From positions 4,576,857 through 4,640,856 of the forward strand of contig OY725491.1 of NCBI GenBank assembly GCA_963281255.1: DNA of 64,000 nucleotides. Direction: 5' to 3'. Below, in pieces: positions 1 to 64,000 of the stretch (position 1 is its first letter; each line of letters starts with the position of its first letter). Under the pieces are notes generated by a model. That model had not been told where the DNA came from, searched no databases, and was given only the letters and a program-made list of their open reading frames with translations. A program made the translations under genes and the position numbers. This DNA comes from Aphrocallistes beatrix (lineage: Eukaryota; Porifera; Hexactinellida; Sceptrulophora; Aphrocallistidae).

Positions 1-109
1 CCTTTTCAGTTTAAAGGATTATCTCGTTTAGCTTGTTAACTAAGTCCCAAAAGTTTGGACTCTATGAGATCTAAATTTACGCTTTAGATTTGCATGAAAA
101 CTTTCTAAG

Positions 110-493
110 TCATTCGTTATTCGTTTTTTTCTTTTTGAAAACAGAAAGTCGTACAGGACCGATTTTGCGTAGCCAGTATTTCTCATAATGTCTAAATAAT
201 TTTATTACTCTTTTGTTGTCCGAATGAAGTAATTCCAGTTTTGCTTCTTTGAGTAAATAATATGTTTCAATAATTTTACTTGAAGGAAGAAGAGGCAAAT
301 TAATCAATTGTTGGAACCAACTGTTAAACTGTTTATTGCAAGAGTACAAATGTGACAATCCATTTTTCAGTATTGCAGTCTTATAGGTAGCTTTCTTGTG
401 ATGAAATAAGCAACCACTTGCATCAGCGTCAGGAAAACCTGTAGAAAATGATTGAAACAATGCTTCTTCGAAATCTGTAACAATTTCTGACAC
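110..493 (-). pseudogene. MULE-type transposase, C-terminal fragment
   Basis: A 127-codon frame resembles the region just after the catalytic domain of MULE (Mutator-like) transposases. It has a GCLFHHKKA segment near residue 27, then an aromatic-rich stretch and a LPLLPSSKIIETYYLL segment, which fits the family pattern GC.FH..QA...... followed by LAFVP....V...F..L. The catalytic N-terminal part is missing and the frame ends in a basic tail (FKKKKTNNE). It is a short piece of a transposase, not a host gene. The family call rests on remembered motif patterns. Confidence 0.5.
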
Positions 494-841
494 AGTAAAT
501 GTAATTATTTCTTTAATTTTGGAGACTATTCTGTTATTAATTCATTAGTCTTTCGGGACATAAGGATGTGAAGTGCAGGCAAGGTATAGAGTTTGAACTG
601 AAGGAAAATGTTAAGTAATTGATAATACTGTTTTAGAACTACATAAAAGGTAGCATCAGCTTGAGAAGCGATCTGCCTAGTATCAATACCATTTAAGGTT
701 ATTATAGAGAGTGGAATTTCTTGTCAAGCCAGTCAACAGGTAGAGTGGAGAGAATAGATACTTTATCAATACAACTAGTAATGCATTTCATCTTCTAAAA
801 TTTTTGAAAATCACGAATGAGCACGATGGTCTGTTGGAGAA
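494..841. other. no gene seen
   Basis: AT-rich sequence between the MULE fragment and the foldback element. I see no convincing reading frame, RNA gene or repeat. Confidence 0.5.
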
Positions 842-1577
842 TGGCCTACTTAATATATGGCTATACTATATGACACCGAGAAGGCCATAAAGCGAAGAGT
901 TGTTCTAGTTCATTTAAAACAGCGTTATCTGCATTTTAATGCTTGATTTTTGTATTGAACAACAATAGGGAGGCATTAATCCAAAAATATTAATTGGAAT
1001 GTCTATGAATTCCTCAGTTGCTATGGAAACAAATAATTTAATGTTTAAGCCATATCTCAAAATGTATACGTAGATCGTAGACACTAAGAGATTATACCAT
1101 TCAATCCGCAAACTATTACTTCCTATATGATAATAATACTGTTCCCGTGTCTATTTTCTGAGTTATCTAGGATTTTATCACGATCTATAGAGAAGTAATG
1201 AGATGTGACAAAATCTAGATAACTTGCAGAAAATATTGAAAATAGACACGGAAACAGTATTATTATCATATAGGAAGTGATAGTTTGCAGATTGAATGGT
1301 ATAATTTCTTAGTGTCTACAATCTATATATTTAGAGATATGGCTTAAACATTCAATTATTTGTTTCCATGGCAACTGAGGAATGCATAGACATTCCAATT
1401 AAAATTTTCAGATTTTTTGATTAAGGCCTTCCTATTGTTGTTCTATAAAAAAATCAAACATTAAAAATGCAGATAACGATGTTTTAAATGAGAACAACAG
1501 CATTTTTGCTCTAAAAAGAGCCTATTGCGCAATCACATGATGTCATGTCAACTTTTTGACAGCTGAATTGGATACTA

Positions 1578-2584
1578 TAGGGTGTCCCATAATTATTGTC
1601 CTATTTGGAATTTTCTTTATTTTAGCAATACTCCTCAACTAGAGCACTATGCCCAAGTTCTCTGTGATAAAGTTATTCACCACCCTTATACGTACAGTAA
1701 CGAAAATAGGTAAAACAATTTGAGCTATACGATAGCCTTTGTAGAATATTTTTATAATTATAAAGCCCTAAATAATCACTTATATATGTCCAGGTGCCCA
1801 AAATTGATTTTCTGATTAAAACTTCAATAAAGCTACCGTATTTCCCTGAATAAGCGCCAGGGCTTGAATAAGCGCCGGTTTGAATAAGCGACGGGTCTAA
1901 AGGGTGAGCGAAATAAATATGCGCCGGGGCTTGAATAAGCGCCGGGGCTCGAATAAGCGCCGGGACTCGAATAAGCGCCGAGGCATTTTAGTTCTCTGAA
2001 CATCATATCAAACTAGTATTCTCAGTAGTGGCATAGATACAAGTTCTTTTTGAAACATTACATTATCCTTTTTTGATAGAACTAACATTCTCAGTTGTGG
2101 CAAAAATAAAACTGCCAGTCAATGTAGTAAACAAAAAAAAGAGCGCCGGGTCAAAATAGCGAATGAAAAAAATAAGCGCCGGTTTGAATAAGCGCCGGGT
2201 CTAAAGGGTGCACGAAATAAATAAGCGCTCGGGCGCTTATTCGAAGCAATACGGTATTAGAAGTATTTCAATTTCATTTTAATGAAACACCTTCTGATTG
2301 CTACATATTACTGCGATATTTTCTAATATCTTCATTTAAAAAAATTTGCATTCAAATTTGGGGATCAAGACATCCCTAAGTAAGTATTTGGACCTTTATG
2401 ATCAAATATATCTTACTGAGCCTATTGTGTAGCTAATACGATGCTAACTTTTTTTAATTACCATGTAAGGGGAGTTAATAACTTTAATAAAGAGAAATTT
2501 GACTTGGTGCTCCTCCAGTTGGCTAGTATTGGTAATATTATATCGCCAAAATTCCTAATAGGGCAATAATAATGGGACACCCTG
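1578..2584. mobile_element. MITE with GGGTGTCCCAT termini
   Basis: The left end TAGGGTGTCCCATAATTATT and the right end (read inward CAGGGTGTCCCATTATTATT) are inverted repeats of about 28 bp, flanked by TA on both sides. The TA duplication and CAGGGTG start fit Tc1/mariner-type MITEs. It lies inside the foldback element and itself holds a further insertion at 1836-2254. No coding frame. Confidence 0.75.
1836..2254. mobile_element. nested MITE with AATAAGCGCC subterminal repeats
   Basis: Ends read inward as CCGTATTTCCCTGAATAAGC and CCGTATTGCTTCGAATAAGC, each next to TA. The interior holds many direct copies of the decamer AATAAGCGCC, often with CGGGTCTAAAGGGTG attached, clustered at both ends. 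Such subterminal arrays are typical binding-site clusters in cut-and-paste elements. It is the youngest of the three nested layers here. Confidence 0.75.
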
Positions 2585-2732
2585 TAATGTTTGTATATGG
2601 TAATAATGCATTTCAAGGTCTATCGTATAAGGTTTTTGATTTATCGGACTAATTAAATTTTGACTGTGTTAAAACTGGCCTCGTTTTATGGCCTTCTCGG
2701 TGACATATATAGCCGTATATTAAGTAGGCCAT

Positions 2733-3337
2733 GGGTGGAGTTGTTTATCTTCTTTTGTATTAAACGATGAACGAGTATGTTTCGACTATAATTCGAATAA
2801 TCAAAAACACAGCCTATTAGAGAGGATGGAATAGCACCCTTCCTGAGGTTTGGTTAACCCCTTGAAACTTCAGTAAAAGATCCGTCTGGATTAGGAAGTT
2901 CGTCTAATATCATCTTTGTGAAAATGATGGATGCATACGTAGGCATGCATGATGAGGTGTATTAAGCCATTGTTGTCGTACTTTATCTGGTAGATTAGTT
3001 AGTTCGAATGCCGGCATGAATAATCTATTTGGCATCGTAGAGCTAATTGGGAACTTAATCTTCTCGATCCTTAACACCCGGTTAAAGTATCATCATTGCT
3101 CAAAATTACTCAAGTCATAATAGTTAATGAAAAAGAAAATAACAACAAAGAATAGTTACAATATTTATCAGAAAAAATGAAAAAATGATAATTATAGAAC
3201 AGTCTTTTAGACGTTGGATAATAGTATTCTACATATACTCGGTTTGCAAAAATAAATAATTTGTCAAGATAATAAAAATAGATAATCGAAGGCATTTAAT
3301 TAAATTCAGAGTAATTGAGACATTTTATGTCATAAAA
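2733..3337. other. no gene seen
   Basis: AT-rich intergenic sequence. The only open frame (3110-3295, minus) is a Phe/Tyr-rich 61-codon stretch expected by chance. Confidence 0.5.
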
Positions 3338-3775
3338 GGAGGCGCATGCATTTGTCAGAATTTGTGTGAGTATTCATTTGTCAGACAGCTGTATGCATTT
3401 GTCAGAATCTTGAAGTTGTCATCAGTCAGAATTTCCTTTACTGGTTTTTGTCATAATCTGTTTTATCGAATTATGCACTTGATAGAATGGAATGAGTTTT
3501 AATAAATTACACTCAACTACCCCGTCAAGAAATAAAAATGTCACTTCCACACTCAATTCGGCAATATTTCGGAATTAATAGGCTCCCTTTCTTACCATAT
3601 TACTCTCCAAAATGCTCACTTTCGCTCTCCCATTCATTCTAAAAGAAACAAAATGGCACTCAACCACCCTCTCACGAAACTAGAGTTATAACAATAACAA
3701 TAATATAATGTCTGACAAATGCATACATCTGTCTGACAAATGTATACCTGTAAAAATTCTGACAAATGCAATTTC
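3338..3775. mobile_element. MULE-type MITE with repeated ATTTGTCAGAAT motif
   Basis: The left end carries GCGCATGCATTTGTCAGAAT and further copies of CATTTGTCAGA; the right end carries the same motif inverted (TCTGACAAATGCA) three times. The terminal sequence matches that of the better-preserved MULE relic at 20312-20978 apart from one base (GTCAGAAT against GTTAGAAT). No coding capacity. The right boundary is uncertain. Confidence 0.55.
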
Positions 3776-4358
3776 TCAATTTTGACAATTTCTCAGTTTT
3801 GACTTCTACACCGACCATGGTTTAACGTCAAGGTTCGTATCAATAATCTTTCGATAGCAAATAGTGGTAAATTTTTTGCATATTTAAAACATAATTTCCT
3901 AAATAACCGGGTTAAACAGGTTATCGGCTCATGAAATATAGACCAGATCCAAGCCTGGTTAGGATGAGATGAACTTATAAAGCCCTTCCACCTCCTCAGC
4001 CTCTCAGTGGCTTCGAGTTAGCGCCACCACTGTAATATGGAAATTACTTAGTTATTTAATTTTATTTATATATACTGGTAATATATTTATATAACCACGC
4101 TCAAAACCAAGTAACGTGGAATATTATGATATGCCGAATAAAAAAGGCGCCTTTTTTAAGTTATACAATTTTGATAATAATAAAAGAAAGTTGTTTTCAT
4201 ATATAAATAATCCAAGTATTAGAAGAAATTCTTCAATATACTTATTTATACAACCTAAAATAATCAAGAGGTAATAACAATGATGTTTGTTTTTATAGTA
4301 AAAAATTATATTCAAGAAGTCTTATCATAATCAATATGTAATACCATGTATAATCTTC
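3776..4358. other. 3' flank of the vWA frame, no gene seen
   Basis: AT-rich sequence downstream (minus-strand sense) of the vWA frame. It would contain the 3' untranslated region and poly(A) site of that gene. I see no further gene. Confidence 0.4.
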
Positions 4359-5921
4359 TTATGAACAATCTCGATAATTGATGAAAATTTGCATCACTGC
4401 ATCATTAACCTGTTCTTTTCCACATTTAGTAAAACCTTTACATAGATAATCTAGCTTTCTTTTCATGGTAGATTCAAACTCAATCCAATTTGAATCACCA
4501 GTATTAATACCATGATATTCAATTTCTTTCTCTCGAAAACTGTCCCAAACATCTCTATCCCAATCATATTTGCATAATTTAGAACAGCAACAACAATGGT
4601 CTGGATTGCTATTGTTGTGATGTAGTCTGTAACTAGGAAAGTTTCCATGGGGTGGCGCGTCGAATAAATGAACTACAATACGCCTGGTCTTAGAGTCGTT
4701 TCTTTCCCAATTTGCAAGGAGGCAAATAGCCAGTCCGTCTAGAGAAGCTTCTGGAACATCTCCTCCACCTTCGGTACAAACATTTCCTAAAAAATTGATA
4801 ATATCTTCTTCCCTCGTTGAAAAGTGAAAACCTTTTGGAAATTGTTCTAAAATATTTGCGTCACAATGATCTCGGTATATTACGACACGAAATTCTATCA
4901 GTTTGTTGGATTTTTTGTAAGAATTAACAATAGATTGAACAGAAATTCTGACTTTCTCGATATCCGTTACCATTGACCCGGTTCCATCAATCACGAAACA
5001 AATCTGAAATTTTGTTATTTCTGAGGATTCTAATTCTGAATTATTTTCTTGGTAAGGTCTAAATGTTATCCTTACACCACGATAGTATTTCAAGATTTCC
5101 CTACCAAAAAGATCCCAAACTTTTATTAAATTTGTAGTCATATTTTCTTTATCTGAATTATCAGCACTAAGGTCTCGGTCCCAATCCCAGTTCCCACTTG
5201 AAAATAATTTAAAATCTCCCCACTTGATCAACCTTCCAGGTAATGCAACAACCATATCATCTTCGTAATCCTCGCAACGAAAAAAGAGAGCAGAATGTTC
5301 TTTATCATTACACCATGCCATTCCTCCCATTGAAGCAAACTGGTGACCAGATGTGACACAGTTACCGTAATGTTTGAATTTCTGTCTACAAAACTTTCCA
5401 CAACAAGGACATTTATTAGTGCAACCTAATGATTGCGTTATTAAGTGCATTTTTACATTCTTATCGATATACTGAGTAAACTCATAGTCTAAAATTTGAA
5501 TTCTGCTTTGTTCAAGAGTTCGTTTAAAATTATTGCTATATGTATAGAGGTTGAAAATAATTTCAGATTTAAACATTCTAGTTCCTTGAACAACTCTGAA
5601 CAAGTCATCTGAAATATGAATACAATTGAGAAATCTTTCATCTTGTATAATCCAAGGACATGGACGCATTCTTATTCCTTCATAATCAAAAGTTTCAGAA
5701 AATTTTATTTTTAAGTCTGATAAACTAAAATTCGGGTTCATTAACATGTTCAAGAAAAGTGTCATTGTTCGGTATGGAGACTCTGTCAATTGAAAACTAT
5801 CAATTTCTCCATCTTGTTTGTCTAGTGTTTGGAACATTTTAGCAGCGTTGAAGAGATTCTTATCCTTTTCGTTCATTAAAGCCAAAAGTTTTTCTAACTC
5901 TTCAACTAATTCATTGATCAT
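4359..5921 (-). CDS. Cys/His cluster plus vWA (MIDAS) domain, C-terminal half of the VLIG-type gene
   Basis: 520 codons. Residues 1-30 are a probable coiled coil. Residues 167-215 hold a Cys/His-rich cluster (CTNKCPCCGKFC, then HYGNC, SGHQ, WC and FRC), plausibly zinc-binding. Residues 305 to about 510 are a von Willebrand A domain of the kind found in vWA/alpha-kinase-type proteins: MIDAS motif DGTGSM at 312-317, YRDH at 349, GGGDVPEA at 385-392 and DAPPHG at 421-426. All metal-coordinating motifs look intact. The frame is the same as that of the upstream GTPase (5985-10187). Only one TAG and 21 further sense codons separate them, so the Met used here is probably internal to a longer protein and not a true start. 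The vWA domain suggests Mg2+-dependent protein binding, in the cytosol since no signal peptide or membrane segment is seen. A separate gene starting at 5921 is possible but less likely. Confidence 0.85.
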   Translation of the reverse strand: MINELVEELEKLLALMNEKDKNLFNAAKMFQTLDKQDGEIDSFQLTESPYRTMTLFLNMLMNPNFSLSDLKIKFSETFDYEGIRMRPCPWIIQDERFLNCIHISDDLFRVVQGTRMFKSEIIFNLYTYSNNFKRTLEQSRIQILDYEFTQYIDKNVKMHLITQSLGCTNKCPCCGKFCRQKFKHYGNCVTSGHQFASMGGMAWCNDKEHSALFFRCEDYEDDMVVALPGRLIKWGDFKLFSSGNWDWDRDLSADNSDKENMTTNLIKVWDLFGREILKYYRGVRITFRPYQENNSELESSEITKFQICFVIDGTGSMVTDIEKVRISVQSIVNSYKKSNKLIEFRVVIYRDHCDANILEQFPKGFHFSTREEDIINFLGNVCTEGGGDVPEASLDGLAICLLANWERNDSKTRRIVVHLFDAPPHGNFPSYRLHHNNSNPDHCCCCSKLCKYDWDRDVWDSFREKEIEYHGINTGDSNWIEFESTMKRKLDYLCKGFTKCGKEQVNDAVMQIFINYRDCS

Positions 5922-5984
5922 ATTTTGTTGCTTTTGGATTGCTTCTTGAATGATTTCTTCTTTATTCGAATCTATAAATTCATT

Positions 5985-6041
5985 CTATCTCTTCGCAAAC
6001 ACTATTTTAAGAGCATTATTTCGATTGCAGTAATATTGTAC
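5985..6041 (-). other. in-frame TAG between GTPase and vWA frames; candidate 57-nt intron
   Basis: The TAG at 5985-5987 (minus strand) is the only stop in about 1942 codons. After it the frame runs NEFIDSNKEE and onward into the vWA frame. A segment 6041-5985 starts with GT (GTACAA) and ends with AG (AGATAG), is 57 nt long and sits in phase 0, so removing it would delete the stop and keep frame. The donor is weak. Readthrough, recent nonsense mutation or assembly error remain equal alternatives. A 53-nt intron with good signals occurs elsewhere in the window, so this size is plausible. Confidence 0.4.
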
Positions 6042-9000
6042 AATAAATTCTCCAGCATTATTTTCGACATTCTCACCATTATTGATAGCATCCAAAACGA
6101 TCCTTTCAGCTTCTGATGCTAAAGAATCATATTTGAAAAACTCCATCATACGATCCAATCTATTATTTGTAGCGCGTATTAGAGAATATTCTGCCCGCTC
6201 ATTGAAATTCTTCAACAATAATCTTCCAAATTTCTCTGATATTTTGATGTCATTCATACAAGGTTCTGAAGGATTTTGACCTATAATATTAGAGCATATT
6301 ACCCTGGAAGTTTCGACTTTTGTGATGAAATAATCCTTCAATCTATCTTTTTCAGCGATTATCTTTTTACGATTATCTAAATATAATTCCCACTTTTTAG
6401 AGTAATAACTCTGGAAAGCCAATGAAAAAATGTAGGAAGCTATGTTTCGACATGCATACAAGGTTAATTCGGCCCCTATGTAACTGATCTCGTGATTAAA
6501 GATGTCAATTCTCTTCTGAAATACATCTGCTATTAACTTTATTGTAACAGGTTTCATTTCCGGGTCTTTTTCCATAACTCTCTTGACATCATCGACCAAA
6601 TTTTTAAAGATTTTAGGGACAGTAATGCCATACAAGTGTTTAGGATTTCCATAGTAATCATCACTAACACTTTGTATCATTTGTTTACTCATTAAAGTGC
6701 CGACGAGTTTACTAATTTGTGTATTTGGGCTGAGATATCCCCAATCAATGTCATGATCAGGATAGTACCCAGAACATGACTGTAACAAAGGAACGCAATC
6801 ATCTGGCACCCATGGATGTTTGTATATGGCTTTATTGTTAGGAAAATATCTGATGTACTTAGATTCTTGACCCTCTGTTGAGTGTACATAATAAAAATAA
6901 TTCTCAGTTAGATACTCTAAATGTGGAGAATGGAAATAAGGTTGAATATCTTTGAGTGGATAACATTGCTTTGCTGGATAAAAATATGGCTCTGCTGTCT
7001 CATATAACTTTGTCAAACTCTGGACAATTTCTTCTCGCATTTTTTTAATAATTTCATCTGAATTATATTCGCATTGAGAGTACATTTCAAGTATTTCCTG
7101 CTGATTAATTAACTTTACTTCGTTTGAGAATGCTAAATAAAAGTCTTGCAGATTACTTTCTCTGTATGTTTCTTCAAAATCATCATTTTCGAATTTTTCT
7201 TTCCACAGTATTTCAAATTCTTTATTCAAATTTTCCTGACTAAAATGAATGAATCTCTTTGAATCACTTGTAATATCTTTTCTAAAGTCATCTAAGCATT
7301 CTTTTCTTTTTCTCTGGTGATATATTTCACTTGTTCGAGTATTAAGAAATATTTTGTTTATTTTTTCAGTAGATATCAATCTATCCAGGCGACCTCTATG
7401 CTCCTTCACAATTAATCTGGATTCACTAAGATCAGGTGCATTTTCTGCATATTTTTGGAGACATTGTGCTTTAATTGTATCGAAATTATTTTCGAAATCT
7501 TGGGTCTTTTTATTTATTTCATCCTTTAATTCTGATGGTTTAAGCATCTGCAAATCAGAAATTTCATCTGAAATTATTTCCAGTCTTTTTTTGAGTTCAT
7601 CTTCCCTAGAATGGATCATACTTTTCATCAGTTCTTCTACAAACTTGTCCAGCTGTTCATGATCTTTCACTTCATTCAAATCTTTATATCTGACAATGTC
7701 TTGGAATCGTATTATAGAATTCCACGTTCCCCCTGCCATGCTGAGCCATTCACTCATGCTAGTGAATGTTGGACGATTGTTTGGCGGACTATCTTTGAGT
7801 TGGTTAAATATAGACTTTCTTAGCTCTGAACATTCAAGGGCGAAATTTGATGCTGGGATTTGTTTGATCACTCTCTTATCGAATATCTCTTCTGTTGGAG
7901 TATCGATACTAATGGTGTTGAATGCATTGGGTAAGGTAAATAGATCTTCCTCAGTCAGATTTATTTGATCGGATATTTTTATTTTTTTGGAGTGTTTTGT
8001 GTCTTCAATTTCGTCATCCAAACTTTTTATCAAAATCTTTAAAGCATCTTTTCGCTTTGATAAATTCGGATCAGCAACTTTATTTAGTACAAAGATGATC
8101 TTAGGCAAGGTAGCACGGTTAACTCTTAAGTGGTTGAGTGAAAATGCACAAATCTTTAACAACTCTTTAATTCTGACATCGATTTCTCCTGGTAAATTTA
8201 TTATGACAATGTTTGATACAGATAAACAGAATAATATCAGAGTTCTATCAAAGTGTATGTTTGATGCATTCGTAATTTCTTCCCTTTCAGTAGCTTCAAT
8301 TCCTTCTGTGTCTATTATTAGAAAAAACTTTGAATCATTTATCGGTTCGCTTAGTTCCATTACAGAAGCATATACTCCTCTGGTACATCTCCCAGAGCTT
8401 GTGATAAACTTACAGCCAAACACGTAGTTCAAGAGAGTTGACTTCCCAGAGCTCTGAGGACCAATAATACTCAGCACAATTGGAGCTTCAGTAATTCTTC
8501 CAGTGCCTTTATTATAACGTTGCACGAAGTCAGTTTGTCTAACATGAAAATGTCGCAACAAATCATTCAACTCTTTACTGAAAAATACGAGATTATCTCC
8601 ATCGATCAATTCGAATGGTTCGCCACTTTGAACGAGATTACACATACTTCTACTCAGTTTTTCAAAATATTCATTTCTGGGAGAAACTGAATTTTTGTTC
8701 CAATATTTCTGTGCAAGTATAGCTTCTCTCCACAGAATTTCAACTGAATATTTATCATTGGATTGCTGCTTTGGTTTGTTTGAAATACTTACCTCATTGG
8801 TTATACGCTGAAGCTCTAGTACCAGTTTCCCTAAAATCAATATGCAATTTTTATCCGATATAATTTTCAAAAAGATTTCATTTACATAGCATTGCTGTAC
8901 GCTATTTAAATTTTTAAAACAATCACTTCGCTGTATATTCAATTTCTCCACAGTCTCTTGTTTATCCTGACTGTGACTGGATATTTGATAGGTTTTTTTC

Positions 9001-10187
9001 ATTAGGTCTATAAATATTGGATAATAGCTTAGAAATTCAAAATTAATCCCTTCACTTGATCTTTGTATTACTATTCTATCAATAATTTCTTCCACTAATT
9101 TTTGTGAATCTTCTATCTCTTCCCAAAGATTTGCATCGTAATCTTTAATAAGTTCTTCAAGATTTTTTGAAGTAAATTTGGGAATTGTTTTTCCTAGCAG
9201 TATCAGCTCTTTTCCCACCTCTTTTAATTCTCGCTTCATCAACTTTAATCTGTGTGATTCTTCTTTGAGGTTAGGTATTTTAATGATTTTATATTTTATT
9301 CTCCTGAACTCTTTATATGTTTTCTGCTTTTCTGAAGCGTCTCTAATAAATACATATATATATTTATCTTTAAGATTCATTGACTCTAATTCTTTGTCAA
9401 TTTTCTCGAAGTTTACAAGCAAATCAGATTCAAGAATGTGTACAATGAGAATATTAACATGCTTTAAAAGGAAATTAATAACATTTATTGGAGTCGGTGT
9501 GTGACAATCAAAAAATGCCCAATCTGTGAAATACTTTTCACAATTATCTCCAGGATAAAAATTCTTTGTCAGCTTTAAATCAATAGAATTTGAATGAAAG
9601 CAACTATCCTGAGGATTGCTTTCAGTGAAATTTAACTCAAATAACATGTCAAGCAGTTCTGACTTTCCAATTGCACTATTAGCAGCACCTCCTAAACCGA
9701 ATGAAATGATCGCATTATGCGGAGTGAGAGAATACCATAGTTCTTTGCAGATTGTGAATCGTGGCTCGTGGAAGGATGTATCAATAATCGGAAAATAGAA
9801 CGGAATTGGATTATTGAAAGAGTACTGGTTGATATAAATCGACTTGAGAAAAAAATCTGAATTTTGAAAAAGTAAATGAAACAAATCATTTGATGATTTT
9901 ATTACTGATTCGTCAAGGTTAATTAGTTTGAGTAGTTCTTGGAAGGATAAATTACAATTCAAGTGGTATAGTGATAATGGAACTATGTCTTGAAAATTCG
10001 TTTGTGTTGATTTAGCTGCCATTTTTAGTTGTTCGGTATACGAGTCGCAGTGCAACATTCTATATTGAGATATCGTAATTGGTGTTGAAACATATCTATC
10101 GCAATATTTTTTTATCTTAGAAAGCTTTTGAGCTTGATTTGTTCTGAGATAATCTTCATTTATTTTCTTTACTTTGGATTTCTTCAT
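5985..10187 (-). CDS. very large inducible GTPase (VLIG/GVIN/URGCP-like)
   Basis: A 1400-codon uninterrupted frame starting at ATG 10187. A first nucleotide-binding-like region lies near residues 160-185 (FGLGGAANSAIGKS, keeping GKS but lacking a standard P-loop start). The main G domain follows: P-loop GPQSSGKS near residue 575, switch/G3 LIIDTEGIEATERE near 622, and a G4-like LNKVAD near 702. The rest is mostly alpha-helical and charged, with probable coiled coils. The tandem layout, DTEG motif and single huge exon match the VLIG family, which in vertebrates is interferon-inducible; an immune role here is inference. No membrane segment or signal peptide is seen, so a cytosolic protein is expected. 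The frame ends at TAG (5987-5985), but the same frame stays open for another 541 codons through the vWA region, making this probably the N-terminal three-quarters of one protein. Confidence 0.85.
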   Translation of the reverse strand: MKKSKVKKINEDYLRTNQAQKLSKIKKYCDRYVSTPITISQYRMLHCDSYTEQLKMAAKSTQTNFQDIVPLSLYHLNCNLSFQELLKLINLDESVIKSSNDLFHLLFQNSDFFLKSIYINQYSFNNPIPFYFPIIDTSFHEPRFTICKELWYSLTPHNAIISFGLGGAANSAIGKSELLDMLFELNFTESNPQDSCFHSNSIDLKLTKNFYPGDNCEKYFTDWAFFDCHTPTPINVINFLLKHVNILIVHILESDLLVNFEKIDKELESMNLKDKYIYVFIRDASEKQKTYKEFRRIKYKIIKIPNLKEESHRLKLMKRELKEVGKELILLGKTIPKFTSKNLEELIKDYDANLWEEIEDSQKLVEEIIDRIVIQRSSEGINFEFLSYYPIFIDLMKKTYQISSHSQDKQETVEKLNIQRSDCFKNLNSVQQCYVNEIFLKIISDKNCILILGKLVLELQRITNEVSISNKPKQQSNDKYSVEILWREAILAQKYWNKNSVSPRNEYFEKLSRSMCNLVQSGEPFELIDGDNLVFFSKELNDLLRHFHVRQTDFVQRYNKGTGRITEAPIVLSIIGPQSSGKSTLLNYVFGCKFITSSGRCTRGVYASVMELSEPINDSKFFLIIDTEGIEATEREEITNASNIHFDRTLILFCLSVSNIVIINLPGEIDVRIKELLKICAFSLNHLRVNRATLPKIIFVLNKVADPNLSKRKDALKILIKSLDDEIEDTKHSKKIKISDQINLTEEDLFTLPNAFNTISIDTPTEEIFDKRVIKQIPASNFALECSELRKSIFNQLKDSPPNNRPTFTSMSEWLSMAGGTWNSIIRFQDIVRYKDLNEVKDHEQLDKFVEELMKSMIHSREDELKKRLEIISDEISDLQMLKPSELKDEINKKTQDFENNFDTIKAQCLQKYAENAPDLSESRLIVKEHRGRLDRLISTEKINKIFLNTRTSEIYHQRKRKECLDDFRKDITSDSKRFIHFSQENLNKEFEILWKEKFENDDFEETYRESNLQDFYLAFSNEVKLINQQEILEMYSQCEYNSDEIIKKMREEIVQSLTKLYETAEPYFYPAKQCYPLKDIQPYFHSPHLEYLTENYFYYVHSTEGQESKYIRYFPNNKAIYKHPWVPDDCVPLLQSCSGYYPDHDIDWGYLSPNTQISKLVGTLMSKQMIQSVSDDYYGNPKHLYGITVPKIFKNLVDDVKRVMEKDPEMKPVTIKLIADVFQKRIDIFNHEISYIGAELTLYACRNIASYIFSLAFQSYYSKKWELYLDNRKKIIAEKDRLKDYFITKVETSRVICSNIIGQNPSEPCMNDIKISEKFGRLLLKNFNERAEYSLIRATNNRLDRMMEFFKYDSLASEAERIVLDAINNGENVENNAGEFIVQYYCNRNNALKIVFAKR

Positions 10188-10701
10188 TTAATCACAATTG
10201 AATCAGTAAAAATGAAAATATTATTTGCTTACTCTCATCAAGGATGTAAAAAAACTAGGCAATATATGGTATCAATATTATAAATATAGTTTGGGAAAGC
10301 CTCTGTTTAAAATCACATAATGAGAAGCAAACGATCACCATTGTCCACTTAAATCAGATCTCACATTAGAATGGACAATTTGGAACAGGGATGCGGTCAA
10401 AGGATTTGAATAAATGCAAGATTAGTATAGTACGCGTAATAGTTCTGGCAACGAATATGGGCACTTTGTATCAATGTACGTATATATAAATTATTAAGGT
10501 CTGTCGCAGGTATTTGGAGGTACAAATGACCAAAATGACTATGTGTGTGCATCTTGTGTGGTATTCAGAGGTAACACTAATCCTGTGATCATACAATGAA
10601 CATTTACTTAGTTCTAATTCATGTTACGATTCATTTCTAATCTGTACACAATGACGATCTTTTTGAGTGACGATACTAGTGTGATTTCCTCTTTTATATA
10701 A
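10188..10701. other. upstream region of the GTPase gene
   Basis: AT-rich sequence 5' of the GTPase start. It should hold the promoter, but I see no clear TATA box or other motif that decides a start. Confidence 0.3.
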
Positions 10702-11243
10702 TACAAACCCGCTTCGCTTGCTTGCGCTGCGCGGCTGGCGGACACAAAGTGTCCGCCGGAGGCTCCCTTCGGTCGTCTGGGGTCACATTGGTTAATTATA
10801 AGGGAGATAAGATCTCTAAATATGTCTGTCCTACTGTTATAATCTATATCCAACGAAAAATCACCAAATTTATAATTTTTAAAAATTTTGATTATTAATG
10901 ATGACGTCATAACAAAGTGATGAGTCATCATTTTTCGATGATAGTTGCATCATATGTGAGGTATGTTAGTACACAGATTCTATTAAAATTTCAGCCTTCT
11001 ATCTCCTATTATGGCTTAGTTATGCTCGAATAACTGTATTGCTTAACTTTTAAAAATGTGACAATGACGTCATAATTCCATGATGAGTCGACATTTTCGT
11101 CTGATCTCAGAACTTACTGGACCCATAGCCAAAAAACTCTCACATGCCAAAAGTCAGCTTTCTGCGCCTGGCAGTTTCTTCAATCAATTCGTTATAGATA
11201 TAGATATATATAGATATATACACATTAATCGAGTTTTAATAGT
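10702..11243 (-). mobile_element. Helitron-like non-autonomous element, copy 1
   Basis: Read on the minus strand, it begins with ACTATTAAAACTCGATTAAT and ends with a GC-rich tail (AAGCAAGCGAAGCGGGTTTGT). The interior contains the ATGACGTCAT block and the palindromic ACAAAGTGTCCGCCGG segment. The same 5' start, interior and GC-rich 3' tail recur many times in the window with no target duplication and no terminal inverted repeats. That is the architecture of Helitron/Helentron-derived short elements. Confidence 0.7.
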
Positions 11244-11340
11244 ATTTATCATATAAGGAATATTTCATGTTATTTGCAATAAGAATACTTTTAAATTGTT
11301 AAACTATCATTGTAAGTTGTTTCATACTAGCAATATTTTA

Positions 11341-11420
11341 TCTACGTACTATAGAAGGCTTGCCCAATCTGCGGCCTGCGGGCCACAACCCGGCCCGCCT
11401 ACATGCTCAGAAACTGTTAG
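11341..11420. repeat. possible hAT-type element end
   Basis: A short GC-rich island, GCCCAATCTGCGGCCTGCGG then GCCACAACCCGGCCCGCC, in AT-rich sequence. It resembles the terminal sequence of common hAT-type elements. I found no matching opposite end, so it is a solo end at best. Confidence 0.3.
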
Positions 11421-11837
11421 GTACGTGGGATACTTGATTGAGTGAAACTTATTTTAGTTAACCTAATTAAGAAAACCTCTTTTGCATAAGGATACCGCCT
11501 TCGAAAAACATCGACTGACATAAAAAAATGGTAAAATTTTTATTGTTAATTCCATTGTATTGCTGAGTAGTCTACCATCTCGTACTTGTTGGACGGTATT
11601 TATTTTCATTTTTATGAGGCCCTAAAGTTTAGTGTCATTAAAAATTGAAAGATTATTAGTGGTTTTTCGGTACATTCATCAATTAGTTTCTTACTTATCT
11701 GATATTTTTTAATGATATAGACCTCAAACTTGTTTTTTCCCCTTTAGAGATTATAAAACAGAAAAATTTAGAAAAAGGGTATATAAAATCCAAACAAAAT
11801 AGCTCTATGAGGGACTTCATTTCTAAAATACTCTGGA

Positions 11838-12092
11838 AATAAGACCTCAAGAATTTGTGAATTTTCACTATGCTTTTGCTATTTTCACCAAAATTTTTTG
11901 GAATATATATATTCATCAGTATAAATTCGATTAAATGCTCATGAATGCTTTTTTCTATCCTTAATAGCCCATTTGACATCGTTCTTAACATTAAAACTTT
12001 AAATTTCTATATCTCGGGACTGTAAAATTTCAAAATTGACCGTCTTTAAAATAAAAAAGTCAAATTTGGTTTGGAATAGAAGGCTGAAATTT
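11838..12092 (+). repeat. dispersed repeat, copy A1
   Basis: About 250 bp similar in the same orientation to 26990-27230. Shared blocks include CATCAGTATAAATTC, ATATCTCG, AAATTTCAAAATTGAC and GTCTTTAAAATAAAAAAGT. No coding capacity and no recognised family. Confidence 0.6.
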
Positions 12093-12940
12093 ACAATAGT
12101 TGTTCAATACCATTGTGCGATAATCGTAGGACCATACGATTTTCGATATCTTATAAATTTGTGATTTTATTGCTGATTTCCCAAAAAAACGTGCTTTGTT
12201 CGCAGTTTTTGGCAATTTTTTTCAAACCCCTATAAAATTAACAATTTTGGTTTTTTAACTTTCTTTTGGTCCTATGCGACAGCAAATTTGATGAACTATT
12301 TATGAATAAATTTTCGAAGCATTTGATCCAAACGTATGTTCGAAAAGATTTGCAGAATGGAGGAGGGTCTAACATATTATGATGTGCTAGCGAAAAACGG
12401 AAAAAAACTTCGCTGTAACTCAAAAACTAGAAATGCGAACCAAAAACGGTTTGGTATGCCTCAATCTTTTTTAATTGCACTATCTGCTCACGCTTAACAT
12501 CATCTCTCTTTTTAATATATGCTGTAAGCCAAAACTAAAGAATTTTCGCGGGCCATAACCAAATTGACGAAAAAAATTTCATCAAAAATGTGATTTAAGT
12601 GACTTTATAAATCCTTAAATTACAATTTAATTGAGTTTTGATCAAATAATTATCTGACACATAACTGGGTTTCTTTCGACTAGAACAGTTCATATAAATT
12701 CAAAATAATAAACCATCCCAAACAATACTAAAATATCAAATGAAAAATGCCAAAAGCAAACCTAGATTATTCCCAACATTTGTCAGAAATATTAGCGATT
12801 GCGACATCAAGTATAGAGCAGACATTGACATTGTGTAATTATATAAAATATGTAGTGATTTTCCTGAAGAGTATAATCTAAAAAACACAAGTTAACGCCA
12901 TCCTCAAATATAACAGTCATCATAGTTACCATGATATATA
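12093..12940. other. no gene seen
   Basis: AT-rich, with no convincing frame. Part of it may belong to the repeat just upstream, since poly-A/T-rich character continues. Confidence 0.4.
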
Positions 12941-13564
12941 CAGTGCCGGTCAAAAAGAATTGCTCAAAATCAATGTATACAGTATAGTATACGTCAAATA
13001 GTTTCGACTCACTAGATAGTTTCTTTCTTGCGAAATCTTATACATCTTTGTTTATTTTGCTAAGTGATACCGTAATACAGATATTTCATTCATTATATTT
13101 GAATAATTTGCCTTTTTCACTTTTCTAAAATTTATTACAATTTATCAGTGTTTATCGAATTTTCAATGCCTTCGAAACCCTGAATTTCCTTTGAAAATCT
13201 GGCAAACCTGATATTGTATCAGAAAACGGCCATACTCAGACTGAAGTAGCTAAAATGGTTGGGTGTAGCCAAAAAAGCGTAGGTGAGATCCAAAGGAAAC
13301 ATGGACTGACTTGTCGGTAAGAGACCTCACTATTCCGGGTAGGCCTCGTGTCACAACCAAAAGGTAAGACAGCTTGTTAGTCAGAAAAAGCAAAAAGGAT
13401 CGATTTAAGAATGCTACTCAGATAAGAACCGAAGTATTATCAAAATATTCGCTAAAAATTTCCACTTCAAAAGTCCAGAGAAAGTTACGAGGGGCGAGCT
13501 ATCATTGTGAAAATCAATCGAATTGTGGGTAAACATTTTGAGCAATTCTTTTTGACCGGCAGTG
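12941..13564 (+). mobile_element. Tc1-like element, internally deleted
   Basis: Terminal inverted repeats of about 30 bp start with CAGTGCCGGTCAAAAAGAAT on the left; the right end is the same inverted with one mismatch near the tip. TA flanks both ends. Around 13215-13360 a degraded frame reads HTQTEVAKMVGCSQKSVGEI and then an arginine-rich linker, which is the helix-turn-helix region of Tc1/Tc3-type transposases. The DDE catalytic domain is gone, leaving a 624-bp deletion derivative. Confidence 0.8.
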
Positions 13565-13701
13565 TACAAGGTCGGTGCGGCACTCAAGCAGCTAAAGAAT
13601 CACATATTTGGCACGCGGACAAACAAGGTTGGATAAGCCTGTTCCTCAAGTATAAGGTTCATTTTAAATAATTTGAATCAATTGATTTGCTATTATAAGT
13701 A

Positions 13702-14291
13702 ACAAGCGCGCTTCGCTTGATTGCGCTGCGCGACTGGCGGCCACTTTGTGTCCGCTGGAGGCGCCCTTTGGGCGTGTGGGGATTAATTATAAGGGAGATA
13801 ACATCTCTAAATAAGTCTGTCCTACTGTTAAGTATAATCGACATCGCACGAAAATCACTAAATAAGTCATTTTTAAAAATTTTGATACGTAATGATGACG
13901 TCATAACAGAGTAATGAGTCATCATTTTTTGATGATAGTTGCATCCTATGTGAGATATATTAATATACATCCTTACTATTAAAACTCGATTAATGTATAT
14001 TTATTTATATATTTATTTATATATATATATCTCTGTAACGAATTGATTGAAGAAACTGGCGGGCACAGAGCTGGCGGACACTTTGTGTCCGCCAGCCGCG
14101 CAGCGCAAGCAAGCGAAGCGCGCTTGTATTCTATTAAAATCTCAGCCTTCTATCACCTAAAATGGCTGATTATGGTAAAAAAACTGAAATTTCCAATTAT
14201 AAAAAAGGTGACAATGACATCATAATGCCATGATGTTTCCACATTTTCGTCTGAGGTCAGAACTTAGTGGAGCGATAGCCAAAAGACTCCC
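13702..14291 (-). mobile_element. Helitron-like element, copy 2, interrupted by another copy
   Basis: Minus-strand copy of the same family as 10702-11243, with the GC-rich tail at 13702-13775 and the ATGATGACGTCAT block near 13895. It is split at about 13969 by a short plus-strand family member (13970-14127) and resumes at 14128 with TTCTATTAAAAT. Its 5' end is missing beyond about 14291, close to the 85-bp TIR element. Confidence 0.7.
13970..14127 (+). mobile_element. short Helitron-like element inserted in copy 2
   Basis: 158 bp with the family 5' end (TCCTTACTATTAAAACTCG) and 3' end (GCGCTTGT) but almost no interior. The host sequence on either side joins as ..ATACA/TTCTATT.., matching uninterrupted family members, and shows no target-site duplication. 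That is the behaviour expected of Helitron insertion. Confidence 0.7.
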
Positions 14292-14311
14292 TATTAGTTT
14301 TCTGTGTCATG

Positions 14312-17300
14312 CATAAACTGTCTATGAATAGTGAATTTACTCAATATAATGGTTTGATTTCACGAAATCTTTTATTTTTGACCAAAATCGCCGTTCCGCG
14401 TATTATTGTACATATATTTCTAGCAATTTAGTTTATAACTAGATGGTTTTTATTGGTCACATCTTTAATAAATACTATTTATGTTTAGAAATTGATAGAT
14501 CTTTTCTGTCCCAAATTCTGATGCAAATAGAAAATACAATGTTTATACCTTTTCACTAATATGATTATCATCACAGCTCCTCCTTGAATCATTTTGATTC
14601 AAATAAAATAATGAAAACATACAACAAGTATGACATGTAATATTTGTAGAGATACTAGTATAATCTCATAGATAAGGCTTTCAGGAATAACTTCAACTAT
14701 TAAACGAAAAGATTTAATATAGTCATGGAAATCAACCGCAAACCAAAATGAATGCATCACTTAATTTTATTAAAGAAAATATTGTTTCGATTGATGTATT
14801 ACTTACCATGAAATTAGTTAAAGATGGTAAAATACTATTTATTTTTGTCAGAAATCACAAAGGTTACGTATATTGTCGTAAAAATTAAATTCTTCGTAAT
14901 TGTATTATTCCTACACATCAGTTCCAAAAATGTAATCACTCTTTGAAATTCCTAGTGAAGTAGCGGATATATGGGATGACTATCACTTAGATAAACTTTA
15001 TTGCGTTTGTCGCTTTTGTTACGGACGCATTTCTTGTGCTGTTGCAACAACAAAGAGGCAGTCACTTTCTACCCTTGTAGTCCAGAGGGCAAAGAAGTTT
15101 TATAACATAGATTTTTCGCTCGAGTTAACCAATCTTTCGAAGCCTAAGACACTGTGTAACAGCTGTAAAAGAAGGCTTGTCCGACTTGATTCTGACGAGA
15201 TACCTCAAGAAAAGTGGTCCAAATTACGTATCTCTATTGAATTTCAACCAATGATTGATAGGTTCGTCCGCGACACAAGGCAAACAATCGCCGAAATGAG
15301 ATGCCAAGTATGCCAAATAGCCTCATCATTGGTCAATAATAGATTAACAAAATTGCAATCTAATTTATCTAGTGCAGGACGACCACTTGAACAAAGTCCT
15401 ATCAAGTCTCTGTGTAGTAAGTGTGGGCAATTCATGGATAGTCATGATAAAATGCATGCAATAAAGTTTTGAAACACCCCAGGTCTGCTCCTCAGGCAGC
15501 GCAGTTATTCGGTGAACGTGTTCAAGCCCGAGGCCATGCTGATAGGTTTGCTTGTGATTATCTCCGTAGCGCGTTGAAAGAGATTGAAAATGAGAAAACG
15601 ACTTCGACTTTATATACATCTGTCTTGAAACGACACTCTTCTCTTGACAGTAATAGACAACTTGCACTTACTTCAGTAGGTTATGAAGGTCGTAACCATG
15701 ACACTAAAACTCTCAGCTATTCAACTGTTCGAGATCTACAACGACTTGGACACCTAGGTTTAGGAAAGAATGCGTATTGGGAAATGGTTAGGATACTTCG
15801 TAGAGATGGCGTCATCTTTCCAGCAGGAGGCGTAAAGGCTGCTTGGGATGAAAAGTGGATCATCTTCGGCGAGATTTTTGCTCCAGTCATGCTCAATATA
15901 GAGCAGAGTACAGACAAATCTGCTAAACCTGTACCTACCCCATTTGGATTCTGTATTGACATTCATAAATTACTTAATATCGTCACAAATAATCAATTTG
16001 AATCCATTACAAGGCTTAAGTTCCAACTCGATGGTGGTCAACAGTTCCTAAAAATGTCAGTAAATATTGTTTCAGTGATCACCAAGAGTCACTACCTGCC
16101 AAATCCAAACAGCGTACTAACAAATTTTGTGATCGCAATTGGACAGACTCCTGAAACTCACAACATTTCTGAGAGAAATGTTTAATTATCCATCTATTTT
16201 TTCACTATTTGATATTGGAATTCCAAAGCAAATAGCTTGTGATTTTAAGGTTGCAGCACTGCTTGTTGGAATTCAACAGGCACAGAGCAAACACCCTTGT
16301 CCATATTGCCTCTGGCGAAAAGGAGACCCCTGTACTGGAAAACCAGCCAAGGCTAGATCTTATGATGGGGTTATATCTGACCTAGCTTTAAAATCCAATA
16401 ATGTTGTCAATCATCCCATTATTCGGTGGAAGGATTCTCCAATGAAGGTACTAGCACTAGCTCCACTCCACATCCTGATCGGTCTTACGAATAAACTCTA
16501 TTTTGCTGCAAGACCATCGGAAACAGCCGTGACTAAAGAGAGTCGCCAACTTTATAAACGTCACTGTAAAGCATTGCTAAAGGCTAAGGTATACAGGTCT
16601 GTTTACTGGACAGGGGCACTGGAAGGAAATTCATGTTCACGCCTTCTAGATGCAGTGGCAATGGGGGAAATACCTTTTGAAGTTCATGCTAATTTGTATT
16701 CAGATGCACTAAGAGCATTGAAGACCGTTAAAGATAAATGTCTTGGAAAAACTGTGAATTAGGCTGGATCGAAAGTATTCGTTCAGGGATGCTTGGACAT
16801 CCATTTCTTTGCCGTGGTCTTTAAAATCCCATGTGCTATCTGATCACTATCAAGAATATTTTCTCTATTATGAGTCTATTCCTAATGCTGGAGCTGCGAT
16901 CAATTCATAACAAAGTGGTGAAATGCTTCATTCTCGTCTGCAGAAGATGTGGAATTTGAGATTCAAGACAAGAGAAACTAACCAAGCATTATATTCTCAA
17001 CGTCTGATCGACTGTATGGTGACCTATAACTACAATCTTATTTGGGACGATGCTATTCGTGAATCACAAAAAGTAGTTCAGAAACACAGTAACACCTCAC
17101 GATGAGGTAGAGTTGATGGATAATATTAACACCGAGGAGGATGATAGGATTCAACATTGAGACAGATAATTCTGATGACGATTAGTAAGCATAAAATTTG
17201 TATCTTAAGCAGAGATATGCGCTATTATACAGCATATATATGTTTACATACGTATATATTAGATATATTTAGTACAAATATAACCGCAAAATGATTCTAG

Positions 17301-17621
17301 ATTATTTAATTCCAATAATAGCAGTAATTCCAGTTAACAGCTATTTAAACATTAAAAGAGAAACTAAGAAAAATATACAATTTAGCATATATAACATTTG
17401 AAATAACAATATACGGACATTATATATGTATATTTATTTCGAAACAAACTTCCATATAATACGAGTAAACAATGATATCTGCCATTTTAGAGTGAAGAAA
17501 ATTTTTGAGAAAAATGTCCTGGGATAGTGGGATGCAGAACGGCGATTTTGGTCAAAAATAAAAGATTTCGTGAAATCAAACCATTATATTGAGTAAATTC
17601 ACTATTCATAGACAGTTTATG
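14312..17621 (+). mobile_element. 3.3-kb DNA transposon with 85-bp perfect TIRs
   Basis: Positions 14312-14396 and 17537-17621 are inverted copies identical over 85 bp, starting CATAAACTGTCTATG and ending AATCGCCGTTC. Both sides are flanked by CATG, a possible 4-bp target duplication, although the palindromic ATGCAT makes the exact boundary ambiguous. The interior carries one degenerate gene in the plus direction (14935-17105). The perfect TIRs suggest recent movement, while the gene is broken, so it may have been mobilised in trans. Confidence 0.85.
14935..17105 (+). pseudogene. zinc-finger plus HPCPYC-family protein of the TIR element (putative transposase), frameshifted
   Basis: The frame opens after a stop at about 14932 and has no clear ATG. 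It begins with Cys pairs (LYCVCRFCYG, then TLCNSCKRRL; later EMRCQVCQIA and SLCSKCGQF), so an N-terminal zinc-binding region is likely. The frame shifts near 15450 to LKHPRSAPQ, continues through LDGGQQFLKMSVNI to about 16170, and shifts again to EMFNYP then ACDFKVAALLVGIQQAQSKH and PCPYCLWRKG. Further on are ALAPLHILIGLTNKLYF and LEGNSCSRLLDA, a stop at 16762, and a third frame with LKSHVLSDHYQEYF and QSGEMLHSRLQKMW. I recall the pattern (DLK..NILLG.Q...S.HPCPYC, PPLH..LG..N, EGN.C..LL) from widespread uncharacterised invertebrate proteins. I do not recognise a named superfamily. Its place inside perfect TIRs argues that it encodes the transposase. Confidence 0.65.
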
Positions 17622-17939
17622 CATGGCTTCTATACATATTTAACACTTTAATTACATCTAAAATGAATAGATGATGAGAAATCAGATATCGAAAATTGTA
17701 CAGAAATTAATCAACCCCAGGTACTTAAAATTGCATCAAAAAATTGTTTTGATGTCAGGGAATCGAAAAGAATGTGGATTCTGTTAGTAGAAATACCCTA
17801 TATAATGAAAATATGCACCGTTTGCAATGGCAATTTTTTCAAAAATTTCGTAACACATTTACACCCGTGACATGAGGTAGTCCGAACACAAATAAATCTA
17901 ATAGGCCTACTTATTCTTGATTATATTTTTGTATAAATA
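17622..17939. other. no gene seen
   Basis: AT-rich spacer between the TIR element and the next Helitron-like copy. Confidence 0.5.
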
Positions 17940-18484
17940 TCCTTACTATTAAAACTCGATTAATGTTTGTGTATATATATATAAATATCTGTAACGAATT
18001 GATTGAAGAAACTGCCGGGCGCAGAAAGCTGATTTTTGGCATGTGGAAGTATTTTGGCTATGGCTCCAGTAAGTTCTGAGTTCAGAGCAAAATGTCGACT
18101 CATCATGGAATTATGACGTCATTGTCACATTTTTAAAAGTTAAGCAACACAATTATTCGGGCATAACACAGCCATTATAAGAGATAGAAGGCTGAAATTT
18201 TAATAGAATCTGTATACTAACATACCTCACATATGATGCAACTATAATCAAAAAATGATGACTCATCACTCTGTTATGACGTCATCATTACTCATCAAAA
18301 TTTTAAAAATTGACAAATACGGTGCTTTGTCGTGCGATATCGATAATAATATTAGGAGAGATGTATTTAGAGATGTTACTTCCTATATAATTAATCAATG
18401 GTGACCACAGGCGACCGAAGGGAGCCTCCGGCGGACACAAAGTGTCCGCCAGCCGCGCAGCGCAAGCAAGCGAATCGCGCTTGT
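17940..18484 (+). mobile_element. Helitron-like element, copy 3 (full length)
   Basis: A complete 545-bp plus-strand copy. The 5' end is TCCTTACTATTAAAACTCG; a (TA)n stretch and GAATTGATTGAAGAAACTG follow, then ATGATGACGTCAT in inverted sense, the GTGTCCGCC palindrome and the 3' end AAGCGAATCGCGCTTGT. It can serve as the reference copy for the family in this window. No coding frame. Confidence 0.75.
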
Positions 18485-18525
18485 TTATATGATAGATAAA
18501 AATTTATGCAAAAATATAATCAAGT

Positions 18526-18722
18526 ATTGTTTGGTTAACCAAATTATTCGGTTGACCAAATATTCGGTTGACCAAATATTCGGTTGACCAAATATTCGGT
18601 TGACCAAATTATTCGGTTGACCAAATATTCGGTTGACTAAATTATTCGGTTGACCAAATTATTCTGTTTGACCATCATTCGGTTAACCAAATTATTTGGT
18701 CTGACCATTATTCGGTTAAAAT
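18526..18722. repeat. minisatellite, unit about 17 bp (ATTCGGTTGACCAAAT)
   Basis: About eleven tandem units of ATTCGGTTGACCAAAT with small length variation. Outer units drift to GGTTAACC and CTGTTTGACC. The unit contains a near-palindromic GGTTGACC core. It starts about 40 bp after the 3' end of Helitron-like copy 3. Confidence 0.9.
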
Positions 18723-18939
18723 GGTATTTGATTGAAGCGGTTTCAACCTTGCTTTGAACAGATAATTTGACTTCATAATATTTGATGTTATAGTTTCCAG
18801 TACGATATATGACCAATAAATGAAATTAGTAGGGGGTTTGCCCCCTCATATATCTCCTGCTGAATATTTAATTGATTATTAACAATTTACGTATATTTGT
18901 TATTAAAATAGCTTTTGACATTTAAATACAACAAGCGCG

Positions 18940-19310
18940 CTTCGCTTCCGTGGTCTCCCTACAGGCGCCTGGAGTTACTTAATCTAGCCCATTTTGGGAA
19001 TTTGTTTACTTTATATAAATATTGTAAACAAAAGTTAACAAATTATTTCTCTTTTAGCTTCGATATGATATACGAAATCTACACCCTTCAAAACTCCATG
19101 TAAACCGTTGGAAGCTGGTCTCTAGCCTATTTTTGTAATTTGTTTACTATATGTATCTAATGTAAACAAAGGTATACAAATAATTTATCATATCGATCTG
19201 AAAATATAATATTCGAACTCTACACCCCTGAAAACCCCATGTCAACCTTTGGAATCTAGTCTCTAGCGAGTATTTTAAAATTCATCAAATAGTATTAAAA
19301 TATGTATATA
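18940..19310 (-). mobile_element. Helitron-like variant, copy V1
   Basis: The GC-rich tail ACAAGCGCGCTTCGCTT is followed by GGCGCCTGGAGTTACT and blocks containing GTTTACT, TAATGTAAACAAA and CATGTCAACCTTTGGA. It is a reverse-orientation copy of 22985-23612. The internal blocks occur about twice, giving a tandem sub-structure. Non-coding. Confidence 0.6.
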
Positions 19311-19499
19311 AAGCTGCGAAAATATACACAAAACCTTTATTATTGCAATACACTATAATATAATTGAGACATCTATAAAATTAGTGCTTTGAAGTATTAA
19401 TAACAATGATAGCCTACAATAGTGTCGTACACAGATTTCCATTGTGAGAGTGAAGCCGTACATAGTATTGTATAGAAAAGGTGTGAAAAAATGAGGTAG

Positions 19500-19905
19500 A
19501 GAATTGCTTTCAAATGTTGATCAGCTGGGACTTTAGAGGTATATATTCCGAATATCGCATTTTCGATGTAATTTACGATAAATATTTGTTTTAGTTTGTT
19601 TACAGTAGATACATAATGTAAAAAAATCCTAAAAATAAACTAGAGACTAACTTTCATTTGTTGACCTGGGGCTTTAGGGATATTGATTCCAAATATCGTA
19701 TTTTCGATCTTATATGGATATTTCTTTTGTTAATGCATTCATAAAGTAAACAAGTTTGAAATGGATCAGTGAAAATATCAATATTTATCAGCTGTAGATA
19801 CTCCTGAATTTTTTTATATCCTCAGGCTCCCGCAGGGTAACTCCACGAACACAAAGTGTTCGTCAGCTGCGCTGCACAAGTGCACGAAGCGCGCTTGTAT
19901 GAACG
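19500..19905 (+). mobile_element. Helitron-like variant, copy V2 (diverged)
   Basis: It contains the same internal block type (TTGTTTACAGTAGATACATAATG, GTTGACCTGGGGCTTTAGGG) and ends with the GC-rich tail ACGAAGCGCGCTTGT at 19905. More diverged than V1 and V3. Confidence 0.5.
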
Positions 19906-20311
19906 AAAACTTCATATCAAACGAACTTAACTCTACAAATTATATGGATGTAAAAATTGTTAATAATAATGATCCAGACTATATTATTGATAAATAATGC
20001 AGAATAAAGTTAATTTGTTATGTACACTTCATTTATAGAAAATAATGAGATGAATAAGCATATCCAGCTCAAATTTTAAGCATTTCAGGTGTGATGGCAA
20101 CAAGCACAATATACCATTTAGAGGAGTAACATAATAGTACTCGTATCGTCGCTCAGATAAACATTTATTGAATGAATTATAATGTAGAACTATGTAAATG
20201 TTCGCACCATGTTCTCAGGATTAGTGTTACTTCAAAATACCTCAGTACTTCAGAATATCACACTAGAAGTGCATCCATGGCCAATTTGACTAGCACCACC
20301 TTAATTAAATG

Positions 20312-20978
20312 GAGTGCAGCATTTGTTAGAATTTTGAAGTAGTCGTTTGTTAGAATTTCTACTGTTTGCTTTTGTTAGAATGAGTTTTCTCATATGTTTG
20401 CATTTGTTAGAATAGTTTTCTCATATGTTTGCATGTGTTGGGGAAAAACAAGAAATTGATGTGTTTGAATGTAAGTACAATTTCAACGCCTTCATCATTA
20501 ATCAAAAATATTTTTATTTGTCACTGAATTTGATGCCTCTGGAGAAACCAAACAAATATTTCAGGTTCCCTATTCGAATTGTATTTAATAAGAATGTTGT
20601 GTGCTTGGCTTATATTTACGACTGGATATGTTGATGAAATATACATTGGAGGAGTACAAACGTACTATCGGAAAGGTGCTAGGATCCCTGAGCCTAGGAT
20701 CCCTCAGACAGCTTTGGAATTTAGTGACATGATAACAACTACAAACTTTGCGAAGTATTACAAATTTCACGTCTCTGTTGGCAATGAAATTGGTGTGGTC
20801 TTCTTTTCAGATCCAATGAATGATTTTTTATCACAAGTGACTAACATACAATATGATGGGACATTCTTTACGGTGCCCATTCAATTTTATCAGTTGTGGA
20901 CCATCTTCATTTCAGTGGGAAGACACACTCTGCCTGCTATACATTGCTTATCAAAATTCTAACAAATGCATGCGCCCC
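20312..20978 (+). mobile_element. MULE relic with 9-bp target-site duplication
   Basis: AATTAAATG occurs directly on both sides (20303-20311 and 20979-20987), the 9-bp duplication typical of MULEs. Ends are inverted repeats built on GCATTTGTTAGAATTTTG, with extra direct copies of TTTGTTAGAAT at the left end. It carries a truncated transposase piece (20579-20962) and has been shortened to 667 bp. Confidence 0.85.
20425..20962 (+). pseudogene. MULE transposase fragment (start of the catalytic domain)
   Basis: Two overlapping frames. The second ends in FSDPMNDFLSQ, then NIQYDGTFFTVPIQFYQLWT. This matches the first catalytic block of MULE transposases (DGTF..VP..FYQL.TI), with D of YDGTF as the likely first catalytic Asp. 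The frame stops soon afterwards, so the rest of the DDE domain and the C-terminus are absent. Frames shift near 20580. Confidence 0.7.
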
Positions 20979-20987
20979 AATTAAATG

Positions 20988-22984
20988 CACAATAAATATT
21001 TATTGAACAGGAGTGCGTTCCTCTATACATTCCTTTAAAAGTACTTTTCGAAAAAAATGCTTCCAAAAGTTATGGGTTATATATACGCGTACAATTGTTC
21101 CAAATTTCTCAGCAAGATAGAAAAGTGGAAGATTTGAAAACTAAGTAATATACTATTCGATTGTCATCCTTTCAAATGTCGTCTCTCTCATTTAGCTTAC
21201 ATTTCTTTCAGTGAAGGAGCATTAGAGAAAAATTCACTCCACCTTCTACTCTTACCATTTAGAAAGGAGCACCCTGTAGGCTCCGCTCCTGAAAAAATGA
21301 GCGCATACCCGGAGTGCCACTCTTTGGACCACGCTACTTTAATGCTCTGGGAATCAATGATGTACAACATCCGTCGTTCAGAAGATCACAATTTTCCCTT
21401 TTTCTTAGTGCATACTAGTTATTTTGTTTCCTTTTTTAAACTAAAGGTTCAGAATCACGATATGATGGCGTTTTTGTGAGATATGGAAAGTCGACCCACA
21501 GCCCGGGGCCCGGCCCTCCCCACCCTGCGTGCAACTCTGGTTAAGGTGCATCTGAGCATTTGAGCACGACCCCGCTCCTAAATTTCTGAACTACTAAAAC
21601 ATACTAAGAGGATAAATACGCTCAATAAGTACAAGAAAATGAGAAAACTGGCAACAATTTTAGTTGTACAGATTTGAGATGGGGAATTGTCAAAAATTGG
21701 GCGTTCTTGCACAAAGTTACTAATTTCAATAGACACTTTGAGTGGTCTTCTATCCCAATTTGAAATATATTGCTCATGTTACTGAAATTTAACCATAATA
21801 GGGATTGGAAATGATAATTCAATATTAGTACATGTAAATAAAAAATTCACCAGGCATTTTTAGCTGTATATTATCTCAAATTAATTAAATATATTTTACA
21901 TCACTGATATTAGCTAATATTTACTTCAAATTGAGATTTCAACAGTTAATGATAAGAAGGTATACCAGTAGATATACATTTTACTCTTAGAAAGTACTAA
22001 CATTAATTTTTATTATTGTATTAACATATTTTTCGTATCCTTCTTTGTAATTTACGATAGATAAATTATCTGTATCTTTACGTAATTCTTTCTTCCCTAC
22101 CGGAACAGAAGTATTTGGATACTTCATTATTTCACGTGCAAATAGAACTAAAGTGAATCCATTCATGAAGACGAATACTTCGAAAGGGTCCAACTAATCG
22201 GGTTTCAAATTCGAAATACACACATTTAAATTAGTCTTAGTGGAATATTTCTAATCTACAAGTATTATTCATTCCTAATGTTTTCAAATTATCAAGAAGT
22301 ACCACTTCCTGCAAAGTTCTGTAAAAATGAATTTACTTTATTATCTGACTAGGATTATTTGGTCGTATTTCAAATTAGTCTGCATAAATGAAATCTAGCA
22401 CTCTTTTAGCATAGAAATACGCCCACCCATTAAGACATTTCTTATAAAATCTTAAATAATACATACAAATGACTCCAAAATTTGGATTTCAAAGTGCCAA
22501 GTTTCAAGATTTTTTCCTGATTAAATATTACATTTATCACTTCTATATTCTGTAATTGATTCATAATACTAAAATAGTATTATTACTTTTAATTTATATA
22601 ACGATAATATTCGATAAGAATATTTTAAAAGTATAGCCATAAATGTACCTGGAATCTGAGATTATAGTAAAAAATATGTTTAGACAACGAAATATATGAT
22701 CCACTATAGCAAATAAATTGAGAAATCCAGGCCATTGGAATCCAAAATGATTAAGATAATCCTGCTTGGATCTTTTTTTGTTTGTTTGTTTGTCCTGATT
22801 GAAGAATTGGCAAGTCGTAGGGATACGAAAATTGGCATATATGTGTCAAATGATAAATCTAGGATTAAGTTCGAAAGTCTAAGCGAAATTTTCACACCAA
22901 TTATATTACAGTGTATAGTAATAAAAAAGATTTTGTGTATATTTTCACACCTTTATATACATATTTTAACACCATTTGACGAAT
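20988..22984. other. 2 kb without recognisable genes
   Basis: Mostly AT-rich, with a GC-richer patch near 21480-21570 (GGCCCGGCCCTCCCCACCC). Open frames are all short, overlap on both strands and resemble nothing I know. Poly-A/T runs are frequent. Confidence 0.5.
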
Positions 22985-23612
22985 TTCGAAAATAATGTTA
23001 GAGACTAGCTTCCAACGATTGACATGGGGTTTTAGGGTGTAGATTTCGAATATTATATTTTCAGATTAATATGATAAATTATTTGTTTATTTTTGTTTAT
23101 ATTAGATACATAAAGTAAACAAATTACAAAAATAGGCTAGAGGATGGCTTCCAACGGTTGACATGGGGTTTTCAGGGCTTTAGATCTTGGATATTATATT
23201 TTGTACCCATATGAGAAATTACAGGGTGTAACAAAAGTGTTGTCACCCTAGATTATTCATCATTATGCTTGATTGATATCGAACCAATAGTAATCAAATA
23301 CAAAACTCTTAGCCTGTCGTTAGCTATCACGCATTACTATATTTTGTGACATCACACCATTTGTGAAATGCACTTTTCGCACTTTTCCTTTCCCATTTTC
23401 AAATTTTTGTTCACCTATTAATTTTGTGCTTGATGAAAGGTGACAACACTTTTGTTACACCCTGTATTTGTAAACTTATGCTCACAATATTTATCTAAAT
23501 TAAACAATTTCCCAAAATAGGCTAGATTGAGTAATTCCAGGCACCTGTAGGGCGACTCTGCGGACACGTAGTATCCGCAAGCTGCGCAGCGCAAGCAAGC
23601 GAAGCGCGCTTG
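22985..23612 (+). mobile_element. Helitron-like variant, copy V3, carrying a MITE
   Basis: Plus-strand counterpart of 18940-19310, with blocks GACATGGGGTTTTAGGGTG and GATACATAAAGTAAACAAAT followed by the GC-rich tail AAGCGAAGCGCGCTTGT. A 243-bp MITE (23222-23464) sits inside and is absent from the V1 copy, which therefore serves as an empty-site reference. Confidence 0.6.
23222..23464. mobile_element. MITE with CAGGGTGTAACAAAAGTG termini
   Basis: Ends are inverted repeats of 26 bp (CAGGGTGTAACAAAAGTGTT and onward), flanked by TA on both sides. 243 bp, non-coding. A Tc1/mariner-type MITE by target site and end sequence. Confidence 0.85.
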
Positions 23613-23940
23613 TTTTAGTAAAAAGGGTAGCATATGTTAGATCAATTTGTATATGTATAATCACGGAAACCTATATACACTGACATGATGCTCTCATATC
23701 ACGGCAAAATTCTAATTGGCCTAATTCGATCTACCATAACTTATTTCTGAGTTTTGGTATCTAAAAGCACGGAAATCTTTTTTTTATGCTATTCAATGCC
23801 TAATTTGAGACCATTCAACGTCTTTTAGAGCATTTTTGTAAATTCGCCAATTTTTCGTATAATGTGAACTTGTAGTATATAACATGTTTCTTGGATGCAC
23901 ACTTGCATATATTCACTTTTTCGGAGTTCCTAGCATTGTA

Positions 23941-24386
23941 CAGTGGAACCTGTATATAACGGCCACCCAAGGAACTGGACAAAATTGGCCGTTATACACA
24001 GGTGGCCGTTATATACAGGTGATTGTCTTAATCCCCAAAAGGTATCAACGTAGTGAAATGAATATCAAGTTTTTAGAAATCCATTACTTAATATAATTAT
24101 ATGAAACTTGTTTATTGTTCGTAACAGGTCCTGTAATAAACGCATAAAAAGGTGAAAAAGGTGATGGTCGTTATAGACAGGTAGTGACCATTATAAACAG
24201 ATGATGGCCGTTATACACAGTTTTTGGGTCAGTAAGGGACTGCAAATGGGTGGCCGCTGGACGCGTTGAGCAGGTGACCACTATACACAGGGTCAATATT
24301 ATGGAATTTCGGACGGGACTGTTCAATGGTGACCGCTATAGACTGGTGACCGTTATACAGAGTGGCCGTTATAGCAGGTTCGACTG
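23941..24386. mobile_element. MITE rich in GGCCGTTATA repeats (pogo/Tigger-like ends)
   Basis: The left end CAGTGGAACCTGTATATAAC and the right end (inward CAGTCGAACCTGCTATAACG) are flanked by TA. The interior holds many copies of GGCCGTTATACACAGG-type units. The end sequence is of the pogo/Tigger kind. Inserted in the THAP element. Confidence 0.8.
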
Positions 24387-24756
24387 TACTTCCTAGTCGT
24401 TAGAATCCTAAAAATAATCAGAAGGGCGTCAAAGGGGCCTATATACTTCACCACTTTCATCAATCACCCACTAGCATTCTCCATAGGTAATCCTGTAGAC
24501 TAGTGTCTACTTTATTTTGAAAGTTAAGTTAATAAATAGGTAACTGTCTCTATAATTATTTGTATTGCTCAAATAATCGAATTATATGTCCTGTCGTGAT
24601 AGTTAGTTGTAAACCATAGCATTACTTATAGACTAAATACTGTGTTCTTCTAGTCTAGTAGATTGTATGATAGTTTTACTCAAATTATATTTCTTATATT
24701 TCAGTTAACTTCACTCGTTGGGTGCTTAATTAAGTTAATACGACAGTACTACTTGC

Positions 24757-24975
24757 ATGGGAAGAAAGTGTTCAGTATACAATTGCCATTCTGGATATAA
24801 GCGGAATCTGTCAAAATTTAATGTGCAGATATATAGATTTCCCAAAGACGAAAGTGAAAGGGAATTATGGGTTAGATCTCTTTCAGATGCGTTTGATTTC
24901 AACTAATACTTGTAGCATAACAGGAAATATGGGGATATATGAGCTTCATTGGCTCCTTACTAACCAGGCGCTCTA
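24757..24975 (+). pseudogene. THAP zinc-finger domain, truncated
   Basis: From ATG 24757 the frame reads MGRKCSVYNCHSGY, then FNVQIYRFPKDE and RELWVRSL. This is the N-terminal half of a THAP finger (C..C and the FPKD...R..W motif). It stops after 50 codons. In another frame the missing half follows as NMGIYELHW, where Y replaces the expected Cys of the C..H pair. One frameshift and one lost zinc ligand make it non-functional. In transposons THAP domains bind the element ends. Confidence 0.7.
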
Positions 24976-25200
24976 GCAGACATCTGGTTCCTGCAGATAC
25001 TCTATCGGTATTTAGGAGAGTGCAAAAATCGTGCTGTAGAAAAACTGGGTCGAAAAAGTTGCGTAATGTAAGTCTGCTGTTCACGGTCTACGATTCAATT
25101 CATTTTTCAAAAATCCACGAAAAAGTTGAATGGTCTCTGGGCATTGAATAGCATGAAATGATTTTTTAAAATATTTCCGTGCTTTTAGACACCGAAACTA

Positions 25201-25389
25201 CAGTCGACTCCGCTTAATAGGGTCACTGTTTAATCGGGTCAGCCGCTTAATCGGGTCACTTTTGACAGGACCGGAATAGCTCTCATACATAGAGGCTAAT
25301 ACAAAAATATTTTCGGTTAATAGGGTTCTCCGCTTAATCGGGTCAAAATATGCCCTGACCGATGTGACCCTATTAAGCGGAGTCGATTG
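25201..25389. mobile_element. 189-bp MITE, CAGTCGACTCCGCTTAAT ends
   Basis: Nearly perfect inverted ends (CAGTCGACTCCGCTTAATAG) next to TA on both sides, with GGGTCA-type repeats inside. It interrupts the right arm of the THAP element. Pogo-like by end sequence and TA target. Confidence 0.9.
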
Positions 25390-25786
25390 TATGTATAAAT
25401 TCCAAGTAGAACAGAGGTTATGGAAGATCGAATTAGGCCCATTAGAATTTTGCCGTGATATGAGAGTGTCACGCCAGTGTATTAGGCGTCCGCGGTATAA
25501 TAAATCAGCAAAATTTGTTGCTTAACTTTTGAGACACCCTTTAATTTCCTCTGGTGGCAAAGGATGATAATGTTAGTCATTGGGATGAGCAATTTATTAG
25601 AATACTTCAACTATGACTAATTCGAATGGAGAGATTCCGAAACTGAAATCAGATTCTTAGTATCTCTTAGAGTTTGACTGCATTTTCTTTCATGAAGAGA
25701 TCCAATTTCCTACTGTCTGTACATAAAATAATGAGTGTTCAATTACTTTTATCCGGTTAGTTATTGAAAAAAATTGAATCGAGTTA

Positions 25787-26133
25787 AAATACCCCAGTCT
25801 GCCTCCACCTTTATCAAGCAGTCGCCATCCAGATATCCCACAATTGCGCTAGGATATCAAATGAGTATCGTCTAGCACAGTGGAACTTATTTAAGCAATA
25901 ACTGAGCACAGGCATAGCCAGTCAATCCGATCCGGGCCTGCAGCAACCTAAAACGACAAATATACAGATCCTGGGGGCCTACAGGAAGCCTATTGGGCCT
26001 GCAGGCAGGAACCAGACCCTTGGCTACGCCCTTGTAGCTGAGCCAGACTATACTCACTTAGTATTCCGGCGTTTTTGTGGGATGTCTGACTGGCGATTGC
26101 TTGATAAAGATGAACGAAAACTGGGGTATCTTT
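25787..26133. mobile_element. foldback MITE with ACCCCAG ends
   Basis: About 70-bp imperfect inverted arms: AATACCCCAGTCTGCC..TTTATCAAGCAGTCGCCA on the left, matched inverted on the right near 26060-26133. A related solo end lies at 39835-39905 (GGGATGTCTGGGTAGCAATG). Non-coding. Confidence 0.7.
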
Positions 26134-26332
26134 ATGATATTTTCTACATACGTACACTGCAATCAGGCTTGGGCCAAATACGTATTTTTAATTGTACTTG
26201 AAATTTCTGTTTTATTTGAGCTGTATTTTCAAATACGCCTCTCTTTTCATTAATGTAGCTAAGTTAAGTCACTTGTCAAGTAGTTAAGTAATTAGTCTTG
26301 TCGCTACACTCGGCCCATGTTGATATACACAG

Positions 26333-26447
26333 ACGCCGAACCCAGGAGGGCTGGGGGCTCGAGCCCCCCATAGGAGCAATACAAAATTTAGGGCTGAGCC
26401 CCCCTGGAACCCCAAAATTCTCCTTAGATTTCGAAAAGTTCGGCGCC
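26333..26447. repeat. short GCCGAAC-ended inverted repeat, copy 1
   Basis: CGCCGAACCCAGGAGGGCTG on the left and TTTCGAAAAGTTCGGCGCC on the right. A similar, shorter unit lies at 31897-31986 in the opposite orientation. GC-rich centre with runs of C. Probably a small MITE. Confidence 0.5.
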
Positions 26448-26527
26448 CCTGTTGATATGTTTTAATTATTCCTTGTATTGTTGGTTTCTCAAGTTGGGTT
26501 ACTTAATTACTAGATTATATTTTATGT

Positions 26528-26850
26528 CAGTAGTTCCAACCTTCTTCAACTCGTGCACCCCTGTGAGCCAAAGATTTAAGGGCGCGTCCCCAGGCCCTAG
26601 TTTCAATTCACTGGGGAGTTGCTTTAATCATAGATATGCGATTATTCAGTAATCAATCAATGCAAAGTAGTAGAATAGTCAGAGTAAAGTAGTAATTTAC
26701 GTTGATAACGACAATATACATACATCTTTCACAGCCAGATATGTTCTCCGTTCAAAAAAGGTTTTTCTCCCTGCTCTTGGTCCCGTGTACCCCCGACATA
26801 AGGTCCGCGCACTCCTAATGAGTGCATGTACCGCAGGTTGGGAAATGCTG
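26528..26850. mobile_element. hAT-type MITE with 8-bp target duplication
   Basis: Left end CAGTAGTTCCAACCTTCTTC, right end inward CAGCATTTCCCAACCTGCGG. The flanks are TTTTATGT and GTTTATGT, an 8-bp duplication with one mismatch, as expected for hAT elements. 323 bp, non-coding. Confidence 0.8.
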
Positions 26851-26989
26851 GTTTATGTGTGTTTAACTCTATACAAATGTTTATAGCAGGCTTGGGTCGA
26901 ATATGTATTTGTAATTGATTTAAAGGAATGTGAATTATTATTCACAATTAGCTCAAAATATTCGGGGCTAGGGCCCTCAAGGAAATTTG

Positions 26990-27230
26990 TGGATTTTCAG
27001 TGTACTTTTGCTATTTCCCCAAAAATTTGGTTGGAATGTATCTAAATCATCAGTATAAATTCAAATAAATGTCTGCAAGTGCTTTTATTTATCCTTAATA
27101 ATTCATTTTGCATTGTTCTTAACATTTAAACTTAAAATCACCATATCTCGAGACTTTAAAATTTCAAAATTGACAGTCTTTAAAATAAAAAAGTTAAAAT
27201 TGGTCTGAGATAGAGGGTTGAAATCTTTAA
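26990..27230 (+). repeat. dispersed repeat, copy A2
   Basis: Same-orientation relative of 11838-12092, sharing CATCAGTATAAATTCAA, CTTAACATTTAAA and AAATTTCAAAATTGACAGTC. Non-coding. Confidence 0.6.
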
Positions 27231-29653
27231 TAAATCTAAATCCAGAACAATCGAAATCTCTTCGCATTACATAGTGTGAAATGAATAATTAATTTTAAAA
27301 TCAAGATTGTGAAAAAATGGTACATCATAGAAAAAAATCTGCAACTGCAGAAGGTGTTAAAATTGTCTTATGTACCTAATGAGTCAAAAAATGATAAGGT
27401 TGCATTCATGGATTCAGAGTTATAGCATGTCTGGACATTAAAAGGTGTCTCAATGTGTCGTGAAGTGCTAATTAGATCGAAAATCGTATGGTGATGCCGT
27501 AATACCAAAACATTCTACACCTTGTGTCCAAATCTCATTACGCTCATGCTCATTGTCTATTCTCAAAATTCATTACGAAGAAAAAAATATGTAGGGAGGT
27601 AGTCATTTCAGAAGTAGGCCACTCTATATAGTATAGTCGGCAAACTGATAATAATAATAATATAAGAAGGCACTCATTTCAGAAATTGGACATTATATGT
27701 ATAACCTGCAAGCTAAAATGCCATATGAACATATTTCTATCTGATCCCCTTCCATAAATAAATAAATTTGCCTCAATTACGTAAATTAAACTTATTTTCA
27801 GCTTAGAGAGATCCCTTACAGTTTTTGTAAGTTATGTCAATCACTTCACTGCTTTATTGTAGGAAAATAACCAATTTCGGCTATTAGGACCACATTTGGC
27901 CGGGTTAAGATGATCCATCGAACCAACTTTGACCGCGGACCAATTTTTTGTCACAGGTTCAGCAGACCAGACAGGGCATAGACAGACTAGTTTCGGAGCT
28001 AACATAGAGTATGTGAAGTTCACTTCATAATCTCAAAGGGTGAGCAACCTTATATACTCCCTGAGGACATATGCTAAATTTCGAAAGACCAAACCGTTTC
28101 AACTGTCGAGGCAACGGGTTTGTTAACGATATATCTGCCGACTTTTTGCAAAATATTTTTCATTTGAAATTAAATAAATACATTTATAAATCGCAATAGT
28201 ACTTGTATTACTTTAATCTAAGGTTAGTTAATATAAAACAAAAGTAAAATCGAATTACCTGAAATATAAGCTGGTGATCTATTGTAAATAAAAGTCCTAA
28301 CAAATTAGCCAAGTACTACTAGTATCAAAAGAGCAGGTTCATATATATATTAAATTCATAATATGCACATAACCCAATATGTTTTAATTATGACTATGTT
28401 TAGACTAATCCTGAGATATCATATATAATATTCTTACCAATCTCAAGTTACAAGAATTAGAGTATAAACCTTAATTGAACTCAAAATATATACTCCTGAA
28501 AAAACACTGAAATTATTAGTTTACTCAAATTATAAGCTTGGATCATGTGTATTTTTCACCAGTAGAATCAACATTTCGTTTAAGATCGACACATCATACT
28601 CATATAAACAGTATATATTATTGGAAATAATTGAAGAAACTGCTGGCATACCCGAGGATTTCGTGACAAGGGCCGGTCTAAGCCAATAGCATAGAGGGAT
28701 CCCAGAATTACTTATTGGGGATTTATTTTTTTATTACTACATTTATTATTATTTTGCATTTCCAAAAGATTTATCTCCATTTTACTGATGGAGATAAATG
28801 ACACTAAAAATTACTAATTTTCCCTGCTAATATCCTTTAAGATTTAGGGAATTATCTTTACTGTATGAGAACTCATCATTGTCTACCATGGCGATTCTAT
28901 AATTTCTAATTTCTAATTTTCATAAATAACTGATCGGGTAATTGTTTGGGGAATGATAGTGATTTAGTTTCAGTATCAGATTGGCAAGCAGACTAGATGC
29001 TGATAGTAACCATATTCAACAAAACCTGACAAGATACGGCATAAACAAATGACTGAGCTCTCCTATCCGCAGGAACTGGAGAAAGTGAGAGGAGCCCAAT
29101 CTGTAAAATAGATAATGAGATGTCTGTTCGAGGAAGGAAACGTTGGTACTGACAATTGGCCATCCCTATTACTCCAAATTATTTCGCATTGAATTCTCTT
29201 AAGTACAGGAGGGTACGATTTGGGTATAGAAATTCGGTTCAGCTCGGTTATTTCGCACTTGTCCAAGTTGCCTTTGTAAGTACATTTAAACAGATATACG
29301 AAGAAACAGGGGATGAAGAAGCACATCGAATCAGAGTTGCTACGGTCCATAATAGTAAGGCCAGACAGACCTCTTATTATTGCCATTCTAAAATAAGTAG
29401 TTTCTGTTGGGATTTAACGTTTTAACTAATTCAAATTTGTATATAGTAAAACCATTCTGACAGTACTTTGAGCTTGACAAATCATTTAGGGAAAATTTCA
29501 TAAAGTAATGCTTGCTTTTATTATTTTAACATTTTTATTAATAAGCTTATTGCACAAGTCTCTATTTGATTCATGTCTGTGATTTATTTTAATGGGACCG
29601 GAAATAATCACGAAACGGACCAGCAGTCCTTGTGGAATCATCGCATCTTAAGG
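27231..29653. other. 2.4 kb without recognisable genes
   Basis: AT-rich. The longest open frames (29063-29386 minus and 29156-29425 plus) overlap one another and match nothing I know. Nothing else is supported. Confidence 0.4.
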
Positions 29654-31419
29654 ACTGGAGGCTGCAAGCTCGGGTCCTGGAACTTGGATCAATTGTGTAC
29701 TTCTTGATATCTCGGTGATCAGATGAAGTTAGACATGGAAAATCTATTATTGTTAAATAGAAATCATAGTTTTGGAGTCCAATGTTTCCTTACCTCAACT
29801 ATGTGTGGAATGTGAGTCATGTGGTTTTTACACCTGTTTTTCACAGATTTAAGATCATTTTAGCGATATTCTGACATGTTTAAGCACATTATGAAGCTTT
29901 ATTAATGTATGATTTTCAGAGAAAATCAAGGTGATGACGGATTGATTCGATATACGTAATTAAAACTTCCAATGGAACGTTGTTACATTCCAGGATTGCA
30001 ATGGAAACGTATTTTTATCATTTGAGCCTACATCTTAAAACCGTCATGGTTAGACATTTATATTTGACTGTAAATGATTAGGCAAAGGCTACTTTCTATT
30101 AGTTAATAATACATTTTGTAGTATAAAAAAGATTTTCGAGATAATTTATTAAATATGATTCAGAAAAAGTAGTTTATCAAATATAGTTCACAAACTAGAT
30201 TGTACCACATATCGATAATTATCGAAAGTCTTAGGATTTAATACTGCAAAATGTATTATGAACTAATAAAAAGTGACCTATTGCCTATCAAATACTCAAA
30301 TGGTAAAATACGTTTCCATAGCAATCCTGAAATGTAACAACATTCCATTGAAAATTTTTAATTATTTCGAATCAATCCGTCATCACCTTGATTTTCCTTG
30401 AAAATCATATTTTAATAATGCTTTAGAATGTGCTTAAAACAAGTCAGAATATCGATAAAATCTATCTTACATCTGTGAAAACCACATAACCCGCATTCCA
30501 CATAGACGTAGTTGAGGTAAGGCAACATGACCAATGGACTCCAAAAATATAATTTTCTATTTAACAATACTAAGGTCAATTCATGTATTGAGCAAACTCT
30601 GTATCTCGAAAGGTATTATAGATAGCATAATTTCGTTTCATTTTTCGGATCTCTTAGAGGATTACCTTTCGGATAGTATATGAGTTTGTCGAGCTAATGT
30701 TTTTATTGTGGGAACTGCGCTCGCTTATTACAGCGCTGTTTAGGGTACTTATCTCCGAAGTTTTTTTGAGTTCCCTTGTGAGATATTACAGTTCTCAGCA
30801 TATATTTATGGGAAAACTAATCACTCCATTGAATTCTACACATCAAATAACATATAGATTGACTCCTTCAAGGTAATATAGTTCTGTTGATGGAGTATAT
30901 GATGTTTTTTCATAATTTACTGCCAATTTTGTGCCACTTTTAAAGAGCAAATATTTAGGTAAATATTCAATATAAGTGGCATAATATCTGTTTTTCCTAA
31001 GATATTCAATTGAAATTCTCCCGTTTGCTTCTTCACATTGGTTCTTAATAATTTATCTTTAAAATGATCTTATTTCGCGTTTTTCAGAAACTTTATCTAA
31101 AATAAATATTTTAGTCATTTTCAATGGAAAATGGAAAAATTTTACTAAGTACCTAAAACAGGACTGTAAAAAGCGAGCACAATTACAACAATAACTACAT
31201 TAGCTCTGTAAACTAATATACAATCCGATAGGTAATTCTCTAAGGAATCCAAAAAACGAGACAAAATTACACTATCTCCATTACTTTTCGAGATACAGAG
31301 TTGCTTAATACTTATGAAATGACCTAAGTAATACATGTCCCATGCTAACTTCAGCGGATTACGAAATATCAAGAACTACACAATTGATAGTTCCAGGACC
31401 CGTGCTAGCAGCCTCCAGT
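29654..31419. mobile_element. composite foldback element with two internal palindromes
   Basis: Outer inverted arms (ACTGGAGGCTGC..CGGGTCCTGGAAC at 29654 and its inverse ending 31419) enclose two separate large palindromes. One is about 29740-30575, with arms near 390 bp and a loop around 30130-30180. The other is about 30590-31310, with arms containing CTCTGTATCTCGAAA and TAGGGTACTTA. No transposase frame. The structure suggests a foldback element that grew by nested insertion of another. Confidence 0.7.
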
Positions 31420-31834
31420 ACTGGTACTCAAGTGCACAGAATTGATCCAAATCACATTAGATTATGAATAAACCATCTTGCATCCTCTTGTGTAGGCAAT
31501 GTAAATTACACAACTTTACATTGGTTACCATAGCAAACATTGACGTACTATGGTATTCTTGTATTTCCTATGATAAAGGTTGTGTAGTAGTTAAAACATA
31601 ATATTTCCAAGTCATAAGCAATGGCAACCAATATTCAAGATGTCACACCTTATGACACAATTGTGAACTTCCATCAAATCGCTACTCGGATCGAGCTCAC
31701 TTGCCTTGATTGATTAGCCGATCGAGAGGGATGCTCGCTGCCAATAAGTAACACAACTCGAGATGACTTTTCACGACAAAGTTTCCTCCGTATCTCAGCC
31801 ATCGAAGGGCGGGATCAAACTCTGCTGCACTGAG

Positions 31835-32255
31835 ACAATTGAGTAGGAGTAACATTAACCTCTCCACTCATGAGCAGCAATACTCCTGTACCCAAGGGCG
31901 CCGAACTTTTCGAAATCAAAGGACAATTTCGGGGTTCCAGGGGTGGCCCGAGCCCCCCATGCCCCCCCGGGTTCGGCGCCTATGCGTGTACCAACAGGCG
32001 AAGCAGCAGCTGTGTACTCCCCAACCTCTTCTCCTCATGTCCCACCCTCTCCATCCTTCAATCCCAGATATGGTGGAGAGGTAGTCCTGCTGGAAGCAGC
32101 GGATTTCTTCCAAAAACAACAACCAATCCTAACCGCTGGGATGAAAGGAAAAGGTGATAAGCAGTTTGATTGCTGTGGACTGTCTCTAGATGAAGTGAAT
32201 GAGGTGTATATGAAGGATTGTTTGAACAGTCGCGTACAGGTACAGTTTTTCTAAG
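31835..32255 (+). CDS. unidentified exon-like coding fragment
   Basis: A GC-richer stretch with coding character runs from about 31990, PTGEAAAVYSPTSSPHVPPS then YGGEVVLLEAADFFQKQQP and LSLDEVNEVYMKDCLNSRVQ. It meets a plausible splice donor near 32239 (TACAG/GTACAG). Upstream it is fused to a GCCGAAC-type repeat (31897-31986), so the 5' part is probably not coding. I do not recognise the protein. It could be one exon of a gene with its other exons outside the recognisable sequence, or a relic. Confidence 0.35.
31897..31986. repeat. short GCCGAAC-ended inverted repeat, copy 2
   Basis: GGGCGCCGAACTTTTCGAAA on the left, GGGTTCGGCGCC on the right, with a C-rich centre (AGCCCCCCATGCCCCCCCGG). 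Related to 26333-26447 in the opposite orientation. Confidence 0.55.
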
Positions 32256-33342
32256 GAAAATTCCTATTCCACTTCAGAGAGGAAGTACTGACCCGGTATA
32301 TATTTTCTCAAAAAATAGATTTTAGGATTACATCTCATTGCTCAAAAACTAGGATTGGTCTGGTTAAACGATGTCAGCTAAAAAATGCTGACGTCACCTA
32401 AACGAACGAATATTCGAATATTCGTTTCAGCCCTACTTTTGATCAAAGTGCCTACATGCATGGGTTCATTCAAGTACATATAAGACGAGAAGATATACAA
32501 CTTTACTTCTAACATCGGGAAGTCCGACACAAGGCTAATGAAAACGTCTACAGCAATTTGAACACTTCACATGTTCTCATAGGCAAAATTTGGTGATCGA
32601 CAAATGCACCATATCTTGATTACTAGAGTAGTCGGCTTAGATTCATATTCGAGCTGGGCTCTTGAGACAGTGGAGAACGGTGTTAATATTTCAGATTATA
32701 TGCATTGAGATAAATGGTACGCATGTTTCCTTTCAGCCATATGAGACGATAAGGATTTCCCCCAAAGGCCAATATAATATACAGTGTTGCCGCAGAGACA
32801 CCCAATCTGGCACATCCCTTTGTTTTTACATGCAAATAACATTGCTCTATGTTTGGAATCATTAATTGCATACAAAAATACCAATTAGATATCAAGTTTA
32901 AGTCTGTCTCGAAAAATAGGAATAGTATAAATAACGCCATATGTTGTCACTCTTGAGACTCCCATCATGGAGAATCTGGAAGCTATTCATTGCCGCTTTG
33001 AAGAATCCCGATTCTAAATAAACACCAAACAATTACTATAAATAAATAAAACCTTTCAAGTACTTAAAGATCACTCAGAATTTTCAGCGAATTCATTCAA
33101 ATATCTAGCGTATAAATCTATTAATTAGAGACAGTATACGTATATAAAGTATAATGAAACATAAATTCAATCGTACCTTAACCTAGCTTAGCTGGAATTG
33201 TATCCTGGAGTCTCGTACATCTGGAAAACATTTATAGAGAATATTCTAAAAAATAGATAGAACATAAGTCAAAATATAAAGTTGTAAGCAGCAATTTTAA
33301 CCTAGACATGTCTAATTCTTGTGCTCTATTATTACAAATTTA
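32256..33342. other. no gene seen
   Basis: AT-rich. Two overlapping short frames on opposite strands (32662-32865 and 32683-32940) are not supported by any motif. Confidence 0.4.
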
Positions 33343-33835
33343 TTCGCTACCAAATCTTGTCGCGCTCCAAAGCATCCAGAATTTGACACGTTGCTCCAGC
33401 TGTTCCAAATATTGAGTGATTGTATTATCCATAATTAAAACTCTGATTAGCTTCTACTGTTCAATTTTATCTCCCATCTCTATCTTTGTCTGAATGCCTA
33501 CAAGATGAAAATACACATTATAGTAATGTCATTGGAGAAAACTGGATGAGCATAGTCAACTCAGTGGCGTAGCAAGGATTTGTGATTGGGGGAAGCCTAC
33601 AAAAGTTAAACTATATATGTTGATATGCTCCCCAATGTCGTATGGTGGCTACGCCAATATCAGGGGACTAGGGGCACGCAAGATTTTTTTTATTAGCTAC
33701 AATTTCAAGATTAATTTTATTAGCTACAATTTCAAGATTTATTTTATTAGCTACAATTTCAAGATTTATATTATTAGCCACAATTTCTCAGTTCAAGGGT
33801 TATGATAGCATACGTATATAATACAGATCACATTT
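33343..33835 (+). repeat. direct repeat, copy D1 (with CAGTGGCGTAGC element end)
   Basis: Similar over its length to 37500-37925: CGCTACCAAATCTTGTCG, CAGAATTTGACACGTTG, CTCAGTGGCGTAGCAAGGAT and GGGTTATGATAGCA occur in the same order. D1 additionally contains a four-unit tandem expansion (33691-33788). The two copies bracket 3.7 kb of transposon relics. Confidence 0.75.
33691..33788 (+). repeat. tandem repeat, four units of about 26 bp
   Basis: TTATTAGCTACAATTTCAAG repeats four times with small changes, the last being TTATTAGCCACAATTTCTC. The matching place in the second direct repeat (about 37855-37890) has a single unit, so the expansion is local. Confidence 0.85.
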
Positions 33836-33879
33836 TATTTTCTCCCGGCAGTTCTAGCAAGGATGACTGCATGTGATGG

Positions 33880-34330
33880 GCTTCCTTTTAATATCTTCAT
33901 CACTTCGAAAGACCTAAGAAAATCTCTAATGGCTCTGGGCCATTCTGTACCCAGATCAGTAACTTTATTTTAGAGCAAGTGTTCAAGTATGGCGCGCTTG
34001 TATCTGAGAGAATTAAGCATGATTTACACCCTAGGAAAATCAACAAGTGAAAAGTCAGCATTACACAAACGAATGGACTTCAATGCGAAATAGGAAATAC
34101 TTCAATATCCATGGTATTGATTATTTTTGGAATTTAGAGTTGGTTAGAATACGAGGATGCTTTTCAGCAGAGAGATGTTCTGAGACACTTTCTAATAGAC
34201 TCATTGAATATGACATAGATTTCGACTGATATTGTAGCTGTTACCATAGATGGATGCACCATGATGGGAAAACTTGGTCGATTAATTCCAACACTTCATC
34301 AATTATGTTACGCCCATGGTCTTTAACTGT
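33880..34330 (+). pseudogene. hAT transposase relic, central part
   Basis: Disrupted plus-strand frames read PFNIFITSKDLRKSLMALGH, then TNEWTSMRNRKYFNIH, WNLELVRIRGCFSAE and DIVAVTIDGCTMMGKLGRLI. This order follows hAT-family transposases (DEWTS..NRRYLN, W.LGL..I.G...AE, DI....DGA..M.K.G). Several stops and shifts are present. The C-terminal part lies inverted just downstream (34360-34644). Confidence 0.65.
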
Positions 34331-34359
34331 GATACATGACCTTTTTTATCAAAAGCATA

Positions 34360-34644
34360 CTAAGCTTCTCTGTCATTTTGTTTTTTATGCTTTAATAAAT
34401 CAAGTTTATCGAAATTGAAGTAACAGAAACGTTTTGCCAGGTTTAATAAACTAGAAACATTTATCTCAAGACGATTCTTTGGGTCAAGAAATGAGAATTC
34501 CTTTAAGGTGCTATCCTTAAAAGGGAATTTAGCAAACATTTTAGTGACACTGCTTTCATAGAATAACCTTACACTCGTATAAAATCTTTTCTCAATAGTT
34601 GTGCCAATAACTTCATCTGCAATGTCAGGTTCAGTTAAGAGCAT
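34360..34644 (-). pseudogene. hAT transposase relic, inverted C-terminal part
   Basis: A 94-codon frame with TIEKRFYTSVRLFYESSVTK, MFAKFPFKDSTLKEFSFLDP and KNR, as in the region before the dimerisation block of ZBED/hAT-type transposases. It lies on the strand opposite to 33880-34330 and only 30 bp away. An inversion breakpoint within one original gene is the simplest reading. Confidence 0.55.
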
Positions 34645-34928
34645 CCGTGTAGATGTCCCGATCCCAAGTTCATTATCGTCATTTTAGTGTGTAATAGCTG
34701 CATAGTGCATATTTAGAGAGTTTACATTAGTTCTACTCGATATTTTGAAAATAGACATTCGTTAAGGGAAATATGGTTGCGGGGGAAAATAGTCGTGGGT
34801 AGTGTAAGTAGGCATTTTCAGTTTTAAATAGTGTCAGATTTCCCGTAAAAGTGACATTTTAATTTTGTGAGGGGGTGGTTAAATGGATTTTTGGAAGCAT
34901 AATAATGAGTAAATACCAAGAATTAATC

Positions 34929-35047
34929 ATTTAGAACTAATGCCAACTCTCCCAAAATTGAGTAGAACAATGCCAATTCTCTAAAAACTCTGTAGAACTA
35001 AAGCCAACTCCCTAAATCTCCATTAGAACTAATGCTAACTCTTCATA
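34929..35047 (+). repeat. tandem repeat, four units of about 31 bp
   Basis: Units begin AGAACTAATGCCAACTCTC with differing spacer tails (CAAAATTGAGT, TAAAAACTCTGT and similar). The units have diverged, so the array is not recent. Confidence 0.8.
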
Positions 35048-36639
35048 ACTCCGTGTATACCATTATAAGGAAATTTTATTCAAATAGGACAGATATTAAT
35101 ACTACGTTAATTGAATATACAACGATTTCAAATCATTATTTTCTACAGAAATTTTGAGTGCGGCTCTCGATGAGTTAAATTCAAAAATACACTTTTTGGG
35201 AGCTCATGAAATAAGATAAATTGTTTTTAAAAAATTATCTGTTTGAAAACAAGATTCGATACAACTTTAAAACCCTATGTCCCCTTTCTTGAATTATTTT
35301 CGCGCGAAATGCTTAAATATGGAAAATGAACTGATTAGAATTTTCAATTTTTTTCCTATTAAAATTTTTATTTCCTATCTCTTAGCTACAACATAAATAA
35401 AATATTTTTGTATGGAAAAATTTCTAAAATCTGTTCAATTCATTTTCTTCTACACGCCAAGATATTTCCAAAACCGTCGAGATTTTTACTTCCGACCTTA
35501 GTAACTTGAATTACTTTGTTTGATTTTTTTAATAAAACAAAAATTTTGGGGCCAGTGTTAATATTGTGTTAATTGCTACCTACAGTCGAAAATATCCCCA
35601 TAATTAGTTAATCAATGATTTTTTGTGTGTACAGAAAATATTTGGGCCTTTCGTATCTCTAGACTCATCAGATAGTTACCAACTAGGTTCGTCTATTTGT
35701 GAACAATTAGTCTGTATTTTTAGTTTTATTTTTTTTGCTTTAGTTTTTGGTTAATATTAGTATATTTTCTTTTTTTTATGATTATACGAGTAACAAATAA
35801 GTGCGAAACATTTACCCAGAGACTCTCCCGAAGTTTCCCAGTATAGTTCAGCTTCTGTTGTTACATCTAGAACAGAACCACATCTCATTCTTCTTCGGTA
35901 CTTTTAGTATGTTTTTGGTCTGTCGTAGAGAAAAGAAATGAGACCAGTATCGGTAGATTGCACTGTACCCAGATATCCCTATCATCTCTAGATATGCCAT
36001 CTCTGATTACTGATGGATATTTATGAAGGTCAATTCCTAATTCCTCAAAGATTTTCAGATAACTTACACAACATAATTGAATTTAATGACGGCAAGTGCT
36101 GCACCTAAATTCATTAATTCATTTCGACTGACCCAGTTTTAGGGATGTGTTTCCAGATCAGCTTGTGAGTATTTAGATTGTTTTCCTACCTTTGACTTTG
36201 TCCAAAATGTTCTCGCTCATATGAGGGGCCAAAATATCAAGTCACGCTTACGGCAAACTTGAGAAGGGAGGCATGGATGTAGTGGAACAATGTCTGATTC
36301 AATGTCATCTGGTGATTACACCAAGAGTCTCTCCTTTTTTTGCAAAATTTGTGCATTTCTTTGCAATTCAGTTCATTGCCGATAGACGGTTTATAATGCC
36401 AATCAATGCATTTTTGATATGAAAAACCGGTTGATCGTGATTAATTCTATAACGAGAGCATATAAAGATGTTACTTAACTTTATCGATCATACCGTCGCT
36501 CAAAAGATTTTTTCATATATAGTTTGAGCGAAAAGTGTCGCAATCGTGCTTCAGATCTCTTCAGTTTTCGTCAAAAATTTTCACTGATCTTTTGTTTTCG
36601 TTCTTAGTCCTGCTTTTGGCTAATAAATTGTTCATATTA
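35048..36639. other. 1.6 kb without recognisable genes
   Basis: Strongly AT-rich with many poly-T runs. No frame or repeat I can support. Confidence 0.4.
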
Positions 36640-37412
36640 GTTTTCACTTCATCAAAAGATTTTTTATTTTCAAATAAATGTATTCTTATACGCTTTTGAG
36701 CATGGCATAAGCATTCTTTTCTAAAGATTTCAACCTGGTGTTCGGAATAAATATTTTTTCAATATTGAAATGCTCTTATCAGCACAAGCACCATCAGCAA
36801 TCATAGTTGAATAAATAAGGTTTTGTTCAACGTATCTCTCAAAAGTTACCGGTGTTAGCTTCGACTCGAGAGCAACAGAACTTATGCAACCATATTTATT
36901 AGCTTTGCAAATTTTTTTCGTTTACTTGACCAATCAATGTACTGATCTCGTGTTATTCGGTTTTCTCTTAGTGCCGGCTGTTTTTCAGTGCATAGTCAGC
37001 ATGAATTGCATCTCAAAATCTGTTTTTCCCAGATTCTGTACTAATGGCACTGGCAAAAACATTAACGGAAATGGTCACCTCTAGGTCCTCCTCCTCTGAT
37101 ATGCACCATCACTTCAACATCAAACATTCTATTCTCGGGAACATGAAATTTCCGACATAGTTCATTGCATGCTCTCTTGCAGCTATTTCTAGCAATTTTC
37201 GTCACAGTTTGACTCACATAGGTTTGGATATCATTAAAATATCTCTGCTTAGAGCTTTCAGAATTCCCAAAATGTAATTCGAAAGGTCTAAACCCGATTA
37301 CCAATTCCAAACATACGCCCCTGGGATTTGCAAGATATTGATTTCGATTGTCTTCCGTTTCCGTCATTAGTTTGAATAGAGTTGGAAAAATCGGTTCCGG
37401 AATCACACGCAT
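36640..37412 (-). pseudogene. Mutator-like transposase-domain relic
   Basis: The 116-codon frame at 37412-37062 reads VCLELVIGFRPFELHFGNSE, then FNDIQTYVSQTVTKIARNSC, ACNELCRKFHVPENRMFDVE and VMV. It resembles the lead-in to the first catalytic Asp in the insect and invertebrate Mutator-like transposase-domain proteins, where DVEVSVDGTW is expected. Here the Asp-containing segment is already degraded. Downstream, another frame with stops reads ESKLTPVTFERYVEQNL and MIADGACADKSISIL, like the GDGDSK region. Family call from memory; moderate doubt. Confidence 0.4.
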
Positions 37413-37499
37413 CGTAAATGATATAAATCAACAATTCTGGAAGTAAATGTTGATTTATAGAATCGAAAATTGCTAATAATATTTTTCACGATGAACTTT

Positions 37500-37925
37500 C
37501 GCTACCAAATCTTGTCGCTCCAAAGCATCCAGAATTTGACACGTTGTTCCAGCTGTTCCAAATATTGAGTGATCGTATTACCCTTAATTAAAACTCTGAT
37601 TAGCTTCTTCTGTTTCATTTTATATCCCATCTCTATCTTTGTCTGAATTTCTATTAGATGAAAATACACATTATACGTAGTAATGTTAGTGGAGAAAACT
37701 GGATGAGGATAGTTAACTCAGTGGCGTAGCAAGGATTTGTGATTGGGGGCAGTCTACAAAGTCTAACTTTGCATAATGATCAAAATCCAATGGTTGGGAG
37801 AAGACTGCCCTCCAATGTCGCCTGATGGCTACACCTATGTCAGGGTCACGCAATATTTATTTTATTGAGTGCGATTTCTCAGTTCGAGGGTTATGATAGC
37901 ACACGTATAATAGATCACATTTTGA
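37500..37925 (+). repeat. direct repeat, copy D2
   Basis: Second copy of the segment at 33343-33835, lacking the four-unit tandem expansion. It overlaps the left part of the MITE at 37721. Confidence 0.75.
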
Positions 37926-38055
37926 GCACAATAATGTAGTATTGATATTGAAATAGATAAATTTAGCCAGCTAATCAAGTATTGAATATTTGTATTGAGT
38001 TAGAAAATGAGAGAAGTGTTTGAATACTCGAATCCATCCCTGGATACGCCACTGA
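37721..38055. mobile_element. MITE with CAGTGGCGTAGC ends
   Basis: Left end CAGTGGCGTAGCAAGGAT, right end CCTGGATACGCCACTG (inverted). Similar single ends occur at 33563 and 48532. Non-coding. Target duplication not resolved. Confidence 0.65.
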
Positions 38056-38317
38056 AACTAAATATCCTACATTCCAAGACAAATTTGATACCCGGTAATT
38101 TCTTAAGAGTTTATTCATCCGAATAAAGTGAAATGATTGGCAACATTCAATTTACTTCATCCATTTTCCTGCAAAATATTTAATTTATATACAAAGCCGA
38201 CGAATATTGCAGCGATATTGTTGGCTTGTTATATAGCATCAAAATAAAAAAATATTTTAAGAGTAAGAATATTCGTAAAACTACAAATAGTTCGGGGTAG
38301 ATTGAGGCAATATAATA

Positions 38318-39622
38318 CGAGGGGTGCCCGATAAGTTTTTAGCCTTGAACATATATTAAGTCATTATTAACGAACCATACATTTTTCTTATAACTCGATA
38401 CTTTACTAACTGACTCTGTAAATCCTAGCTCTCTACTATATATTTTTCTGAAGTTTTGCTACATTTTGTATGATGGCTCAGGCAAATATTACTGAAAATA
38501 TTATCCTCACAAAAGAGCAAATTCGGGCAATTATTCTTTTTCAATTTAAAATGGATAAAACAATTGATGATTGTTACCAACAGTTAATACAAGCTTTCGG
38601 TAACGATGTTACATCTCTTGCTACTGTAAAAAACTGGTACAGAGAGTTTAGAAGAGGAAATTTTGACCTTACTGACAAACCTAGACCAGGGTCGCCGTTG
38701 ACTGCTTCGACCCCAGAGAACATCAGCGCAATTGAGAAGTTGGTACTTAATGATAAGCACATAACCTATAGACAGATTCAGTACGAGTTGGGTATCAGTA
38801 ATGATGTGATCCAATTCATCCTACACTAAATTCTACACTTAACAAAAGTCTGTGCAAGGTGGATTCCTCATTTGCTCAAACCTGAGCAGAAAGTAGCCCG
38901 AATTGATTGGTGCAAGAAAATGAAGTCAAAATTCAAAAAAGGCACTTCTCCTCTGGTTTCCAAAGTGATTACGGGTGATGAAACATGGATTTATCATTAT
39001 GACCCAGAATCCAAAGAGCAGAGCCGTCAGTGGACTCCAATAGGTGAACCTCCCCCTCAAAAAGTTAGGAAAAGTCAGTATTCTAAGAAGCAAATGTATG
39101 CAATATTCTTTGATCCTAAAGGTATTCGTGCAGTAGTTGCACTAGAGAGTGGAAAAACAGTCTCTTCAGAATGGTACACCACTAGTTGCCTCCCAGAACT
39201 CATTCAAAATGTTCATAAAATGCGACCAGAAGATGGGACAAGGGGTTTACTGCTGCATCATGATAATGCAAGTTCACATAAGGCCCTGAAAACAAGGAAA
39301 TTTATTGAAGAAACTGGCTTCGAGGAGTTATCTCACCCACCCTACAGCCCAGATTTAGCTCCATGTGACTTCTGGCTCTTTCCTCGTATTAAGAAGAAGT
39401 TGAAGGGGAGGGTTTTCAGCAGCAATGATGAAGTGCGGTCAGCATTATCAGAGGCTTTGGAGGACATCCGAGAAAATGAGTTCGCCGAAGCTTTTGATAG
39501 TTGGTTTTGCAGAATGGACAAGTGTATTAAAGCTGGAGGAGAGTATTTTGAACAATTATAATAATGCATTCTATTATAATGCTGTTTTCGAATCAAGGCT
39601 AAAAACTTATCGGGCACCCCTC
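38318..39622 (+). mobile_element. mariner element, nearly intact
   Basis: 1305 bp bounded by inverted repeats that begin CGAGGGGTGCCCGATAAG and extend through TTTTTAGCCTTG (about 30 bp, almost perfect), flanked by TA on both sides. It encodes a full-length mariner transposase frame with a single stop codon. The length, TIRs and TA duplication are typical of mariner elements. It looks recent. Confidence 0.95.
38470..39561 (+). pseudogene. mariner transposase (D,D34D) with one in-frame stop
   Basis: The two frames 38470-38829 and 38872-39561 are in the same phase and separated only by a TAA at 38827-38829, after which ILHLTKVCARW continues in frame. Together they form about 363 codons, close to the usual 340-360. 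The N-terminal half has two helix-turn-helix segments (VKNWYREFRRGNFDL, then a GRP-like linker KPRPGSP). The catalytic triad is intact: Asp in ITGDETWIYHYD, Asp in LLHHDNAS and Asp in LAPCDFW. The last two are separated by 34 residues, the D34D signature. The WVPHEL motif appears as RWIPHLL and YSPDLAP is exact. The stop inactivates this copy unless read through. Confidence 0.95.
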
Positions 39623-40228
39623 GTACTGTCCTTATGCATCTTATATATTAAAACGCTAGGATTTGTTTGTTTGTTCATTGTATTTAAATTGCCATTTACT
39701 GGTGTCAAATAATGAGTCTACGATTAATTAAGTCTGAATATCTAAATGAAATTTTACATCTCAGGAAAAAATACTCTTTCTATACATTTAGTGACTGGTA
39801 GTTGTAAACGTTTTAGCTGTGTTGACTACTCACCTCGGTGCGCGGGACTTTGTGGGATGTCTGGGTAGCAATGCTTGGGAAGGTGCGGGAAACTTGGGTA
39901 TCTCCATTTTTTATAATTAGAAATTCCAGTCATCTTAGCCTAGCATAATTTATTCAAATCAAATATGCATTAAAATAACGCTTTTAGAAGAAAAACTATT
40001 TGAAACTCAGTGTTTTTTACCTTTTAGCATGGAACCATAAAATTAAGACAAATTTAAAACAAGGTTCACAATTCAGCAATTTTATCGATAAAAAGTCCAG
40101 TTAGATTTTTCTACAACTAACAAAAATAAGATACTCACCATTTCTAAAAGGTGTCGGAAAGACATAGAATTGACGTTCAGTCGATAGAGAATCTACTGTA
40201 GAATATAAATGAACAATTGCTAATTATA
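39623..40228. other. spacer with a solo MITE end
   Basis: AT-rich. 39835-39905 resembles one arm of the foldback MITE at 25787-26133. No gene seen. Confidence 0.4.
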
Positions 40229-40803
40229 CTTAGGGCGGTCAGAAAGTTCTAATCAGTGTTATCATACACTCTTATTGTACCTTATTAGATTGATATTGAA
40301 GCTTGAATTTACTTCTTAACACATTCACAAGTGATACCAATTTACAAAATCAAAATCTAGAGAAAACTCTTTGTATACCACTTCCTATATATTGTGTCGC
40401 TTGAGCCACCGTGTAAAATTATGGCCACAAACCACCCGACCTTCCCTCAAGAGTAACGACATTACAAGGGCATTACTAAGCGATACGAATGCTCAAATAC
40501 AAATCAATCTTAGGAAGTTGATGGGAATGATACTCTCTCAGATTCAAATATCTGATAATGGAGCCTACTTTTTAGGGAAGGACGAGTGGTGAACGGGTGA
40601 TTTGTGGCCATAATTTTACACGGTGGCTCAAGCGACACAATATATAGGACGTGGTATACAAAGAGTTTTCTCTAGATTTTGATTCTGTAAATTGGTATCA
40701 CTTGTGAATGTGTTAAGAAGTAAATTCAAGCTTCAATATCGATCCAATAAGGTACAATAAGAGTATATGATAGCACTGATTAGAGCTTTCTGACCGCCCT
40801 AAG
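40229..40803. mobile_element. foldback MITE, CTTAGGGCGGTCAGAAAG ends
   Basis: Arms of about 200 bp are almost perfectly inverted (for example GTCGCTTGAGCCACCGTG on the left and its inverse on the right). A short central part separates them. Both ends begin CTTAGGGCGGTCAGAAAG and are flanked by TA. Shares the CTTAGG start and TA target with the element at 58301-59062. Confidence 0.9.
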
Positions 40804-41167
40804 TATAAATGAAATGTTATCAAATAGAGCGCAAAATATTAAATCAGATTTATATTTAAAAAATTCCATTAGTTTTATCAACGATTGATAACTTATAATT
40901 ATAGGAAATTCATTATCGAATTTGTTATCATAAATGCTCTAAATTGAGAAATAGTAATGGAATCTTACTCGAGTGCATAGGCTTAGGCTCCGGCAAGGTT
41001 GGGTAGGGTCATAGTTCTACCAATATTTTCCAATCCTGGGTTCTAGCCGAAGGGCTCTACCAATCCTCATTCCTATTCTGTGCCCCTGGAGTTGTAAATA
41101 TATAGCATTCCATTTAGTAAGAAATTTTAATTTTAAATAACTACAAAGTATATAAGTAATTATAATA

Positions 41168-41270
41168 AACAACCGCGCTTCGCTTGCTTGAGCTGCGCAG
41201 CTGGAGGACACTTTGTGTCCGCAGGAGGCGACTAGGCTCACATTGATTAATTAATCGGTATTATATAGTA
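41168..41270 (-). mobile_element. Helitron-like 3' tail, truncated copy
   Basis: Minus-strand copy of the GC-rich tail (CGCGCTTCGCTTGCTTG, GGACACTTTGTGTCCGC) followed by TCACATTGATTAATTAA. The remainder of the element is absent. Confidence 0.6.
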
Positions 41271-41437
41271 CTGGGTATCTAAAAGGATACACAGTCTTAT
41301 CCGAAATCTTGAATCGTGACTTGACTAGTGCCTAAGTAGAATTGAGTCGCGATTCGCAAAATAGAAAACCGATGTTTAAATATTTATAATACAAATACTA
41401 CAAATGCAAATATATTCTAGTGATTTTAATACATAAC

Positions 41438-42694
41438 TTAATCCCTAGAATAAATCTGCAGACCGTAGTCCTTATTCCTAGATACAACAACTAATGTTTG
41501 TTTGTTAGTGAGAGCTACTCCATGTGGATAATGAAGCATTCCCACTTCGTGACCTTGCCGCCCTAAAGTGTGGAGGAGAGTTGCTTCTTTTGAAAATATT
41601 TCGATTTGGCTACTCGAAGTATCGCTGAGAAGCAAATTACAGTCAGAATCCAGACTGAAAAACAAAGGGTCTCTAACCTGCATTCCAATTCCACGCGTGA
41701 TTAGAGATCGTAATAGGTCTCCGGAATAAGAAAAAACGCTAACGCAAGGAGAGCTCTGGCAGAGAACAAACACTTCGACAGGAGTCAGCTTTATGTCACG
41801 TGGTCGTAGCATGGAGAGGTGTGAGATGTGACGCAGGTAGTAGAGGTCGCTGTTCAGGATTTGGATTCGATTGTTGTTGTAATCAGTAACGAAGACATCT
41901 CCGTTGGTAGAGACAGCGAGCTGTCTAGACTTATCGAACTGTCCCAAACCAGACCCTAGGCCCCCCAGCCCAGCGACAAGGTAGATGTCGGATTCCACTT
42001 TGAAATGGAATACGAAGTCTTTCAGTGTGTCCGTTACATACACATTGTCATTATGGACCGCTATACCCCATGGATTCCTCATGTCTTCGTGAGAGAATGT
42101 GTTCAAGAACTCTCCTGTCTCCGAGAAGATGGACACGCGTGAGATGTCGTCTTGATGCTCCCAGCTAGACCACCCCTCAGCGACATAAATCTGGTTTGTA
42201 CGGGAATCTACTGCGACACCATGAGGATGCCAGAGTTCTCCCGGCGCTCTTCCTCTCCTGGCTACAGCCATTGTAGGTCGCATTTCTCGGTATCGGGGTA
42301 CAGCTGGCTCTTCTACCTCTGCTACCTCTCCCACGTCTCGGATCATCTGCTCCAGCTCTCCAGTCTCACCGCGGAACAAAAGGCGTGTGTTGGGGTAAGG
42401 TCTACGAATATCTGCTAGCTTTTCATCCAATTTATCGAGAATCTCTAGCTGCGTTTCGCGAAGTGGGTTTATTTGGAGTCTACTCTCGGTTTCGGCTCTC
42501 AATCCGATCAACTCTTCCTCTTCTCTTGCGCTGGCTACTGGCCTGCCAGCCATCTCTATGCGGGCGTCACGAGCTATTTCGAGGAGCGACAATCGTCTCT
42601 GGTTGAGACAAGCGATCAAGTGATCGAAGAAATGGTTGATGTGTTTCTCTGCGGAGTCTGTGGTTTGTGGAATGTCGGAAAATTGAACTGCCAT
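41438..42694 (-). CDS. coiled-coil and NHL-repeat protein (TRIM2/3/71-like, without RING or B-box)
   Basis: 418 codons in one exon. Residues 10-125 form an alpha-helical coiled coil (NQRRLSLLEIARDARIEM and on). From about 150 come NHL-type beta-propeller blades: PGELWHPHGVAVDSRTNQIY (NHL 1), MRNPWGIAVHNDNVYVTD (NHL 2), GQFDKSRQLAVSTNGDVFVT (NHL 3), two weaker blades, and MLHYPHGVALTNKQTLVVV (last). TRIM-NHL proteins bind RNA or protein partners through the propeller and dimerise through the coiled coil. This one has no RING or B-box, so ubiquitin-ligase activity is not expected. Very similar short coiled-coil/NHL proteins are, as I recall, abundant in glass sponges. No signal peptide, so probably cytosolic. 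The start is chosen as the first Met of the frame; a TATATTTATAG stretch lies about 10 bp upstream and may belong to the promoter. Base composition is clearly more GC-rich than the flanks, as expected for a real gene. Confidence 0.85.
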   Translation of the reverse strand: MAVQFSDIPQTTDSAEKHINHFFDHLIACLNQRRLSLLEIARDARIEMAGRPVASAREEEELIGLRAETESRLQINPLRETQLEILDKLDEKLADIRRPYPNTRLLFRGETGELEQMIRDVGEVAEVEEPAVPRYREMRPTMAVARRGRAPGELWHPHGVAVDSRTNQIYVAEGWSSWEHQDDISRVSIFSETGEFLNTFSHEDMRNPWGIAVHNDNVYVTDTLKDFVFHFKVESDIYLVAGLGGLGSGLGQFDKSRQLAVSTNGDVFVTDYNNNRIQILNSDLYYLRHISHLSMLRPRDIKLTPVEVFVLCQSSPCVSVFSYSGDLLRSLITRGIGMQVRDPLFFSLDSDCNLLLSDTSSSQIEIFSKEATLLHTLGRQGHEVGMLHYPHGVALTNKQTLVVVSRNKDYGLQIYSRD

Positions 42695-44401
42695 TCCGGA
42701 ACTATAAATATAGGATAATGTATTGCTTTTAAGAAGGAAGTGGTTAGTGGATAAATACTAGAGATTGTGTCTCGTTCAATTTATAGGAGAATATATATCA
42801 ATTAATGACCAAATCAAATTATTGAGACTAAATTGGATTATTATATTGTAAGGTAAATTGCGTCATCTATTTTATGTGGTTATGACTAATGTTGAGTGTC
42901 TGCATTACATTCTCAAATAGATACGTCTGCTCAGACACAATAATATACTACAGATTGATAAATCCCGTTTCTAGGTAGATCAGACCACATTTGAGTGACT
43001 CAATCTCTATTTAAGGAACTAATCTTCTCGAACATTTGAAGAAATTTGTACCAATCAGAAGTACTAATTAATTCGCTTAATTAAACATTATTTACATTTG
43101 TACAAAGACTAATTAGAATGAATACAGAGAGTTAATGATTTTCAACATAAAAAGTCCCTCACAGATGGGATGAGAGTGTGCTTCCACCTTAATGAGATAA
43201 TGCACATGTGTAGCTCATCATCCCAGGAATATGGGAACACACTCTGTGAGAGGATTTTTTGATATTGAATAATTTATAAATCATATGTCCACTTCAATAA
43301 CTTCCTTTTAAAAGATATTAAACTTGAAATTACGAATAATTAATTGAAATTATATTTAGGATATTATAGGATAAAATTTAATATAAAGTCTCATTATCTA
43401 AATTCGGATTTTTCGTCTCTAACCGCTTATATATGATCTAGGAAACCCGACTTTAAAATACCTAAAAATGTTATATGATTGTAATCGTCGCTTGTCAGCT
43501 GTTTGAAGAGAGGAGAGAACTGGACTTCTCTGAGTGTGAGGATTTCTGGATAGAGTTATAGAGTTAAGGTCACCACGTATTCCATGAGCTGAATATATAT
43601 TCCCTACTCTAGGAAAATTGTAGGATCACATCATTTAGTCTTGTATTAAATCCGTGGTTTTTGTTTTATTTGAAATGAATTATCCTGTGTCTACTGTGTA
43701 GCATCCACCTCACTCAGCTTCTGCACTGCACGGAGATATCGCTGTGAAGGAGAGAGAATGCATTCAGAAGAACTCAGTTTCTGGAGAGCGAGCTTCTCTA
43801 TCTGGACGTGCTAATAGTCAAGCGAGAGGGACTTAAGAAACTAATGAGGCAAATATTAACAAACATTAAAATGGAGAAATAAATACGGAATTTATACATT
43901 GAGTATTTCCCCATGGATAGGAATTATCTAGGAGTGCGAGATGCTCCTTTAAGCATACGATTTGAAGTCCAATCACTTTTAAGAGCGATAAATTTAGGAA
44001 TAGTCTCTTATACCATGATATTAACTATCAATTTAAGCACATTAAAATTTACAGAATTGAGATTAGCAGCGTATCTCCGGTGAGCTGTATAATACTCTGG
44101 ATAGTGTATAGTCCCAAGTAACCCGCTTCAAGCGGGTCAGACCCTTCTTGATATGGAAGCCCAGATTTGATGGAACCTAGGGACTAAGGTGAATGTTTAG
44201 TATGGATGATACAATAGCATGTTAATTGTATTATTATGACATAATTTGAATGGGGAGAGTCCGCAAATGGAGACTGATGAGGAGACGCAATGTCCTGGAC
44301 CTCGCAGCACAAGTGAATACATAATAGAGCTAACCCACTGCTTAATTCTATTAAAAATACTCCGCCACTAAATGCCATGTTCTGATTAACCCATACAAAT
44401 T
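42695..44401. other. 1.7 kb without a supported gene
   Basis: AT-rich. 43134-43270 contains an imperfect palindrome (TCCCTCACAGATGGGATGAG and CACTCTGTGAGAGGATT). 43690-43870 is related to 46974-47135. No protein frame of note. Confidence 0.4.
43690..43870 (+). repeat. dispersed repeat, copy B1
   Basis: TGTAGCATCCACCTCACTCAG, GATATCGCTGTG, GAGAATGCATTCAGA and ACGTGCTAATAGTCAAGC recur in order at 46974-47135. It has the size of a SINE, but I see no clear tRNA-like promoter boxes. Confidence 0.6.
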
Positions 44402-44671
44402 ATGGCAGATGTTGTGAACAATTTTATTAACAATTGTAAGTATAGCTACGAAATAGGAAATCAGCAAAAATATTTTCAGAATGTTGAATCTAGAAAATGT
44501 AATTATAATCTTATGAATCTCTCAATAATATCATATGAAACAGATGAAATTGAAATTATTGACAGATTCACACTAAAACGTCGACGAAAACCAATTGCGA
44601 TAGGATATCCAGATACACTCGCAGAAAAACACAGAAAACCAGAAGACTTTATTCTGAATCTAGATTCATGA
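44402..44671 (+). CDS. unidentified short frame, partly duplicated at 50.9 kb
   Basis: 89 codons beginning MADVVNNFINNCKY and including FTLKRRRKPIAIGYPDTLAE. The DNA from about 44495 to 44770 recurs at 50894-51180 in the same orientation, where the frame is broken by small indels. I do not recognise the product. It may be the N-terminal part of a transposon-borne or host gene, since the homology extends past its stop. Confidence 0.3.
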   Translation: MADVVNNFINNCKYSYEIGNQQKYFQNVESRKCNYNLMNLSIISYETDEIEIIDRFTLKRRRKPIAIGYPDTLAEKHRKPEDFILNLDS

Positions 44672-45101
44672 GAAGATAACGAACCAAAAGTATTTTTCAA
44701 GTCTCAAGACATGCTTAATATTAGTTTTGGTTTGATAGCAGAAATAATTTCCTACTTGAAGACACCCAATCATTTATTAAAAAAGAGTCGAGGCAAGAAG
44801 GAAAATTCAGAAATAGATAGCAATTCTAAGAGATGACGTCTTAACAAACATTGGAAAATTATTCTGAAACCTTATGGAAATAAAATTATACAAGCATTTG
44901 ATTTTGAAAAAATCTCCAAATTCTGCTTAAATATTGAAGGGAGGCTTGATTTCTCAAAATATTTGAAAAAATAATGGAATATATTCTCAAAAATTACTAA
45001 ACGTCAGAACCTAAGGGGCTTCAAGAAGGGGGTTTTCTAGAAAAGACATCGATAAAAATAGCCTCTAACAAAAAGATGTCATAGTTCAGAATTTTATTTA
45101 G

Positions 45102-45162
45102 TTCAAATTAAAAAAGCAAGGGAAACAATTCTATTTGTTCCCTTGCTTTTTTAATTTATGAA
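45102..45162. repeat. perfect hairpin, 25-bp arms
   Basis: AATTAAAAAAGCAAGGGAA and its inverse TTCCCTTGCTTTTTTAATT around a short loop, with only one unpaired base in the arms. No flanking element recognised. It could be a small foldback unit or an RNA hairpin. Confidence 0.8.
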
Positions 45163-45169
45163 CTCTCCA

Positions 45170-46560
45170 TCATCTCTTCCAAATTGTTTTCGCTTGTTTT
45201 AGCTATGACTCAATGCTCATTTTGACTTATTAAATCATTGATTTATTTCTCTTTTTACTGACTTCCTTACCACTTTCATCGAGACGTTTCCAGGTTTTTG
45301 ATCAATGCGTCTTGTTCTGTTTTAGTGAATTTTCCTCTTTTTCGTACTTCCCGAATCTTTTTGCATTCTAGCTTCTTTCTCTATTACTCTTGCTTTTTTT
45401 CCCTCGGATCTATCTCTAATCGAGGCATCAAGTTCATCTTTTGATCTGTTTACCTCTGTGGAGATCTTTATTTGTGTTTACTAGTTCTTGTTGTTCTTTT
45501 ATTAGCTTTTCCAATCCTTTTCCTATTGCTTGGAATGTCTTTAATGATATTTTCAATATTTGAATCTTCTCATCGAGTTGGTTATCTTATAGCTTTATAT
45601 TTTCCAGTGAATTCATATGAGAATTTAATAGGTCAATTTGTTCTTTCGCATCTAGCAACTCGTCTCCACCCATCAGTTCTTTGTGTCTGAGTAATTCTAG
45701 CTGATTCTTCAGAATTTTCCTTTTCAAGTTTCTGCTCTTCACTGCTTCATATGTATGAATACTGCTCGTCTTCGTCATTACTTGGATCAGCTGTTCATCC
45801 AATTTTACCATTCTTTCTTCGCTTTTTGCTCTTATCTTCTTTTACCTTGTCAATTGTTTATTTAGATAATCCATTTCTTCCATTATGATATTCCTTTATC
45901 TAGCCTTCAATTCTTGGTTCTTTTTTTAGCAGTTGTTCCTTCATTCCTTTCCTTTCCTTCTCAATCTGGAGATCACTTTCTCGCATTATTTGTTGGTTTA
46001 GGAATGGAACTTGGCATTGGGAGCTTTGAAGGCTTTGATTTTATCGGAGATTTCACATCAGCAGGTTTCAGTGTCACCATCCCTTTCTTCTTCACATCGA
46101 ATGGCTGAACTGCCTCCATTTCACCGCTAGCAGGAAACAGTACTCCCAAGTGACTCCCTTGACTGAGAGTGACGTTGGCTTGGAGTAATTCCTTCTCATC
46201 GCTCCGAGCTAATGTGATAGGTTCTTGAATGTTTGTCGATGTACGTAACTTCCCTCTCTAAAGTTTGAATTTCTTTTTTCAAGATGATTGTTACTTTCGC
46301 TGTTTCTCCTCAAGTGTTATAGGACTGTTCACCTTTGCTAGAAGTGAGATATTCGGTTTATTTGGTGGTATATTGTGGCCGAAATGTGTCCATCGTTCTA
46401 ATGTGTCAGAAATTCGCCTGTTTTTCTGTTGACTCGCCCTTCCATTCCTAAATCCTGTCAACGAAGAGGGTTGACTGGGAAATGTCGACTGCAAGGGCCT
46501 CATCAACTGGATCCATTCTTGTGGCTCCTCAGGAAGTGATCTACCTCTGTCCACTCCGTA
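45170..46560 (-). pseudogene. degraded coiled-coil protein gene, family unknown
   Basis: Minus-strand coding-like sequence is spread over several frames with many stops. From 5' to 3': RSLPEEPQEWIQLMRPLQ..SLTGFRNGRA..ISDTLERWTHFGHN (46554-46291), KKKGMVTLKPADVKSPIKSK (near 46100), NKQLTRxKKIRAKSEERMVK and KLDEQLIQVMTKTSSIHTYE (45811-45587), then QELVNTNKDLHRGKQ near 45480. The order and lysine/glutamate-rich heptads look like one long cytoskeletal or centrosomal-type coiled-coil protein that has decayed. I cannot name it. Confidence 0.4.
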
Positions 46561-46573
46561 TCCACTGTGCCAT

Positions 46574-46905
46574 GCTGTTGCGTAGATCCGTGAGATTCTT
46601 CTACTACATAACGATGGCTGGTTTTGTAGTGTAGAATTGTGATATTTTGTTTCGCTTTCTCAAGTGGCCTTGTGGTTCAATCGGTTTCATCGCATCTTTG
46701 ATACTTGATAACCATCGCCGCGTACCACTAAATTGTGTCGTCGTGTGCCACAATTGGATGGCGATGGTTATCAAGTTACGATGATACCGATTGAACCACA
46801 ATGCCATTTGAGTAAGCGAAACAGAATAGCACAATTCTACGGATAACCTCACACAAAACCAGCATGATTATGCAGCACAAGAATCTCACGAATCTATGCA
46901 ACAGT
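46574..46905. mobile_element. foldback element, 330-bp palindrome
   Basis: Arms of about 160 bp (CTGTTGCGTAGATCCGTGAG, GTGGTTCAATCGGT, TTGATAACCATCGCC and their inverses) around a loop near 46734-46746. Arm identity is roughly 80-85 percent by eye. Non-coding. Confidence 0.85.
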
Positions 46906-46973
46906 CCGTTCAAAATATATGACAATTTAGATAGACTTTAAGTTGTATTGACAATCAAATTTAAAAGAATTGT

Positions 46974-47135
46974 AGCATCCACCTCACTCAGCATTGCATG
47001 GTACGGAGAGATCGCCGTGGAAGAGAGAGTATGCATTCAGAGAGAGGAGCATCTCTGTCTTTACGTGCTTATAGTCAAGCTAAATACACTTAATAGAGCT
47101 AATGAGAAAAATACATTAAAAACAATACAATAGAG
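46974..47135 (+). repeat. dispersed repeat, copy B2
   Basis: Second copy of the 43690-43870 repeat (TGTAGCATCCACCTCACTCAG, GAGAGATCGCCGTGG). Same orientation. Confidence 0.6.
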
Positions 47136-48483
47136 CATAGCCTACTCAATATAAAGCCTGGTATCAAATGTACTATGGATGAAGTAGAGGATGGTAATTT
47201 AAATTCTTAAAAATCAGCTTAGCATATTATAAACTTTATAATGTTCTCAAGACTTCCATTTCCTGATATTATCTACTCATAAATCTAACAATGTAATTGA
47301 ATTCAACTTTATTAATTTTCAAAATCATTCAGAACAACAATATTTTGTTTCAATTGTCGCAAACTATATAGGTTAAAAATATACCAGTAAGATAGACATT
47401 CGTGATAGCTCGCTCTCATCTCTTTCTATCCTCGTATTCTACTCTCGATCTCTTAGTCTTCGGCAATATTTCGTTTCCAACTCTTTTGTGGGTATGACGA
47501 CCTCAAACAAATTTCTATTTTGTTCTATTTTGTTCTACTCTTCGAGATCTATCAAAACCATTGAGTTTTCGCTTCTATGTTGAATTTGCAAAAAGTTATC
47601 ACATTTATAAGTGCAGAAAAAAAAGTCTCCGATAATAGGATTTAATTGGCATGTGGTACGAGTTGACGGTAATTCGTTTCCAAGTTATGTTTGAAGGTTT
47701 TATTCATCGTCACAGGAGGCAGACTTTACTAAACTCTGAACAGCATTTTTTCAGAGTGTGAACTCATAACAAGATCGAAGAGGATTAACCCCCCGGCCCC
47801 AGCCCCATCTCAATGGCCCGCTGCCTTCTTGAATGAGCTGGCCCGTCCCGTTCCAAGGGTTTTTTTATAATATTCTCAGAATCATCAATTTGTTAAAATA
47901 TAAAATGTCGTCTGACTACTGGAACAGGTTCACACTTTACACGATCTGGGGAATAGTTATTCTACATCCGGAAAGAGAACAGTGGATATCGTGAAAATAG
48001 ATAGTAAAGCAGCTAATAAAAAATCAAAAGATATACGGTAGAACTCGGTTAGTACGTACTTTGGCTTAGTACGTACTCATTTCCTTGAATAAAAATTCAT
48101 TGATTATATAGACAGACAAGCGCGCTTCGCTTGCTTGCGCTGCGGGACTGACAGACACTTCGTGTCCGCCGGAGGCGTCCTTCGGGCGCCTGGGCTCACA
48201 TTGATTAATAATAAGGGGGATAACATCTCTAAATACGTCTGTCTTACTGTTAATTAAAATCGATATCACTCGAAAAATCATCAAATCTGTCAATTTTTAT
48301 GCGTAATGATGACGTTATAACAGAGTGATGAGTCATCGGTTGATTGAAAGTTCGTGGAGCTTATACTTACCATGCAAAAATTCATACAAAATAATTGTGG
48401 TTTACTAATAGTTCCCATCCACTACTTCATCCCTAGTCCAAAATTTTGAGGTTGATATCAAGCCTTATATTGAGTAGGCTATG
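47136..48483. mobile_element. TIR element with CATAGCCTACTCAATATAA ends
   Basis: The left end CATAGCCTACTCAATATAAA and the inverted right end share GGATGAAGTAG and GATGG further in. The same motif family (CATAGCCTACT, AAGGCCT, GGGATGCGGTAGAAGATGG) forms the ends of the palindrome at 60985-62018. A truncated Helitron-like copy lies inside (48116-48336). No coding frame. Confidence 0.6.
48116..48336 (-). mobile_element. Helitron-like element, copy 4 (truncated)
   Basis: Minus-strand GC-rich tail ACAAGCGCGCTTCGCTTGC then GACACTTCGTGTCCGCC, GGGGGATAACATCTC and the ATGATGACGTTAT block. The 5' third is missing. Confidence 0.65.
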
Positions 48484-49359
48484 AATAGTGATACTAAAAA
48501 CAGAACCGCATTTAATATTTCCTCATGGACAGTGGTGTAGCCAAGATTTAACTTGTGGTGATGCACTATCGCATTGAGATGGTTCATATATTGAAGCCTA
48601 CCCGTGATTGGAAGAAAATGAGTCTTGTGATGATTTCTTCAACTGCTTTCCTGCATTATGTGAAAATTTTAGGTAATCCAATCAAGTAAATATATTATAG
48701 CATTTCTCTGTTGATAGCACGCATTGTAATAATGGGCCGTTCAAATAAATTTCCCGCCCGATGTTTTCAACCAGTCATTTCACTCATAAACTGATGGGGA
48801 TTAGTGGTGGAATTTCAGACTTGTATATGATTAAAGAAAATAAAATCTCGACAAATTATTGGTAAATTCATTACAAATTCCAGTTGGTTGATAACAGTTC
48901 GATTTTATTATTTTGGCTCAATTCTAAGTGTACCAAGTTATGAATGTCTTTAATGTGCGCTCTAATCGATTAAAAATATAGTTCAATCTTAAGGATACAA
49001 TTTATAATTACTTATTCTTTATTTAGGATTCCTCGATATCATGATGAAAATAGCGAAACTCAAAGCAAGTGTACTAAATTATATCCTAATCACCAGGGAT
49101 TCTCTCCTGGAGTTTTAGTAAGGGCGTGTCAACAAAAAAGATGCTATGGTTTTGAGACTGATATACATTCATCCGCATACGGATATCGCATGCGGAAACA
49201 AATAATGCCTAAATTAAATTCTTTCTACTTCTGTGGTTTTCTACAAAGTGTCATGACCTCGATCTGTTTCGCACCAAGGAATAGCTATACATTTAGAAAT
49301 AAGGCTAATAAATATGGAGATTTTATATTTTATTACCAAATCAATAAATAACACAGAAC
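48484..49359. other. no gene seen
   Basis: AT-rich. A single CAGTGGTGTAGCCAAGATTT end at 48532 resembles the MITE at 37721. Nothing else supported. Confidence 0.4.
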
Positions 49360-50430
49360 TTGATAATTTTTAAAGATCCAATTATAATTTTATTGATCCA
49401 CATGCCCCGTATTTTTACAAAGAATGCACGAGAAACTTTGATGAAAACGTGTGATGGCTTTCACAAAGTTACTGGTGAAGTGGTTGGTATTGTGATGACT
49501 TGGAAAAGTACTCTGACAGTCTTGGGCCCGGAAAAATTCCGCGATTTGATATCTGCACAAAAGGATACAATATGGGACAGTTTTTCTCACAATACAATAA
49601 TCAGCAAATTGATCTACCATGGTATGAAGAACAGATGCTAGATTTACTGAAAAGAAACCTAGTAGGATATACGACGCAGATATTGAGAATTGTGTCTTGG
49701 CTGGTCCATCAATCTGTAGGTAAGTACTTCTTTCTTATTTTTTGATTGTGTTATTGTAGAATAATGAATCTTTGAGCATTTCTTTATTAGGGCGCTTCAG
49801 AAACATTTGGGGAAATGAAAACCTAAAGCCAGCTTGGCGGCCGACAGATATGCCCTTCGTGTGCGTTTCTAAATCAAAAGAAAACTTATCGACATTGTAA
49901 ATTCTTATATCCAATATAATGGTTTAGAAGAAATTCATGGCTAATTCATGGCTACAAGAGTAACTCAAAGAATAACATGACTACAAGCACTCCTAAAAAC
50001 GAAAATCATCAGTTTCAACTCCTTCAAATTCATCCCCGCCTATTAAATGATTTGAGCTGAGTTTTTCAGAACTAGATAATATCACCTCTTACGTAATACT
50101 TTGATGGCTTGCTTGATACTCCTATCTACTAAAAATCAGGCTTCATCTTAGCTAATTTCACGACAAGTTCCTCTGAGTCAACCTCCCTTCATTCGAAAAC
50201 TCCCATCTTGTATGAAGAGAGCATGCATCGAAGAACTTTTGGCTATGGACAGTTTACTGATACAGCTATCAATGCATTTTTGTAAGATTAAGAACCCATT
50301 TATTCACTGTTATTTAAATATCAATAACTTATCACTTTTACTATTTTATAAAATATTGTTTGTTTTCCTAGATCCTCTTGAAAAGATGCTTTCCATCCCT
50401 GAATGGACACCAGGATACCATTCTTTCGCA
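49360..50430 (+). pseudogene. spliced gene fragment, family unknown
   Basis: Several exon-like pieces with splice signals. The first (about 49420-49721) reads KNARETLMKTCDGFHKVTGE and then, after a frame change near 49600, YEEQMLDLLKRNLVGYTTQI and RIVSWLVHQSVG. It ends at a strong donor TCTGTAG/GTAAGT. A second (about 50190-50281) has ACIEELLAMDSLLIQLSMHF and ends at TTTTT/GTAAGA. A third (about 50371-50431) lies between TTTCCTAG and CGCAG/GTATAA and reads DPLEKMLSIPEWTPGYHSFA. The frame change in the first piece and the absence of further exons suggest a relic or a partial gene. I do not recognise the product. Confidence 0.35.
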
Positions 50431-50824
50431 GGTATAAATTTTCATGTTCAACTACTATTAGAATTTATTATTTGTACTATTTTTGAGCTTATGCATATCT
50501 ATTAGCGAGGGTGCACTATATATTATTAATAGAGTAATTATTGCAAAAGTATTAATTATTAATACAGTGTTTCCCACCTTGTTTAAAGTAATAGTCTAAC
50601 TAATAATTAGGACTCCTTGTGAGGATTATGCTCAAATATAATATACTTTCTCAAAATAAAATTATTGATAAATCTGATTTTTGTCGTGCTATTATTAACA
50701 CTTACACCCCCCTAATTATGAATTTCAGTGCCTACATCTTGCGGGATCCTTGAACTACAAGATATCCACTTTCTTGGATATTTGCAAAGCTAAATTCAGT
50801 AGTATATGTATATGAATAGATTGC

Positions 50825-50892
50825 AAAGGGCGCCTCCGGCAGACGCATAGTGTCCTCCAGCCCCGCAGCGCAAGAAAGCGAAGCGCGCTTGT
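50825..50892 (+). mobile_element. Helitron-like 3' tail, truncated copy
   Basis: GGGCGCCTCCGGCAGACGCAT then CGCAGCGCAAGAAAGCGAAGC and GCGCTTGT. Only the last 70 bp of the family is present. It lies directly against the duplicated segment that follows. Confidence 0.6.
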
Positions 50893-50893
50893 A

Positions 50894-51180
50894 TATAATT
50901 ATAATCTTATGAATCTCTCAATAGATATCATATGAAACAGATGAAATTGAACTTATTGACAGATTCACACTAAAAATGTCGAAAACAAATTGCAATAGGA
51001 TTTCCAGATACACTCGCAGAAGAACACAGAAAAATTGAAGACTTTATTCTAAATCTAGATTTCGTCAGAAGAATACGAACCAAAAGTGTTTTTCAAGTTT
51101 CTAGACATGCTTTAATAAATACAATTTTTGCTTTGTTAGCAGAAAGAGTTCCTACTTGACGACACCCATTTCCTCCTTTA
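50894..51180 (+). repeat. second copy of the 44.5-kb segment
   Basis: ATAATCTTATGAATCTCTC, GATTCACACTAAAA and GATACACTCGCAGAA follow in the same order as at 44495-44770, with small indels that break the frame. The junction with the Helitron-like tail is exact at 50892/50893. Capture or transduction by the element, or insertion next to it, would explain this. Confidence 0.7.
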
Positions 51181-52646
51181 AAAAAAAAATTTTTTTTGGA
51201 AACAAAGAGTCATAGCATTCATAAACTTGTATTTCCAGTGGCTTCCACAATTCTCTTAATAAATTTGAATTTGAATCCTGCGAAGTGCTGTTAGGTGTTT
51301 ATTAATGAGATATAAAGACCAGCGTGACTAGATAGTAACCACCATAGAGAAATTCCACGCAAATTCACCCAACCGTTTCACCAACATCATAGTTGTGAAA
51401 TGGTAGCATCTTAGTAGCCAATTGAATTTCTACAAATTTCAAATCAATCTATCAACTGGAGTCAGCGAGAGATCGGGATGGGCATCCTGGGAATAGTGAT
51501 AGCAGAAGTTGACAAAGAGATGGAAACGCCTCACAGCAACGTCCTAACACTGTCACAACTTACTGTCCGATCCGAGCAAGGAGGTGCGTGTGAATGTGAT
51601 CAAGTGCCTCACCAACCTGATCCCGATCCTGGGGGAGGTGCACGCCGCCGCTCTCAAGACGACGGTTCCCTTCCTCATCCAGTCCGTGCAGCTGCTGGTG
51701 CAGAGGAGGCGGAGGCACAGGACGCGATGGAGGTGTTTGAAGAGCTCAGCCCCCTCAGTCCGCACGTGCCCGCCTTCCTCACCTTCACACCACATGTGTT
51801 ACTGCTAGTTATGTCGCCAGTCTAATATGCAGGCAGGAGATGGCACTAACCGGACAAGTGACTATGAGCTTTGTATTGCTTTTATCTGTGTTCCCACATT
51901 CCTTACTCTCAGTGCACAAGTATACGAGTAAAGGTCGCTGGTACAGAGGATCCCACCGCATTAAGTACTATGTACCACTGTATGTAGCTGGCAATACTAA
52001 GCTAGAGGACAACACCCGCACCAGCACTCAGTCTCATCTGGCTGATTTCCTGTAAGTTCTCCTCAGATACAGCACTATTCCCGACATCCTCTCCGTCCTG
52101 TTCCCACTCCTGGCCACTCCTCTCAACAAGAAGGAGGAGGAGGAGGAGATCACTGGAGAAGAGACCCAACACCCCAGTACGGTAGCAGGACAGGTTCTGG
52201 GCAGTCTGTCCCTCTGCCTGCCCCAACAAGATATTCACCCCCTCCCTCACCATCCTGGAGCCGCTCCTGGCGTCAGAGGACGCGTGGCAGGGAAAAGCGG
52301 GCCTCGCAGCCCTGGGGGTGATGAGCGAGGACTGTGCTGACCACATGCGGACGAACTACCCGGCCCCTGCACTCAGGTGCGTCTGTCAGGGACTGGGAGA
52401 CTATGAGCTGGTGGTGAGAAGTCGCCTTGTTCGCCCTGGGGAAGTTCTCCATTAACCTGCAGCCAGACGTGTCCAAGTACTCCGGAGAGGTCAACTGTTC
52501 GTTGATGATATAAAACGCTTGCTCCCTGTTGACACGGGTGCCCCACATAGGTCCTGCGCAGGCTTTCATCCAGGCGTACTGGGCGCGCCTAGAGGCGCGT
52601 ATTTGATCTCATGGATCATAATTAGGCGTATGATTTTTTTGGGGGA

Positions 52647-52955
52647 TAGGCGCGCGGCATACGCCTAAGTTAGGCGCGCGGCATACGCCTAAGTTAGGCG
52701 CGCGGCATACGCCTAAGTTAGGCGCGCGGCATACGCCTAAGTTAGGCGCGTGGCATACGCCTACTTAGGCGCGCCCCGGCATACGCCTAAGTTAGGCGCG
52801 CGGTATACGCCTAAGTTAGGCGCGTGGCATACGCCTACTTAGGTGCGCGGCATACGCCTAAGTTAGGAGCGCGGCATACGCCTAAGTTAGGAGCGCGGCA
52901 TACGCCTACTTAGGCGCGCGGCATACGCCTAAGTTAGGCGCGTTGTATACACCTA
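52647..52955. repeat. 13-unit array of TAGGCGCGCGGCATACGCCTA
   Basis: Thirteen units of about 24 bp. Each unit is itself an inverted-repeat-like pair, TAGGCGCG..CATACGCCTA, linked by AGT or CTT. The two half-motifs are the same sequences found at the ends of the surrounding hAT-like element. Units are highly similar, with a few substitutions (GAGCGCGG, GTGG). Confidence 0.95.
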
Positions 52956-53161
52956 ACTAGGGGTGCAGTAATATGATTAAAATTTACAATATTATATTTT
53001 TTCCTATATTGCACCATAGAAAGGACATATAATTAATTATACGCGTATACGTACAAGTATTTCAAGGTAAAGGTATGTGAATACCGAATACTAACTAAGT
53101 GAACATTTGTAAGTTGTAAAAAGTCACAATAACAATATATGAGTCTACAATTGGTATATCT

Positions 53162-53458
53162 TCACAATCTCCTAGGACTCATCCGCCAAAGATTGAAAAC
53201 TTCGTTAATAAACTCATCAAGTGAATTATTTGGTACCAAATGTCGCAAGTTGAAAGGCCATTGAATTTCGGAGATTTTAGGAAATTCTGGTCCCTGTTGA
53301 GAAATTCTAACAAGATCTGCTACATGGGAGAGGGTGAGAGCAGATCTTGAATCTGAACATATTCTGGTAGAATATGAAAAACAGCGTTCAACAGCACAAC
53401 TACCAAGAGGTAGGATCAACATTAAAGTTGACACACACGAATGTTTTCGTATCCTCAT
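53162..53458 (-). pseudogene. hAT transposase dimerisation domain relic
   Basis: 98 codons containing LMLILPLGSCAVERCFSYST, RICSDSRSALTLSHVADLVR and ISQQGPEFPK. This is the conserved hAT C-terminal block (LP.SS.AVER.FS......R..L....L..LVRIS..GP). The upstream catalytic part is degraded: rare coding traces continue to about 53780 with stops. Confidence 0.75.
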
Positions 53459-54531
53459 CTTTCTTTGCCTTCTGCGTAATCGCCTGTTCGGTCATCGTGT
53501 CAATGAGCGCTCTTTTTTCACCTCGCAATAGTTTCGCATATTCAATCGATTGAAGATGACACGCTTATTTGAAGTGTACTTCTGCCTTCCTTCCAGGATC
53601 TGCATTCTTTGCTACTCCTTTAGTGATGAAAAATTCGTCCTTATTGTTGAAGCGTATACTGCGAATTAGAGCTGGATTAAGTGTTTGCATTCTTTACAAT
53701 AGTATAACCCATCCACTTCTTCTACCCAGGGGTAACGTTCCTTCACAGGCGCAGTCTTTTTCATTTTAGTCAAATTACCCGAGAAAGTTGGAGAATTGAG
53801 GTCTTCATTCTCAGACATTAATATCAACTATTGCTAATTTTTTTGGCAGATAATAAAGTTAAATGGGTTTGACGATATGAATTAATAATCGAATTCCTGT
53901 TGACTTGATAAGCATGTATTTCTAGAAGAATTGGTTGATTTAAAAAATGACTAATATAACGTTCCATTAATAACATATATAAAAATGAGTCTAGGCGCGT
54001 AGAAAAATGTTGGCGCCCATTTAGGCGTATGACTTTTGAAAGCTGGATGAAACCCTGGTCCTGCCCATCCTGTTCCAGTACCTGGACCTGACCAAGGCCC
54101 GCGAGAACGACGAGAAGTCCTGGGTGATGCGGACCTTCTACTCGCTGGAGAACACAGTGGAGAACCTGGGCGGGGAGGACCTGGACCCTTCGCTGGCGGA
54201 GCTATTGGAGCAGCAGGTGAACACGTTCCTCCCCACACTCATGGACACCCTCATCACTCTCTTCAGCTCCGCCGAGGCGGACAGCCACCGGGAGCTCGTC
54301 ATCTGCTGTATTAGAGCTACTTTCTGTAACAAAATATATATGATCATCAAGGCTGGCGCAACATGGTGTTCTAGGTGTCCGGACAGTGGACACCCAGTGC
54401 CTCAAAGGCTAAAGCTAAATTAGAAATGCTATTACATTCTTGTACATATTTATGAATCTTTTCGCTTAGAGACCCAAAGAACCGACTAGTGCAAAGCGAC
54501 TCCTGTCTTCCCAATTCCTGAAAGAATTCTT

Positions 54532-54589
54532 GTATCAGTACATGCTGTAGTCCGTATATGTAAATACGGACTACAGCATGTACTGATAC
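54532..54589. repeat. perfect hairpin, 26-bp arms
   Basis: GTATCAGTACATGCTGTAGT..CCGTAT and its exact inverse around a 6-bp loop. Not obviously part of a known element; it lies between the importin relic and a Helitron-like copy. Confidence 0.9.
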
Positions 54590-54727
54590 GACACTCAAAC
54601 TTAGTTTTATTCTTGTAAAGTCGCTACTCGAACTCACTCTACTTCTCTGTATTTTTATTCGAGTCTATTTAAGTTATTAAATATTTTACAAAACATTACT
54701 TCCAATATATTTTGGGATTTAATCTAA

Positions 54728-55369
54728 ACAAGCGCGCTTCGCTTGCTTGCGCTACGCGGCTGGCGGATACTTTGTGTCCCCCGGAGGCGCCCTGTGGGCG
54801 CCTGGAGTCACATTGATTGATTATAAGGGAGATAACATCCCTAAATACGTCTGTCCTACTGGTACAATCGATATCGCACGAAAAATCACCAAATTTTGAT
54901 GCATAATGATGAAGTCATAACAGAATGATGAGCCATCATTTTTTTACGATAGTTGCATCATATATAGGGTATATTTATATACACATTCTATTAAAATTTC
55001 AGCCTTCTATCACCTAAAATGGCTGAGTTATGGTCAAAAAACTGAAATTTCTAATTATAAAAGGCGACAATGACCACATAATTCCATGATGAGTCGACAT
55101 TTTCGTCTGAGCTCAGAACTTACTGAAGCCAGGGTTCCCTCTAAGGATCCAAAAATTTCGCGCCGGCAGGGCATCGGCCAAAAATATCGGCCGAAATCCA
55201 GTCAAAATCGGCCGGCCTTAGAGGGAACACTGACTGAAGCTATAGCCAAAAGACTCGCACATGCCAAAAATCAGCTTTCCATGTCTGGCAGTTTCTTCAA
55301 TCAATTCGTTACAGATATATATATATATATATATATTTATACACATTGATCGAGTTTTAATAGTAAGGA
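54728..55369 (-). mobile_element. Helitron-like element, copy 5, with a hAT MITE inside
   Basis: A full-length minus-strand copy: GC-rich tail at 54728-54795, the ATAATGATGAAGTCAT block near 54903, a (TA)n stretch near 55314-55336, and the family 5' end TCCTTACTATTAAAACTCG at 55369. A 103-bp hAT MITE plus its 8-bp duplication is inserted at 55130. The 5' end directly abuts the broken NLR gene. Confidence 0.75.
55130..55232. mobile_element. 103-bp hAT MITE with exact 8-bp duplication
   Basis: Ends CAGGGTTCCCTCTAAGG and CCTTAGAGGGAACACTG are inverted repeats with one mismatch. ACTGAAGC occurs exactly on both sides (55122-55129 and 55233-55240). This is textbook hAT structure. The Helitron-like copies without it provide empty-site references. 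Confidence 0.95.
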
Positions 55370-55446
55370 TATGCCACAAAGTACAAAATAATAAAGCAAT
55401 ATTCAAGCCAGCGAATGCACACATACGGAATAAGGGAATCTCCATA

Positions 55447-55740
55447 TACTCTAGGGGTCAGAATAAACGGGCCCCCCGCTTGTTAATTTTTGAAAAAGTT
55501 TACGCCCCCCGCCTACTCCAACCCCCCCGTTTATTAAATTTTATACTAATTGAAACTTGAATTTTACCAAACCAAAGTTTCTGACTTGATGTTCTGAATC
55601 AATTAGAATTCACTATTATAATATTGTACTTTATTCTAATTAAGTAGGCGTAAATATATACTAGAATTTCTTTTTGTTGATTTTAATAATTAAATAGTAA
55701 TTAAATCCTAATAATTAAATTATATTAGCATGACCCCCCC
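55447..55740. mobile_element. C/G-tract-ended insertion in the NLR gene
   Basis: A segment bounded by GGGGTCAGAATAAACGGGCC on the left and GCATGACCCCCCCCCCCCCC on the right (a similar GGGGTCA end inverted), with further C-runs inside (GCCCCCCGCC, ACCCCCCCGT). It interrupts the NACHT coding sequence. Target duplication not resolved. Confidence 0.5.
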
Positions 55741-56509
55741 CCCCCCGCCTCGTGTAGATGGAACAGTTCTGTTAATTGCTTAAGTTGAGCCTCTTTCTTC
55801 AACTGAGAAATGAAATATTTATCACGATTTTTCGGTGAGAAACCGAGGACCTGATAGAAATGGTTGATCTTGAGGTCATGGGTGGAAGAGATGGAGATGT
55901 AAGCTCCTGGTCTACTGATCAGGATTATGGTGGATTGTGTCAGACATCTCCGATTGAGAAGGAGGTAAAGTAGTGTATTTTGAAATTGGACTTGCTGGGT
56001 GAATTCATCTAAGCTGTCGATGATTATCAAAAGTTGGTGTCCATCTGTTTCGAGGATATGCTTGGAGAGTTGTTTCGTCCAACTGGGACCGATCGGCATC
56101 GAAAGGGAGAGCCATTCCTGAATGAAATCTCCGTTTACGGACAATCCTGCCTTTTCCCTCGACTGTTCCATTTGATGCCACTCCTGATGACGACAAGGAA
56201 TAGTGACGCAGTAAGAAAATTGTGAGAGTTCATTGCTACCAAATTGGATGGTAGTTCGATGGCAGAGGAATGTTTTCCCGCTACCAGGGTTGCCTATCAG
56301 ACACCATATTTGTGGAGTAGACGCATCGCATTGCATTAATTCTTCAGTAAAGTCAACTGAGACTATTTCTATCTCTTTGTTAGCGATCTTTCTGAGGAAG
56401 GCAATTTCATTGTACGTAGTTTCATCCTCCAGTTTCACTTCATGAGGCTCGCCTTTAACAATTGTGAGAGGAATATACACCGATTCTATATCTACATCTT
56501 CCTTGTCGT

Positions 56510-56562
56510 CTAGAACTTGTTTGATGTGCCTGTTTCAGAGTTACAATATACACAATACTCAC
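56510..56562 (-). other. 53-nt intron of the NLR gene
   Basis: On the minus strand it starts GTGAGTATTG and ends AAGTTCTAG. Removing it joins phase-1 ends so that EEG/HDKEDVD continues in frame from the linker into the NACHT domain; without splicing the frame hits a stop at once. Donor and acceptor both match the consensus. Confidence 0.75.
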
Positions 56563-57153
56563 GCCCCTCCTCTAGGCTTCTCTCGATAGTCGCGACCTCT
56601 TTTAGGAATTGTTTGATGAACCATTCATTCGACACTTCAAAATGTTGCTGTTGTTGAAGGGCAATTACAAAGTCATTTCTGTTTACTGCACGCATTAGAT
56701 TTACAAGTTTGTGAAGATTGGAAGTTATGTGTCCTTCTGTAGCTAGTATTCTTAGTTTCCCTTCAACTTGTGATTCCTTTCTAATCGCAGGGATGATTAA
56801 GCCGATTTGAATCCACTGCTCTGTCTCAATTTCCGTTTTCAAGATATGGATTAGCGTTTGTATGGGATTTAATGGACTTTGTTCGGAAGGAACGTTTAGC
56901 CAATGTATCTTACGTACAGTGGACATTAGATCGGGACGGACGGATTCTATTCTTGATGAATCTTATCGGGATTGCGTTCATTCCAATCAAAAAGCGACTC
57001 AAGTAAAGTTGTACCATTATGTACATTCTGGAATGAACCTGCTGGTGGATTAAGGAATAAAACAATCTTCTTAACGTCTTCTCTTGTGAGGGCATTAGCT
57101 ACTTTATTTACAGCGAATAATTGGATTGCGATATCATCCTCCATTTTTTCCAT

Positions 57154-58146
57154 AATCTACAAATATAAACTTGTCCGATAAAACAATACAGTTTGGTATT
57201 TGCAACGGTGTCAGTAGCGAAAGCACAGGATCATGAGAACATTAATTAAACAGAGATGAATAATCTGATTCAAGAATCGCAGAAAATTGCGTAATTTTAA
57301 CTCTAGTAACAACTAATAAAATCATGATTTGTATCCAGGTTTTTTTTTCAAAAATCAGAGATTTAGTACGAAATAATCCAAGATTTCAAGTGCTGGTAAG
57401 TATAATAGGTATTAAATACCGGCTGAAAATATAGTTAGAGCTTAGATGTATGCATAGACTTAAAGTGACGATTCTAATATTGAGAAAAATTCGAAACAAT
57501 TTTAATTTATACAAGTAATGTAGGTTTTGGAGATACGATATTTTAAAGTCAGAAATTTCGGATATTGCATGGAATGTGTTGTTACGCGCCCTTTTCTTTC
57601 ACTCGATTACTTTTAATGTATTTTATCGTGACAAATTGTTTGATGTGATACTTTACATTACATTGTGACAAGGTGGTTGACTTGTGGCTCGATGTGCCAC
57701 AAGTCGAAATGCATAAATAATTTTAATACTAAAGTAATACTGAATGTTTATAAACAGAGTGCTGCGTATATAAATAATGATAATAATCATGTTATTAAAT
57801 TATCTCAAAATCACTGGATTTGGCTAAAAAATGTAATATCACGGTATTTATTATGATGGTTGGAACTGTGCTTGACTTCGTGAGTGTTTCGCCTGAGAAT
57901 TAACGCGAATAGCGAATCCTCGGATTGCGATACGACGTACCAAAGAAAACCGGGGTTAGGCTGCCAGATTTCAAAACTATGTACTTTATTCATACTTGTC
58001 AACTGTCACGTTTTTCGTAGGACGTAAATTTTAAGTTTACTAATTGAAGAGCGTATACATATAATACAACAACTATTGATTAGGTAAAGTGCTATCCCAG
58101 CTCTAGATTATTCAATCTAGATTTGATTATTGAAATTCTGAATAAT
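57154..58146. other. 1 kb without a supported gene
   Basis: AT-rich, likely including the promoter of the NLR gene. 57655-57712 (CAAGGTGGTTGACTTGTGG, CGATGTGCCAC) has a similar copy at 59425-59462. Confidence 0.4.
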
Positions 58147-58160
58147 TAATAAAACTACAT

Positions 58161-59130
58161 AACTCACATGAAATTAGTATTCTGGAACAGATCAGTGCTT
58201 TTGTAGATACAGTCTCTTATTGAGTTGAAAGTAGTGAGAAATGAATCTGCATTGAAATCAACTCATAACACAACCACTCATATACTCAACCACAATTCTA
58301 CTTAGGTCATTTCATAAGTACTGAGCCGTTATCTGTATTCAGAAGTTAGTGAAAATATACGATTTTCGATTTGTCCATTGTATAGCTGAGGGGATCAGCT
58401 TTCGATTTGCATCTAGGATTGTTGGATAGAACAATTATGGTGATTGGTACGTTCAATTTATGTACATGGTTTAGGTGACTGTTGAAAAATTGGAATCTCC
58501 CCATTGAAATTGGCTTAAAATAATTTGGTGATATTATTTTTGAATTCGTGGGATTAGATCATTACAAGATCAAATAATTAAGAACATATGTGTGATGAAG
58601 TAAACGGGAGTGTTCAGTACAATAACCTGTGATAAAAAGTAATTATGCAACTTTACGTGGATTTTTCCTAATTTTCTCTCCCTAAAAGTGGGACAAAAGT
58701 GGTAGTATACCATTTCATAAACAATTTATTCCCCAGCCTAAAACCATAATGCTACAAATAAATCAATATTTATGGGGTTTTTTATATGTAGAATTTAATG
58801 GAAGGATCAGTTTTAATCTAAATTTGTTTAGAAATGAAATATAGCCTTAGGAAACTCAAAAATTCACGTTTGAAGGCAGTATCCTAAACTGATGTACTTA
58901 AATCGGATATAGGAACCACAATAATTGTCCTATCACAATAGTGATTCTGTCTGAAAATCGAAAGCTGATCCCCTGAGCTATACAATGGTAAAATCGAAAA
59001 TAGGATAATTCTACTAACTTCTGACTACAGATAACAGCTCAGTACTAATGAAATGAACTAAGTACTCTGCATACGTGTATAATAAGCTATTAAATTTCTT
59101 AACATGTTTAGAAAGAATTCGAAAAATAGC
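58161..59130 (+). repeat. duplicated segment, copy E1, split by a foldback insertion
   Basis: 58161-58300 and 59063-59130 together match 60002-60211 (AACTCACATGAAATTAGTAT, GGAACAGATCAGTGCT, AGCTATTAAATTTCTTAACA). The 762-bp foldback element lies between the two halves. Confidence 0.85.
58301..59062. mobile_element. foldback MITE, CTTAGGTCATTTCATAAGT ends, with known empty site
   Basis: Inverted arms of about 150 bp (TACTGAGC, TCGATTTGTCCATTGTATAG, GAGGGGATCAGCTTTCGATT and inverses) enclose about 430 bp of unique AT-rich sequence. Both ends start CTTAG and are flanked by TA. Copy E2 (60002-60211) has a single TA at the same place, proving the insertion and its 2-bp duplication. Confidence 0.9.
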
Positions 59131-60001
59131 ACTTCAGCACAAGCATGCACTTGACTGATCTTAATCATTTTCATGATTTTTTTGATGACAATAAAAGTAT
59201 TGGTGTTCAGTTCAGACTTATACAACCCAAATTATCTGTTCAAATACATATTTTTAAGCGTAAACCTCTGATATCAGTCATTATTCTGAGATCCAATTTG
59301 TCTTGTTTTTTCCAAAGCAATATTGCATTTAGTTTATTTTAAATTAGTTACTATTGACCAATCTTATTCCATCTCAATGCCTTTTCCATGAACAGGTGGT
59401 TAATAAAATACTTCACATTCCATTTCAACAAAGTGGTTGAATTGTGGTCCGATGTGCCACCTAATCCTAGTATTTGATCATCCAATTGCACACATCAACA
59501 TTTTACTTTCCTTGAAACATAAATCTAATTAACTAAATTGAATTCCAAGTGCTATATTTGTTTCCAGGACAGATGATATGTCTACACGCATACACACATT
59601 CTTCAGTGACAGAGTGGTGTGTTGCTAAGACAGGTTATCGTCAAGTCACGCTTGTAGACTCATAGATACGGTGTCTTAGTGCTAGCGATCCCCTTGTCTT
59701 GTCCATCAGAAATCTAACCTTAGGTCCAGATGTCTCCAGAACTTGAGGCACAAGAGACAATGGACTCCCTTTAGTAAACAAACGAATTTCGCTTGTAAAC
59801 ACTTAAATATATCCCAGTGGATATTAATATTAATTAAAGTAAATCACTATAAGATAATTATAGAAATTCACATTTTCAAATAACCTCAGTTTGTATTTAC
59901 ATTGTCAAATTACAAATGAAGATAATTTTCTCGTCTGTTGAATAACAAAATCTATGTATATTTAAAAACTGTAAAGAATTAAATTTTAAAAGACATTATG
60001 A
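59131..60001. other. no gene seen
   Basis: AT-rich. 59425-59462 resembles 57665-57712. No supported frame. Confidence 0.4.
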
Positions 60002-60211
60002 TAACTCACATGAAAATTAGTATTCTGGAACAGATCAGTGCTATTGTAGTATACGAAGTCTATTATTGAGTTGAAAGTAGTGAAATGTGAATCTGCATTG
60101 AAATCAATTCATAGCACAGCCACTTATATACTCAGCCACATTTCTACTATGCATATAATGAGCTATTAAATTTCTTAACACGTGTAGAAGGAATTCTAAG
60201 AATAGAACTGT
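60002..60211 (+). repeat. duplicated segment, copy E2 (empty site)
   Basis: Uninterrupted version of E1: CCACATTTCTACTATGCATA runs across the place where the foldback element sits in E1. Confidence 0.85.
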
Positions 60212-60984
60212 ATTAACTGCTCGTGAACCAATACTAAGAGTAGTATAAGATTAAGTGACACATCAAGCCTCAAATCAACCACTACGTTGCACTAGAATGT
60301 AAGATGGCTCTTCAGCCACCTGGTCATGGTGATGGACAAAGCATCAAGAATGCATAATATGGCCATCTGGTAATTCCTTTGTAATACGATTTAGCTCAAC
60401 TAAATGTTACAATGATGCGTACATGCCAACTTGAGCCGTGGTCCATATGTCTTCCCACAATCTTGTTCCCCTTGTGGTAGTATACGGCGAATAATCCCCT
60501 CGGACATCAGGTCCTAGGCCTAGAACTGCTCACCTTTTGAACCGCTGGGATTCCAACCAATCAGTCCCCTCGGATCCTTTCAGACGCTAACGGAGATTGT
60601 GAAGAGTGGTTGCTAGGGTAAGATTGCTCGTTTACTCCTCGCGCACTGAGATAGGAGTGGGGTTGCCATGGAACTACTTTAGTTTATTATAGAGTATTAA
60701 GTTTGAAGAAGGGGATGTAATCTAACTCCCAGCTGGTTGTGTGATTTTGTAAGCAACGACGATGCGAAGAACGATGGTGGTGGGCTAATACGAAGGGTTT
60801 CTATTGAAATACTTATTTGCAAATGGGAAATATGTAATATTTCGAGAAGATCTAAAGCTGAGACGAAAAAAATGACTCTAGCTATTTTCAAAGGAGAAGA
60901 ATGAAATTCTTGGGAGGAATATAGTGTAAGTCAGCTTAACTGTGAACATTTAACCAACTATTGTGCAACGGATAAAACCTATGC
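60212..60984. other. no gene seen
   Basis: Mixed composition with a GC-richer part near 60460-60660. No frame with recognisable motifs. Confidence 0.4.
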
Positions 60985-62018
60985 CATAGCCTACTATATA
61001 TAAGGCCTAAGAGTAACTTAACCAGGGATGCGGTAGAAGATGGATGAAGAAATACATGAGCTGCCTTAAATCATTAACAAAGCACAATAGAGCTTAGGAA
61101 TGTATTACCAGCATATATAAATATAGTGTCAAAGCACCCATATCCGTTGTTAAAATTTAGATTAGTCATCAAATGATTGCGCAACAGGTTATATTTGGGT
61201 CAAATTTAGTGATTTTTAGAGGCCATTTAAGGGTACTTCTAAGTGTTTTTATTATAAGGTTTTTCGCATAGAACTGAGAAGTGAATGTGTTAATACGAAA
61301 ATTTTAGAATTTTTTCATGGAATGTTCTTACATTTCAGTGTTGCTATGGAAACGTGTTTTGGTCAGTTGGGGCTATATCTTGAAAACAGCGATAGCTAGA
61401 CATTCAAATTTAATCCCATTTGATAGCAAATAGGCTACTTCCTATTTAGCTATAATACAATTTCTGTCTAAATTCAATGGTTTACGAGATATTCGACAAA
61501 TTACCAAACGTGACCAATATGATAAATTGTCTAATAACCCGTAAATTATTGAATTAAGACATAGAAATTGTATTATAGCTTAATATGAAGTAGCCTATTT
61601 GCTATCAAATGGGATTAAATTTGGATGTCTAGCTATCGCTGTTTTCAAGATATAGCCCCAACTGACCAAAACACGTTTCCATAGCAACACTAGAATGTAA
61701 GAACATTCCATGAAAAAATTCCAAATTTTTCGTATTAACACATTCACTTCTCAGTTCTATGCGAAAAATAATAAAAACACTAAGAAGTGCCCTTAAACGA
61801 CCTCTGAAAATCACTAAATTTGACCCAAATATAGCCTGTTGCGCAATCATTTGATGACTAATCTAAATTTTAACAACGGATATGGGTGCTTTGACACCAT
61901 ATTTATATATGCTGGTAATATATTCCTAAGCAGCTCATGTATTTCTTCAACCATCTTCTACTGCATCCCTAGTGCCAAATTCGCAAGTTACTCTGAGGCC
62001 TTATTATAGTAGGCTATG
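60985..62018. mobile_element. 1-kb palindromic foldback element
   Basis: Arms of about 450 bp: CATAGCCTACTATATATAAG, GATGCGGTAGAAGATGG, CATATATAAATAT and CACCCATATCCGTTG, then a long near-identical stretch to about 61490, all mirrored on the right. The loop is near 61500-61550. End motifs resemble the TIR element at 47136-48483. Non-coding. Confidence 0.9.
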
Positions 62019-64000
62019 CCTATGCTTATTCGCAAACGTCAAATCTTGACACAAAATTTTTCCGCGAATATTCAAAACCGCGAGAAGTTCACGAACGGCG
62101 AGGGCTGCCTGTACTATATATACTCCAATTATTGGTTCATAACTCAGACCATCAAGTTGTAATATAGTTATACATAGTACTCGTATAGATGTAATCAGTA
62201 AAGCTAGTAAAGTTGAGTCACATTCTGCTAACGCAAACAAAATACTGAAATATCGTTCAGTGTAGTTCCTAGTATAGGAGATGCCCTATGTCCTGATCGG
62301 CGTGTAACGTCCGTCCGTCCATCTGCTTGCTTCTGGAAATTCTATTGAGCCAAATGTCACCAAATTTAGACCATCATACCCTTAAATGGTGGAGATTTGA
62401 ACCTGAATACGAATACAGAAAAAAGCATTTTTGCAATGGTGTTAAAATGTATTTGCCAATCACTTTATTTCAAACATTCATTTCGGTATATATTTAGCGT
62501 GTCTAAAGCATCAAAATACACCATGTTACATTAACAGCACTAGTTATATAATTAAGTTTGACCTGAATGGGAAATCAATTATTTTTCTAGACTAAGAAAT
62601 GATGTACCCAATTCTAGTTATTAGTTAGTTGAAATGTCTCCCTCGCTGATAGGAGGTAACAAGCTAGGCGATATTCTCAAGAACTTCAAGGCCTTTGCGA
62701 TAACTTGGTACACAGAGACAAACCAGAGAATATTTTTGCTATTTATAGGATCTGTGGTATTACTAGTAATAGAGATATTATATCCAGCTATCTTGTAGTC
62801 AGTCATGACAGCGCCTCAACCCATCCTGTACACTTTCACACCTTGACGTAGCGACAGGATATTCACAATTTGGACTTTGTTTAAACTTAGTTTTGACTTA
62901 GTTAAATCAACCTTAAGTTTAACTGGTTTAGTAATAATTTGAAATTAATAATTGATGAGAAATATTTTACAACTAATTCGAAAGCGCAGATTATGGATTT
63001 GAAATCCGATTAGTTGAATTACTTTTCGTTTAGGAGTTTTGATCTTAATGAATAGACTTATTCTAGTATTAACGCACTGGAAATAATGAATTGTACAATT
63101 ACTTTGTCCGGGTACGTACAATCAAACATAGAAATACATTACTATTATCACAGGAATACAATAAATAAGTGAATATTTATTGGAAAACAAATGTTTGCTG
63201 ATATTACATTGTAAATATACTACGAAATTTCAATTTAAAATGACAGCAATAATATGAATTGCAACCTGTTGATTTTTAACAATCAAAGAAACCATCTTTC
63301 CGGAGAGTGGAAATATTATGTTCATTAATATCAGCACGAATCAGTTCATACAATAATTATTATCTTGGGAACGTTTAGTATTGCAAAGTGATTTCTTTTT
63401 TCCTCGTTCCAATCAAAGGAAGTAAACACGCTAATGTGGGTAAGTTTCTTAATTCCTCGTTTCCCGTTCGTCGTTTCCAACTCCCCCTGCCTGGTAAACA
63501 TTATTACTATTTTCTCACCAGTGGTCTTAAAAAATTGCTCTAAGATCTTTGAGAACTTTGTTTTTTGCCTTTATTCATTCCTCGAGGCATGGTTCTCACC
63601 TAAAAAGATAATTCAGCATATTATAAATAATCAATAGAAAATAGCTACTTAAATTCTCATATCTCTATGGTAAAATACTCTTTGATCAAAGTTAAAAGTG
63701 CCATTTTTTGGGTACATTTATTAAAATATCACTCAAAATCAGGGATATATCATGCCGCCAAAAGTGGTCCGACTGTTTACATACATAGCAAAACTGGACT
63801 AAGATAGCGGGCCTTTCTAATATAACGAATGAGATTAATTTATTTACAATAAACATCAAAGTTCGCCTGCTGCAGTATGTTTGCTATGTTGTGAAGATAA
63901 GTTTCTGCTGCTAGTAATTATATTCCCCTCATAACTAACGTCAGAATCTTTCAGATATAAGTTTGTTCAGCTAAATTGTCTCGGGTAGCAGTGTCCAAAT
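62019..64000. other. 2 kb without recognisable genes
   Basis: AT-rich. A short patch near 62306-62325 (TAACGTCCGTCCGTCCATCT) is unusual in composition but unassigned. Short frames only. Confidence 0.5.

What the first reader, a model, noticed from the sequence alone, without database searches (positions are those of the whole stretch)
4359..10187. VLIG-type GTPase and vWA domain in one frame broken by a single TAG
Two large minus-strand frames (1400 and 520 codons) share the same phase, and the only stop between them is a TAG at 5985-5987. The 21 codons after it are all sense and lead into a continuous charged, coiled-coil-like stretch. The product would be about 1940 residues: degenerate GTPase-like region, VLIG G domain, helical arms, Cys/His cluster and vwkA-type vWA domain. 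A GTPase of this class carrying a MIDAS-type vWA at its end is an unusual combination in what looks like an immune gene. The stop could be read through, spliced out, a new nonsense allele or an error.
Basis: partly seen in the sequence, partly recalled or inferred. Interest (0 to 1): 0.85.

Follow-up and report, generated by a model that had tools for sequence, protein, structure and literature searches.

The report
Broken copy of giant GTPase gene
One of two neighbouring copies of a giant GTPase gene, from a large family in which many members end in a von Willebrand A domain, has recently gained a premature stop; the family's domain combination is of some interest, but the stop itself looks ordinary.

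Summary
In detail: two minus-strand frames in one phase (5985-10187 and 4359-5984) are separated by a single TAG. A neighbouring copy about 33 kb away (91.4% identical over 6,254 aligned bases) encodes the whole protein as one 1,934-residue frame. At the column of the TAG, 19 of 19 aligned relatives have an aromatic sense codon. Of 32 other scored relatives considered, 26 have both halves in one open frame; the other 6 are those with stops inside. So it is not an intron, not two ancestral genes, and not TAG recoding: 5 of 20 family ends examined are TAG. Best reading: a nonsense allele or young pseudogene. After the TAG there is no further stop, gaps against the neighbour are multiples of three, and no loss of constraint is detectable. 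An assembly error cannot be excluded. The real content is the family: URGCP/VLIG-type G domain, helical region, Cys/His cluster and a C-terminal part recognised as vWA in 25 places, beside 18 high-scoring URGCP-type places with no VWA_4 match within 77 kb. The host was not identified.

The parts
5985..10187 (-). First half of the broken gene: 1,400 codons ending at the TAG (5985-5987)
   Evidence: 88-89% identical to the neighbouring copy
4359..5984 (-). Second half of the same frame, 541 codons to the TAA: helical part, Cys/His cluster, vWA
   Evidence: continuous with the first half in the neighbouring copy
9660..9704 (-). First P-loop-like motif (FGLG...GKS) of the presumed degenerate N-terminal GTPase
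   Evidence: present in 20 of 20 aligned members; weak profile similarity to the G domain
8016..8801 (-). URGCP/VLIG-type G domain; P-loop GPQSSGKS at 8439-8462
   Evidence: PF25683, 111.9 bits; P-loop in 20 of 20 aligned, one with N for S
5985..5987 (-). Premature TAG at a column where 19 of 19 other aligned members have an aromatic sense codon
5340..5423 (-). Cys/His cluster (C..CPCCxKxC...C...GHQ), probable zinc site
   Evidence: present in 20 of 20 aligned members; zinc binding inferred
4713..5003 (-). vWA domain (VWA_4 match, profile positions 2-91 of 169); MIDAS-type DGTGSM begins at 4988, GGGDxPEA follows
10188..10353 (-). 5' flank shared with the neighbouring copy (about 166 bases)
4114..4358 (-). 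3' flank shared with the neighbouring copy (about 245 bases)

Best explanation
A tandem duplicate of a giant-GTPase gene that has recently acquired a nonsense mutation. Shown: the intact neighbour, the sense codon at that column in the aligned relatives, the unbroken and still constrained-looking frame after the stop. Inferred: the allele makes at most a 1,400-residue protein with the GTPase and helical region but without the Cys/His cluster and the vWA, and so is non-functional or altered. The intact family members probably work like vertebrate GVIN and GBP proteins: GTP-driven dimerisation or coat formation in cell-autonomous defence, with the vWA as a metal-dependent binding head for a partner or target.
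For: Continuous 1,934-residue neighbouring copy on the same contig, 91.4% identical over 6,254 aligned bases. Aromatic sense codon at the TAG column in 19 of 19 relatives. In a base-level alignment of the two coding regions all 7 gaps (one of them at the very end) are multiples of three. dN/dS is 0.376 before the stop (bootstrap 0.286-0.479) and 0.456 after it (0.298-0.743). Changes that could be assigned to one copy are not enriched in the window copy after the stop (8 against 6 at the loosest setting; 10 against 13 before the stop; Fisher p 0.51). If the second half had drifted since the duplication (about 6-7.5% divergence), a mean of 5.6-7.0 new stops would be expected, and none is seen in 0.2-0.1% of simulated runs. 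Broken members are not rare: 6 of 34 rows hold TAA or TGA inside the match. For the mode of action: GVIN1 coats bacteria (PMC11974893, abstract and passages read).
Against: No reads or transcripts, so a base-calling error or a heterozygous allele cannot be told from a fixed mutation. Constraint still visible after the stop is also what read-through would leave. The assignment test has little power (118 of 141 and 46 of 60 differences undecided). The human gene filed as pseudogene GVINP1 proved functional (PMC11974893, passages). The defence role is by analogy only.
Confidence: 0.75

Rival explanations
1. Base error in the assembly or an allele present in only some chromosomes; the gene is intact in the organism.
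For: One stop in an otherwise normal frame; no relaxation of constraint after it; the only other match of this stretch found in the genome is the neighbouring copy, so there is no second allele to compare.
Against: The assembly has few, long contigs (28 contigs, 100.5 Mb), which suggests accurate long reads, in which single-base errors are rare (recalled, not tested); other family members also carry stops.
Confidence: 0.14
2. The truncated GTPase is a functional product in its own right, for example a regulator of full-length partners by hetero-dimerisation.
For: First half constrained (dN/dS 0.376); G domain nearly free of silent change between the copies (4 of 217 same-residue codons differ at codons 500-720).
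Against: The second half shows a similar dN/dS (0.456, overlapping intervals), so selection seems to have kept the full length until recently.
Confidence: 0.07
3. Programmed read-through or RNA editing of the TAG gives two products, with and without the vWA.
For: Frame after the stop intact and constrained-looking.
Against: None of 19 aligned relatives has a stop there; 5 of 20 family ends examined are TAG; TAG AAT is not a read-through context known to me (recalled).
Confidence: 0.03
4. The TAG lies in an intron or the two frames are separate genes.
For: A methionine codon at 5921 could start the second frame.
Against: The neighbour is one frame; 25 residues on either side of the stop align without gaps to 19 relatives; 26 of 32 relatives considered have both halves in one frame.
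Confidence: 0.01

Closest known systems
VLIG/GVIN giant GTPases (human GVIN1; PMC11974893, abstract and passages read)
   Same: Long uninterrupted coding frame, URGCP_GTPase domain over the Pfam cut-off, possibly an N-terminal GTPase-like region before the main one (weak), and a C-terminal domain after it
   Different: Second half with a VWA_4 match; G-domain scores of 31-115 bits in the 63 weaker rows of this genome, against 289-405 bits in 18 stronger rows that I take to be the canonical members and that have no VWA_4 match within 77 kb
VWA_4 proteins
   Same: vWA over the Pfam cut-off with DxTxS-type MIDAS
   Different: No alpha-kinase domain found by Pfam; match covers only profile positions 2-91 of 169
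Dynamin-like GTPases (RHD3/atlastin, dynamin)
   Same: RHD3_GTPase matches just over its cut-off (47.3 against 42.4 bits)
   Different: Best match is URGCP_GTPase; Dynamin_N is below its cut-off (23 against 27 bits)

Membership tests
VLIG/URGCP-like giant GTPases | URGCP_GTPase domain over the curated cut-off | tested here: met
   111.9 bits, cut-off 55; 110.2 in the neighbour
VLIG/URGCP-like giant GTPases | Very long coding frame without introns (recalled as typical) | tested here: met
   1,934 residues open in the neighbour; open frames up to 2,430 in relatives; transcripts not available
VLIG/URGCP-like giant GTPases | Second, N-terminal large-GTPase domain, as predicted for GVIN1 (PMC11974893, passage) | tested here: inconclusive
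   hhalign 23%, E 0.00087 for one comparison, controls 0.2% and 0.1%; no Pfam GTPase match there
VLIG/URGCP-like giant GTPases | Induction by infection or interferon | not testable with these tools
   no expression data
vWA domain with MIDAS | vWA over cut-off and DxT/SxS with downstream acidic motif | tested here: met
   46.9 bits, cut-off 27; DGTGSM and GGGDVPEA; fold not predicted
VwkA alpha-kinases | alpha-kinase domain | tested here: not met
   no such Pfam match in either half, nor in the neighbour, L032 or L003, the last cut before its end

The most novel reading that the evidence does not exclude
A large, divergent branch of giant immune-type GTPases in which GTP-driven assembly is coupled to a metal-dependent vWA binding head, expanded to dozens of partly tandem genes that split into MIDAS-intact and MIDAS-degenerate groups and turn over by duplication, conversion and breakage, like a repertoire of pathogen sensors or effectors.
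Probability: 0.4. Interest if true: 0.55.

Novelty: new variant of a known kind. Interest (0 to 1): 0.3.

Why it matters
The stop teaches little by itself beyond birth and death of genes in a large family. The family matters more: GVIN1 was only recently shown to coat bacteria in human cells (PMC11974893, abstract), and an expanded branch with an added MIDAS-type vWA would offer a testable idea of what such GTPases recognise. Ten paper searches listed no paper whose title or abstract start describes this VLIG plus vWA combination; four of them matched far more papers than were listed, and protein databases were not searchable, so it may well be described or annotated elsewhere.

Tried and rejected
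Bdelloid rotifer as host: the spliced-leader sequence that I recalled for that group has 0 exact matches in the genome; the host stays unidentified. From memory, the NACHT and NHL frames and the genome size suggest an animal, perhaps a sponge, but this was not tested. Viral relatives: none confirmed among 129 pattern matches in viral contigs. Solved structures: no significant relative by sequence (best E 0.27). Rfam (gathering scores) and tRNA scans of the window: nothing. Gene conversion over the G domain (112 identical codons in a row, reached by 0 of 5000 shuffles) is not separated from strong constraint.

Rows dropped: the family alignment uses 20 of 31 sequences at hand (window, L031, L032, L003-L030). 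Left out were L006, L011, L021, L024 and L028 (stops in the match), L014 and L027 (stops in the translated stretch), L008 and L026 (dropped together with L027 without a check of their own), and L020 and L022 (never entered). One search scored 33 of 132 candidates, so family counts are lower bounds. In 2 of the 26 joined frames (C4:659931, C6:3416752) the second-half match ends before the vWA part. In one search, 5 of the 10 rows without the second MIDAS motif are blank there, most likely because the fetched DNA ends.

Full report
What is there. On the minus strand of the window, 5985-10187 is a 1,400-codon frame that ends in TAG, and 4359-5984 continues in the same phase for 541 codons to a TAA. 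Pfam finds a URGCP-like GTPase domain (111.9 bits, cut-off 55) in the first and a VWA_4 domain (46.9 bits, cut-off 27) in the second.

The neighbour. The window lies at 4576857-4640856 of contig C4 of a 100.5-Mb genome in 28 contigs. About 33 kb away on the same contig and strand is a second copy in which the whole protein is one frame of 1,934 residues. The two copies share one alignment of 6,254 columns at 91.4% identity, that is the gene, about 166 bases before it and about 245 after it; the coding part alone is 93.0% identical (5,391 of 5,799 aligned bases). The stretch round the stop (401 bases) has these two matches in the genome and no other was found.

The family. A protein search with the first half scored 33 of 132 candidates and gave 34 rows; a search with the second half gave 76 rows from 72 candidates. 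Leaving out the window copy and one short fragment, all 32 other first-half rows have a second-half match within 1.5 kb downstream on the same strand: in 26 both lie in one open frame (same frame length in both calls), and the other 6 are the six rows with stops inside the match. In 2 of the 26 the second-half match ends before the vWA part. The vWA itself varies more than the layout: VWA_4 reaches 11 of the 26 joined frames (frame lengths). Pfam confirms both domains in the neighbour, L032 and L003. In the same genome PF25683 gives 81 rows, 76 over its cut-off: 18 score 289-405 bits and the remaining 63 score 31-115 bits. Of 28 VWA_4 rows, 25 lie in second halves listed; none lies within 77 kb of one of the 18 strong GTPase places.

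The stop. In an alignment of the window copy with 19 relatives the column of the TAG holds an aromatic residue in 19 of 19, the same one in 18, and the 25 residues on either side align without gaps. This leaves no room for an intron or for two ancestral genes. TAG is not recoded: of 18 family ends fetched, 4 are TAG, 6 TAA and 8 TGA; with L032 (TAG) and the neighbour (TAA) that makes 5 TAG of 20. Some of these ends belong to frames that are themselves shorter than full length. Other members carry stops of other kinds: 6 of 34 rows, with TAA or TGA.

How old it is. Between the two copies dS is 0.157 before and 0.119 after the stop, dN/dS 0.376 (bootstrap 0.286-0.479) and 0.456 (0.298-0.743). 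The gaps of that count were placed on a protein alignment and are whole codons by construction; a base-level alignment also gives only gaps of 3, 6 and 12 bases, seven in all. Of differences that the family can assign at the loosest setting, 10 are in the window copy and 13 in the neighbour before the stop, 8 and 6 after it (Fisher p 0.51); the two stricter settings (p 0.45, 0.38) and the four nearest relatives (18 against 12 before, 8 against 8 after, p 0.55; p 1.0 at the strict setting) show no difference either. Most differences could not be assigned (118 of 141 and 46 of 60 at the loosest setting), so the power is low. A simulation of drift by substitution in the second half, started from the neighbour's sequence, gives on average 2.8 new stops at 3% divergence (none in 4.6% of 1,000 runs) and 5.6 at 6% (none in 0.2%); none is seen. 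Half of the silent divergence is about 6-8%, so the second half was probably under selection for much of the time since the duplication. The stop is therefore young, or not real, or tolerated. I weigh an inactive or altered nonsense allele 0.75, error or partial allele 0.14, a functional short product 0.07, read-through or editing 0.03.

How the intact protein may work. In 20 of 20 aligned members the G-domain P-loop (one with N for S), the Cys/His cluster and a first FGLG...GKS motif are present. The region round the first motif resembles the G domain weakly (23%, E 0.00087 for one comparison; controls 0.2% and 0.1%), which would fit the two large-GTPase domains predicted for human GVIN1 (PMC11974893, passages). 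GVIN1 forms coats round bacteria in the cytosol (abstract). By analogy, not by test, I propose GTP-driven assembly with the vWA as a binding head. Ten of 20 aligned members have DGT-S-M plus GGGD-PEA, the other ten do not, five of these being blank at the second motif, most likely because the fetched DNA ends; the family may thus hold metal-binding and non-binding forms.

Limits. No reads, transcripts, eukaryote protein databases or structure predictions were at hand; the host species is unknown to me. Literature: ten searches, seen as listings only, apart from PMC11974893, a preprint (abstract and passages).

Noticed in passing
window 8232-8567 and codons 500-720 of the gene: Silent divergence between the two tandem copies falls to about 0.03 at codons 500-700 (4 of 217 same-residue codons differ at 500-720) against 0.065-0.33 in the other 100-codon windows; 112 codons in a row are identical. 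Looks like gene conversion or strong constraint.
   Followed up: partly
G000, 81 rows of PF25683: Two groups of URGCP-type GTPases in one genome: 18 strong matches with no VWA_4 match within 77 kb, and 63 weaker ones, many followed by the second half of this family.
   Followed up: partly
L003 13-7125: This relative has roughly 470 more residues at its N terminus than the window copy, with short repeats (DESDIASKETGTLPKG) near the start.
   Followed up: no
window 38452-39561 +: Mariner/Mos1-like transposase in two adjoining frames of one phase, with HTH_48 in the first and DDE/Transposase_1 in the second.
   Followed up: no
window 55725-56534 -: Frame with a NACHT domain, possibly another immune-type gene.
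   Followed up: no
window 41438-42757 -: NHL-repeat beta-propeller protein in one frame.
   Followed up: no
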